Assembly (NCBI GenBank): GCA_020055645.1 | Contig: CM034549.1 | Coordinates: 16,203,930-16,267,929, forward strand | DNA length: 64,000 nucleotides | Direction of reading: 5' to 3' | DNA from: Tomocerus qinae | Taxonomy: Eukaryota; Arthropoda; Collembola; Entomobryomorpha; Tomoceridae | Shown here: positions 1 through 64,000 of the stretch, piece after piece | Layout: every line of letters begins with the position of its first letter | How positions within the stretch are numbered: the first letter of the stretch is position 1 | Translations under genes and position numbers: made by a program | Notes under the pieces: model-generated | The model's input: the letters and a program-made list of their open reading frames with translations, nothing else | Database searches by the model: none | What the model was told of the DNA's origin: nothing

Positions 1-495
1 TGAGCTACTTAAGAGTTGACGATTAGTATTTAACATACCTGGAACTGCTATAAAATGAACGTCTCCTCTCTAGCAAATGTTCACCAGTGCTTGTTAACGC
101 AATAGCGTGGAAGAAGTAATCGGGATATGAAAAGGCAGAGTGGCCGGGAGGTTTATACATTCTACCCTGTTCGGATCTTCTCTCAGTTGCCAAGAAAGCT
201 TCGCAGTGTGAACACTCGCTCGTCTCCTACTACAAGTATAGATAACTTCTCCCGTACCATTTTACCCAGATCAACTCACTTGATACGGTCTTAAAACTAT
301 TTAACCGGTGTACAAGCCCAATTTTCAAAGTCGAACTTTTACTGTAAATCCAGTATCCAGTGTTATCTTCAACCTTCTGTTTTCCTCAGTTTTACGCGAA
401 AATTGTTAAAACAAAGAATAGTTCAATAGAGAAAACCAAACAAAGGAATTATTGATTACTTTAAAAACAAGACTGGTGTAAATCAAATCAGTTGC
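1..495 (+). other. Upstream region and 5' UTR of the Ras-like gene
   Basis: No coding exon is seen before the ATG at 496. A TATAAAA at 49-55 and an initiator-like TCAGTT near 183 could be promoter parts, but neither is placed well enough to call a start site. The stretch 300-495 is AT-rich and reads as 5' untranslated leader. Confidence 0.35.
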
Positions 496-3400
496 ATGAA
501 AATCACAATGAAGAGTATAGAGGAGAAAACGGTTTTAAGTGGGAACTCTCATAATAGTTCATCTTCAAACTCAAAAATTCGGATTGTTGTATACGGACTG
601 CATGAAGTCGGCAAATCAGGTAACTATTACTTAACAATTTTACTCTCGTTTTAAACTTTACTTGATCTGAATCTTAGCGTAGTCTATAATTCTATTTTCA
701 CTTGCTTATACTATTAATGCGGGCTTCCTTTTCTGCATTTGAGTGACAGTCTACGAACTTTGAGATCATGACTCAACCTACTCAACAGCCAAACACATCC
801 TAACTGCCTCTTAGACATGACTCATCTTTATCCTGATCTGCCGATGACATTGACAAAGGACTACCTGCCTTAGTTGTATTTTAGGAAAACTTGCATCTTT
901 TTTATCTCTCCCCTGACAGTTGATCCATATTTAAGACAAATTAACACATTTTACAAGGGTTAAGGTTAATTAAGTCTTTCAATAAAAATCCTTTCGTGCA
1001 CAAATATATTTTAGTTACAACTACTCACTAGATCACTTTCTTCTCCCTCTTTACACTTCACTATAAAATTTGCAGAATAAAAGGGTAGGTAGGGATTTTG
1101 GGGTATTACATGGTCATACCCATTTGACATGTATCCTAATGATAATATATAGTTACCAAAGTGTAATTTAGCTATATATCTGATTTTATAAAGAGATGCG
1201 GTAACATGTTCTTTGTTCTGGATGATACTCATGCACTGTGAGTCATGCAAATTTTGGGTGAATAAGAATGACAACACAACGCACGATGGCATCATTGGTC
1301 CTAAATTAGTTCGAAGAATGGTTCAATTGACAATTTAGGAAATGTCCTCTCTAGTATTTGAATGAGTGAAAAGCAGAGCGGGGGAGTCCCATGTATTTTG
1401 CCATATATCATATTATGTACTGCGTACGTGTATCTGTTTGATGACGGAACCAGTGTATTCTGAAATTCCAGTCAGTCCATACTCGTGGAGGAGACACATA
1501 GATAGAATGGTGTTCAGAATACAGATAGGTAAAAGCGTAGGATCAGACGAAGTTCGTATATCGGGGTTTGTCATGTAAGATATATTAAGAGAATATCAGC
1601 CGGCGCCAGTTGCATATGGTTAGGCTGACTTGGGATTTTAGATAGCTTAAGAGTGTTATGTCAAGAGTGAAGAAGGGAAAGTAGGTAGCTAGAGATAAAA
1701 TAAAACGGAGTAAAAGAAGCCAAGAGATCGTCGCCATCAGTCCCGCCCCGTTATTTCTTTAATGTTTGAGTGAAACACTTATGGGGACCAGAATGAAAAC
1801 ATTAGTCAGTAGTGTCTTGATTGGCATTGCTGCTTACGTCAATGCAAATGACTTCTCTGTGTTGGTGAACTTCATTCCTGGCAATCTCAATGATATGTTT
1901 TTTGAATTACTTGTATTATGCTCGTTTCGGTGCATCTAAAGCTAATCCCTTATTCCTAGGAATAATAAATACCAACATCATACTGTTGTATTTTTAGGTA
2001 TCTTGCAGTTTCAGCACAAGGCAAAGTTTATTAGGATGTGCTGACAGTTTGTATAAATATTGAACTAGATACAAATATTTTTACATTTCAGGACATGAAT
2101 TACGTCATCAGAAATCCATTTCTTGCGAAATTATCTCAGGAATTAACTAGATTCCAAATCTAATGCTCTAGTATCGCTAGATATCCTTATGAAGTCGTTT
2201 GTAGCAAAACTAACGTTATCAAAAGCTAAACCCTTATCAAGTCGTTTGTAGCAAAGCTTTATCTAGAGTCATATCTAAAGTCTTCTAGCTAAGAACTATC
2301 TAAACAAGAAATTGTTTTGTGTGTTTATGTGTGTACACACAAGTTTTGTTGGAAAGGACAGGGAGATTTAGCTAATTGGTAAGCAATAAATTAAAGTTTG
2401 AATTGTGGCCAAACTTATGTTTACATGTCAGTAGTTGTTCATATTTAATCAGAGCGTTTTCTTTACAAAGTAATTTCGCAGGGAATTTTATAATTGATAG
2501 GACTGTCTGTCTGTGTAACTTAAAAGGACAGGAGGAAATTCTCTCTGTCGCCACGTGTCCTTGATTTTGAGTTAAATCTTACATCTTAGACAAAAGTATA
2601 AGTCATAGTTGCAAATCTGTACTTGTTGCTCCCCTGAGCTATGCATAATATTTCAACGGAGAGATGTAGATCCAAGCAAAATAAATAGAATTTAGAATGC
2701 GACATTTTATAAATAACTGAACGAGTGAACCTATATAGGGATGCCACCCATGCATTTTATACCGAGAGGTACAGTAGGAAGAAGAAGCTGTTCCTTCCAG
2801 CAAATTGGCTCCTCTTTCCTATGATCTGTATTGAAGTCTGAGGAATTTCTCATGACTTTTTAATAGAACCGGAAGACATTTACACAAACTGGGGTTTCTG
2901 ACGTCCTGATAAGTATTAGCATTTTAGTATGCCTCCTGAAATACATTCTTTGTGTTTTCTATGACACTATCATTGAATTAGTGTCAAATTCACGGGCTTC
3001 TTCAATTACGATAAAGATTTCAGCCACAAGGTAACGTATTCTAAAGACAGATTTACTGCGTTGGCGAATTTATCTTTGTCGTCTAGTAAATGTATGAAGA
3101 ATTGGCCTTGTTTTTTATCGTGTCTTGTTTCATACGTGCATTCCGCTTCTTAACTTTATACCGCAGGATTGCATAGTAACTCAACCACGCAGATTACAGA
3201 ACGGACAAAAATGTCAATTCTGGAATGTGATGAGAAATTAAAACTCAACAAACCAGAAAATTTGCAACATTTGTACAAGTGTCATCAACAAGATTTGTGT
3301 AGACTGTCCTTCTCTGTCCTATCTAACCAGACGAGATCGCAATATTTACCTTACATCTCGGATGACTTTCGAAAACAGACCTTAGCTACCTACCAGAAAA

Positions 3401-6400
3401 ATGTTGAGTAAGCAAAAGGTATTTATTTATCTTTAAAGGTCGAAGGTTACTCTTTCCTTTTGTAACCTTTACAATAATATTTCTCCAGTTCTCTGCTCAG
3501 GTATGACATTACAAACTTTTACTTTAGTCTCCTCTTTCATTCCTCCCACACTCATTTATTTACTTTTTACACAGAAGTAAACTGAAACTAGAGAAAGTTC
3601 TGGAGAAAGTCTCTCTATCAATTCTAATTCTTTTAGACAGTAAATAAAAGCCCGTGGAGTCCCTACGGTTTTCTAAAGCCATTGGACTTACCCATTAGTG
3701 TCTGTAGACACTCTACTTAAGGACAAACAGCAAGTCAATTAATTTCGATTTGCCTTTTAGCTGTGTTGGCGGCGGTCGTGTGTGTATCTTTCTTAGGTTA
3801 GCCTTCACTCGTACTTCACATGTGTTTTACTTTTTCCTACTACAAATGAATAAGGTGCTAGGATAGGAATGATATATATTGTATTATATATATATATATA
3901 TATTGTACAAGCTTTGGAGACCCGTCCGTAACATGTTATGACATTTTAGCCTTGATTTGTTTCTAGCCTTGGCTCACGTGTGGAGGAAGCCTTTTCAGTG
4001 TACTGTATGATTGATAAGTGATGTAATTAACTCCATACACCTGTGTGAATAACTCATGGTACTCTATTGTGTCTTGAATATCATGGGTTGTTCCATTAAT
4101 TACACTGATTAATATTTTATTTCAGCACATGCTGTAGGAATTGATCTTAGGTAGCTCACACTTTCCACAGGATTCCAAGAATGTCTAATGGTAATTTTAC
4201 ACGTGCAGCTAACTTTTATCATCAGGTCTGAGAAACTGATCATTGCAGTATTGCTAAATTACAGAAAGCAGTTGAGTAATGATTAGTGATACCAGAAATT
4301 TCCAGTTAGTGGAAGATACATCGCATAAGTCAATACACTAAATAAATTCTCAAAAGTACCATCCTGTAATTTGTAAGATGTCTGAAGTGTGGCTTGCATT
4401 TCATGATTATTTTATGTAACCCGAGTGTAACTGATGTGTCGGGGTAAATACTAATTACTTTATAATTGATGGCTTCATTTCAGTGTATATGTAACTGCAG
4501 CATACAGTGTACTGATGGAAAAATTCAATTCAAAGAGGAAATCAAAGTTTCCTATGTAATTCTCTCAAATTATTGTAATGATGGCTCTTTTGGTTAACAA
4601 TGTCATTCAATAGGGTTTGATTAAAGAGAAATCTATATATGCAATCATATATAAAGGAGTATATAGAAAAGATTTTGTAAGTACGCCTACTGACTGGTTG
4701 CATAAACATGACGATGACTAATATCAGTGACAATGCATGAATATCATAATAATTGACATTATTATCCCTTTTCATTGAAGCTTCAAGTATAGAAAATATC
4801 CTTGTAAGTAAAACGTTAGCTAGAACCATTCATACGTCTAAGCATTGCAAAATCTCTGTATATCTGTGACCTATTCTACAGTATTTCATGTTAAATAATC
4901 CGTATGATGATTTTTGATTACAGCTCTGACGGTTCGCTATTTAACGAGGCGCTACATTGGAGAATACAAATCAAACGCAGGTAACAAAAGTGATATTGAA
5001 TAAAGCAACTAACTCTACTTAATAATTGCTTTGATCCTTTCCATGTCCTCCCTCGGTCCTACTCCTAACTCGAAATCGTTTCTAAGTAAAAGGCAGTTGA
5101 GGTTATATAGAGGATAAAGTAGTACATGACCCTCAGAAAATGCCCACTTTGATCTCTATAGATCTTTTTCTGCGAATTCAGATCAGCACAAATGTATCTA
5201 TTCTGCAATTTAACATATCAAAGAGAAAATAACTAGATGTTCTGAGATTTTGTCTATCTGACTACTTTTCAGGTTACATCTATTCATCTCCTCCATAAAT
5301 TAGCATCAAATAAACTTACAAAACGAGGAGACTCACTCAAAGGTCATATTTGTAGATTGGTCACAATTCTGAATGCAAAGGAAATATACTCCACTGTAAT
5401 CCTCACATTTCAAGTTTCAAAGCGAATTACATTCTATAGTCAATATTAGTACTGTGATGAAATAGAGACAGGATTGTATGAATAAAATCCCGCAATGGGT
5501 ACTGAAATAACATTGGCGAAGACACAGACTGATTATTACCGAGAATATAGGCTGGAGGTGTCAAGTATTTGTCTTTCTAAAAAAGGAAATCGGTACAATT
5601 CGTATTTTAATTTTTTACAATTGCTACTTCTAGTATGTCCTGATAATGTATGTGCATTGTAAAAGTAGTTTGGTTCGGCCTTGCCTTGCTGCAAAGAGTG
5701 AAGATAGTAAACAACATGTTAAGCAAGCGTAGGTATCTCCTATTGAAAGGGTTAGAAGGAGAACAAGGAACGTATACATGACGAGATCTGGTTTTAATTT
5801 TGTTCCGAAAATTAATGTAACAGAACGTGTATGTAGGCAAGGAAGCGACAACAGAAAAATCCGAGTCCGTGCAAGAATACTTGGCGACAGAATGTCGCGC
5901 CAGACTGTTGTATGCACCGTTCCTTGTTACAGATTGCTTTAGTTCAGCTGTAATCTGCATAGACTTTTATTTGTAATTGGCCAATGTATGGTTTGGTTTG
6001 GTGACGGTGAAGATACGGCCCAAGAACTGTTAAGATACGATGTGGCAGAGATTTTTGAGCTGCTTACGATATTTCTTCAGTGTCTTTGCTTGCATACTTA
6101 AATTATACAGAGAATACCCGGCAGAAAATCATGGAGATGGGTTATATAGGCTTTGCTGTCCCGTACCAAAAGAATAAAGTAGTAGATAGAGCTCTCCGAA
6201 TTTTTGGACTTGAGCCCTTTCAAGTTCTCAAGCAGATTAAAGGAATTGTATGCGAGATAAAATCTTCTCCGTACTATCTGATGAACTGATCCGATGTAGT
6301 TGAGTGTGCCTTAGTACAAGTGTACTGGCTCTGAGTTCGTAATACATTTACAATAGCACTTCGGCAGTGGAAAAAATTTTTTTGCAAACTTTCTTTGATA

Positions 6401-7553
6401 CTTTGCCTATACTATTTATAGTTTACTCATCCTATCATCTGTCTCCAGCTTCCCATAATGATTATGATATTAGATGAGAATTATTGAGCATCAAATGTTG
6501 CTAAAACGCAGAAAGCTCTATTTATTACATTGTAAACTAATTTATGGCTTCTTGTGAATGTAAACAAATAAATAAAAACTTTTTTATGAATTTTCCAGAT
6601 ATGTTGTATCGTCAAACCATAAGCGTCAGTAATGGGTCATCAATGGATGTTGAGATTGTTGATATTTCTTCAGCAGAGGTAAAGTATAGTATTCATTAAA
6701 TATTTTACTGTTCTATAATTACTTTCAAATAGTTCTAGTGTTTACTCTGTGGTTGAAACAAGAATTTAGTAATTGCTAACAGATGTTTTCTGTTTTGTTG
6801 TTTTCACAGGAATCCTGCACTAACCCATCAATTGGTGATCGAAAAACATTCCCGGTGGAGGAAATGCAAAAAGCTGATGGCTTTATAATCGTCTATTCTA
6901 TTACTGATAGATCCTCATTCACATTCGCATTGGAGACTCTAACAGCTCTTTCAAGTTATTTCCAGTCTCAGAACTCAAGAACATCCCCACCACCGAATTC
7001 TTCACCATCCCCATCCCCTTCGTCTACTAAAGCCCCAATTATTCATCCTATTGTACTCGTTGCCAACAAAAATGACTTGGAACACCTTCGGGTGGTGGAG
7101 AAGTTTGAAGGTGTTTCCGCATCCATACAATTCTCAACACATTTCTTCGAGCTTTCTGTCGCGGAAAATTCTCCGGAAGTTTACCAGTCTTTTCAGACCA
7201 TCATCTCCACATTCATGAATAGCCAACCAGCCAAACGGAAATTTTCTGTGTCTAAAATGCTCGGGAATTTTAGACTAGGGAGAACAAGTCCCTCACAACA
7301 AGTTGCAGTTAGCCAAGCTTCGATTATTGACACTTCATATGATTCTTCGTCTTCAAAATCCAGCGAACCGACGAGTAGCTCTAATTCAAACAACAACTGC
7401 AAAAGTAGTAAACAAAATTCAAGTAATTCCGACAAAGAAAAGGATAGCAGTGGAAATAACCTAAGTAGTAGCATTTATCAACTCAAAAGTAAACTCGTAG
7501 ATTTCCATTCAATGAAGAAAAGGCACCATTCACCACCAATTTGCTCATTGTAA
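496..7553 (+). CDS. Atypical Ras-family small GTPase, RERG/RASL11-like
   Basis: Four exons join in frame to about 334 residues: 496-619, 4924-4980, 6599-6678 and 6810-7553. The P-loop is GLHEVGKS (residues 34-41). It is followed by ALTVRYLTRRYIGEY, the switch-I region typical of RERG, RERGL and RASL11 proteins. The usual DxxG of switch II is replaced by VDISSAEE. ADGFIIVYSITDRSSF and the guanine-binding NKND (about 173-176) are well kept. A Ser/Pro-rich insert of about 25 residues (about 138-163) precedes the NKND strand, and a 100-residue Ser/Asn-rich basic tail follows the G domain. There is no CaaX box at the C-terminus (ends ICSL). RERG-type proteins also lack normal lipidation, so a cytosolic signalling role is likely. 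The exact orthologue is not settled. Intron 1 is 4.3 kb. Confidence 0.85.
2185..2255 (+). repeat. Two direct repeat copies in intron 1
   Basis: A 24-bp segment at 2185-2208, beginning CCTTAT and containing AGTCGTTTGTAGCAAA, recurs at 2232-2255 with one difference. The period is 47 bp. This looks like a small local duplication inside the first intron of the Ras-like gene. Confidence 0.6.
3885..3903. repeat. TA microsatellite
   Basis: A run of about nine TA units inside intron 1 of the Ras-like gene. Confidence 0.8.
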
Positions 7554-7989
7554 CTGGCGGACTACTAAAAAATTAACATATTATGGCGAATTTTCAGCTG
7601 AAACAGACTGGAACACCTGATACTACCATACGCAAAATTAATTACTCTAATCAAATTAATTATACCATAGGAGAGCAGTAATTAAACTTGATGTACCTCA
7701 TTTCACCATGATCATCTTTGGTATGGTGGAGTGATTCACTTTTCGGTGTTGTATCTGTACTACTATGTATAAGTATGTATACACACAGCCAATCTATTCA
7801 ATTACAGTAAAACTACTGATATGTTATTCATGTGATTTTAATCTGTAATTGTAAGTTGAGCTTGCTAGATTAATTGTTACAATGTAAACGAATCGATTTT
7901 TAATGCTCGTATTATTGTTATGCTGTAAATTGACGTGCCATTCGTCTTAAGAAATGTAATACTATCATCAAAATAGATGTTATAAAAGA

Positions 7990-7995
7990 AATAAA
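7990..7995 (+). terminator. Polyadenylation signal of the Ras-like gene
   Basis: AATAAA lies about 440 bp after the stop codon at 7553 and is the first clear canonical signal downstream. Confidence 0.55.
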
Positions 7996-9746
7996 TATAC
8001 TGTACAACAACCCCTAAAAGCCATAATCATTTCAAACAACTTCTGACTTCCTATGCTATTATCACTACGATCTGTTTCTCTCTAACAGATTTCATACGAA
8101 ATGTACCTATCTTTATCTTCACCCAGCTAATTATATTGAATTGAAAACTGTGCAAGGCGCAAGGTATTAAAGTGTTATACTGACTAATGAAGGGCTACAT
8201 AGATGTTGGAAATAGGCAACAATATTATTCTAACTTAACCTTGTCATCTGAGCATACACATAAAAAGGCATTTCCCTGGCCATCTGAAATGGTATTTTAA
8301 TTGTATAAATTATTACAAATTATTATTAAATCTACTTAATGGTTTTCATTCCTTTTTATAGGAGTTACATACTTGATTTTTGAGCTAACAAAAAATCAGA
8401 CGTTTATCAATGTGTCAGGAGCAATTAGAACATTTAGACTTACTATTCTTATTTAATAAATGTTCAGGGATGATAGTTGAAATATTGTCTTCTAAACTCC
8501 AGTGATTCAGTCAGATTGCATGTAATATATATTGTAATTTCTTGGAAATGGTTGTTCTTTTGAATACGGCATCTCCATAATTCATAAGTAACCAAAAATT
8601 AATACATTGAAAAGAATGGCATAAGGAAGCAAACTAATTTAATAAGAAAATAAAAAATAATACACACCATGATATTTTACGAATATTGTACTTTTATCCA
8701 TGAAACGTGTACAAATCACCATTTAATGATGCATAACTGTTGAAGAAGTGAATCCACTTATTATTAAAAATTACAAAAATTTGTTACAATTAGAAAAAGT
8801 TGTATTTCATATTATCGATACTATTCTACAGTTGCCATTCTTTAGGTTTTACCTATGAGTTAATTACACATATTTTTCAAAATGTACAGATAACAAGACG
8901 GGAAGGAGAGACCAGATAAACATACACAATGAGTCATCAAACGTGAAAACCGAAGTGTTTTAAAAAAGAGTATGTATCAATCACAACAAACTTTAAGTGA
9001 ACTGGTGACAAGCAGCGCATTATCACACGCGGACATAAGTAGCATTATGATAACACCAAATAACCTACTAAAAAGGGATAACAATAACAATTAAGCATAA
9101 AATAACATGTAATAGCCTCTAATTATAAGCGAGTGTAACAAAGTTCTAAACAATTTATAATTCGTAATCATTTGTGATTCTTTCAGAAAATGGTGTACAT
9201 ATTATAATAAAATCCTGGTTGTTAAAGGAGTAATTGAGTCTTGGCTCTGAAAGTAATACTGTTAATAGTACAAAAAGGTTTGGAAATAATGACATGGCAT
9301 AATAACAATATCAAAGTTACAATCAAGGAAAACAATAAGCCACAACGCAACATCATAATCCCGACGCTAACTAGATATCATGGTTTCGGAAACACACATT
9401 TAACCTTAACTTACAAGACAAGTAGCTAAACTGTCAATACTAATTGGAAAACAGGTATTAGTCAATAAATGAGATTCACATAGCTGTTTAATAGTTATTT
9501 CCTGATACTGTTGAGCTGACTGGGGGATCCCTTAAGATTAAATGCTTTCTAAATGTGTGAAATGTACATAATTGTATGTATATAAGTATAAATAGTTTAA
9601 GTATATGCACGTTTGTTAGTAACTATCATATAAACTTGAAAAGTACTTTAAGTATTGGGGACACTCCGACATAAGTATTCTAAGCAGTAATTATGATTGT
9701 TTATGATATTATTAAACTGGAGCCATAAAGGCATGTATCAAATAAC
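7996..9746. other. Intergenic spacer between converging genes
   Basis: AT-rich sequence between the 3' ends of the plus-strand Ras-like gene and the minus-strand small membrane protein gene. No exon, RNA gene or mobile element was recognised here. Confidence 0.6.
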
Positions 9747-10151
9747 TTATAAATGAGCCACTCCTTCCTGTCTTAAGCCTGGTTTCTGAGTCATCATAGT
9801 TAAGGCTGCATATAAGAGAAATCCATTAAAGATGACGAGGAAGTAACGTTGCTCTAATCCTCCGATGCGATCCCGAAGATTTCCTCCAGATCTTCTAAAG
9901 TAGGCAATTAATATATATTTGTATTCTAATTTCTGATTTTATGGTCCATAAAAGTAAATCTACAGCGTATATTTAAGAAATTACCTCCTGGGATCATAAT
10001 GACGGGTGTCAAAAGCTAAGATAAGTAGACCAAAGGCAACAATTGCTAGACTCCAAAGAATTATTTGAACTTGTGAATCCCAATCCACGTTAATTAAATC
10101 CGCGGTTTCAATTCTAGTCCAGGATAACCAAGACTTGGCTATTTTCTTCAT
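9747..10151 (-). CDS. Small two-helix membrane protein, function unknown
   Basis: Two exons on the minus strand, 10151-9985 and 9894-9747, join in frame through GT-AG borders (codon AG|A) to give 104 residues. The ATG at 10151 has an in-frame stop just upstream. Residues about 27-47 (VQIILWSLAIVAFGLLILAF) and about 70-88 (YFLVIFNGFLLYAALTMM) are two hydrophobic helices. They are separated by a basic stretch, DTRHYDPRRR, which suggests a hairpin membrane protein with a positively charged loop. I do not recognise the family. The gene lies downstream of an ODF3-like and a Na,K-ATPase-like gene on the same strand. The clean splice and hydrophobic pattern make it likely to be real. Confidence 0.65.
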
Positions 10152-10559
10152 CGCTTACTTAACAAAAATCCTTCTCAACGATATTCTTGGTTGTTTTCAA
10201 TTTTATTTTAGTTTTCTATACTTCTCTCTTGTACTTTTATCTAGGGTATACTTCGAAAAAGTAGGAAAACTTGATTTCATCCCGCTTGCTGTAGTACAAC
10301 TTGATAATCTTCTTGTTATGTTCGTTTCTCCCGATAGAATTCGTTCGCAGTATGCACTAAAAGTTTACATATGAACAATACTGGTCTCTTGCTGCTCTAA
10401 AATGTCTTGTTTAAACCGAATGTATTAATATATATGGATTGGATAAGCTACAGACATTAAAAAAGATATCTGTAAAGTCTGTTGAACGAATAATGTGCAC
10501 ACCAATATAAGTAGTTTTAGCTGTTGTAGTATATCAGGAAATTTTTTCATAATTGCGCA

Positions 10560-10565
10560 TTTATT
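10560..10565 (-). terminator. Polyadenylation signal of the ODF3-like gene
   Basis: TTTATT on the plus strand reads as AATAAA on the minus strand, 205 bp past the stop codon at 10770. Confidence 0.5.
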
Positions 10566-10769
10566 AATGAGGTTCTAATTTCAAGTTAACCAAGTATACA
10601 TATTATAAAACTCATTTCAATCGTATTATGTTAGATTATGCATGAATGTAATTAGCTAAATGTTATTTGTCAACAGATTAACCAGGGATAAAAATTAACC
10701 CACGTCTGCAATTATTGTTTCATTGTTGCGGCCGATTTTATACACATGGGAAAAGAGTAAATTGTTGAA

Positions 10770-12716
10770 TCAATCCAAAGGTTCGTAGCGGGATTTGTCA
10801 CACTGTGTTTTAAAGACACCAGTAAAGTCATTGTGACGAATGCCAAGTTTCCAACCAGGAGGACAAGTGCAGGTTTTCAAGTAAGGATCATAGGAAGCTG
10901 GACCGGCTGGATATTTCGACTGAGTAAGATCAGCCCACTTAATTCGCATTGTGTATCCAGGAGATCTATTTTTCACCAACTCTGGTTTTCCAATGTCGTA
11001 AATGGGTCCAGGAGACAATTGGTTAAGTTTGCTCTTCCTGTCACCTTTCCTGATAAATTAAAAAAGCAAAAATAATTCCCATTTAGTATTAACGCATGCT
11101 AGAAAACGTAGTTCTTTTTAGCTACGAAATCTTTTAACTTCCTCGGCAGGATATGCTTGCTCACGTACTGAATAAAATCGTGCGACTTAGTAACATACTT
11201 AAGGAAACGGGGTACAAAACCATTCAAGATTGTGTTTTCTATACCCACATATCTTTTGTGTCTTAAGTAAACATTAAATAAATCATTTCATTCTGGATAA
11301 ATAGGATGCTTCTCCTGTCCCAACTTCCCATCAGTGAAATACTTCACCACGATCTTGTTTTGACAAGTCATTTAGATTTTCCAACATAATTAAAGTGAAA
11401 TGAAACTTATTTCTGGATGTATGAATGAATTGGGAATGTATCTACATTGGTATGTTCAGGAATCACGTGTTACTGCTATATTTACTACTATTTACATGAT
11501 TCAGTGTAATATCCCGCAAGGATTTTCCGTTTTTGTAAATAGAGACGATAATATTTCTTCTAAACATTGATTACACAGGACAAATATAGATAAGAACCAG
11601 GGCAGTAGAAATGGCATGAATGAATTTAGAGTGACAGAACGTGGTGTTGTCTTAATCTCGTTTAATTTTCAACGAAGCCTGTAGGTTTGATCTGACAAAC
11701 CCCTTGGTAGCCCATTACCTACTGATACTATTTTCTGTTCTGCACTAATAATAAAAATGATTAGATGATAAACGACTGCATCCGCAGCTCCATGTTATGC
11801 CAATAGTGGCTTCGTGGCGCCTACCGTCTGCCTACGCAGTGTTCAAGCAGAAAAACTTGAATAATCATAATGCATTATACCCATTCCCATTTTGTTTATC
11901 ACTAGATTTTCCCGAGTTAAACAATAATTATGCAAATATTTGCCTTAAGCTATTACTGAATTGCCTGTAACGTCTATTACAGCGAACCTGAAACTCCTGA
12001 TTACGATATTACTCTGTTTGTGGATTACGTTTTTACTGCTAAATTTTTTTCCGCCCCGATATTTTTACTAATCGGTTCGTTTTTGAAGTACTATTATCTG
12101 AGCTTTGTATATTTGTAATTTGTAACTCACAAAGTACATTCGGCGGCTGCAATCTTGTCTGGGATTTTAGGTCCGATCAATCTGGGTAAAAGAAGATAAT
12201 TTGGTCCTGGTGTATTTAGCTTTGAAGGCAATGGGCCACGAATGCGTAAAGTGTATGCTGGTGCCTTGTTTCTATTTATATCAGGAGGAGGAACTGTGTA
12301 GTCATTTGGTCCAGGATACGGCTTCTGTTTTACTTGAAAATCAGTTTTACTTTTTTTTAAATACATCGTTGCTTCAACATATGCTTTTTAGTAACCTGAA
12401 ACTGCATAATAATGATAAATATTAATATCTTACGCGGAGGTTGCCTCTTAGTGAGAACTGCAACCGGAGCTCGGAATTTTCCTTTGGCTTTCACTCCACT
12501 TTCTAACATGTACGCTCCAGAGCCAGGCCCAATGTTGTTTAAGAGAAACGAAGATGGTAATTGAAGTCCGAAAGTGTATTCCGGATTAATCCTGTGTGTA
12601 ACAGCATGCTTTTTCTTTCCAAGTAGCGGTGGCAGATTATATCCAGCTGGACCTGGACCTCTTTCGTAGAACGTCAACTTCGGACGCCCATCCTCGTCTA
12701 ACTTCATCATCGGCAT
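10770..12716 (-). CDS. ODF3/CIMAP-like protein with STPGR (shippo) repeats
   Basis: Three minus-strand exons, 12716-12434, 12383-12131 and 11049-10770, join in frame to 271 residues, close to vertebrate ODF3 (about 254). At least five Pro-Gly-Pro repeats of the shippo type are visible in order: GPGPAGYNLPP, GPGSGAYML, YPGPNDYTVPP, TPGPNYLLL and SPGPIYDIG, each followed by a spacer ending in a basic or aromatic patch. A further PAGPASYDP resembles a sixth. ODF3/CIMAP proteins bind inside or along axonemal microtubules of sperm flagella and cilia, so this product is likely a sperm-tail protein. The ATG at 12716 lies about 460 bp downstream of the stop codon of the Na,K-ATPase-like gene on the same strand. 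No defect is seen. Confidence 0.85.
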
Positions 12717-13053
12717 CTTGTTTTCGGTGAATACTGCACTTCCGGACGGAATAACTCAAAAAATCCGAAGAGATAAAATTTTCTTTCTGACAAATTCGAG
12801 ATGCATAAGAATATTTTAACCCGGAATGTTGTAAATGTCCCAGGAAAAATTGGAATGTTGGCAAAAATTGCAAATATGTTGCCTAGATACTTGTAGATAT
12901 GGAATGAATTTTTGCCAATGATTTGACGATTCCTTCGTTTCGTTCTAAGATGAGACAAGTATTTCAGCTAGATTTTTATGTGCGATCTTATATGACCGTT
13001 CGAATATGAATTGTTAAAATATACATAGATTGGTCAACCTATTTATATACCTA

Positions 13054-13078
13054 TTTATTAGTTTTATACCTATTTATT
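13054..13078 (-). terminator. Two polyadenylation signals of the Na,K-ATPase-like gene
   Basis: Two minus-strand AATAAA hexamers (plus-strand TTTATT at 13054-13059 and 13073-13078) lie just over 100 bp past the stop codon at 13180. They sit in a short repeated segment containing ACCTATTTAT. Confidence 0.55.
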
Positions 13079-13179
13079 AAGTATATTAAGGACTGGACAA
13101 ATTGAATGAAAGATTAGAAAACTCTTACAGAGAATTCCAATCCAAGTATTTAAAACTCTAAATCTAATAGACTGTTAAT

Positions 13180-16100
13180 TCATATTTGTATCTCGTTCTT
13201 CAGCCATCCGTCTTCTAGTCGCCTTAAGCCAAGTCGTCTAAATTCATCATAGGCTATCAAAAGGATGGTGAAAGGAAGTGGAGGGAGCCATTCTATGAAC
13301 CTGTGAAATAATTAAGGGAAGATCAACAGAATTATTTGGTTAAAATTACATGCGACTGCCACGCGGACACATTACACATATGAATGTTCGAAACTTACTT
13401 GAGACTCCTCAAGTCCATATCTTCGGCAAAAAAGGGATTGTAGACAAAAAAGGCCGCCAGTAACAATTCAAAAACGATGGCCAAGTACATAAACCAGTTC
13501 CTGTGTTTAGAAAATTATTTTTGGAAATTATTTTTAAAAAATTATATATTTTACTTATAAGTACTTACACTTTTCTCTTCTTGAATATGGTATCTCGTCT
13601 AGATTTGCAACAAAAGACATTAGCAATTTGCATAAGGACGATGGCAACGAAAAATGCTGTTTGAGCATTGGATTCTAGTCTCTTTCTTGCTGCATAAGTC
13701 TAAAACAACCATGATATTAATATCTACATCAGCATTTGTAAGTAAGACGCAAATGAAATGTGAACAAACCCATTCCTGTCCATAAGAGTCCTCCAAGTCG
13801 TTAATAGCTCTGGAATCCCATTTAGCCTTTATGTGATAAAGTTTCCAGGGTAGAAAACCATGAAATGACATTGCCACAAAATAGGTGAAGAATCCTGCGG
13901 TAACTTCTAAGACTGCTAGTTGTCCATAGGTGTAGGACAAAAGTCTAAGAAATAAAAGAAGGATCATATCATAATTTGATATAATTCCCAGAAAAATATA
14001 AAAAAATATTTTAGTTACTGTGCTGTCAGCAGTTTTTGCTTTTTGGGGTTTCTAGGCTTCAATTTCATAATTCCAGGCTCTGCAACTTCGTAGACAATAC
14101 TCACAGCGGGAAGGACATCAGTTCCCAAAACTGTGAGCAACATGGCCATAGTTCCCATTGGCAGAGGACATCTCAGTATAATGAAAACGAAGAAACTGTA
14201 CATCTGAGCTACGTTATCAGCAAGATTGTACTGGAGTAATTTCTTAAGATTATCAAAAATCAGTCGACCCTCCTCAACACCCGTGACAATCGAAGAAAAA
14301 TTATCATCGAGAAGGATCATATCTGCTGTAGCTTTGCAAACTTCTGTTCCCGAACTTCCCATCGCAATTCCAATATCCGCTTTCTTCAGTGCCGGACAAT
14401 CCTTAGATTTACAGTAAAACAATTAGAATTTTTCCCATCGAATTTGGGGATATTAGTGAAAAAATAATTCCTTACATTAACTCCATCACCTGTCGCCGCA
14501 ACAATGAACCCTAGTTTTTGCAACGCTTGTACAATATTATACTTCTGCTCAGGATTGGTTCTTGCAAAAACGATTTCCTTGTACGTTTTCAAAATATGCA
14601 TTAATTCTTCTTCAGCCATATTTCTCAAGTCGTAACCTGTCACAACTCCTGCTGTTATTTCTAGTGGGCTGATTTCTGAAATTGGAACTCCTTTTCTCCG
14701 AGCTTTTTCTCTTCGAGTTTCATTGACTGAATTTATTAATCAGTTTTCAGTTACTATTCGCATGATTTAGCTGCGTATTTTATAATAATGCAAAGAAGCA
14801 AAGTTCTTACATGGAGAAATAATTCCAACTGCTTTAGCAACTGCCACGGCTGTAGAGGCATGGTCTCCAGTCACCATTATTACTTTGATACCTAAAACCA
14901 TGTTTTTTCACGTATATTCAGATGATCTTCATAATCATCACATTCCGCAGGCGTACTGTTCCTTATTAAAAGCAATTTATATTTTTCTCTATTTTGCAAA
15001 ATTATTTATACCTGCATCCCTGCATTTGGAAATGGCCTCTGAAGCTGCGACTCGCGGAGGATCTATCATTGACATTAAGCCAACAAATCGGAGTCCTGCA
15101 TTTAGAAACTCTGGTCTTTCGGGCATGTACTTATAGCCCTTGGAATATTTTTCTTGAGGTAAGAAACAGTCTGCAAATCCTTAAAAACCTAGATGTGTTA
15201 ATATTTTATGTCCAAATATTAAATGCAGGACCTAGGACCATTTAAAATTGTGCTAACCTATAAGGCGCTCTCCCTTCATTCCAAGTTCGTCAATGATTTT
15301 CTCTATTTTGTCTAACCAGATATTATTTAAAGCATATTCCTTATCTTTGATAAGAATTTTCGTGCACAACTTCAGTATTCTTTCAGGAGCTCCCTACGAA
15401 TGAATTCAATAAAAATATTGAGAAATGAGTTGATTACTATTTAGAAGTAAAGGTGTACATACTTTGACCGCAACGAAATGTTTCGGAATGTACGCATTTC
15501 TCAAATCGTACACAAACACTTGATATTTGTCTCGGTAATTGAATGGAATCTCACATAATTTGATATAATTTCTGCGATATTTCTCTACATCCCCAAGGTC
15601 CGTTTCCAAAAGTTTAAGAATTGCTGTTTCTGTAGCGTCTCCATCCACCTCTCTACAAGTCAATGGTTTAAATTACCTTTAATATTTACTGAAGTTGCAA
15701 TTTCCATTTCATGAGATTGTAGCAAAATGATTCTCTGAGTAAATCACCGTTTATTAACAGGAACTTCTGCTTGTTTGGGTTTGAAGCGAGCTCGAGAGCA
15801 CAGAGCAGCAACTCTAGATAGAGCCATAAAACCTGGGTCGTAAATATCAAAAGACTTTCCAGTTGCAAAAAGAGAAGTATCTGCTTCGGCGATCTGATCG
15901 TTAAACCACATGTGAGCAACATTCATTTTATTCTGAGTCAATGTCCCCGTTTTGTCTGCACAAATGACCGAAACAGATCCCAAAGTTTCTACACTTTGCA
16001 AATTTTTCACGATAACATTCTTCTTTGCCATTTTCTGTGCCGTTAATGCCAAAATCATAGTAAAGGTTAATGACAACCCTTCAGGTATATTTGCAACGAT

Positions 16101-17426
16101 AATGCCCACTAGGAAGAATAAGGACTCCAACCAAGGATACCCCATTATTTTCGCAATGATAAAAAATGTTACTCCAAAAATCAACGAGCGAACCGTCATG
16201 ACTTTTATCAACTTTGCCATCTCTACTGAAATCGGACTAGACACTTTCAAAAGTCTACTAGCCGTTGTCGCCACTTTCCCCATCATTGTATTAGTACCAA
16301 CTCTTATCACAATTCCTTTTCCATGGCCTTCTATCACAGATGTGGAGAAAAATATTAAATTCCTCGTTTCCATTGGGTCATCATCTGTGAAAATTGAAAG
16401 TCTTCTCTGGGGGTCCGTTTCACCGGTTAATTTCGAATTATCAACATGAAATTCATGACATTCGACAAGACCTAAAAACATTTCATCATTTTTCTGAAAT
16501 ACTTTGAATACAAAATAATATTTAAGAATATTATTAGCTTACGAATATCTGCGGGAACTATTTCTCCATACTTAACTTCCACTATATCACCACAAACTAA
16601 GGTATTTACATTGACTTCTGCAAGGCGGCCATTTCTTTTCACCAATGCAAATCTAGGAACCATGTTAGCAAACGACTCGACTATCTTGTCAGAAGTGTAC
16701 TCTTGATAGTAAAACGAAAATCCCGATATGAAGCAAACGATTATTAACGCTATGCTAAATAACAGCTGTGAAAAGAGATTTTTCAAATTGAAATATAAAG
16801 AACATAATTTTTGATACGATGTAAATTACTTAAATCATATAATGCATGTAAACTGACGTGGTCATTAGAAATGTGGTCTGTATGAAAGTATTGAGACGCG
16901 TAGAGACCAAGACTTAGCATGGAACAAATCCAAATGAGTAAATTCAAACCAAGTGTGATGGATTTTACAAAACGCCACAGCTCTGATGGTTTTGGTGGAG
17001 GAGTCAAAACATTCTCTCCGAACATCTTACGGTTGATAAGTACTTGTTTGGATGTCAGACCCTTAACAAGAAAATATTTCAATGACTATCTCAAACTTCT
17101 CTTGGCAAGGTTTAAAAAATATATTTTGGAGAAAATGGTTCACATATGTAATGTTGCTGCGATAACGATTCAGGAGTTTTTTCAGACTTATTTTATGGTC
17201 ATCCATGTCCCACGTTTCATCTTCGGGGTTACGTGAATGATGTTCATCTCGGACTTGATCCAGCTATTTTTCACAATAAATTACATTTTCTAACAGATTT
17301 TCATTGTCTGAGATGATTTGTTAAATTTTCTCTTACCCTGCAATCTCCCTCGATGAAGTCGTCAAACTTCCTTCCGAATCTCGGACTAGTCTGAATGACG
17401 CGTAGCCTCCCATTCCTACCTTCCAT
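13180..17426 (-). CDS. Divergent Na+/K+-ATPase alpha subunit paralogue
   Basis: Fifteen minus-strand exons give an uninterrupted frame of about 1032 residues, the normal alpha-subunit length: 17426-17337, 17263-17144, 17061-16858, 16765-16543, 16471-15748, 15652-15463, 15393-15258, 15179-15012, 14891-14811, 14726-14476, 14401-14019, 13944-13770, 13699-13569, 13500-13399 and 13300-13180. The catalytic parts are intact: LTGET in the actuator domain, the phosphorylated Asp in [11 protein letters not shown] (about residue 385), KGAPERIL in the nucleotide domain, and MVTGDH and TGDGVN in the P domain. TM4 keeps IVANIPEG with the cation-binding Glu. TM5, TM6 and TM8 differ at ion-site positions (see findings). 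The C-terminus ends in EIQI instead of the usual ETYY. The exon 3 donor (GTCAGT) is weak but gives a gap-free fit to the family. It is best read as a specialised paralogue, as in Drosophila CG3701, not the housekeeping pump. Confidence 0.9.
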
Positions 17427-20400
17427 TCTAATCTTTTAAGCATTCCCAGGGGAAATGTTAAATGGGATATCTAACCTTGTTTGAAACTTATACGTATTTA
17501 ATGTGTACTATTGATCATTGATTGTTGATATTTTCTTATCTATTGGTAGTATATTTCTTTCGTGTGAGTATTTTAATTTGTGAACAAGAAACGCAGTAGT
17601 AAATTTCAAAAATCCGTCTCTCAAAGAAATTAAGCGATGACATACCTTCAATAGAAATGCTTATCCTCTCTTCTCACCTTGTTTCAACCCACTAATGTTA
17701 ATAAGCCAAGTTCTTAGCCTAGTTACACAGCAAAATATCTCGTAAGTGTATTCGTCCTCACTTCATTAACAAATAAACTATCTCGAAATGTGACTTGTAA
17801 ATATTACCTCAACATTTCCCTTCGACTGCTATACCCGTAATACTCGTAATCTAATATAAACAGAAGGTTGCTCCAAATGGTAATTAAGATCTAGTTAGAG
17901 TCAGTACATTTTGTTTTGACTTCATAAAGTTATTCTCATATTATCTGCATCGTAAATATCTCTAGAAAATTAACAGAGTGACGCACTGTGACTGTGAAAA
18001 CGTAGTTACTAATACACACTCTTAGATTACACTCATTGTGTATTGCTTTAAATATTCTTCCTCATGCCTCTTACCACCATCGACCAAACCTATTAAGAAT
18101 AGGCAGCTAATTGTAATAAATGTTCTTGAGTTTATAATTTTCCTATTTAAAAACTCCTATCATTGTTTTCCAACCAACACTCCAACTCATTAACATTATG
18201 ACAAACAGATACACTACTGCTACTCATCCTACTTTTAGATATCAGTCCATTATATCTTCATAAACATTTTTATAGCCCTAAAATGATCTATATGTACGTT
18301 TTTGCCAAATGACAATCTACAATGTAGTAACACTAATAAATACACGTGCATAATAATTTTTTTAAATAGACAATGAAATCAGATGATTTTAGATTTCTCT
18401 CTATTTTTTAATGAAAATAAATGGAAAATGATGATTTGATGATGTACTTGGAGCTATTTCATGATTAAGAGACTTATTCTCGGAGTGTTTAATAAAATAC
18501 TAGAAGTGGATATGAAAGGAACTGTGCAGTACAGTTAAAGTCATGTACTTAGAACTTGTTTCATAATTTATGTGTTGGTTTTACATTACTATGCTTATTT
18601 CGTCAAATCTGCAATAATTTAATTGCCAATTCATTCAGAATTGAAATGTGACGCAAGAAAATTTCGAATTCGTTGTCTCGACTCTCGGGTGACGCTAGGA
18701 CAAAGAGTCAATACCATTTTAAAACTTACCATACCTATATTTTACATACGTATTTGTATTCTGTAAACACATCTGTAATGCAAATATATTCATAAACAAC
18801 AGGTAAATGAACTAGTAAAGATTATGAGTCTATTAGGACTGTCGGCAGAAGTGTAGAGAAACATGTCTGTAATCTAAGGATTAAATTACGATGGTAGAAT
18901 TGCTAAATTAACCATCTAAGCAGTAATAATCATAACGTAGAGTGACAAAGAACAACAAATTATTGCAAAATTGTAAATTGAACGTTTTGTATGTCTATCA
19001 AAATTTACAATAGAATTTTAACTATTGTTTTTAAATGGAAATTTTGTAGATAAAGAAGTAAGTAATGGAATGTTAACTGCAATGTAGTAGCTAATAACAT
19101 TATTAAATGTAACTGGGTACATGATCAAATATTATTGTTTAAGCCATTTATTTCCTAGTACAACTCAGGATCTGAAATTCATTTTTATTCTGTAGATAAA
19201 CAATTTATTATTTAAGTTATTACTACATTTTTCGTTATTTCAATTCAAGCAAGTTGGGGCATTTGCCTCTGTACAGTATAGCACAGAATTGTTCTAGAGA
19301 TATGTTAGCACAAGTTGCTAATTAATGTAACAAAGTAGCTTAATTAGCACTTGAAGCGACCTACTCCATGTCCAAAATTTAATTTAAAGGAGCCGGTAGA
19401 GATGCACTTGATATAAAACAGCTCCCTCGACTCTAATGACTATTATTACAAAAGTTCTCCTTGTGTGGTCGAATCCAGCCAGGTAGGGAAAGCCTATAAG
19501 CATTTAGATTATCACATTCACATCGAGTTCTCCTCAGGTACCTACATGGTATTTACTGTATTATCCAAATGTTACGTTTTGCGCATGAAGATGATTCTGT
19601 TGACACGCACATTATATCATGAAATACTTTTTTCCATTTCATGCCAACCTGACCGTAGTGTGGCTTGTAATAAATTGTGACATCTCCGCAGTTAAATTTC
19701 AGCAATCCACAACAACCACGTATAAATATAAATTGTAGTGTTGCTAAATTATTACTCTTCTCCATACTTAGTATCTTAAGCCAGCAGAGTAGTCCTAGCT
19801 ATCACTTCTATGTTTTCTAAACCAACCGATTCATAGACACAGAAGCTATCGAAATATAATTGTGCACAATGCCAGGTTGTTTATCTACACTGTAGTCTGC
19901 ATGCAATTATTTTTTCCAACTGAGTGTAAATGTATGCTTTGCATTTTTTGTTTGTAGTATCAAGTATGAACAAAAGGAAATTTCATACAATTTTCCTTTT
20001 AATTTTTGTGTATATGCATTTTCCTATCAGACTGCTTTTTTTGAAGGAAACCTTCAATTTTGCTATTGCAACTGTAATGATTATTTTAAGCAATATCTTT
20101 TACCGTTCACTTAATTGATTCATACTCAATACGGAAGTTATGTTCTAAATTCCTCCGACGAAGATTTCAGTTCTTGAAACAATTCACTTATGGTCAATAC
20201 ATACCTAGTATATGCGAATTTTGCTAGTTTTATCAAAATACATCTTTCGTTTCACCTTGCTGTTATTTTCTGATCCTAATCTACACGTATTTATTTAATT
20301 GAGGGAAGTAGTAAAATCATATCATTTATTACAGTATGTATTAATGAATGGTAACCCGATTGTAATTAGCTGCTTAATTTGTAGGAGTTATCTATTGTTA

Positions 20401-20456
20401 TTAGGTTTGATACAAGGATAGTATAGGGGAAGGTTCGGAAACTAGCTGTTATTTTT

Positions 20457-21003
20457 GGGGCTACCCCTTCTTGTCAACACCTTTTTGTCAACAAATTATT
20501 TTTAGAAATCACTTTTTGTCAACACATAGTAAACTTTTTGTCAACACATGCACATGTAAGTTGTATGGTGTATATGTATGTAATGTGTGTATGCAAAACA
20601 TGATTCATTTATTTGTCCACGAACAGATAACTGTGAAGCAAACCTTTCTTAACAAAAAAGGTCTTCAGGCTATTCTAAAACTTAAAAAAATATTCGAAAG
20701 TTAACCAAAATGACTCCCTGAGTGTCCTGGATTTATATCATTGCTAACAAACTATAAAATCTTAGAATTTTCGGGATACTTTTCTTACTGATTATTTGGC
20801 TTATTTAATTGTTTGATTTTATCTGATACAAATACTAGTAGCCATTACATATTTTTACCATTCAGTCAGAATTAATTTTTAAGGCAGTTGTGTTGACAAA
20901 TAAGATAATTGTTGTTGACAAAAAATAAAATGGTGTTGACAAAAGGTGTTTTCGATTTTTTTGCTCTGTTGACATTTTAGTGTTGACAAATTGGGGGTAG
21001 GTC
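20457..21003. mobile_element. Non-autonomous DNA transposon with 9-bp target duplication
   Basis: A 547-bp element flanked by the direct repeat GTTATTTTT (20448-20456 and 21004-21012). The ends are inverted: left GGGGCTACCCC followed by TTGTCAACAC; right, read in reverse, GACCTACCCCC followed by TTGTCAACAC. The motif TTTTTGTCAACA occurs about four times near the left end and about five times, in opposite orientation, near the right end, a subterminal repeat pattern typical of transposase-binding sites. No transposase is encoded. A 77-codon ORF inside (20471-20704) has no family resemblance. The superfamily is not settled; 9-bp duplications are seen in Mutator-like and Merlin elements. Confidence 0.8.
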
Positions 21004-21093
21004 GTTATTTTTATCGCAAAGGGTCACCCGGTGTCTCCCCCGAGGAGAGTAGTATGTAATTTCCATGTAAACCCCCTAAGTATGACTTCGATA

Positions 21094-21103
21094 GTGACGT
21101 CAC
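21094..21103. promoter_or_regulatory. Perfect CRE-like palindrome
   Basis: GTGACGTCAC, containing the full cAMP-response element TGACGTCA, sits in a stretch (about 21013-21235) that is clearly richer in G and C than its surroundings. The patch starts right after the transposon's right-hand target duplication. It could be a promoter or enhancer, but no transcript start can be tied to it. Confidence 0.3.
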
Positions 21104-24100
21104 GCGAAGATCAAAATGCCATGTAATGTTCCCACAAACTCCACCCACTTTTCTGCGGCTTAGGGGATGTCCAGGCGTTGTGTTTGAAGTACCTACATGA
21201 TTGTAATATGCGATATAACTGCAGGTACTCATTTATATTTAATGGAGTCTATTTGGCATTTTTCTATTTTCTTTATTACAAACCAATAGCCAAATTATTA
21301 TACTGCTGTGCGACAGTTTTTACTCATGACTAAGAGAATTCTGCAAGGGGCAGCTGTCGTAAAATTATCGTAGACATTTCAGTAGACTCCAGCTGAGCGG
21401 CTGTGGTTATGATATTTTATAAAACTTCATTTCTTTAATGGATTCTGAGATATGCGTCAGTTGTTGGGTAAAACAAGCAATTAATTTTAAAAGATCATGT
21501 TATTGTTTAAGTGCCAGTTCTTATGGCCAGCAACAGTTTTCTGTCTGATATAAAATGATTGAGCTGTTTTGTTCCTAGTTTCGTTGTAGCAGGAATGAAT
21601 AGAGCTTCTCATTAAGAACTTTGCTAGGTGTAGGTTTCCTATTTTCAAATAAGGACGACATGGGCCACAGATCTGCATAGACTGCACTTTTCGCTAAAGC
21701 GTTGAATGTATATGAGGCAATATTTTATTTCTTATTGTCATACTAGTGGCCAAATAGAGACAAAGATAGTTTGGGCTGCCAGCTAGCTCTGGTGATAAAT
21801 TGTCAGACTCTCCTTATAATGTGTGCTTTATGCTAAAATTGACAAGAATCTGTACGCTAACTTACACTGTAAAGTTGTTAAACACATTTGGTGTGGGAAG
21901 ATCCTTACATTTTTCTCCTAGTAAATACAATGCCTTTTTATTTATTGTCCCTATTCACTTTACTGCTGGAGCTTGTAATTGCGAATATTAAGCCAAAAAT
22001 ATAGCACATACAGCTCTAACATTAATCCTACCGCAAATCACTATGTTTAATCAAGGATGGTTCAATTTAATGTAAAACTATCTATACTATTAAAAAACTT
22101 CAACGTTTTCAAATTCAAAACTTTTTATCATAATTTTTCAAGATTTCCACAGCGTCTTGAATTGAGCATAGACATAATCTAACTATGAAAATTACTATGA
22201 TAATTTCAATACATACAATACATTTATACTCACCGGCCACCGGTTATTGGTTTGATAATAGATACAAAATTTATCCAAAATGTGAATCACTAATTTCTCA
22301 ACTACCAAAACCGATATCCAATTCAAATTCAAAGGTATCAATCGCCATTAATAAATCAATTTTCAGAGACATTTAACAGCTAAATCCAGTTTTAAGTTAT
22401 GATAATAATTTGAAGAAAAAGAGCCATTCCAACCTGCTTTTATGTAAATTAAAGTATATTTCACCAATTTAATTATTTGTAGACGTTATTATGAGATTCT
22501 ATTTTGGATCACTAATGTTGGTGACTGAATAAATAAAATAAATTTTTTCAATTTAATTAAGTGCATAAACAGTCTAATGTGACATAATGTGTTATTGTTG
22601 TGCCATTTCTGCTTCAGGTACTCATTGCATGGATTTACTAATGTAAATTGGAGATTGTCAACTGCAAATTGTGAGCCGGATCTTGTTTTAAACGCTACGC
22701 TGAGGTGATTTAATGTAATGCATAGTAACTATAAGGTAATGAGTTTTGGATAACATAAGGAGCATAAAGCAATGTCCGAAGCATAGCGAATCAACTTTTC
22801 CTTGTCGTGTATTTTTATGTTCACATTGGTATTAAGGCAAAGCGTAGATGAAATATAATTTCTGTGTGTGTTTAACTAGGGTTAACGTTTGTTCGGAGGT
22901 GGAATGGAAAATGCAAAGTATAAGTCAAGAATTATATGATTTTATGATCAGAGGATTTGCATTGTTAGTTCGTTTAGTGTCAGTATATCTGTAGGACTTC
23001 TTATATCATGTCAAGCCATGGCATTTCATGCCACACACAATATAATACTGAGACGCTGAACCTATTGTCTTGTACTTATAAGGTGCAAGGTGAACTCTTC
23101 GTTAACGTCAACTATTTTACATTACGGCAATCTTGCTGTCAAGTCTTCTCTTCAACGCTAATTTTCCCCGAACCAATCCAATCCAAGTTGAATAATAAAA
23201 TAAAACATTTTAATAGAGATAAGAGAAAATCTTTTGACAAAGGTAAAAGACAATAGTAATAAAAATACACTTATGCGAGGCAGGTAATAAATCAATAGAA
23301 TATTAGCATGAAAGTATAGCTTCCCTATACCATGAAGGCCTATATGGATAAGTATACGTTTTTTCTTTGCGTAATTATTGGTATTGTTTACTCTATGAGG
23401 CAAGACATTAAAAAAGCATCAAACTAGTGCTTATTTGCATAGATACATCTGAGAATTCTGGCAAAGTAGGTATAGATACCTTGAAATATGAGATATACTT
23501 TTGGTAGCTTTTATATAACATGATTTGCGCGTCTGCACCGATAAGCAACATCTGAACACAAGGTGAACTAGAGTTATTAAATACTACCTATAGATAACGA
23601 TTGCATGTTAATGCATTCGTATCCAACAGATTTTAATCATTTAATATGTTGATACTATTGTGCTAAATGACCATTTGCTGACATTGCTACGACTTATATT
23701 ACTTATTACGTGCTAAATACATTTTTATGCATCATTTATTCAATTTTTAATTGTTTTACCAGAAATGAATCACATGCATCGTGTGATTAACTACTTTATT
23801 GCTACTTATAACCTCATCAATCATCAATAGTGCCACGGATCTCTAATTTATCGTGCCACTTGTATTTATTCTAATTAATTCCTCTGGTGAATAATTATTG
23901 TCACGCATAATCTGACCTTTGTGACACTCTGCGATACAATCTTTGAATATTTGTGAAGAATGAATGAAAAATATAAGAGATCAGCACGCAATGAAATACG
24001 CAGTATTAGAAGGTATTGTTAATTGTAGTAAGATTCGAAGAAAACTGAACAAAAAAAACAGTTAACGAATCTGGGGATAATGTTCGACTTACATAGAGGC

Positions 24101-27100
24101 AGTTAGAAAACGGGTAAACAAGAAGACCTCAATTAACAATCTCTTAGCTAACAATGAGCAAAGGCGCAATGTGTAATCTAAGCTAACGAACTGCAAAGCT
24201 TAAGGTAAAGTGAAGGCCAGTCCAGTGAGACCAGCTTGTATAAAACATTCTTATACAGTCTTTACTACACCAAACACGTTTATCCTAACTTTACCGTCCA
24301 GTTCCATACAAAGGATCTACCTTCACCTGTACATCCACCTATACATACCTTTACACATGCATTACGTAGAATCACTCCTACAATGTTATTATATAATTGT
24401 AGAGAGTAGCAGGCTATCTCCTGATTTAAATACCTTCACATTTGCCATACAGAACATCCAATGCTATTTACTATTATCAAAGCTGCATCCTTATGCTTCA
24501 ACAAAGGTTTGCTTATAGAGTAAGCGAATATGTATATATCTATAGAGTATGCATATAGCCATGGGCTATTTAAATCTTAAATGAGTCTTTTCTTTGTATT
24601 TACTCGCAATCTAACTTACATTCATGTACAATTATGTAACATCGTATAAGCACATAGTTAGTATACTATTAAAAGAGTATATTTGTACATGGACAGATGT
24701 AAATGATAGTAAAGAATCTGTAGGATAGACTATATAAAAATAGTAGAGGATGGCAGGTGTATTATATAGACATTTAAAATTGAAAGTATAAAGCGATAGT
24801 TAATAATATCTTATAATTCAATGGGAATTATAGGTTTTTGGATGTGGTAGATTGTTTATATGAGGTTGTGGCATAAAGTAACATAAGGTCGAATCAACCA
24901 GTTGATATCTAATCATAGGTATAGAATTGCTTTATTTTTCAGTGGAGGTCATTTGAAGCGTAGACAGCAATTGGAGATGGCAAGAGTCGAATCTTAATGG
25001 TATAATACTTAACTCTTTATTATTCATGATCTTCAAGTTTACAAGTGGAGTGGTGTGACTAAGAAACTTTTACATTAGTCTTGCATCCGATTGCATGGCA
25101 TGGCGTCTCCTAACATTCCACACTCATACAGTATCCTATTGCACATTTCAGGAGCTACTGTATATATAGGAACTTTCCCTGCATTCAAGTATTATGTGTA
25201 TAGTTGAGGTTGAACTCGAAATTTCCATGAACATACAAAGCACATCTGATAGGGTGGAAAAAGTGTATGATTATAGTCCGCATGTGAATTAAATAATAGT
25301 AAGGATAAGCATTAGAAAGTGGAAAGGAAAACAAGGGATTTTATTTGATTGCATGACATAACACAACAAAAGAGAACACGGAGTTGATTCTACATAGCTC
25401 TGTGTGATTATTATCAAATATTGAAATCACATTCATTTCATCGTGCCTTTAGCTCGTATCATGCTGTGTAGTTACTTCTGATGTGTGAATGCCATACATC
25501 AAAATGTCTATACACTATACACTCCTACTCTCCATACTTCGTAACAATAATTTTATTAATCTAAAACTACCTACACTACTGTGGGGCATATATTCTAACT
25601 AACAAAGCAGAAGCAAAGAAAACCTGCCCAAACTAGGCGGTTCGTACATCTACATAGTACTATCCATCTCTCTCTCTCTACGCTATGAGTAATAGCTTTC
25701 TTACTATCTTCCCGTACATATCTAAATGGCTCTTTAGAACCTATAAAAAATATGCTATAAGACTCTAACAACCTGTGGGTTGATTCTGATACGATACCAT
25801 CACTCCGGCAGACATACACCTTACATTACACGCACACACAAAAAACATATTTAGACTTGTGTATACTATAATCGTTAATAGCCACAAGATCACTTCGATA
25901 ACCAGCATAATATAGGGAAATTCATATGATGCAATCATCAGCATTTCTCGTAATAATATTTTTAGCTCGCTTTTTCTCAACCTTCTTAGTCAGTTTGTCT
26001 CCGAAGATAGAATAACTGTAGGGAAATAAATGAATGTTTATGACACGAGTGTTTTGAAGCTACCGAAAGGTTTTCGCTCTAAAATTTCGGGTTGGTTAGC
26101 CAAGGCAAAGTAATAAATACGGAAAGTGTAAAAGAAAGAGGTACTAGTTTATAGTGTTAAACCAAAAATCCTTGTTATGGACCAGGTCTACTTATAAGTA
26201 GTAAAATGTACAGGAGAGGTATAAAATATTTTAACTAAGGTTCACGTTCAAGATGAAAATCGAAACGAAAGCAAAGCATAGCATGAACCATGCAATGAAT
26301 ACAATGGCTGAAAAAGGAGAACAAAAACCCCAAGTTGACTTAACAATAGTACCTACACATACATACTGTGTATAGTTATGCAGGCATTACACTCTGGGTA
26401 CCTATTTCTCTACTACCTGCCTACATCTCAGAAAAGTACACATAAAGGAGGCAGACGAAGTGAATTCATTAGGAACTCACCATTTACATCAGATAGGTAC
26501 TAATAACATTCTATAGGTATTAGTAACTATAAATACAGTTTAGATTAGAGATCCTTATTTTGGGTCATGTCAAGCAAGGCATTGATTATAGGCTTAGTCT
26601 ATACATTCATCAGTTACATAGACTTTATATGGTCTTAAGATTAGTATAAGTTGTTCGTCTGGTTTGGTATTCATGACTCGGCTGTTGTTATACTAGTTGT
26701 TCCAGGCTGCCTACATATCTAATACCAGATGCGATGGGATAATGGTATAATAGTTCGTATTATAGATAAGCCTTGAGCCGAAATATAGAAAATGGTCAGT
26801 CAGCTCAGAAGATGCACACAATAGGTATCTTCTTCTGCAGACTAACTCCCTACTAGCTGGATCTGCCCCTAAAAAAGTAACCCAAGAAAAACTCTTCCAG
26901 TCAATTTTTCTTCCTTCCATCGGACGGAAACTTGTACTCGCATCCCAACATACAAAAACGTTGAAAAAATTCCTGGATCATTTCAGTTTTGTCCGTACTT
27001 CACGTCAGTGCAGTCGAGAGTCTCTCCAGACAGTGTAGCATAGTACAGCCTACTGAAGGTTTCTTGCTCTTGCAGGTTCCATTGCAGGTGCTCCTCACTA

Positions 27101-30100
27101 ACTCCTACCAAACACATTTTCATTACGCTCCGATACTTTTAAACACTCAAATCCATACATAGCCTTCGCTGCATGGCAAAACGGATATATCTTTTTAACA
27201 ACCATTTAACGAATTTTAGCGCTCCATACAACTCAAACCTATATCTACATCCTAACTAAACTATCGCATTTCGATACTACTCCGCTGTCTCAAAACTGGG
27301 TGAGTTCACATATCTATATATTATCATACATAGTAAATGATACTTCAATATTATATTATACTTTTTATTAATAGTACTATACTTAATACATTGCTTCGCC
27401 TGTGGCCCACCATATAATAATAACACGTACTATATAAGCGTTTAGACAATATAGTCAAGTTTATTTACGCGTACCGCCATATATAGCTACTCTGTCAGAT
27501 AGAGTCCCAGTTTCCAAGAAGGACTTAAAACTGGTCAATTAGGAAAAACAAGCTACATATGTATGTACATATTACCGCTGGCTTGTTTTATACAATGGTC
27601 AATGGGATAAACTTATTTCCACAACCAACATACTATGCACAATTTGTTCTTTTAGAAACAATCCCAGCAATTTAAACATTTTCACATAATTAACATTCCC
27701 GTATCTATATCCGAACATTACCTTTCCATAATATTGCACTTGTTGACCTACAGAAGAGCCACAGTATCTGCATATTGATTATTACAACAATTAAGTTTAA
27801 ATGATATTTACAATATTAAGTGTTAAAATGAAAATAAATTCCCAAAAACGACAAATGGAAAGATGCAACTATAAACATGTTTATCAGTAGAAATGTCATT
27901 TAGCTTGCATTGCACAAGGTCTTAAAATGAAATTATATGAGATATACTATTATATAAAGATACATTGGATAATAGGATGGATAAGTAGTATATTAACATA
28001 GAAATATTAGTTATAGAATTATGTACATACATTTGAATATTTGGGGGCTAAGCGAGTGTATGTTATTTACTGTTGGATATTTTGTTGAATGTTATGTGTG
28101 GATGCATGTGTATGTAAATTGTAAATCGTAGATTTGATGTCCATAAGTAGTGTATTGGTTTAGGATAAGACGTGTAGTAAAGCTGGATTGAATGACAAGT
28201 GGTGAACATTGAAAGAAATGTCTTACATTGTTGTACTGTACTTGTCAATAGCAATCTGACATGACAAGTTTTCACATAGTTCTTATTATTTATTGTTTAT
28301 AGAACGAAGAGTGAATGCGGAGGTTCATGTAAAGGTACATTACGAAGGAGCAAAACGAAGCCAATCCACTGTCAGCTTTTCACTTCAGTCAGCGTCAGTT
28401 CCAATTTCTATCCCAATGAATTGAAGTCGAGCCGTTTGTTCTGGAAATAAATCAAATCCAGGAAAAGGGTTGCAATCAGCCAAAGCTTATGGGAAGGACA
28501 AAAGAAAATTGTCTATATACCCATTTATTGCCTATACTTTTGGATATTCAAGACAAGTGCCCAATTTACAATACATTTTGAGTGATTGAGTCAAGAAATT
28601 TAAGCTCTTCATTGTCACAGTTCATTTGGACAATTCCCAGGTGCATAGCTTTAGGCTTTCTATTTATTTCTGTTTGAAAATTGAATCGACACACGTGAGA
28701 CTGAAGACACTTGGAGAAGAAGAGCGTGTTTGTGTGTTAATTGTGGGTGATTTTATTTAATTGAAATTATATTATCCAGAGCCAGGTGTTAAAAGTCACC
28801 CCGTGCTTTCACACCTTCAATTGTGTATCATTTGTAGTGTATTTCATAGCAGAGTGAACATTCCCGTGGTTATTACAGAGTTGAGCACAGGTGTCATTTT
28901 ATGTAATACTATAGCAAAGGAAGGAAGAAGAGAGAGAGGCAAAAGCACAATTCCAGCATTCAGTTCAATGGAATGAACATGAACACACATCAAGGATTTG
29001 AATTGCAAAGTACATAACGTTCAGTGTTGAAGACATTAGTGTGAAGTGGCAAAGAAAATCATAGCTACATGTAAATCTACACTCATAAATTAGATAAGAT
29101 AACGAATAATCAACACAAACACAAAGGAATCGGAGCTCTTCTCTCCCCGCACTGCATTTCATTCATACAACTTCCAATAAAGTGTTACATTACTTTATCT
29201 CTACTTCACTCTGAATCTACACAAGTGATATTGTGGCAGGGTCCTGAATTTTTTCAGCTACAATATCGTAAATAACTGCAGACTGCTATAGAACAATCAC
29301 CATCGGTTTAGTGCGTACTACAAACAATGGAATAACAGTCTCAACATGTGTATTTCCCTACACAAAACTGTCAGCAAGGAGTTACATTCTGTGAGTTTAC
29401 TTTCTTGATGCAAAAAGCTTTTTTTTTCTCTGTTCTATAATTGTTTCTTCACATCCGTTAGAAAAGCCCCGCAATTAAAAAAGGGAATTCAACATCAAAA
29501 GTAATAAAACGTGCTAAATTTTTGTGCGCTTTCCTTAACTTGCAAAAACCAAATAGTTCAGAAATCTCATCTGTTATTCGGAAGCTACGTTTTATTTTCA
29601 TACAGGACATTTTATCAGAAGCCATTGTCGAAATTGTCAATTTTTCATATCTAACAATTTAGTAAGGAAAGAAAAATAAGATGCATAAATAAATATAATC
29701 ACGCGGAGTACGTGCGATTTGATTACAATTTGCGCTAAAGAGCTAAAATAATTTTTTTTCAATCTTGTCTGTGAAAAGTTGGTTGGTTAGTTGTCAGTGA
29801 CTTGAAAAAGATACATAATCCTATGGTATGGGATATAGATTTAGTGACAGTGACTTAACTTGGTATGATCGTCAAGTGGTGTCATTTCTGTTACGCGGAG
29901 TTGTATTTCCTATCGTTTCTTGCACTGGAAGCAATCCAATATTTTATAATTTTCATTCCATGTCCCAGAATGCTAGTGTAAAAGGAGGAAGGATTGAAAT
30001 TCCAGTGTAGTTGTTTGTATTTGATCTTCGCATTAGTTTTCCTTATTTGCTAACAGATAGTAAATATTTCATAAGTATAGATATTGCGTTTCTTTACTCT

Positions 30101-33100
30101 CAGTATAATAAAATGTAGTTAAAAAAAGGTTAAGTTTAGGTTCATTGTAGGTTCCATATTCATAGATCGATGATAAATCCTGTTTTTCTACTGTGGTGAA
30201 AAAAACTTATAATTTAAGTTTAATAATATCTTTAGTTTTTGCATGCGTTATGAAAAAGTCAATTTCTTGTGTGTAATAAAAGGAACCTACGCGGACTGAG
30301 CTACCTACTTTCATCTTCAGTAATGGGAAGGGGATGCCAATAAAATAAAATTATTTTCTGGCTCCTGACTCCGTAACCGTCATTCGTCCTTATTGCCTCT
30401 TATGTCTTTTGATAGAAGAGACATATTATAAGAAAGAAACTTGATATATTGCTAAGCATACTTTACCAGAAGATGAAGATTATTCTGAACGAGATAGGCG
30501 AGAAAAAAATGGAATGGAGAATAAAAGAGTACAGAGAGTCAGATTCAGATTCAAAAATGTTTCATTTACTGTATATATCCTTATAGTACATATCTGTAAA
30601 TACATTAGCTTCGGATTTTTATTTTCGAGTCTTGTGAAAAACACGCAGTCTTCATATGTGCCAGATACATTACATTAGTATGAGACAACATACTATACTA
30701 CATTTTCAAACAAACTTGGTTTCTATCATAGCATTGCATGACATTAGCAGTAGAGCAGTGTAACTATAAAGATAAGAATCTGTGACGTTAATTTACATTA
30801 AGACTATTAACTACTATATGTTATATGGCTGGCACACAGAGTACCAGAACGGGAGCGGAGAGTCACTCTCTATGCATAATGTAGTACATAACATAACACA
30901 GAAGCTTCATCTGCCAAAGAAAGGCTAATTCCCTATAGAAGTAAGTATATCTTATATGACACCACTTTGAACTTATTTATAGTGATGAAAAGAAGGAATA
31001 CAGAGTACAAAGTATGTGATAGACCTTTATAGATGCTTAAATATAGACTGCTTGGTTCGTATTATATAGGGAAGAGATAGGAAAAGCTTTTAATAAAGAC
31101 AGTCTGGTGATATATTTAATAGTTTCACAAGATACAGTGTTAGTACCGAATTGTATATAAACCAAACCGCACTCACTCCCTTCAAGCAAATTACACTTGA
31201 GATAGCAAAGTGCAGATTTGCCATTTCCCTTTTTGCAACTACCATCCTTTTCATCTGTGTCTGTCCATTTAGTCTAATCCATACATTCTTTTATTACATC
31301 TTGTACATTTCCAGATCTACTTCATGTGATATAATGTATATTTAGTTAGTATACAGGATTCTACAATCCTTAGTCACCTACATAGCATAAATACCTTCTT
31401 CTGCCTACTACTACTACTACTATACAGGTTTTTGTGTCTGTCTGAGCTAGTGTAGCTAATTTTATTGTGTCAGTTTAATCAATGAGAATAGTAGTAAAGG
31501 ATTGTCGTTGTGTCTACAGTTCAGCTAGGTTAGTCCTTAGATTAGTTGTCGCTTAAACTTCAATGCTTAGCATATCGCCTTCACCTTTGGTAGAGAATAG
31601 TCTATGTCATAAGTAGGATAACCCGTACAGATGCACTACTACTAATACGTTATCTATCTAGAATGGTGTATATTGAGGATAATTCCTGTATGGTTAAGAA
31701 AATGTATAGTCTTGATTTCTAGAGTGAGAAGTTGCCAAAGAAATATTCGCCATGAAGCCAAATGCAGACGTGCAGTCTGGTTTGGTTGGCGAATCAAATG
31801 AGAGGAGGACAAGTCAACTTGAGTCATACAAGAGAGAGCTAGAAAACTCATCAGATCAGATCTGTCTGTGCTGCTGTAACGATCTGATCGGATATAATAG
31901 AATGTTACCTTGTCTTAGTGAGTTAAATAATAAATTCCGTACGTTGAGAGAGACGAGCCAAATCAGACAAAAATCAAGCTAGACCAGGCTGTCAAGTGAA
32001 AAGAGCCAGAAATTGTGCATAGATTCTTAAGTGGAACAATTAATATATTATAGTCAAGGTACTATTTGCATACTGACTCAACCCTTATTATATTCCGTGT
32101 GTGATACGCGAACTCGATTCTTTCGAGGATAACTACATACAGATATTAAGTAGCATGTTCTTAATTATAAGTACATTGTGAAGGATAACATTTCTGCGTA
32201 TGCATACATGTGATAAAAATTTGGATTAAATTACACAGCATTAGCTAGGATATTAGCAATCGTTAATATAGTGGAGAGCAAGTGACATCCAAAAGAGCTA
32301 AAGCCCTTTGCCTTTGGCATTCATCGTTGAAATTTGTTTTTGAATGTTAAGCACTAACTTAAGTATTTATTATCTCTAATACTAATAAGGTACATCCATT
32401 CCCCACTCTATAGACAGTCCTCTATTGATTTCCATTCATTCGCTTAATAGCACTGCCAATAGAATTCGGTATCTTCTGTGACATTTCAAAAGTAGTAGTC
32501 TCCAAGTCTCAACATACTCCTGCGGTGTGTATGTGTTTATACTCAGTTTTAATCAGCTATGACTAAACCCTTTTATTAATTCTTATCAATTTGTAAATAA
32601 CTTTTTTCTGTTTTGCAATCATACGTGAACAACATGTTTATTATAAGAAAATATCAAGAAAACTACTACTTGGGAACTTGCAATTGAAACGAGAGAGATT
32701 ACTATCGGAGAACATTACTCATAATAGCACTTTTAAGTAGCGTATGAAGTTACGATGCACACGTTTAAACTAAACGACTATCACGTATAATCTTTCGGTT
32801 TGAGATTAAACATTTCTTTTTTTGTTCACAGTTTCATAGAAATTTATCTTGTATGAGTTTGCGATAAGAAAATTTTATTTGTGTTTTTCTACGCATATAC
32901 ATGAACAAGGGGTTACTTGACTTTGACTATCTTATCTATCAATGATGTAATACATAAGTATAACTAAAAGCATGTACATAAATATACTTCTAGATTTTTT
33001 ACTCCAATAGTAAACTACCATCTTTATCTCTTAAGACATATTATAGAGAATAAGCACTAAATTAACCTACATGCATAAATGTAGGTATATTTCCTATTAC

Positions 33101-33179
33101 GCAACTTTATAATGATTAAAAATATGGAAGATTGCATAAATATAAACATGAAATCTTAATTTTTCTTTCGTCTTACAGG

Positions 33180-33835
33180 TTGATAGCGTTCTAATTAAAT
33201 CCCGGGGATAATTGAGATTCTACTGGAGAATTGTACAGTGCGCAGCATGAAAACATCAATCTACCTGGACTAACAACTTTAATAAAACCTGGATATCAAC
33301 ATGAAATACATTGAAGAGTATATAAAAAGTGATTAAGTGTATAACAACTGTCAAGAAAGTAGTGCTGTGGTTCGCCAATCTACTGAATGAGATCATCTCA
33401 TCTTTTACTCTTGTCATTTTCTTCAATTTACGATACAATACATTAAATTATATCATACTAAAGGGATTTTTACGAGCCAAGTCAGTCACCTTCAAGTCAA
33501 ACTGTCATCGTGAGGAGTGTACAATGAAAGCCCAGTGTCTCTGTCTAAAAAACTGAAAGATATTTGTTATTTCAGTCCTCATTGATCATTTCAGTCCAAA
33601 AGTCATCACAGGGAGGGGCACACAGACACAAATGTGAAACGAAATTATTTTGCCTCGTATTACGCTTACAACATTTATTTGCAATTCTTGGACCACTGTA
33701 CTAAAAGGAGAATTTTACCAGTTCAACTACAGACAGACCTAAAACATGTACTTTAATCTGGAGTGAATTTCTTCATTTACGATTCAATTCTAAATCCAAA
33801 GTTCTTGTTAGGCTTCAGTGTACATTACGTAAAAG
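33180..33835 (+). other. Probable 5' untranslated exon of the RGM gene
   Basis: A pyrimidine-rich tract ending TCTTACAG at about 33179 makes a good splice acceptor. From there to the ATG at 33836 there is no intron signal that must be used and no long ORF. The stretch is therefore probably leader sequence of the first coding exon. Confidence 0.35.
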
Positions 33836-36238
33836 ATGTACTTAGCCATCTCCTATCTGATCACCATTGTGGCGGTATTCCTCAGTGTATGCACAGGTAA
33901 GAACCTTTTTTTGTCTTGAAAGAACCATGAAAATCATGTTCTTATTTAATACAGTACACCTTATAACCAGCGATGCGTGTACACATGAGACACTCTGTGA
34001 ATCATCCATATTTTTACTTGGAATCCCGATTAGATCAATTGCTCACAAGTGTTTCTAAGTATCTTCGCACATAGTAATGCCTACGGGAACAAATAAGTCA
34101 ACCCTATAATGCTAAATATTATTGTTAGGTACCTACATGCAGTAGGACATAAATTATTGTTCTTGCCATTCGTGCTCACGATTATGATTGCTCTCCACGG
34201 AATGTAATCAACAAATATGAGTTACGGATGTTGTAAATCCTGATATAACCAACCTCTATTCAATTGCAACCAATGACTTTCCTTTTCGTACCTACACTTC
34301 ATTTACTTAACTAATAGTACTAACGTTTTTATCCAACTTCAGCGAATGTGGGCAAACATACAATAATTTGATACTAAAATTCTTAGAATTAGGTCGAGAA
34401 TTTGCAAAATCCATGATATTTAGCAAGCTAGTGGAATCGAATATTTTTATTTACTATTCAGATGCATTTATTTGTAACTCCGGTCAATATTGTTTCGTCT
34501 ACTCAATTCTAATGTAAGAAACAATAATCTGTAGATTTTCGGTTTTAATAAATGTTTGTTCGTCCCCGTCCTGCATTAAAGTACCTAATGTTTGTTGGCT
34601 ATTCGGAACACGATGTAATAATTTATGTTTTATTTTCCAGGGAATACGGATATTTGTGATTTCGATAGATCCTGTTTGCACATTTACAACAATTTTAAAG
34701 GCATATTCGAAGAGCAGCGGAGTGATATGAGCACACTATGCTCGATGTCACAAGATCTGAAGGAATGTATGAAGCGACAGAGTAGAAAATGTAGAGGAGA
34801 TCTGTAAGTGCTTATCTCATCAGTTCTATCTGTATCTTCTAATCAGATCAAAAATAGATATTAAATTCTTGTTTTGCATATGAGTAAATAGAGTGAAGAT
34901 GACACGCGCATATTGAATGTTTTATCTGATCTTTCAGAAACTTCCATTTCTTTGAAAAACTCGTGAAAGACCTTGTGAGTAACACCGGTGTAGGAAAAAA
35001 TTGTTCTGGAGGAGGTAACCGAAGTTCTAGTGGGACGACACGACCAGCAACAAGAAATTTCCCTAGTGCTCCTGACAAATGCGCACCCAAAGTCAAAGCT
35101 GACACCCGTACAGTTGGATGTGCCTTGTTCGGACTGACAAATGTTAAGAGCTTCTCAGAAACGTTGAATTATACAGACATAAATTATTGCTATCTTGCCG
35201 GGGCTTGGTCTCTTATTGATACTCCGGAGTTTGCAGTTCAAATTACTAACAAAGCAGGATGGAAACCTTTACCTAGGGATATTACTACAACTACTCTCGT
35301 AAGAAAACTTTCATCCCTAGATTTTAAGCAGTTGATAACAATAAATCATAAAATAGAAGATATTTGATGTATTTCTCTAATAAATTATGATTTTATGTAG
35401 GTAACTGTGATTGTGAAAAATAATCCATGTTCGGAGCGAAAAACATACCAAGCAACATTTGAAGAAGTTCCTGGAATGTTTTCTGATGGTTTTTCAACAG
35501 CTGGAAATGTGTATATAGAAACAATGAAGGAGAGTGAGCATGTAAAAATACATTTCCCTTACCTTCTAACAACAATCGATGTCATAAAGGTAATTGCACA
35601 AGTTTTCTTTCAGAATTTATGATTCTGTGCCTTTTTTCGATAAAAAAGTATTTGTTACAACTTTACCTAAAAATTGTCATTGTACTGAATTAATATTGTA
35701 TTTGTGAACTTTTTAGGTGAATGACAGACTTCCTATTCCATCGCTAACAGTAGCCATAAAGATGCCGCAAGTACAAGCAAATGTGTTTATGACAGACCCA
35801 AGTCGTCTTCGAGGATTGCCATTGTGTTTTTATGGCTGTCCCAAAACTGCCACAATGAAACCAAGATCGGCTGATGGTCCTAGTTCCGGTAGTCCCCGCT
35901 CTAGTAACTACTACAGAAGTAACTGTCCAAGTCCGGATCACGAAGAAAGTTCTGCGGAACTTCTGAACTCAGGTGGAAGTGTTAGTGGTAGCAGTGCTGA
36001 TATTTGTGCTTCACTCAACAGTGTTCAAACTCTACTGGCCGATTCAACGGTCGTTCCACAAAGATTAGCCTTTCCCGGCGAAGAAAACTTTGGCAGTTCA
36101 AGTGACAGCTCCATATCTGACTCAACATTTATTAATGTAGAAAATTCTGCTCTCACGAGTAAAAGTGCAGGACTAACTGGCTATCATAGTTTTCTCCTTT
36201 ATTTTTCCGTCGTTGTACTACTCGTTTTTAGAAGCTAA
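33836..36238 (+). CDS. Repulsive guidance molecule (RGM) family GPI-anchored protein
   Basis: Five exons, 33836-33896, 34641-34803, 34938-35298, 35401-35589 and 35717-36238, join to 431 residues, the normal RGM length. Residues 1-20 are a signal peptide (MYLAISYLITIVAVFLSVCT). The N-terminal Cys-rich region ends in RKCRGDL, matching the RGM motif before the linker. The von Willebrand D-like domain starts at VGCALFG (about 134-140) and continues through GAWSLIDTPEFAVQITN and LTVAIKMP to LPLCFYGCP. A hydrophobic C-terminus (YHSFLLYFSVVVLLVF) after a small-residue stretch is a GPI-anchor signal. RGMs are cell-surface BMP co-receptors and neogenin ligands. The family's autocleavage motif GDPH is replaced here by GLTN (140-143). 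The C-terminal linker is rich in Ser and Gly. Confidence 0.88.
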
Positions 36239-36341
36239 CACTTTTCAAATTTTTTATTCTAAATCATAATGACTTGTAACATTTGGAGTGTTGATAATTA
36301 CGTGTAAATAATACTAAATAATGCAAGTTTTAGATATTTGT

Positions 36342-36743
36342 ATTAAAGTACTGTGTATATGATTGTGTGTATTATACGTGTGTATTATATATTGTATTTA
36401 CTAAAAATAGGCAGCTAAAGCACTGAAATACTGATAAGAGGCAATTGTACTCTGTATTTAATTTATTTTAGTCTATATAAGTACTATATAGTTAGAGTAT
36501 AGTAAATAGTAACTGTGTTGCTGAATTGAAATGTTTTCAGGCATCACCCTAAAAGTATTATAACTAAAGCTATATACAGATACATTTATTATAAGAAAGT
36601 CTAAATGTATATAGTTAAGAATATATAAATAAGCATAATATATAAGTAGCTGAAGGTATTAACTCAAAGATATTACTATAGTCTTCTTGAAAAAGTTCCA
36701 AATCTTTTTATGCAGGTAAAGATATTATTCCAGGCTAAATAAA
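36342..36743 (+). terminator. Candidate polyadenylation signals of the RGM gene
   Basis: ATTAAA at 36342-36347 and AATAAA at 36738-36743 follow the stop codon at 36238. Either or both may be used. Confidence 0.4.
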
Positions 36744-39583
36744 TGAAGAGGCTCACCAACTCAGTAAAAATATCAATTTTCTAGTTCTTTAGCTAAGATC
36801 CATGTTTAAGTGTAGTTTTACTTTTTATCTTTTCAAATCAAACCTTTCAAAACTAAAAAAAATTATGAATATTTACAACCATCTTTCTATACATCGTTTA
36901 GGGATAAAAGCCACAAAAGGTCCCAACATCCTATCCCATTATTCTGGAAAACATGTTCAGAGTTATGTTGCGCAATAACAGGCATTACTCAATTAGTTTG
37001 CATAATGTATGCTTGCGTCAAGTGCGAATAACCTTTTTCATGTCCATTCGACAGAGTTGTCTATCCACAATACAATTTTTTAAATATTATTCCACTACAG
37101 GATAAATTCCATTGTGAATTTTGTGAACCAAAAAAACTAAAAGGAAGACCGAAAACGTTTACTATCAGAATATTTGAAATTATTATTGGAATTCAGAGTT
37201 AAAATATTAGTTTTCCATTTATTCCAGTTATTCTTATACGTTACTGTATCTCTCTGATTACTCCCTGATTACGTTACTTCTTGATTGTAAATTGATATCT
37301 GGAATATTGCAGAAAGTTTAAGTTTAGTCTTTACATTAAATCAAAATCATATAAACAAAAATTACCTTGTTCTTAATACCTAATAATAATGGGTTTTGGT
37401 GATGATGGAATCCAAATTCTCGCTAATAATAAATGTGAACGAACGTCTAGTTCACATGCTCATTTACTGACAGTAACTGACACTAAAGTTACTCCCCCAC
37501 ATACTAATATTAATATTTATCTGTTTTCATTACCTTAAAATAAACGAATCGATAAGAAAGAAATATTAAAGAGCCAACATCCTACTTACTATTTAATTAC
37601 AATCGAAATAACTGCATTAAATACGTACTCTTGAAATATTACTTATTACTTACGTTTTAACCTAATTTTCTTACTTTAACCGATATTAATAAACCTGTAC
37701 TTATTTTAGGCACGCTTTTAAGTTTGATAAAATTCATTCAACGATTTCATGAACATTTTGTTTGTATTATACAGATTAGAAAATATAGCTGCCATTACCC
37801 CATAGAGGAAGTTGTATGTGTAGGTACTCGTGTCGTGCGTGTTTTTAGTAATTATACGTTAGTTATTCAAATTATACCTTTTATTTAAATTCGACAGCAA
37901 ATATTATTGCTGGTAGCTAGATAGAGGTACCTCGGAACTCGATGTGCTTGGAAAACTATACCCAACCTACTGTTAAACTACTGTAGGGGATTCTTCCTGA
38001 AATTAGGTAAATAATGCCATTGATCTCGAAAAATAATTTTATAATGGCATTTTTTTAAATGGTAGATTTTTGCTTTTGATAATGGATAGGTACATTGGAT
38101 AGGAAATTAATAGCTAACTAGAAAAGTTACTAATCTTACAACAGTAAACTGTAACAGAGCAAATTATAATGTCATTTTATGTTAAGTTATAAATTACAGG
38201 CAGCCAAAACCAGTAAATAATAAGACCAATCAATAGTAATGGCATACAATTTGTACTAATGTACTAATTTATCCATATTAATCTGCTCTGTGAAATTGTG
38301 TATACTAAATGATGCTAACTATATTATGTAGGTAAATGCAAACGATGCTGTAAAAGATAAATGTGTATAGTTATGATTTAGGTGGTATTTTCCTTTCTCC
38401 TCTGTGTCTGCATGTAGTTTATGTAACTTAAAAACTACAGAAGTACTGTACAAGTATTTTATAATTTATTTTTAGATTTGAAATCATAGAACGGAAAGAC
38501 ATTTTTAAGAGCAAAATCTACACGCAATAGGTAAAGCTGTACGTACGGAGGAAAATACTTTGTCAATTACAACATTATTATTATTTACTGTATCTAAACT
38601 GCTTAATATGTACTAATTTATACCTAACTCCTCCAAAATACATCTATGCGTGTAATGAACTGTAAAATGATCCCTGTAAATTATCTCATAAGTACCTACT
38701 ACCTACTAGATATATATAAATATCCTAATAAATGTGAAATAGTTAATCTAGAAACTGACGATCGCAAAACCGCATTCTGCATAATATTGTAAAAGTATAC
38801 TAGTAATAACGAAATATTCCGGGTACTTACATTATATTTATATGAATAAACATCAGTGATAGAAAATAATAAATTAAAGCTACTGCAGAACTATACCTTT
38901 ATAAAGCTATTGATGAATCAAAATAAATACATATCGAAACTCAATGAGCTTTTGAACGGTTGTAATTATTTGCGAGAAAGTGCCCAACTGGACTAACACC
39001 CCACCCAAATGAATTTATTCTATAACTTAATTTCCTCACCTTAAATTTTTATGTAAATCATCCACTCGGGTTTTGCTTGAGAAGAGAGAAAGAATTTATA
39101 GCAATGTTTTGAGGTCGTTTGAGTTGAGATGATATTATTGACATATAGTGAGACCCAATTTTGTACCGAAGACATCCTTGGGAATTCTGCGGAAAATAAA
39201 GTATGACTTTCTTCATTATTTTTCTGATGTAACTTCTGTATAGATGAACGAGCGAGGATCCAAATCAAGGTTCGTTCTAGAATAGCGTTACATTTTGCAT
39301 TACGGGATACGGGAGTTTTATGCGCCTTAGCGACCGAGAAATCCAGAAATTCTGTTTTCTTTCTGTCTGCGTAGTAGTTGAAGGTAAGTCGAAGTAAATA
39401 AAAGAATTATTCATAATTTCATTTTGAATAGTACTTGGAACGTTGGAATTGGAAGTCAATATAATCTGTTTCGATTTCGACTCTTCCGGAGACAAAAACC
39501 TGTCTCGTTAAATTTTAGTAATTGGACAGTTGACAGTTTGTGCTAGGTCTTGTAATATTATATTATTATCAATTATTATTGAT
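36744..39583. other. Intergenic spacer
   Basis: AT-rich sequence with no recognised exon. Two adjacent minus-strand ORFs of 72 and 75 codons at 39041-39495 have no family resemblance and no convincing splice link. Confidence 0.5.
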
Positions 39584-40013
39584 TATCATTTTGGCTAAAC
39601 TGCAGTTATCCGGCCAGGTTTTTTAGCACCCCAGCACCCCAGCAAGTATTTTCAAAACAAGTCACTATTTGCTTCTTTTTCTAACCTAACCTAATAAAAA
39701 TGAATATAATAAATGTTTGGTTGTTTCAATTTTATTAGGTTAGGTCAAAAAAGAAGCAAATAGTGACTTGTTTTGAAAATACTTGCTGGGGTGCTAGCTA
39801 AACCCTAGCACCCCAGCACCCTAGCACCCCAGCACCCCAGCACCCCAGCAAGTATTTTCAAAACAAGTCACTATTTGCTTCTTTTTCTAACCTAACCTAA
39901 CCTAATAAAAATGAATATAATAAATGTTTGGTTGTTTCAATTTTATTAGGTTAGGTCAAAAAAGAAGCAAATAGTGACTTGTTTTGAAAATACTTGCTGG
40001 GGTGCTAGCTAAA

Positions 40014-40260
40014 CCCTAGCACCCCAGCACCCTAGCACCCCAGCACCCCAGCACCCTAGCACCCCAGCACCCCAGCACCCTAGCACCCTAGCACCCTAGC
40101 ACCCTAGCACCCCAGCACCCCAGCACCCTAGCACCCCAGCACCCCAGCACCCCAGCACCCCAGCACCCCAGCACCCTAGCACCCCAGCACCCCAGCACCC
40201 TAGCACCCCAGCACCCCAGCACCCCAGCACCCCAGCACCCTAGCACCCCAGCACCCCAGC
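40014..40260. repeat. 8-bp minisatellite, C-rich arm
   Basis: About 31 tandem copies of AGCACCCC with AGCACCCT variants. The other strand reads as GGGG runs separated by TGCT, a classic G-quadruplex-capable pattern. The 64-residue ORF on the minus strand here is only the translation of the repeat. Confidence 0.95.
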
Positions 40261-40532
40261 AAGTATTTTCAAAACAAGTCACTATTTGCTTCTTTTTTGA
40301 CCTAACCTAATAAAATTAAAACAACCAAACATTTATTATATTCATTTTTATTAGGTTAGGTTAGAAGAAGGCGGAAATAGTGAAGGATAGTCACGTTATG
40401 AGCCACCCTTCACTATTTCCGCCTTTTTCTAACCTAACCTAATAAAAATGAATATAATAAATGTTTGGTTGTTTCAATTTTATTAGGTTAGGTCAAAAAA
40501 GAAGCAAATAGTGACTTGTTTTGAAAATGCTT

Positions 40533-40671
40533 GCTGGGGTGCTAGGGTGCTGGGGTGCTGGGGTGCTTGGGTGCTAGGGTGCTGGGGTGCTGGGGTGCTG
40601 GGGTGCTAGGGTGCTGGGGTGCTAGGGTGCTGGGGTGCTGGGGTGCTGGGGTGCTAGGGTGCTGGGGTGCT
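40533..40671. repeat. 8-bp minisatellite, G-rich arm
   Basis: About 17 tandem copies of GGGGTGCT or AGGGTGCT, the inverse of the C-rich arm. The array runs directly into the right terminal inverted repeat of the foldback element. Confidence 0.95.
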
Positions 40672-40712
40672 AAAAAACCTGGCCGGATAACTGCAGTTTA
40701 GCCTATCATTTT

Positions 40713-41174
40713 GAATAATATGTTTGTCTAATCTAAAATTAATTGGCCATACAAAATTACAAATTGACTTGGTGGATTTTGGTTAACATTTTCTTGCTAT
40801 TTGATTAGAAAACTGAAAGACTGATCTAGAATATAATAATTTTTGGTTTTTGCGTATTTTATTACAGGTGGTGACGTAAACAAAACAAGAAGCCGAAGTA
40901 CTGTGCAACTTTAGCCGAATATATAAATAAGATTTCAGGACTTATCATCTATTATTGGGTATGTAATATATTAAATATACGATATCGATAATATATTTTA
41001 ATACATATTACAGTCTTAGTTTTAGTATCATCGATTACAATTTTTCTAAATGTTGAATGTAATGTAATCTATAAAGAGTCCATCCAACCTTATCCGTTTC
41101 ACGGTTACGCTTTAGATTTCAATATTTTCATTCGTGTGTAATACATTTCAGATAAAGAGTCAGATTCTGCCGAA
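40713..41174 (+). other. Upstream region of the GHITM gene
   Basis: Short AT-rich spacer. ATTTCAG at about 41145-41151 is a likely splice acceptor 23 bases before the ATG at 41175, so the first, non-coding exon probably lies between 40713 and 41100. Confidence 0.4.
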
Positions 41175-42813
41175 ATGCTACTTGCAAGTGCTCTTTGTCG
41201 GTCGGCTGCAATACCAATGGCTTCAAAGCCATTGCTGTCACAAATTGGAAATGTCGGAATCTCTTGTAAACAAATCGCCTTATCTGGCTCCATTCGAACT
41301 TTCAAAACCAACGCAAATCTTTTACAGAATGCGGATCGACAATTTATTCGCCGAGCAAAAGAAAGAATTGGTCTTAAAGACAGAGCAATGGGCCCGACCA
41401 GCGGAACACCTTTTCAAATTGGTACATTACAATTAAATAGTCTATAGCATGCCATGCTTATAAAATTTTACAAACATTTTATCATAATAATGCAGGACAA
41501 GGAGTTGTTGCTGGCGCATCCGTATTTGGATTGGGAGCACTTTGTTATTATGGGCTTGGACTTTCTAAGACTTCTGGCCAAGGAGCCATTGACCGATCTA
41601 TGGTGTGGCCACAGTATGTTCGAGAACGTATCAAGACCACTTATATGTACTTTGGAGGCTCCATTGTTTTTACTGCTGCTTCGGCCGCTGCAGCATTCCG
41701 CTCTCCGGCTCTGATGAATCTAATGATGAAAAATTCTTGGCTTGTTTTGGGTGGTAGCTTGGCTGCGATGATTGGCAGTAGTATGGTTGTAAGGTATACG
41801 CATCTAAAACATTTTACATTCACACTCTATATTCACTTTCATTCCATCAATTAGTTCTTGCTAAAGATCTATTGAAAGCTGACTAAAGTCCATTTAAAAT
41901 AAATAATTAACTCCAGGGGTTTGCCATATACGGAAGGCTTTGGGGCAAAACAAATTGGCTGGATGGTTCATTCTGGTGTCGTAGGAGTTGTAAGTTAAAT
42001 ATAACATAATATGTTTTATACGATAATTAACCATATTTGGTAGTTAGTTTGTCACCAATCTTCTGGTATGATAAAAATTCATTCTGTAATTAAAGGTTCT
42101 GGCACCGTTATGCATGATGGGCGGCCCCATTTTGATTCGTGCTGCATATATGACTGCTGGAGTCGGTATGTTAACTGTTAACAGTGACAACGAAAACAAT
42201 ATTACGAACGTTTTTATTCGTTTGATGATTTACCCAAACATTATATTTATTATTTTAATGTGATTTTAGTTGGTGGACTGAGTGCTATCGCCGCTTGTGC
42301 TCCCAGTGAGCAGTTTCTGAAAATGGGAGGACCTTTAGCTATTGGTTTGGGAGTTGTCTTTGCGTCATCTTTGGGTATACTGATGTTATAATTTTATGTT
42401 CAAGTATTCTAAGAGTAGGAATTGTTATAAAAAACATTATCTTCATCATCTACAATGTTGGTCATCATAATTTGTAAAACTTAGGTTCCATGTTTTTGCC
42501 GGCTACTACTGCTTTGGGAGCGACAATTTACTCTATTAGTCTTTACGGAGGGCTTCTTTTATTTTCTGGGATGATGCTTTACGATACTCAGAAAATAGTG
42601 AAACATGCGGAAGAAAGTCCCTATTATGACCCAGTAAATCAGTAAGTTCAAGTATAAATTCTTGGATGTAATTTTTTAACTAATATAATTAGATAAAGAG
42701 ATAATGAATTTTGTTCAATTTTTTACAGATCTATTTCAATCTTCATGGACACTGTCAACATATTTGTTAGAATTGTGCAAATCTTAGCTATGGGCGGTAA
42801 CCGAAGAAAGTAA
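41175..42813 (+). CDS. GHITM: Growth-hormone-inducible transmembrane protein (TMBIM5), mitochondrial
   Basis: Seven exons, 41175-41421, 41496-41793, 41917-41989, 42096-42165, 42270-42374, 42485-42641 and 42729-42813, give 344 residues, essentially the length of the vertebrate protein (345). An N-terminal basic, Ser-rich stretch is a mitochondrial presequence. The Bax-inhibitor-1-like core follows, with about seven hydrophobic helices. The C-terminal pair of conserved Asp residues appears as MMLYDTQKIVKHAEE and IFMDTVNIFVRIVQIL. TMBIM5 sits in the inner mitochondrial membrane and is linked to cristae structure and Ca2+/H+ exchange. The gene is intact and is the conserved member of a tandem pair; the second copy starts at 48613. 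Confidence 0.93.
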
Positions 42814-43098
42814 AATGTATAAAATCACTTGTTTTTCTTTTCAAAATTAATTATGCCAACTTCAATATATAAATCAATACAATATTAGGTATGCGTAATT
42901 GTTTAAGGAAAGAAAAGCTACAATTTTGTAGCTTTTGTAATTTACTGATTAAAAACTGATGCGATGATTCTAATCAAGTAAAGTAACTAGTAACTAACCT
43001 TTCAAACTTTACTATGTATATTATGCCTGTGCAAACATTTATGTATTTATGCAAGATTTTATTTGTAAATTTCGTAAAACAATAGCTATTTTGACCTA

Positions 43099-43104
43099 AA
43101 TAAA
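43099..43104 (+). terminator. Polyadenylation signal of GHITM
   Basis: AATAAA 286 bp past the stop codon and about 160 bp before the left end of the large TIR element. Confidence 0.6.
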
Positions 43105-43261
43105 ATTATGGTTCGTGGCCGCCATGAGTATTCCAAATTGCGTTGTTCCAATTTCATCATCGTCATCATCTATTCCTTTCCAATTTTAGAGATTTTTTTC
43201 CATCAGACTAAAATTACAGAGTTACCAGGCAATTGTTTCGTTGTTATTTTCTGTACTGTAC

Positions 43262-43672
43262 TGTTACTTCCTCATAGCAATGGTATTACCCATTGCGGAG
43301 TGGCACTTGGATACGCATTCTGATTGGCTGAAATTTTTTGAAATCCAGCCTTCTGATTGGCTATTGCTATAACGAATATTTTATAGATTCCCCAGATGGG
43401 GTAATTTTAACAACACTTTACAATTTACTACAAATTGCAATGCACTACATGAATATCATACACAGGATGCACACAAAGATTATAACTTTGCAAGGTAACG
43501 TTCTCATTCTACTATATGAATCATTTACCACGTATAGTAATTAAAAACCCTGATATTGAAGTGTGAAATGTGAATTATGATAAACTGCCTCCACTTCAAA
43601 CAGATGACTCATTAGGTTTTATTTTACTGCATTGACAGTTGAAAACCAATAATTTTACTCAAATCTATTATA
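43262..43672 (+). repeat. Left terminal inverted repeat
   Basis: Pairs with the inverse of about 48084-48505. It contains two inverted CCAAT boxes (CTGATTGGCTGAAA and CTGATTGGCTATTG). The pairing is broken at 43673 by a nested insertion and resumes for about 19 bp at 44087. Confidence 0.85.
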
Positions 43673-44086
43673 GCAATAAGGCTAAACTGCAGTTATCCGG
43701 CCAGGTTTTTCTTGCACCCCAGCACCCTTGCACCCCAGCACCCTCGGTTTTCTCCTCAATATTGCCCGAAAACGATGCAAAATCAGCAAAGGAAAGATTA
43801 GCAATGTCCTAGCTAGTTTGCGCCATCGCAAGCAAGGACGTGTGTTACCCCACTATGAAGGCACTAGATGTGCATGAAGTTTACAATTATTCCTAAAAAT
43901 TTAATTATTTTAAATCATATAGAAAGTAAAGATAGTAACATCGTCATTCTTCCTTGAAAAAAAATAATTAGTTTACACTGCTAGTATGGTTACATCTCTC
44001 GCTCTGTACGTTAAGTCTGAATGTTTGAATTCTTTATAATATAATTATTACTATGTAATCGATGTATTCTGTATGTTATATTGCTA
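43673..44086. mobile_element. Nested, truncated relative of the foldback transposon
   Basis: Absent from the right TIR, so inserted later than the large element or lost from one arm. At 43680 it starts with the same GGCTAAACTGCAGTTATCCG terminus as the foldback element at 39593. A few degraded 8-bp units (CACCCCAG, CACCCTTG) follow up to about 43745. The rest, to 44086, is unrelated sequence, and the matching right terminus is missing. Confidence 0.7.
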
Positions 44087-44737
44087 CACGGTTAGAAAAA
44101 TTTCTTTAGTAGGTCCACCTTACCAAGCGCAATGCTCTATATTTACCAAAATCTCCCTTTTCTTTCTGGTCGTTTGATCTATTTATAGTAATGATACCTT
44201 ATTAGTGGGAGCTACTACCATACTGTCACTGAGAACGAGTAAGAAAGCCTACCCTACGACTGTGATGCGCAATATCATGCCTATCAAACACGAGGGCCAA
44301 GACGCGTCTAACCACCCGCTGCATTTTAAAACCTGCCATGTGAAGTGACCAAAATTCTATTAATCGGAATTGTTGATTGTTTCTCAACAATTCTTTTGTG
44401 CGAAATAATAAAATATTTTGTTATGATAAAAACATTTGAATTTGGACAAACATGTCGTATGCCTTGGTGATTGATCTACTTTCTGGACTGGAGTTATCAC
44501 ATCTGCTACACGTGTTTCAAGGTAATTAAATATGTTTAAATTTATTATTATTTATACAAATGACAACATTGTAAAAAGAAGGACTGAAAATAGCAATAAA
44601 ATCACTTAAATTATTAAAGCTTTTCTGGCTAAAATTTAAGACTCGAGCGTTTCCTAGGGCCAAAACAGTGTTAGATATAATCTTAGTGTTTATTTAAGGA
44701 AATAAGATTTTAAACACTAAATAAAATCCAACAATCA

Positions 44738-45200
44738 CTACCTTTTCAAATACTCCTGAAATTCAATCCATTCGTTCTTTTCGTCCATTTCTGAAAGTTT
44801 TGTTACATCTTGTGCGTCATTGTTTTATAAAAATAAAATTGTACAATTTACTAATGTATTAACACTAAAAATTAATTTAACTTTGCACTAACGTAAACGA
44901 AGCAAGGTCCAAATTTTCTATTTGTTTTGTACTTTTGCTGAGGTACTCCAATCTATTAGATAAATTCTTAAAATAAAAAATAAAAAACGTTTATCTGTAC
45001 TAATTATTTTTAAAAAGGGCTTACTTGGTTAACTTATTACGAACTCTAGACAGACGCTCATACATTGCGTGACTAAGTATTTTGTCTATTAAGACATCAT
45101 CACTTAAACCTTCAACTAAATGGCCACCGTGTTTTTCCAAATCTCTCCCACTGGTGTCAAAAATCACTTCCCACTTTCGTTTTAATCTATTTAAATCCAT
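44738..45200 (-). CDS. Small hypothetical helical protein inside the TIR element
   Basis: Minus-strand exons 45200-45025, 44952-44933 and 44808-44738 join in frame to 88 residues. It starts MDLNRLKRKWEVIFDTSGRD and ends in a charged helix WIEFQEYLKR. An alternative donor in exon 2 at 44893 would change the last part. The composition (many Leu, Lys, Glu) suggests a coiled coil or other helical bundle. No family is recognised. It is transcribed opposite to the SAM/C2H2 gene, from within that gene's intron. Confidence 0.4.
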
Positions 45201-45397
45201 TTTGGAGGATTATAAAATCTGATTAAATAGTGTCGACGCTATCCACTTCAAGTATTTTGAATTTCGAGGTATTTAGAGAATTTAGACTGCGACATAATAT
45301 ATCAACACAGCATCTAATTTTGTATTCCAAAGCAGTAGTCATCGGTTAATGCTTAATAATCACTTTTGTGTCTGTAAAATTTGTTTGATATTTAGTA

Positions 45398-45775
45398 GCA
45401 ATCATATCACGTACATTGTGATGAACTTTGCTGATCTTGTAGCAATCAAATCACATACAGTAGGATGAACATTGCTGATCCTGTAGCAGTCAAATCATAT
45501 GCCATAGTAATAGTTGTTAGCTGTCAATTAAATTACATTGCTGGTCAGGTAGCAATCAAAAAATATTCCATAGTAATAGTTGTTAGCTGTCAATTATATT
45601 ACATTGCTGGTCCGGCAGCAATCAAATCATACTCCATAGTATAAGTTGTTAGCTGTCAAATACATTGCATTGCTGGTCCGGCAGCAATCAAATCATATTC
45701 CATAGTATTAGTTGTTAGCTGTCAATTACATTGCATTGCTGGTCCAGCAGCAATGAAATCATGCTAAAAAAATAT
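45398..45775 (+). repeat. Tandem repeat array, unit about 67 bp
   Basis: About five to six copies of a unit containing AGCAATCAAATCATA, TAGTTGTTAGCTGTCAA and TTGCATTGCTGGTCC. The first copies are more diverged than the last. Fragments of the unit (AGCAATCAAAT, GTTAGCTGTCAA) recur at about 46650-46750 on the other side of the zinc-finger ORF. Confidence 0.85.
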
Positions 45776-48070
45776 TAGATGAAGACCATATGTTTTTTCT
45801 GCCATTTTTGTTTGGCTAGACTTCCGTAGTGATTGCCTGAAAATACTTAATTATAAATTTTCACTTTTCAATATTGATTTAAATGTTTCAGGTGAAGGCT
45901 ATGATGATGAGGCAATAATTTCTGCAACGGACACAGATTTGTCTGGGACTTAACTTGGGAAGTCGACGAAAGCTGCTAAGTCAAATCGTACTTATTAAGT
46001 CAAAACAGGTCTTTATTTGTCATTCATGTAAAAATGGGTTTATATCTTTGGTAGATCTATTGCGTCACTTTTCTAGCCATGGATTACATCAAAAAGGGAG
46101 GTATCAATGTGTTCACTGTAATTCTGTGTTCGATTCCAAGAAAGGGATTTATAATCATTTTAGACGCTTTTTCGCTGCACATGATTTAATTCGAAGTTGC
46201 AACTCAAACAAACATGCTAATGGCATGGAGAACAGCAACAATATGGAAACTGATCCTTCTAATTTAGAGAGCAATGAAATTCTAATCAATGAAAATGTAG
46301 AAAGTTGTAACAACACTTTGTCTTTAGAGACTATTCAAAATATTGCTGCGAAATTAAGAGCTCAGTTACTTTCATCAGGTAAAGTACCAATGTCAACTTG
46401 TGAACAGGCTATTGCTAAATTTAAAATATTAATTGTTGAAATTGTAAAAAGCTGTATAGATATTGCCAGAGCCACAATTAGTATGGCAAACGATAATCAA
46501 AAGCTGTTACACATAAAACGAATGGAAAATTATTATGACCCGTTTGCCTCCATTTAATCACACTTTGACTGTCCATCTTTGAATTGATAGAATTTAATTA
46601 GTTACATATAAGTTGCAAAGTAAGCAGGTATGGTGAAAATGTAGCATTTATTTGTTAGCTGTCAAAGTAATCAGATATGATGGTAATTAAGCAATCAAAT
46701 GTTAGCAGTCAAAGTAGGCAGATGTGGTGGAAGATTAGCAATCAAATACTATTAACGTAACACAGAGTTTTTAACTGTTTTAAACTAAATAGATGTTATA
46801 TGTTCTGGGTTTTTAATCATGTTATTTTATTATTGAAACTATAGATGACATTAATATTGTTGCGTTTCTTGTCCTGCCTATCATTCTTCCCCAATGTGGC
46901 CGAAAATCTGTGGGAATAAATGAGCCGACGGAAGCTGCGAAAGTCATTAGAACATCAGGACGAAAGAGAAAGAACGATTCTCAAGAACAGGATTCCAATA
47001 TCAGAACAATTAAGGCTTCAAAAATAGAATACCTTGCGTCTATGTTGGTGCAAAAACCAGTAAGGTTTAAGATATTATTTCATTATCCAAATATTTGATT
47101 ATATTGTGATTAATAGTAGACATTTTCTTGTAACATACATGTACTGTTGTTTAATTTGCACAGGAAACCTTCAATCCAAAGGAGATTCTAATGGGAAACA
47201 ACAGGAACAGTCAGTTTATTCTTGACATTGGAAATTATATCAGTCTGAATTTCAAAAATTTTTGGATTGTCTTGGATAAGTATCTAATTCCCTGTGAACC
47301 TAACTTTTTAAATGCTTTAGATACTTGTTTTAAGACTTTGTGGTTTTTTCAAAGGAATCTTTGGCCCCTTGGCAATTTATCGATATAGCTGTATTTGGAA
47401 GGCGCATTGACCCAAAGGTAGTACCTGCAGCTGTGCAGGGTTTATTGGGCCAAATAATGTTAAGAATTAATTCTTAGGTTAACTTATTAGGCCTTAATTA
47501 ATTAATTGGCTAAACATATTTTATAATGGCTTTAATATCAATGAATATTTCATTTTTTAAATTTAATCTGTAAAGTGGATGCTATAAATTGATTTTAATT
47601 GTATAACTTGTACCAGTGCTGTTATGATTTATTATTGTATTTTGTACAGCTTTTGCTAAGATAGTTAAGAAAATTGTATTCTAGGCAGCAAATTGTATGA
47701 ATTAATTGATCTGTATCATAATGAAATTATTTCATCTTGAATAATAAAATTTTATATAATAAATGGGGTAATGTGAAACATAATTGCATTTTATTCCTTG
47801 CACAATCCTTGAATCAAACACTGATTTGGTTCTAAGGCGATTTTGGTGGAGAAAGGCAATTTTTACTTTGATTAGAGTAACCTGATTAGTCTAAATAGGG
47901 TAACCCGAAAAGCATTGCTTCCCTTGCGATCTAGTAGATTTTGAATAAAAGTTTAACTCTAAATAGGATTAAATTAGCTGCCTGGTGCTTCTTGCAACTC
48001 TTAGTGCGGAAATAGAGCTGATGCCCGTCATTTGGGAAACATACTAAAGTTTTGGTCTATATCGACCATT

Positions 48071-48505
48071 CCTTTCTAACCGTGTATTATAGGTTGAGTA
48101 AAATTATGTGTTTGCAACTGCCAATGCAGTAAAATGAAACCGAATGTGTCATCTGTTTGAATTGGAGGCAGTTTATCAATAACTCACATTTCACACTTCA
48201 ACAACATCGGGGCATTTAATTACTATACGCGTTAAATGATTCATAATAGTTAGTAGAATGAGAACGAATTGTTGTTGTGCCATGCAAAGTGTCTTTGTGT
48301 GCATCCTATGATATTCATGTAGTGCATTGTAATTTGTAGTAAATTGTAAAGTATTGCTAAAATTCCCCCATCTGGGGAATCTATAAAATATTCGTTATAG
48401 CAATAGCCAATCAGAAGGCTGGATTTCAAAAAATTTCAGCCAATCAGAATGCGTATCCAAGTGCCACTCCGCAATGGGTAATACCATTGCTATGAGGAAG
48501 TAACA
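48071..48505 (-). repeat. Right terminal inverted repeat
   Basis: Inverse of 43262-43672 plus 44087-44105. It is uninterrupted here, so it represents the original repeat arm. It ends about 108 bp before the start codon of the GHITM paralogue. Confidence 0.85.
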
Positions 48506-48612
48506 GTACTCAGATTACTTTTGGCAATATCATTAGTGATTACTAAAAGCGTTTCGTAGTTGTACAAGATTTCGGGTCTACGGCAGGGTGAAAAAACTTG
48601 GCTACAGTGAAG

Positions 48613-49959
48613 ATGTTTATGGCGTACAATTTAGCTAGGAGTGCTCGTGTGGTCTTTAGAAAACCTTTACTATTGAAATTCGGCTTTAAAAGAAGTTTTA
48701 AGACCGACCAATCTCTTCTACAAAGAAAAGGATTCGTTAAAAGGTTGACTACTACCATTTCAAAGCTGGAGTATGGTTCCAGTCGCACGGGGAGATTTGC
48801 TGCTGGGATTGGTACGACATTTTTTATTTCTTATGACTTTTGTATCGTTACTCTCAATAGACCTACAAGGGGTGGAATTATAATACGCAAGATATACGGA
48901 CAAATACAAGATTGCAAAATAAATGTTACCTATTACTCTGTAGGTCAGTGTTTGGTTTCTGGAATGGCAGTATTGGCAGCTGGCGGATTTGCACATTATA
49001 TCTTGGGTGTAGGCCACATAAGACGCTTAGATTTAACTGTGCTGCCTCACTATGCTAGAAACCGAATTTTTATAACCTATATCTATTTTGGCATATCTGT
49101 GATGTTGTCTGCCTGTTCTAGCGTTTTCTGCATGTGGCTATTGAAACGAAATAGTAGAGTATTGAGATTTGTGGCGAATAATAGTACTGGTTTAATTCTT
49201 CCGGTATTTCTCAGTCAGTATTTTATTGGCAGTACTTTAGTGTAAGTTATTAGAATCCTATATACTTTAAGTATTTTAAAAACAAGAGTAAAATATATAT
49301 ATTTTGTAATCAATTAACAGGGGAATATCGTTAAAAACAGAATTTGAATGGAAGCATTTTCTGTATGTATTTCAATCGGTGTTCGTTGGTGTTACAGTAG
49401 CTCCTATTATTCTTGTCAGTGGTTTATCTGTCCGAAGAGCTGCATTTGTTTCCACTGGAATCCTCGGTGGCTTGGCATTAATTGGGAGTAATACAACAGT
49501 TCGTACTTATCGAGGGTATGAACGACAATGGTTAGCTGCTACACTTCTAGTTCCTGGGGCGTTTTTCAGTGAGTATATATTTTTCAAAAATTTCGAATTC
49601 AAAATCTATTAGGGTCGACTATGAATTAGATTCCAATAAACGTATTTTTGGGTAAAGGTTATATGATAGGGGGAAGAATTACACCGTTTGCCAATATCTT
49701 ATACTGGACCTTCATGCACGGAGGATTGGCATTATATTCTATCATGTTTTTGTATGACTCCAACAATATCGTCCATCATTCCGATTTCTATCCAGAATAC
49801 TACGACCCTATCAATGAGTAAGATTATTAGTTTAAGATTGAATCAAAAATATTTTGTTTTGATACAAAAAATTCATGACCCTTTTAAATTTTCAGATCTA
49901 TGAGGATTTATATGGACGCTGTCAATATTTTTGTTAGAATGATATTCCTTACTCCATGA
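48613..49959 (+). CDS. Diverged tandem paralogue of GHITM/TMBIM5
   Basis: Five exons, 48613-48811, 48944-49241, 49321-49568, 49658-49817 and 49896-49959, give 322 residues. Exon 2 is 298 bases, exactly as in the first copy. Exon 3 is 248 bases, exactly the sum of exons 3, 4 and 5 of the first copy, so two introns were lost or never gained here. An N-terminal basic stretch (RKPLLLKFGFKRSFKT) suggests a mitochondrial presequence. The C-terminal pattern FLYDSNNIVHH, then YYDP and IYMDAVNIFVR, keeps both conserved Asp residues, but the protein ends a few residues earlier than the first copy. Identity elsewhere is modest. ATG 48613 is chosen because the upstream in-frame codon is TTG. The first intron (48812-48943) is 132 bp without an in-frame stop. 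Confidence 0.85.
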
Positions 49960-50671
49960 CCTCGCTTTAGAGAAGGGAAGGATCTACCATTTAGAGATGG
50001 AACACTCTAACCGATTGAAATGTAACTGAACAACGGTGGGTGCTTAGAATTTGTGTCGGAATTACTTAATTAGGAAACAATCAATGCTTGGTCAAATAGA
50101 TATTTTTTACCTTTATGTTACAGACTTTTGTTTGTCTGTAAAAAGTTTGACCGTGACCCGGGTTATACTACTGCCTCTATAATCACTGAAAGTTAGGGCA
50201 GTGAAATTAATAACAAGTCCTAAACTTTTCTCGTTCTCGAATAGAAAGTAATAAACGTACTTTCTATTAACTAACTATTAAATAACTCATAAACGTATAA
50301 AACATGTATTGTAATTGAAAAAGTAGAAATAAAGTTTTTTCCGCCGAACTTTTAATATACCGGGTGTTTGCACGCTACGAAACCAAGAAGAAGAACTTGA
50401 ATGCATGAAAATGATAAATAATAAATAGTTTCTATTCAGCAAAGCAAATAGTAATCATTCCTGCAACACACAAATTGCAAAACCTTCAATTTAAATAGTC
50501 TGGCAGCCAGTATTTAATATTCCGCAATCCGCATTAACAATTACCTATTCATCACATTTGGTATTACACTGGAGATGTATTGTCGCAGTACTCTATTTAT
50601 AATAAAAATTCCATTCATAAGAACGTTTGGTAAGTGTAAAATATATTTTCCAAGAGTAAGTCACTGACAAG
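49960..50671. other. Spacer between the GHITM paralogue and the receptor gene
   Basis: Contains the AATAAA signal of the GHITM paralogue at 50328-50333 and presumably the promoter of the downstream receptor gene. No other feature seen. Confidence 0.5.
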
Positions 50672-52546
50672 ATGTCACTGAATTTATCGATGTTTTCTCA
50701 GTACATAATAGCAGTAATTGTTTATGCAAACTTTCCAAAATATTTACATAGTGAATCCTCTAATTGTGGTTTAAATTTGGAAATTTTTAAAAAATTTCCT
50801 AAATCTCCGGAGTTCCAGAACTTCAATTTCGCATATGATAAAGATGGAAAGGACTGCGTGTCAGAATTCATTGCTAAAATCGAGAGTTTCCATTTTAAAC
50901 ATATCCCAGGTTTTACTCGTGTAATCGGTGACAAAATATCAACACAAAGAAACAAACAAATATTACAACACAGTAGGAAGACCAACTCGATTAGCGTATT
51001 TATTATTAAAAATACACTGAAAATACTGCATAATTGTTCCGAATTTTCATCCTATTTCGACTTCGGAAGCAGAGATGCCAAAATTTTCATTCCTCTTGAT
51101 ACAAACTACGACGATAAGTCAATTTTCAAATCATTGGACTGTGGAACACCAGAAAGGAATTTCTTGGTGTTGGACAATCATATCTACAAATCAAATGCGG
51201 ACATAATTTCTGTATTGGATTTGGTTGAATTTCTTTCAGAGTGTCGTCGGGATAGTTTCAATGGGGCAATAGTTAAAGTATCTCAAGTGAATACTTTGAG
51301 ACCCCAATTTTCAGATCTGTTTATACGCAATATAGAACCACCAATGAAGGCTTACGCCAAAGTGGAGAATCATTTCTTTACCTTTTACATTATGCACTAC
51401 CTGGTTCATCAATTGAATATCACATTAGAAGGCTGTCAGGTGATGTGTCCATCAGGTGATGATACTATAGTGTTAAATGCTTATGGGCCGATGGTGGAAA
51501 GCTACATATATCGCTATAGACCGTTTTATTTTGGTGTGTCTTTTAACATCAAATTTATTACCAAAAGTGAAATATCTCTTGACTCAAGTCTCAACACTAT
51601 TATCGGTCCTTTGGGTTACAATGTAATTTTAGTCTCCTTTGTCCTGACTTTTGTCATTAGTGTTTTGCTATGGCTGTTTATTGCCACGGAATACAAAGAA
51701 GTTAATTTGCTAACTACATTTTGCCATTCTTACGGAATTGTTTTTCGACCTTTAATGGATCAGGCTCAAGAAAATTATTCAGCTTATTTTAACAGATCTG
51801 TTTTCCGGTATATATTTGCCCCTTGGTTGTTTTACTGCTTGCTAGTGTCAGAAACGTACAGAGGAGGGTTGATAGGTTTTCTCATGAAACAAACGGAAAC
51901 ACAAGTGATAGAAACATTTCAAAAACTGGCAGAAAAGAAGCTAGAAGTATTTTCTAAATATGGATACACTACAAACACGTCATTTGAGACAATCGGAGAA
52001 GAAATGCTCGCAACTGAATTAAAATTCAAAAAGAATCCATTTTACAGTACAATTTTGAAGAAATTGCAAGATCCGACTAAAAAACATGCCACCATTGATC
52101 TACAAGAAATGTTTGTCAGAGTAATGGAAAGAAATGAGGCGTATTTGAGTTTTGAGCAAGAAATGCTCATCATTGCTCAATTTATTTCAAAAGTTAAGAA
52201 TGAAAAAGCTTATGTTATTTCCAAAGAAGAAATTAAAAGCCCTTTAGCATGGCTGATTAGAAATGGGCCATTTCAACCAAGAATTTCGAAGATTTTGAAT
52301 ATCTTATACAGTAATGGGATTCTTGATCTACTTTTGGATGCGCATGTAAAGAGGACACAAATCTCAGCTACTAAATCAGCTATCAAAAATTTGGATCTGA
52401 AATACTTTTTCCAAAAACAATACATACAGATGGAAATTGTGCATGTCAAAGGTTCTTTCATTCTATTGATGGCAGGTTGTGCTCTTTCAACTGTTTTCTT
52501 CCTTGCAGAAATAATTTCCCGCCGTTTCTTTCTAAACGCATTTTGA
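50672..52546 (+). CDS. Divergent ionotropic receptor (IR-like chemoreceptor), intronless
   Basis: A single open frame of 624 residues. A hydrophobic N-terminus (about residues 8-22) can serve as a signal peptide. The layout is that of variant ionotropic glutamate receptors: an extracellular S1 part, a membrane helix at about 317-341 (VILVSFVLTFVISVLLWLFI), a second hydrophobic segment with the pore-exit motif at about 378-402 ending SETYRGGLIGFL, an S2 part, and a final helix at about 594-616 (FILLMAGCALSTVFFLAEII). The Ser/Tyr-Arg-Gly-Leu motif after the pore helix is the best family mark. IRs are ligand-gated cation channels of sensory neurons. Intronless, fast-evolving copies are typical of the divergent taste-type IRs of arthropods. 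Poly(A) signal AATAAA at 52641-52646. Confidence 0.8.
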   Translation: MSLNLSMFSQYIIAVIVYANFPKYLHSESSNCGLNLEIFKKFPKSPEFQNFNFAYDKDGKDCVSEFIAKIESFHFKHIPGFTRVIGDKISTQRNKQILQHSRKTNSISVFIIKNTLKILHNCSEFSSYFDFGSRDAKIFIPLDTNYDDKSIFKSLDCGTPERNFLVLDNHIYKSNADIISVLDLVEFLSECRRDSFNGAIVKVSQVNTLRPQFSDLFIRNIEPPMKAYAKVENHFFTFYIMHYLVHQLNITLEGCQVMCPSGDDTIVLNAYGPMVESYIYRYRPFYFGVSFNIKFITKSEISLDSSLNTIIGPLGYNVILVSFVLTFVISVLLWLFIATEYKEVNLLTTFCHSYGIVFRPLMDQAQENYSAYFNRSVFRYIFAPWLFYCLLVSETYRGGLIGFLMKQTETQVIETFQKLAEKKLEVFSKYGYTTNTSFETIGEEMLATELKFKKNPFYSTILKKLQDPTKKHATIDLQEMFVRVMERNEAYLSFEQEMLIIAQFISKVKNEKAYVISKEEIKSPLAWLIRNGPFQPRISKILNILYSNGILDLLLDAHVKRTQISATKSAIKNLDLKYFFQKQYIQMEIVHVKGSFILLMAGCALSTVFFLAEIISRRFFLNAF

Positions 52547-52676
52547 ATTTTTGGAGAGCTATGCAAAATTTAACAAAATGGTTAAAAAATATTGAATGCC
52601 AAGAATTTAGTTTGATCCACACCACATCTAAAATGTAGGTAATAAAGAAATAGATCTAATATAATTTATAGATTCT

Positions 52677-52857
52677 ACGTAAAAATTCTATAATTTCGTG
52701 CATTATGCCTGTAATAAACTCCCATTTTTCATATTATCTTGCAAACAGCTTTTGTATTGACATATCAGATAAAAGTGGGTAGCAAATATTTTTTTCATTT
52801 ATAGCAATGACAGTTCAATGTTACGAATATTATTTTTCACAGTATTCATCAATAATT
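52677..52857 (+). repeat. Left arm of a 180-bp inverted repeat
   Basis: Nearly identical, in inverse orientation, to 54058-54236. It includes GCATTATGCCTGTAATAAAC and CAATGACAGTTCAATGTTAC. The differences are a few substitutions and small indels. Confidence 0.85.
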
Positions 52858-52991
52858 ATCCAAGGATCAAAAGTAGATTAAGTCTACGTCTTAAAACTAA
52901 ACCTGTAATTAGTTATAGATTAAATAATAAATATGAATTTTTCTTTGTAGATAATTTGAAAAATATTAGAAACAAGTATTATAATAATGAA

Positions 52992-53390
52992 TCACAAAAG
53001 ATGACATTTCTCTTCTAGTGGGCGACAATTTGATTTATCTGTAGCATGTCCACATTCGCAACGTGAAGTAGAGAAGTCACATCGCAAACACGATTCACTG
53101 TTATCTAATGTCCAGCAGTGTTTTTTGACATCCGGGTCATTTTTCTTGATTTTTTCTTTCCGAGTGTCCATTACTCTGATGGTTTCTACAATATTCTTGG
53201 AATCTTCTGCTACCTGATATTCTTCTGCCGAAGCCTTGAAAGCGTGGTAGTCGCATTTGTCCCCTACTCTCGCTTCATTGTCTTGATGAATGATAACATG
53301 TCCATGGTTGTTGTGATGCCCACTTGCAACGGTTTGTACAAGTATTAGCATCAAGCTGACAATCAGAAGGGTAGTTTTTGACGTAGGCAT
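52992..53390 (-). CDS. Small secreted cysteine-rich protein, function unknown
   Basis: An uninterrupted frame of 132 residues from ATG 53390. An ATG 16 codons upstream (53438) is also in frame, but the chosen start places the signal peptide (TTLLIVSLMLILVQTVASG) at the N-terminus. The mature part is His-rich at first (GHHNNHGHVIIH), then charged. It has eight Cys residues, six of them in the last 40 residues, spaced as CWTLDNSESCLRC, CEC, C and C. The even cysteine count suggests disulfide bonding. No known family was recognised. The gene has no intron and lies between the two arms of a 180-bp inverted repeat. Confidence 0.65.
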   Translation of the reverse strand: MPTSKTTLLIVSLMLILVQTVASGHHNNHGHVIIHQDNEARVGDKCDYHAFKASAEEYQVAEDSKNIVETIRVMDTRKEKIKKNDPDVKKHCWTLDNSESCLRCDFSTSRCECGHATDKSNCRPLEEKCHLL

Positions 53391-54057
53391 TTTATGGACC
53401 ACTTCGCCAAATCTATTATAGTATCGTATCTTTTTCACTATGAAATATCAATAAATTTTTTTCTGTAAAAATGCTAACTGCATAAAAAATTCTCTTAATC
53501 AAGAAATGCTTATGAAATAATTGTATTACTATATTATGTATAGTTAATGTTATGAATGATTAAATATAGAGTTAATATGTTACACTTATGAGCTGCTTTT
53601 TATTCAAAGTCGAATCCTCAGTATCCAGAGTAAGATTGAGTTTGTATTTATTTCTGCATCTATATACAGTAAATTATGAACTGAGTTTTCAATATTAAAG
53701 TTAGTATCAGTACATTCACCTTTCTTTAAATCAATTCATAATGTTTATTACCTATTCTTCAATTGACAAATGTAGTTAACCTGGTTAAAAATTACATTTT
53801 AAAAAAAATATTTAACATAACCTAAGGGTAGTAACAACGTGGACACACCTTAAATAAAAATTTATGATGTTCAACCTGGTTATTACCTACACAGCAGAAG
53901 CGTTTCAAATATCATTCATAGAGCGTTTCGTTATTTAAAGGATATTTCATTGTATTTAGAACGTATTTAGCACTATAAAACCATTTTAATCATCAGAGTA
54001 TTTCTATTATACAGGGAAACTGAATCACTGTGATCTATCTACATTTAATTTTTGAAA

Positions 54058-54236
54058 TTATTGATGAATTAGTGTGAAAAATAATATTCGTAACATTGAA
54101 CTGTCATTACTATAAATGAAAAAAAAAATTTTGCTACCCATCTTTATATGTCAATAATACAAAAGCTGTTTGCATGATAATATGAAAAATGGGAGTTTAT
54201 TACAGGCATAATGCATGAAATTATAGAATTTTACGT
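54058..54236 (-). repeat. Right arm of the 180-bp inverted repeat
   Basis: Inverse copy of 52677-52857. The two arms enclose 1.2 kb holding the small secreted protein gene. No target duplication is evident at the outer edges. Confidence 0.85.
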
Positions 54237-55385
54237 CTCCAGTGCTGCTTTATGAAAAAAGAATAGGCAGAAGTAAAATTCTTGACTGAGCATTATTTAA
54301 TGTTCCAGTTAAAATGAGTTGATAATTACTGTCCATCACTTTTAACGACGGATAAATGGAGAAGGGATATTGTGACGGTACTAGGAACTACTTAATAATT
54401 GACGTATACAAATCCCAAACTGCACACTTTGAAAAGAATAATGGCTGCTTTGGTTTTGCATGTGGTACCATTCATAAATTGTAGACAGACTGGTGCAATA
54501 ATACCTTTACAGTTAGAAAAAACTTATGACAAAAGACAGGAGAACAATTTCATGTTTTTATTGAATGATTAAAATCGGACAACAAAACGATGTATAGGGA
54601 ATGCAGGTGCCATCAACTTTTCATGTTCCTTAAGTCGGAACATTGGGCACGAATGCACAATATTCACAATGAGATACAATCTTTACCTATATGCAGATAT
54701 TCATTAAGACTAATAGTTTTTTTGAAATTATGGAGTTAGTAACAAACTTTAAATAATACAATATACACACAAGTAAAGCATTGTTAATACTTCTAAAGTA
54801 GCATTATTATCTCTTACTAACAAGCCTTGTTATACATAAACTACATAAAATCGATTCTACTGCGTTTAACAATAAGCTGTTGAATTAGGTCTCACTCGGA
54901 AAAGGTGTTTACTTATAAGTATGACGCTAGTTATTACGCTATACATTGGCATTAAACATAACATGACAGAGGAAAGAAATATTGCAAATTAATATTAGTA
55001 TTTTTGTGTATAAATAAGTTTACCTTGTAGAACTCAATAATAGAAAAGTTACAGAATATGAATTTGAAAGTTTTACTTCCGTAAATATTAACACAATGAA
55101 GAGTTTTGACAATGCATTTTAGTAAAATGGAGAATGTATTATTTTGCATTATGTCCAAAGCTTCAATAGCACTAAAAGTCAATTTCCTCGTATCAATTAG
55201 CAAATCGTAAAATAATGAATGCAGTCGATAGAGTGAGAATAGAGCTATAGTATTTATACGTGCACTATATATGTAAAATACATAGTAAAGTAGTAATATG
55301 TATGTATATAGGTATACAGTAACCGTATAATATTATGTAAATATATTTACGTATCTGAGTGCATAGGCAATATTCGTAAATATAT
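54237..55385. other. Intergenic spacer
   Basis: AT-rich sequence between the inverted repeat and the 3' end of Rab23. No gene-like feature was recognised. Confidence 0.5.
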
Positions 55386-55391
55386 TTTATT
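55386..55391 (-). terminator. Polyadenylation signal of Rab23
   Basis: Plus-strand TTTATT reads as AATAAA on the minus strand, 170 bp past the stop codon at 55561. Confidence 0.5.
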
Positions 55392-55560
55392 TATAAAACA
55401 TAACAGTTCATAATCCATTCACTATATGACAAGCAATAAGCAAAGTAAATTAATGGTAGCATTATATATGGGTAATCTTCTAGTATAATAATATTCTTGT
55501 TGAAGGATTTTCTGAATGAATTTTCTAGCAAAAGAATGCAAATACAGTCTATGGATGTGT

Positions 55561-58500
55561 CTAAAGAATACTGCAAGATTCCCGTCGTCTCTTTTTTCCT
55601 TTGACAATGTCCAAGCGGAAGGGCATAGTGTCATTCCAACGATTGGCAGCGACGCCCATTGGATATCCATTAGTATAGGCCGAATAATGATGGTGCGGTG
55701 TGTGATGGTGAACAATTTGACCGTTGCTATTATTCGTGAAGTGACTGATGTTGCTTTTCATATTACTACTATTATGGTGAAGTAATTGTTGATGTGGATT
55801 ATTACTCGTGTTATTATTGGACATTTTAGACTTGACTCCCAAAGCCGTGGCGAAGAACCCTCTCGATGGATTGTTATTCCCAGTATTTCCTCCTCCGCCT
55901 CCATTACCGTTTCCCATTTGCGAATTTGACTTGAGAATGACTGGATTGCGGAAAAGTGACTTATTGTTCGAATGTGTCTTTGAAGAATTCTTTGATGCTT
56001 TGTTGGCCTTTGAAGATTTGTTGTTGTTCCCGAAGATGTGAGCTGAGTCGTCTTCAGTCTGTCCAAGCAGGTCATCCTCTTCCTCTTCAGCCCCTTGACT
56101 CATCACCAACTGCACGTACAGTTGGGCCAGGTGATTAAACACTGAGTTCACATTCAAGTCTTCTTTCACGGATGTCTTAAACAGCTTCGTTATTCCCAAG
56201 GAACGAGCCATCGCCTCTAGCTCCGCGCTAAATAACACACAAACACCATTATTACCCACAAATACATTTCAATTACTAATTACCATTAACATTCTATTTT
56301 ACTATCCCCTCCCTCTACAACTACAAATATAATTTAAAATTAAATACTAAATCCTTTACTAGAGTATTAGCCTACAAAATTCTCGGATTTAAAAATTCAT
56401 TAAATCAATTCATAAACAGAACGGGTATAAAATTCAAGACATTATAATATGATATTATGAATATTATTAGGGACAAATCATGCATGTATAAAAAATTGAA
56501 GTGTAACTGAAGAACATAAAACACAATGTTCAAGAAGAAATTAATGCATGAATGAATAGAGTCCAAGTAATTTTATGTATGTCTCTGTCGTCTCAGGATG
56601 TGCCATTAGTATCATAAAGGATTTTTAATACATGCCTAACACTTATATAGCTTATATCTCCTTGAAATCTCGTTATAGTATAAATGCATATATTATAATA
56701 TTGGATTCAACCGTTTAAGAATGATAGTATAAGTGTGCATTAAATTTCCTGCATTTGTTATACATTTCGTAAAAGGTATATTATATGAATATGCGTAGCA
56801 CGAGTCAACCGTGCCAAACGTGGACTAAATCGCAGACCTAATTTCCCAAGCTTGCCCACCCCTTCCACGAACTTAAATTCATTAGGAACATACTCACTGA
56901 GCTATAACACTTTGATTCAGACAAACTCACGTAGGTAGTTTACAATTAATTGTCAGAAGAAGTACATACGTAGAAATTGAGAATGAAAATGTCAGAACTC
57001 ACAGTACAATTATAAGTGTAATGGATATGCAAACATAGCAATTGGAAATGGAAACCCAGTAACAGACAAATAATATTATAGCCGATGTAGGTCTAGGTAA
57101 ATGTCCCACATGCTAACAATAATTTGCATTGTTAATTTTTTAAGTTTAAAAGTTTTCTATGCTACAATTTGTATTTAGTATGTTCAGATTATCATTATCA
57201 CTGCTAACTGCCTATTATAAGAAAAGAACGATAATAATGGAATGGTAAATTCATTTGTTTTTTATTTAAGTACGCATTTAGCATTTGAATACTGTTATAT
57301 AGATTTAAAATCATTGAGCAATGACCATAGTTCTTTTGAATCTGTTCTAACTACCACTCTCCTGTTATTACCTACTAGAAATAATGGAGTATTAGTTTTT
57401 AATTGAGTTAATGTGTGTGGGCGGATACAGGTTGGTTAGCAATGCAGTATAGATTATACAATTTAATGTACATTAAAGAATTCAGTGAGTTAACAAGGCC
57501 AACAAACCTGGCATCTAATTTGTTGACCTATTGGACTTTCTACGTAAATAAATAATGGATCTGCAATTTGCGATAAAACTTTTGCAACTGTTCTCGTATA
57601 AAAGACAAAATAAATATAAAAAGTGGCCATTAAAATATTAGTAGAGTACATAGTTTAGAGATAAATGTAATATAAAAGCCATTTACCTGTCAACGACAGC
57701 TTGCTTCTGTAAGTCGACCTTGTTGGCAACCAAAACCATGGGAATATCTCCACATTCTCGGCACACCTGTGGTGAGAAAATAGTTTTTAATTAAGGTGTG
57801 GCTTCGGGTACTTTAACTTTTCTTGTCTTACTGCATATAATGTAAATACTATAAACAGGTAAAATTACATGCTTATCCATTTAGTACATAATGCAAAAAA
57901 TATATCAATGTACACGAATAAACGTCCTGCACAGAGACACATTATGCATGTAAACAATCAAGTCCATTCAGGCTCTTGTCCTCTCCATCTCAAGTAGCTC
58001 CATACATTATAGTACACATAACTAACTTTAGAGAGATAATATTTAATATTCTTTTGTAAGGCCCTAATCTCCTCCTTACAAACTTTGACTAAGACGAATA
58101 GCATAATAATAATAATACCTTAGAACAATAAACTTGACTTGACATGACAGCGCATTATCTTCATCATAAATGCCACACAATCTACACACACACCTTACTC
58201 AGATTAACACAAAACTAATCACGAGAAAATATCGACGAGTATCAATTAATCTTTTCCATTGTATCAAATCTTTCATTAACCACATTCTACACCACTCACA
58301 CATATCTACGCTTATTGCTTTCTATACTTAGCTATTTATACCTAAACTAATTTACCCCTGCAAGTGCAAATTAAATCCAATGCTAATTAAACCAAGAAGT
58401 CATATCATACACAAGATGTAATTTTAACCGTTCAATAAAACACCAAGACTAATATTATTCAATCAACCAATGAAATTCAATTTTGAAATTCATCTGCAGA

Positions 58501-61500
58501 TTTTACTGTTTTACAATTAAAATTTGCTGATTAATTAAATAAAGGTCCTGACGAAGTAGCATAAACTTGCATAATTTAGTTAATTTTAAGGGTTGAGTAG
58601 CAATCATTGCATTTTGCTTTTAAGTGTAGCGACACAAGCATGCCTGTTTTAATTATGTATTTAAAAGATATGCAATTGACATATTGCATGTACATGCATA
58701 TCTAAAATTGCGATTGCATGACAATTATAAGTATGCAAGGTTGGTGTTGTAGCCACATCATTTGTATTTGTAGCAGCCCTGACAATTTTCCTCACAAGGA
58801 ATAAAAGAGCCCGAAATTGATTTCTAGACGTGATATGCATATGAATGGAATATTTATTAACGTTGACATGCGTAGGGTGTAAAGATAGAGATACTTTTTA
58901 TTGTATGTCTCATTGTTTTAGTCTTGAGGGAGAGACTAATCAAATCGTACTAAACTGTCTTTGCACTTTCCGTTTAAGCTCTATTGCCGCACTCGCTGAA
59001 TTGCATCAACAGTACAGAATATAAAAAATATTCAAATTTTTCAGTTAGATTTATTTTTATTTACTCGCTTCGTGTTTAAGACGCTCTAAACTCTACGTGA
59101 CGGAAAGATTTCCAAATCTGCTTATTTAGTATTCCTCCGGAGTTAACTGCAAGTACTAACATGCTTGCAACAACCGACATTAACGATGTGGACATAAAAC
59201 TATTTTTTCTCTGTAGTAATCTCATGGCAGAAAGAATTATTATACATGCATAAGCTTTCATTCAACATCCCCATTTAAGGATTAAGTTTCTATAACTCAA
59301 GCACTTGACATTTCGGTAGATACAAACAGTAGCCTTCTCTTGTGTAACTACCGCCCAAATAATTTACACTATCATGGAATTACATTGAATTCATTGCAAA
59401 TGCAGGTAAAGTCGAAATCTACGATTACGTAGTCACATATTAATAATGTTTAGGACAGCAATTTATTATTGATCAGTAAATTGAATTAGATGTGAAAAAG
59501 TGAAGTAATCATTTTCGACTTAGTGCAGGTAATGCGTTTTTGAAAAAAGTAGTATGAAGGTGTGTATTTCAGCGGTTGAAGAAAATAAATACTAATGCAA
59601 AATGGACTGACTCCAAACTGAATGTGCATAATTCCTTCAGAAATGCGAATTTTGCATTCTTGGTAAGGAATTCTGACATTTACATGTGTATAGGGATTCT
59701 GCTATGTGTACACGATAGTAACAGTGTAGAGGGTTGGAGGGTATGAGTTGAACATTTGTAATTTTTTACCTGTTTTGCCACATAAGTGTAAGTTGGGAAT
59801 CTCATATAATCATCAGACAATCAGCTCCGGATTTCCCTACGGAATTCCGATGCTAATGGCAATGCCAGGCTCGTAAACGTGTATAGCGTAGCATTAAGTG
59901 AGTTTAGTTCATTCAATTGAGTAAAGTTTATGTAACGTGAGTGGGTAGGAAACAGAAGACGAAAACGAAAGACCTGTTTAGTATTTCCTCCTAATGTATG
60001 TAGGGTCGTGTTATCTTGCCTGATTTAGACTTGTCTTAGCTTAGTTGCCATGCTTGATTAAATATTCACTTGAAATGTTATTGACTGGCAGTAGTGGCAT
60101 GGCATTATTATGTAAACGCCAAAGGTAAGCATCAGATCACATAACATAGCAAAGTGTAGCGTAACATTCTACGTGCAGGTCGTAAAGGTATTCACTCACT
60201 CACTACTCATCACAATTCGAATAGATAACTTTTGAGGACTGGCTTTTATATATACCATGCGTTTATTACTCTGTCGAATCAAGTTTACTCATTGTAAACC
60301 TACAATAAGAAGATACGGCTCAACTAATCCAACATCAAATAACGTAACGTAGCACAACGCAACGAACGAGCAGGTAATTGAATAAAGAGCAAAGGACTCT
60401 GCTTACTTTTATAACATAATAAATATCCCTATACACTGTAACTTGGCATGCCATATGCTTACAAATAATTCTTGCCGTAAATGCATTTATTCTGCATTTC
60501 TCAATCTTCATCGTAATCTCAATCAACTTGAAACTCTCATGGTTTCTTTCTCTTGCTCATTCATGTGTACTCTTTTTTGATGCACTTAATGAAAGTTTCC
60601 ATAAGTTTATACTACACACCACATGTTTTTGCAACTGTTTACTATTCACAACGATGCTATTTGTAAATTGCACTATTTTTTTTAAATCTCGGATTGATTA
60701 CCTTCTAGTTCTAGTAGTCTAACAGGGAAAACATGAAATTAAATTCACGAAACAAATCTACAAACAAATCTTGTCAAAGATTGTTTTTTCTAAAAGTACA
60801 CATAGTATAGGTAGGTACATAATATTATTATTCGTACATAGCTACACAATGCAGTAATTCGCTTGCAGATGCCAAAATGCCCTAACAGTACATACACACT
60901 GTAATTACATTGTAAAACTTGTTCATGCACTGCATAAGCTAATATGGTAAATATCTATAGAGCAATAACGCAGAGAGACAATCATCATGGAAATGCAACC
61001 GCAGGTCGCCGTGTGTCATTGTCATTTGCTTGTGGTCTCCTCTCAACTCTCACAGTCTCGTTTGCTTTGGTTTCGTTTACAAGTGCTTTTGCCACCAGTT
61101 ACACTACTATAACACACACATAATAACTTAGACATCTACTACCAATACTCTATAACAAACTTCCCGTTTTTTATTTCGCTATGTCGACATTCGTTTTCCT
61201 ATTCAATTGTCTACCTTGCATTAGTCTTTAAGAATGTTTTTTTGTAGCCAACGTACATCAAGATTCGTCTAAACAGGTTAGTTGGTGCGGGAGTTGGCAA
61301 ATTAAAAGTTCACTTTTTTCACCTCCATATTCACCTGCCTGTAATCACCATGGTAGTTAGCAATGGCAGTCCTTTATCCTATCCAAGCAGTGGAGGACAA
61401 ATTATAGGATTTGTCCTCCAGAAGTGACAAAAGTGAATTTTTAATTTGTCAACTACCGGACCGACTAACCTGTTACCATATAGACGAATCTTGAACGTAC

Positions 61501-63979
61501 ATGATTATCTATTGTATCTCTTACGGAGGCAACCTGTCCCAACTTTTTTGTGGTAAACGTAGCGGGCAAATTTTGTTTAGATCTACTCTGACTTATAACC
61601 AATCTCCCTAATAAATATCATTATTGTTATAACATTTTATGATTTCTGTAATTTACATTTTTCGGTCTGTTGCATCCCTTTTCATGTGAAATATCAATTC
61701 AATCATTTCATTTTGCTAACAACTGCTTTTCTCATCAACTATTATGTCTATTAGCGCTTTGTTTCCCAATCTTTCGGAGCACAATTTGTACACCAGTAAA
61801 TTCTGCAGAAATCATACACATTTTAAAATGTAGATTTGATAGTTACAAAAGGGTACCTACAAAATTTGGTATCAAGAACATAATAATAAGACATTCTGTC
61901 ATTTTACTATCGGACTTTATGGAGGAATAACCGTGTAAAAATTTACTTACGCTGTGCTTTATTGAATAACGCAAGAGTAAGTATATTAGTTGTAAATGTC
62001 AATGTTAAAAGCTCATTTTAATTTAGCCATTTGCCATTTGGTTCTAAATTCCGTAACACCGAACCCATTAGAAAAGAGTTTAATATTAATTGCTTAAATA
62101 ATAATAACCAAAATAGGTGTACGAGTTACTTCATCGTTTAATGTCAATCTAAAAGTAGTAATTTATGTTCTTATAATCAAAGTATAACGTTACATAATGT
62201 TGATTAATGTATTTGTTATGCAAGCTTTTGAAAGTCTGATGCTCAAATAGCTTTTTTGTCCTTAACGTATAGCGCTTATTCACGTAGCCCAAAGAGGTTC
62301 TAAGAATTAGAGTTAACTTCACAAGAAAAAATTCCATTATAGTTCCCACGTTTCGTTTCTTTGGCTGGAGCCCATTGAGAAGAGACTATTATTTTTGATT
62401 TACTCACAGAGCCTAGCAAATTCAAGTCACTTAACATGCATTAAATCAAAATTGGTTATTATCTAATCTGGATTAGATAAGCAAATGTTCTTTCACATTT
62501 CAACATCCTCTACTTTTCCAGAATCATCTAGCCTCTCCAATCATAACGGATATTGTTAATATTATTAATTACAGTATTTTAGACATATCTAGAGCGATTC
62601 TGTCAAAGATACTATCATTACTGATAACGAATGATTATCAAGTTAACAATTTCGAACATGTACCGCTGTAAATTCCTGTGTAGAGAATTTTTTTGAAATA
62701 ATTACCGTTCTATTTGCAGATGACTTTTCTGATAAAAAATGCTATCATGAAAATGCATCTATAATAGCTACTTAAATACCAAATGGGGTAATTACTACAT
62801 TTATACATGCAGACATGCACAATCCTTGAGCATGCAGTATTGACGTAAGGAAAGTGCCAGATTTGTCATTGACATTGTTAGAAATTCGATTAAATATAAA
62901 GTGAAATGAAGAAAGGGTTTGTATTTTGTAGGTTAATGAGCTTTCCTGCGGAGGAAATTACATAAAATTAGGAGCATGGAACGTGACAATGATAGACGAA
63001 GATGGCTTAACTGCTATAATTTCTTTTGACTATTCTATTCTTCAAGTCTGTCGTCCTCTCTCTTTACTTTTAACATCAGGATCCTCTCAGGTGACATGAA
63101 CAATAACAATCGCAATGTACTAACAAGAGTTTCTTACTATACATCCTTCTTATCAATGTCATCTGCGATACAAAACACTAACAATTAGCACATTGCTTTG
63201 CATATATGTATTTTGTAGTAATTACGCTTAGTAGAGTTGTTGAAAATCAAAACACAAACTGCAAAATACATTTTCTGTGTCACATCACAGCTGACTAGTT
63301 GGGTTAATAACATAAAGAAGACCTGCATATAACAATTGAGTATTGGGTACAGTTGTCTGCACAATTACAATTTTAATCTCCGTGAAGGTACTAAATACTT
63401 AAGATAGCCACTAGCCGAATAATTTGCACATCAACAAACATCCCATTTCCTTTCATCAGCTAAAATCACAAAAGAAATGCTTTAAATGTTAATTACTTTT
63501 GGATTGCATCGTCTTAGACAATTTACATATAGACATGATATATCTCCTAATGATAATTGCGGTAATTGCGACCAGGCAAGTTTCTTTGTGCCATTGGTAC
63601 AAATACAATTGTCGAAAGGTATCTTGGTATATAAATCATATAATTCTTAGTAAATAGTAATAAAGTATAAATGACAAGGCTATATAAGATGTACCTTATT
63701 TTTCCATTTGGGCAGAGCAAGGAAAGATTCTTTGTCGGTCACAGAACAGGCGAGGACGCAAGCATTGGCACCTCTGTAGTATGTTCGAGTGATAGCATCG
63801 AATTCCTCTTGGCCAGCCGTGTCCCACAACATGAGACGAACAGCCTGATCCTCAATGGTCAATATCCGTTCAAGGAAATCCACGCCGATGGTCTTTTTGT
63901 AATCACGGGTGAAGATCCCTCGGCAGAATCTCTGTATCATAGAACTCTTGCCCACTGATCCGTTACCGACTATCACCAC
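55561..63979 (-). CDS. Rab23: Rab23 small GTPase, 5' end outside the window
   Basis: Three minus-strand exons, 63979-63695, 57766-57687 and 56227-55561, give 343 residues. The exon at 63979 starts with a splice acceptor, so only about ten N-terminal residues lie beyond the window. VGNGSVGKSS (P-loop), KKTIGVDFLER (switch I), DTAGQEEFDAITRTYYRGA (switch II), NKVD and TSVKEDLNVN match Rab23 closely. Rab23 is a membrane-traffic GTPase that acts at the cilium, tempers Hedgehog signalling in mammals and orients wing hairs in Drosophila. The C-terminus CSIL is a prenylation box after a basic run KKRRRE. Unlike the 237-residue human protein, there is a roughly 180-residue tail after the G domain, acidic first and then rich in Asn, His, Ser and Gly. 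The introns are 1.5 and 5.9 kb. Confidence 0.93.
56228..63694 (-). other. Rab23 introns
   Basis: Two introns (57686-56228 and 63694-57767) on the minus strand, AT-rich. The larger holds a small non-autonomous transposon at 61259-61493. No nested gene was recognised. Confidence 0.7.
61259..61493. mobile_element. 235-bp MITE in the Rab23 intron
   Basis: Flanked by a perfect 9-bp duplication AACGTACAT (61250-61258 and 61494-61502). The inverted ends start CAAGATTCGTCTA and continue, with mismatches, for about 70 bp through ACAGGTTAGT and CAAATTAAAA. The centre carries its own hairpin, TGGAGGACAAAT against ATTTGTCCTCCA. No coding. Confidence 0.85.
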
Positions 63980-64000
63980 CTACATCAAACAATAAAATAC

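Follow-up and report, generated by a model that had tools for sequence, protein, structure and literature searches.

Is the 5.2-kb stretch at positions 43262 to 48505 of our Tomocerus qinae window (the window being the whole 64,000 nucleotides of contig CM034549.1 that were analyzed) a single mobile element, and where is the enzyme that would go with its SAM/C2H2 coding? A sequence-only reading had treated the stretch as one unit, and several of its observations hold: the sharp ends TGTTAC..GTAACA, inverted repeats of approximately 430 bp (arms 43258-43672 and 48085-48509, 88% over 431 aligned columns), two opposed genes (SAM and SAM/C2H2 exons on the plus strand, a small gene on the minus strand), a tandem-repeat array (4.5 copies of 66-bp units, 45469-45762), and the lack of a core enzyme. 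What it took for one unit, though, is very probably a nest of two cut-and-paste transposons, in which a 3,998-bp element sits within a non-autonomous, TA-duplicating MITE (Table 1).

Table 1. Coordinates, within the window, of the two nested elements and their parts
Feature	Position	Strand	Remark
Outer element (MITE) with carried insert	43261..48506	.	Multicopy TIR; 15 copies used to define ends and TA duplication
Left TA target duplication, outer element	43259..43260	.	
Right TA target duplication, outer element	48507..48508	.	
Left TIR, outer element	43261..43672	+	From arm alignment
Middle part, outer element	43673..44086	+	Last two bases are the TA duplicated by the inner insertion
Right TIR, outer element	48085..48506	-	Starts with second TA of inner duplication
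Inner element	44087..48084	+	3,998 bp, CACGG..CCGTG; internal-deletion derivative
Left TA duplication, inner element	44085..44086	.	Unduplicated in L043 and L062
Right TA duplication, inner element	48085..48086	.	Unduplicated in L043 and L062
Left inner TIR, CACGGTTAGAAA	44087..44098	+	12/12 matched
Right inner TIR	48073..48084	-	
Transposase remnant, exon 1 (first SAM half)	44452..44521	+	L029 exon 1
Small opposite-strand gene, exon 2	44741..44824	-	
Small opposite-strand gene, exon 1, within transposase intron 1	45024..45200	-	
Tandem array, 44- and 66-bp units	45395..45762	+	7 of 10 plus-strand TAGCNNTCAA motifs
Transposase remnant, exon 2 start (second SAM half, two C2H2 fingers)	45892..46557	+	
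Deletion junction	46563..46641	.	Homology to L029 stops at 46562
Second tandem array, 47-bp units	46616..46747	+	3 of 10 TAGCNNTCAA motifs
Gene 2 remnant, penultimate exon	46844..47059	+	50% identical; F29 13715-13924 = L049 3715-3924
Gene 2 remnant, last exon	47164..47477	+	59% identical; F29 14220-14543 = L049 4220-4543

The long inverted repeats belong to the outer element. Their outer 203 nucleotides are 98% complementary, the outermost 144 nucleotides of the left TIR being identical to the right arm at 143 positions, and TTCTGATTGGCT is present in two copies in the left TIR and two more in the right arm. Scoring 40 of 821 first-look candidates turned up at least 47 matches to the left arm in this genome, and the arms therefore do not face each other by chance. 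A 45-nucleotide piece of the TIR, searched with at most one mismatch, occurs at 21 sites on four contigs (C1, C2, C4, and C5), and 18 of these sites make up nine opposed pairs, seven of them spanning 1.22 to 1.33 kb; the pattern read backwards, as a control, gave 0 sites. Copies of the MITE are dispersed and mostly approximately 1.25 kb long. According to the earlier reading, single-copy TIRs would have argued for a local inversion-duplication instead of mobile DNA; the inverted arms on both sides of the stretch would suit such an event, but a TIR dispersed in this way leaves it with almost no credit. Being short, multicopy, bounded by long, near-perfect TIRs and a duplication of fixed length, and with neither a transposase nor other coding seen in it, the outer element resembles TA-duplicating MITEs. 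In L062, an outer copy of 2.8 kb examined as a possible autonomous partner, we recognized no transposase-like frame (longest, 117 aa). Positions 43679 to 43743, in the middle part of the MITE, are a fragment of another repeat family.

As target duplication of the outer element, the 4-bp sequence GTAC had been suggested. We inferred the duplication from 15 outer-element copies, the window included, in which TG is preceded by C in 14 cases and CA is followed by G in 14, whereas the base outside TA differs (A/A in L006 and L065, T/T in L005, G/T in L063 and L064, and G/G in L041). Because the C and G are nearly constant on the inside and the base beyond TA is variable, the duplication is TA, and the ends of the MITE are CTGTTAC..GTAACAG; GTAC, which flanks both sides in only 6 of the 15 copies, was ruled out. 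L007 and L047 lack TA itself on one side, and the decayed copy L003 lacks it on the left. A Ginger-type outer element was rejected on the same grounds: Ginger2, as characterized in the pertinent section of PMC2836005, combines TGTNR ends with a 4-bp duplication and would fit only with a duplication of that length.

Two MITE copies, L043 and L062, are uninterrupted at the insertion point of the inner element and run exactly through its junction, which, together with the multicopy TIRs, confirms that we are dealing with mobile DNA. The SAM/C2H2 gene and the long TIRs are parts of different elements, since MITE copies exist without the genes and relatives of the genes possess ends of their own. 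It is thus very improbable that the 430-bp TIRs and the genes constitute a single non-autonomous carrier, even though near-identical outer ends enclose those genes and an enzyme that moves the MITE could in principle still move the whole 5.25 kb. Moreover, the gene 2 stretch from 46842 to 47700 has one full-identity match genome-wide (4 of 4 candidates scored), and therefore no second copy of the 5.2-kb composite was seen. In the nested arrangement that we favor, a MITE with TIRs of 415 to 430 bp would have inserted first, duplicating TA, after which an unrelated CACGG..CCGTG element would have entered it, likewise duplicating TA.

What remains of the genes in the inner element was tied to a transposase family through relatives in the same genome. 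Exon 1 of the window copy is 67% identical to that of L029 over 24 aa, and exon 1 of the small gene shares 57% identity over 54 aa with its positional counterpart in L029/L030. The frame of the transposase remnant is broken near 45940 in the assembly sequence, a break that may be a sequencing error, and is open from 45919 to 46557, the C2H2 frame extending over 212 codons; the last exon of gene 2 is broken near 47370. The SAM domain of the window copy fell short of the Pfam cut-off (E, 0.029). Comparison of the window SAM/C2H2 protein with a protein collection gave 443 and 4,678 candidates, none of which were scored, and the search of viral contigs returned none. A profile of 63 relatives gave the window remnants bit scores of at most 4.4, which we did not count as evidence and on which the family assignment does not depend.

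Three relatives of approximately 11 to 12 kb in the same genome do carry the enzyme, a SAM-C2H2-DDE transposase of approximately 860 aa. Because they do, and because the window copy ends before the core, SAM/C2H2 is the N-terminus of a CACTA/EnSpm-like (CMCT) transposase and not, as had been supposed, foreign to transposases. As characteristics of CMCT elements we used a DDE triad with C(2)C and H(3-4)H between the second D and the E, 5'-CA..TG-3' ends, a target duplication of 2 to 5 bp, and a RAG1/Transib-like fold. The full relatives show the triad D338, D432, and E681 with C452-C455 and H657-H661, a region that is gone from the window copy; the family ends CACGG, CACTG, and CACAC (CACGG..CCGTG in the window) are of the 5'-CA..TG-3' type; and the duplication is 2 bp in all six insertions with both ends read (TA, once CA), a length also found in some EnSpm elements. 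An AlphaFold model of the relatives' transposase matches RAG1, BbRAGL (ProtoRAG), and HzTransib, the predicted fold being RAG1/Transib-like, with a sequence identity of 8 to 13% over the aligned part; unlike these three, the relatives' transposase has the SAM/C2H2 N-terminus.

With Pfam profiles, the enzyme could scarcely be recognized. PF02992 (tnp2) scored 25.1 bits in F33, against a cut-off of 28.6, and matched neither F29 nor F32 at an E value of ≤0.1, a level at which the F29 frame matched no transposase in Pfam. The Plavaka profile PF18759 scored 31.5 bits in P0040, above its cut-off of 26.3, and 17.8 bits (E, 0.002) in F32, below it, with none in F29 or F33 at an E value of ≤0.1. The transposases of F32 and F33 are 47% and 42% identical, respectively, to that of F29, and the right end of F32 was placed at 14527 by comparison with L031. 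Plavaka ends, given in the corresponding part of PMC12730594 as TGT..ACA or CATCA..TGATG, are not those of the inner-element family, and the EnSpm families with CAC..GTG ends are described there as duplicating 3 bp, versus the 2 bp found here. Also unlike the CACTA/EnSpm type, the family has an N-terminal SAM domain and two C2H2 fingers, an opposite-strand gene in intron 1, oriented arrays, a kinase gene in one subclade, and, suggestively, a BAH-like fold at the C-terminus of the transposase. The ancestor of the inner element would have been a large element encoding this transposase, with its RAG1-like catalytic fold, a small opposite-strand gene in a transposase intron, and a second gene downstream; in one subclade, a protein-kinase/coiled-coil/C2H2 gene would have lain inside an intron of gene 2. 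For annotation, this means that SAM/C2H2 genes of the T. qinae genome can be recognized as N-termini of RAG1-fold transposases and the "uncharacterized" arthropod proteins retrieved as relatives as members of the same enzyme family.

The window copy lacks a transposase because of an internal deletion: approximately 8 kb of the F29 layout, with the catalytic core, the start of gene 2, and the kinase gene, is missing, and the event would have taken out everything between the end of the C2H2/linker region and the final exons of gene 2. With its ends, arrays, and DNA-binding N-terminus kept, this copy is nonetheless unable to make the enzyme, and any movement would occur in trans. No element was observed moving. 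Close relatives are few, namely, L058 (78%, one copy, itself deleted) and L029/L030 (71%). L039, at 60% identity, is deleted at nearly the same place, and the deletion may therefore predate the window copy, or deletions may arise easily in this region. One might suppose that the inner copy or its lineage was kept as a host gene or as a repressor resembling KP, the short (207-aa) protein from an internally deleted P element copy (PMC7776569), with SAM plus C2H2 as the product. As far as the KP account in that source goes, the P element and the inner element are alike in having short, internally deleted copies that retain their ends, and the window deletion spares the arrays and a SAM/C2H2 N-terminus of approximately 240 aa; the deletion in L039 and the open C2H2 frame would also agree. 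Still, the window frame is broken inside the SAM domain, where a KP-type copy would have an open N-terminal frame, L039 has stops, and a third relative, L058, is without the C2H2 part, all of which makes retention of this kind improbable. The P element belongs to another superfamily.

Family members bear oriented arrays of approximately 10-bp motifs, which are family specific (TAGCNNTCAA versus GGCTGNCAA). SAM polymerization might align the C2H2 fingers along such phased arrays inside the element. Derivatives reduced to the N-terminus might compete against the full-length transposase, in the manner of KP and the P element. Deletion copies and arrays together offer a test case for SAM-driven DNA assembly and for KP-like self-repression beyond the P element.

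The surprising part is the kinase-bearing parent family. Of the 35 loci scored, 28 have gene 2 downstream of the transposase, and 10 have a protein kinase of the PF00069 type located between the two, followed by a coiled coil and C2H2 fingers in all three elements read. In the one pair tested, the kinase is under purifying selection, with a dN/dS of 0.12 (21 synonymous and 10 non-synonymous changes; Fisher P = 3e-8). It could instead be a passenger captured by chance from the host, with no role in the life of the element: the search used did not find it at 25 of the 35 transposase loci (such as L038, which has the transposase and gene 2), and its orientation varies among subfamilies. We consider this less likely, given that the kinase is common to three subfamilies as divergent as F29, F32, and F33, has its coiled coil and C2H2 fingers in the three elements read, and shows so low a dN/dS in the pair tested. 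The kinase was apparently acquired within the transposon family, retained by selection, and inverted in one branch. In the open-access literature on kinase- or SAM-bearing CACTA-like transposons, we found the fungal case of IS3EU, which carries alpha-kinase genes (PMC12730594). As presented in the IS3EU passages of that paper, it shares with our family a kinase gene beside the transposase of a DNA transposon; it differs in its transposase superfamily and in its alpha-kinase, as opposed to PF00069, and those passages mention no coiled coil or C2H2. Tentatively, and with some reserve, we propose that in this RAG1-fold CACTA-like clade, the kinase with its coiled coil and C2H2 fingers may be a lasting, selected component, the phased, oriented, family-specific arrays a binding platform, and core-deleted copies natural dominant negatives. 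Given this apparent history, the function of the kinase in the transposon can be tested by comparing relatives, for which the close relatives with and without the kinase constitute a natural set.

The inverted arms seen in the sequence-only reading are real: 43258-43672 and 48085-48509 match at 88% over 431 columns, with the outermost 203 nt 98% complementary. They are also multicopy. In the same genome (eukaryotic, 334 Mb, 115 contigs; the window, G000:C4:16203930-16267929, appears to have an arthropod-like gene content), a 501-nt left-arm query gave at least 47 matches at 84 to 100% identity (40 of 821 first-look candidates were scored), and a 45-nt arm piece was found, with at most one mismatch, at 21 sites, versus none for the control pattern read backward. 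Eighteen of these sites form nine opposed pairs, seven of them spanning 1.22 to 1.33 kb; the remaining two are the window pair (5.2 kb) and another of 2.8 kb. The outer element is a MITE. When the arms of ten copies were compared with each other, the outer 144 nt proved near-identical (141 to 144 of 144), and the inner parts were less similar in nine copies (in the window, 234 of 290 columns agree), the exception being copy L044 (270 of 271 columns alike).

The flanks of 15 MITE copies follow the pattern NTAC/TG..CA/GTAN. Because its C and G are constant (each in 14 of 15 copies) and the outermost base is variable, the ends are CTGTTAC..GTAACAG and the duplication is TA; counter to this, TA has been lost on one side in copies L007 and L047, and L003 is decayed. 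The 4-bp duplication GTAC proposed previously was rejected, being present on both sides in just 6 of the 15. No autonomous partner was found among the same-genome copies. One 2.8-kb copy, L062 (C1:112852330-112855190), contains an unexplained additional stretch of about 1.5 kb, and no transposase-like frame was recognised in it. In the window, TTCTGATTGGCT occurs twice per arm, 33 nt apart (43318 and 43351; 48405 and 48438), and is absent from the rest of the window with up to one mismatch allowed; these copies are candidate transposase sites or candidate CCAAT-type sites.

Relatives of the SAM/C2H2 gene in the genome start at the equivalent of window 44087, well within the MITE; the sequence CACGGTCC... 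is common to two such loci, L029 and L030, whose flanks differ, and the right end lies at 48084. The sequence-only reading had suggested a comparison with empty sites, and the flanks, joined by script, matched across the junction in all four uninterrupted MITE copies compared; the exact join was unchanged in L043 and L062 over 18+18 nt and was found at nine loci over 8+8 nt. Since uninterrupted copies match the junction, the 3,998 bp at 44087-48084 are a separate transposon within the MITE, with TA duplicated. There were thus two insertions, the inner later than the outer, and, of the single 5.2-kb unit described before, the arms, the opposed genes and the tandem array stand, but not its unity.

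The inner copy has suffered an internal deletion. Its homology to F29, a full-length relative, ends at 46562 (residue ~237 of 860), and coding homology picks up again within gene 2, at 46844. Measured against F29, some 8 kb is missing, and with it the entire catalytic core, the kinase gene and the beginning of gene 2. The suggestion that a core enzyme might be missing was correct for this copy. Of two other shortened relatives, L039 carries a deletion at nearly the same site, and L058 lacks the C2H2 part too; the window copy and L039 could either share one old deletion or have undergone two separate ones. The deleted window copy might be mobilised in trans and might exert KP-like repression.

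A SAM/C2H2 protein search of the same genome gave 20 matches, some of them frames 860, 867 and 906 aa long and two of 856 aa. Three full-length relatives, F29, F32 and F33, all have CAC..GTG ends, and all six inner-type insertions with both ends read, the window included, show 2-bp duplications (five TA, one CA). Loci L031 and L032, 99.8% identical across 7.8 kb in two places with unlike flanks, point to recent movement. On the basis of fold and residues, cut-and-paste transposition via a RAG1-like DDE enzyme is strongly supported; the mechanism class, CMCT (the CACTA/EnSpm-like transposase clade), is already known (PMC12730594).

Full-length relatives of the inner element and genes carried by the family
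Feature	Locus	Extent or coordinates	Strand	Remark
Full-length relative F29	L029+L049	11,702 bp		both ends read
Full-length relative F32	L032+L050+L052	11,822 bp		both ends read
Full-length relative F33	L033+L051+L053	11,041 bp		both ends read
Kinase, coiled-coil-like stretch and C2H2 fingers in gene 2	L029+L049	10283-12922	plus	F29
Kinase, coiled-coil-like stretch and C2H2 fingers in gene 2	L032+L050	9686-12650	plus	F32
Kinase, coiled-coil-like stretch and C2H2 fingers in gene 2	L033+L051	9109-11257	minus	F33
Small conserved gene in transposase intron 1, opposite strand	L029	4263-3779	minus	
Small conserved gene in transposase intron 1, opposite strand	window	45200-44741	minus	

At 28 of the 35 loci with a transposase (window included), gene 2 lies downstream in the same orientation; it has no Pfam match, nor has the small intron 1 gene, and at five gene-2 loci no transposase match lies within 15 kb. 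At 10 of the 35, a protein kinase sits between the two (PF00069 E-values of 1.1e-48 in F29, 3.9e-39 in F32 and 4.4e-42 in F33), followed in these three by a stretch judged coiled-coil-like by eye and then by C2H2 fingers. Since no kinase match in L038, which has transposase and gene 2, was credible (the best had E 0.079 over 21 aa), we read the kinase as gained inside the transposon family, in an intron of gene 2, although it may instead have been lost from the other elements. Between F33 and locus L034 (one pair only), the compared parts are gap-free. The kinase exons have a dN/dS of 0.12, from 21 synonymous and 10 non-synonymous changes (the last exon piece holds 7 of these 10); the ratio is 0.17 in the transposase, 0.22 in the fingers and 0.23 in the coil. 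When raw open frames were compared in a cruder way, two kinase frames, both including sequence not taken for kinase, came out at 1.05 and 0.66, and 62 codons of gene 2, none of them in its last exon, at 0.63. The kinase may have some role in the element. Fungal IS3EU elements with alpha-kinases are a precedent for a kinase in a DNA transposon (PMC12730594); searches of open-access full text turned up no published element of the inner-parent type with SAM-C2H2 or a protein kinase.

Tandem arrays, in introns or intergenic, are present in all five elements examined (window, F29, F32, F33 and L039), with intron 1 holding one in four of them and just three motif copies in F29. In the full-length relatives the period is often 33 bp or a multiple of it; units are 44, 66 and 47 bp in the window and 34 and 49 bp in L039. 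The motif differs from family to family and lies mostly or exclusively on the plus strand. The motifs were picked after inspection of the arrays, and the counts are a description, not an independent test: TAGCNNTCAA occurs 10 times in the inner element versus 0 in the remaining 58.7 kb of the window (Markov expectation for the inner element, 500 runs: mean 0.07, maximum 2), 19 times in F29 versus 0 in its flanks (mean 0.34, maximum 2, 200 runs) and 11 times in L058; TAGCNNYCAA 13 times in L039 and twice in the remainder of the window; GGCTGNCAA 23 times in F32; and GCAGNCTNCAC 41 times on the plus and twice on the minus strand in F33. Tandem copying alone explains a shared motif strand inside one array, but not between separate arrays. 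The SAM-C2H2 or kinase-C2H2 proteins, we infer, would bind the array motifs, and SAM polymers might form.

Elsewhere in the window, a GC-rich repeat at 39592-40704 has inverted ends GGCTAAACTGCAGTTATCCGGCCAGG and numerous 8/16-bp subrepeats of the GCACCCCA type, and a 65-nt end fragment of its family sits within the outer MITE (43679-43743). A further inverted-repeat pair at 52677-54236 (about 200 nt, 89%, 1.56 kb between ends) is probably an additional TIR element.
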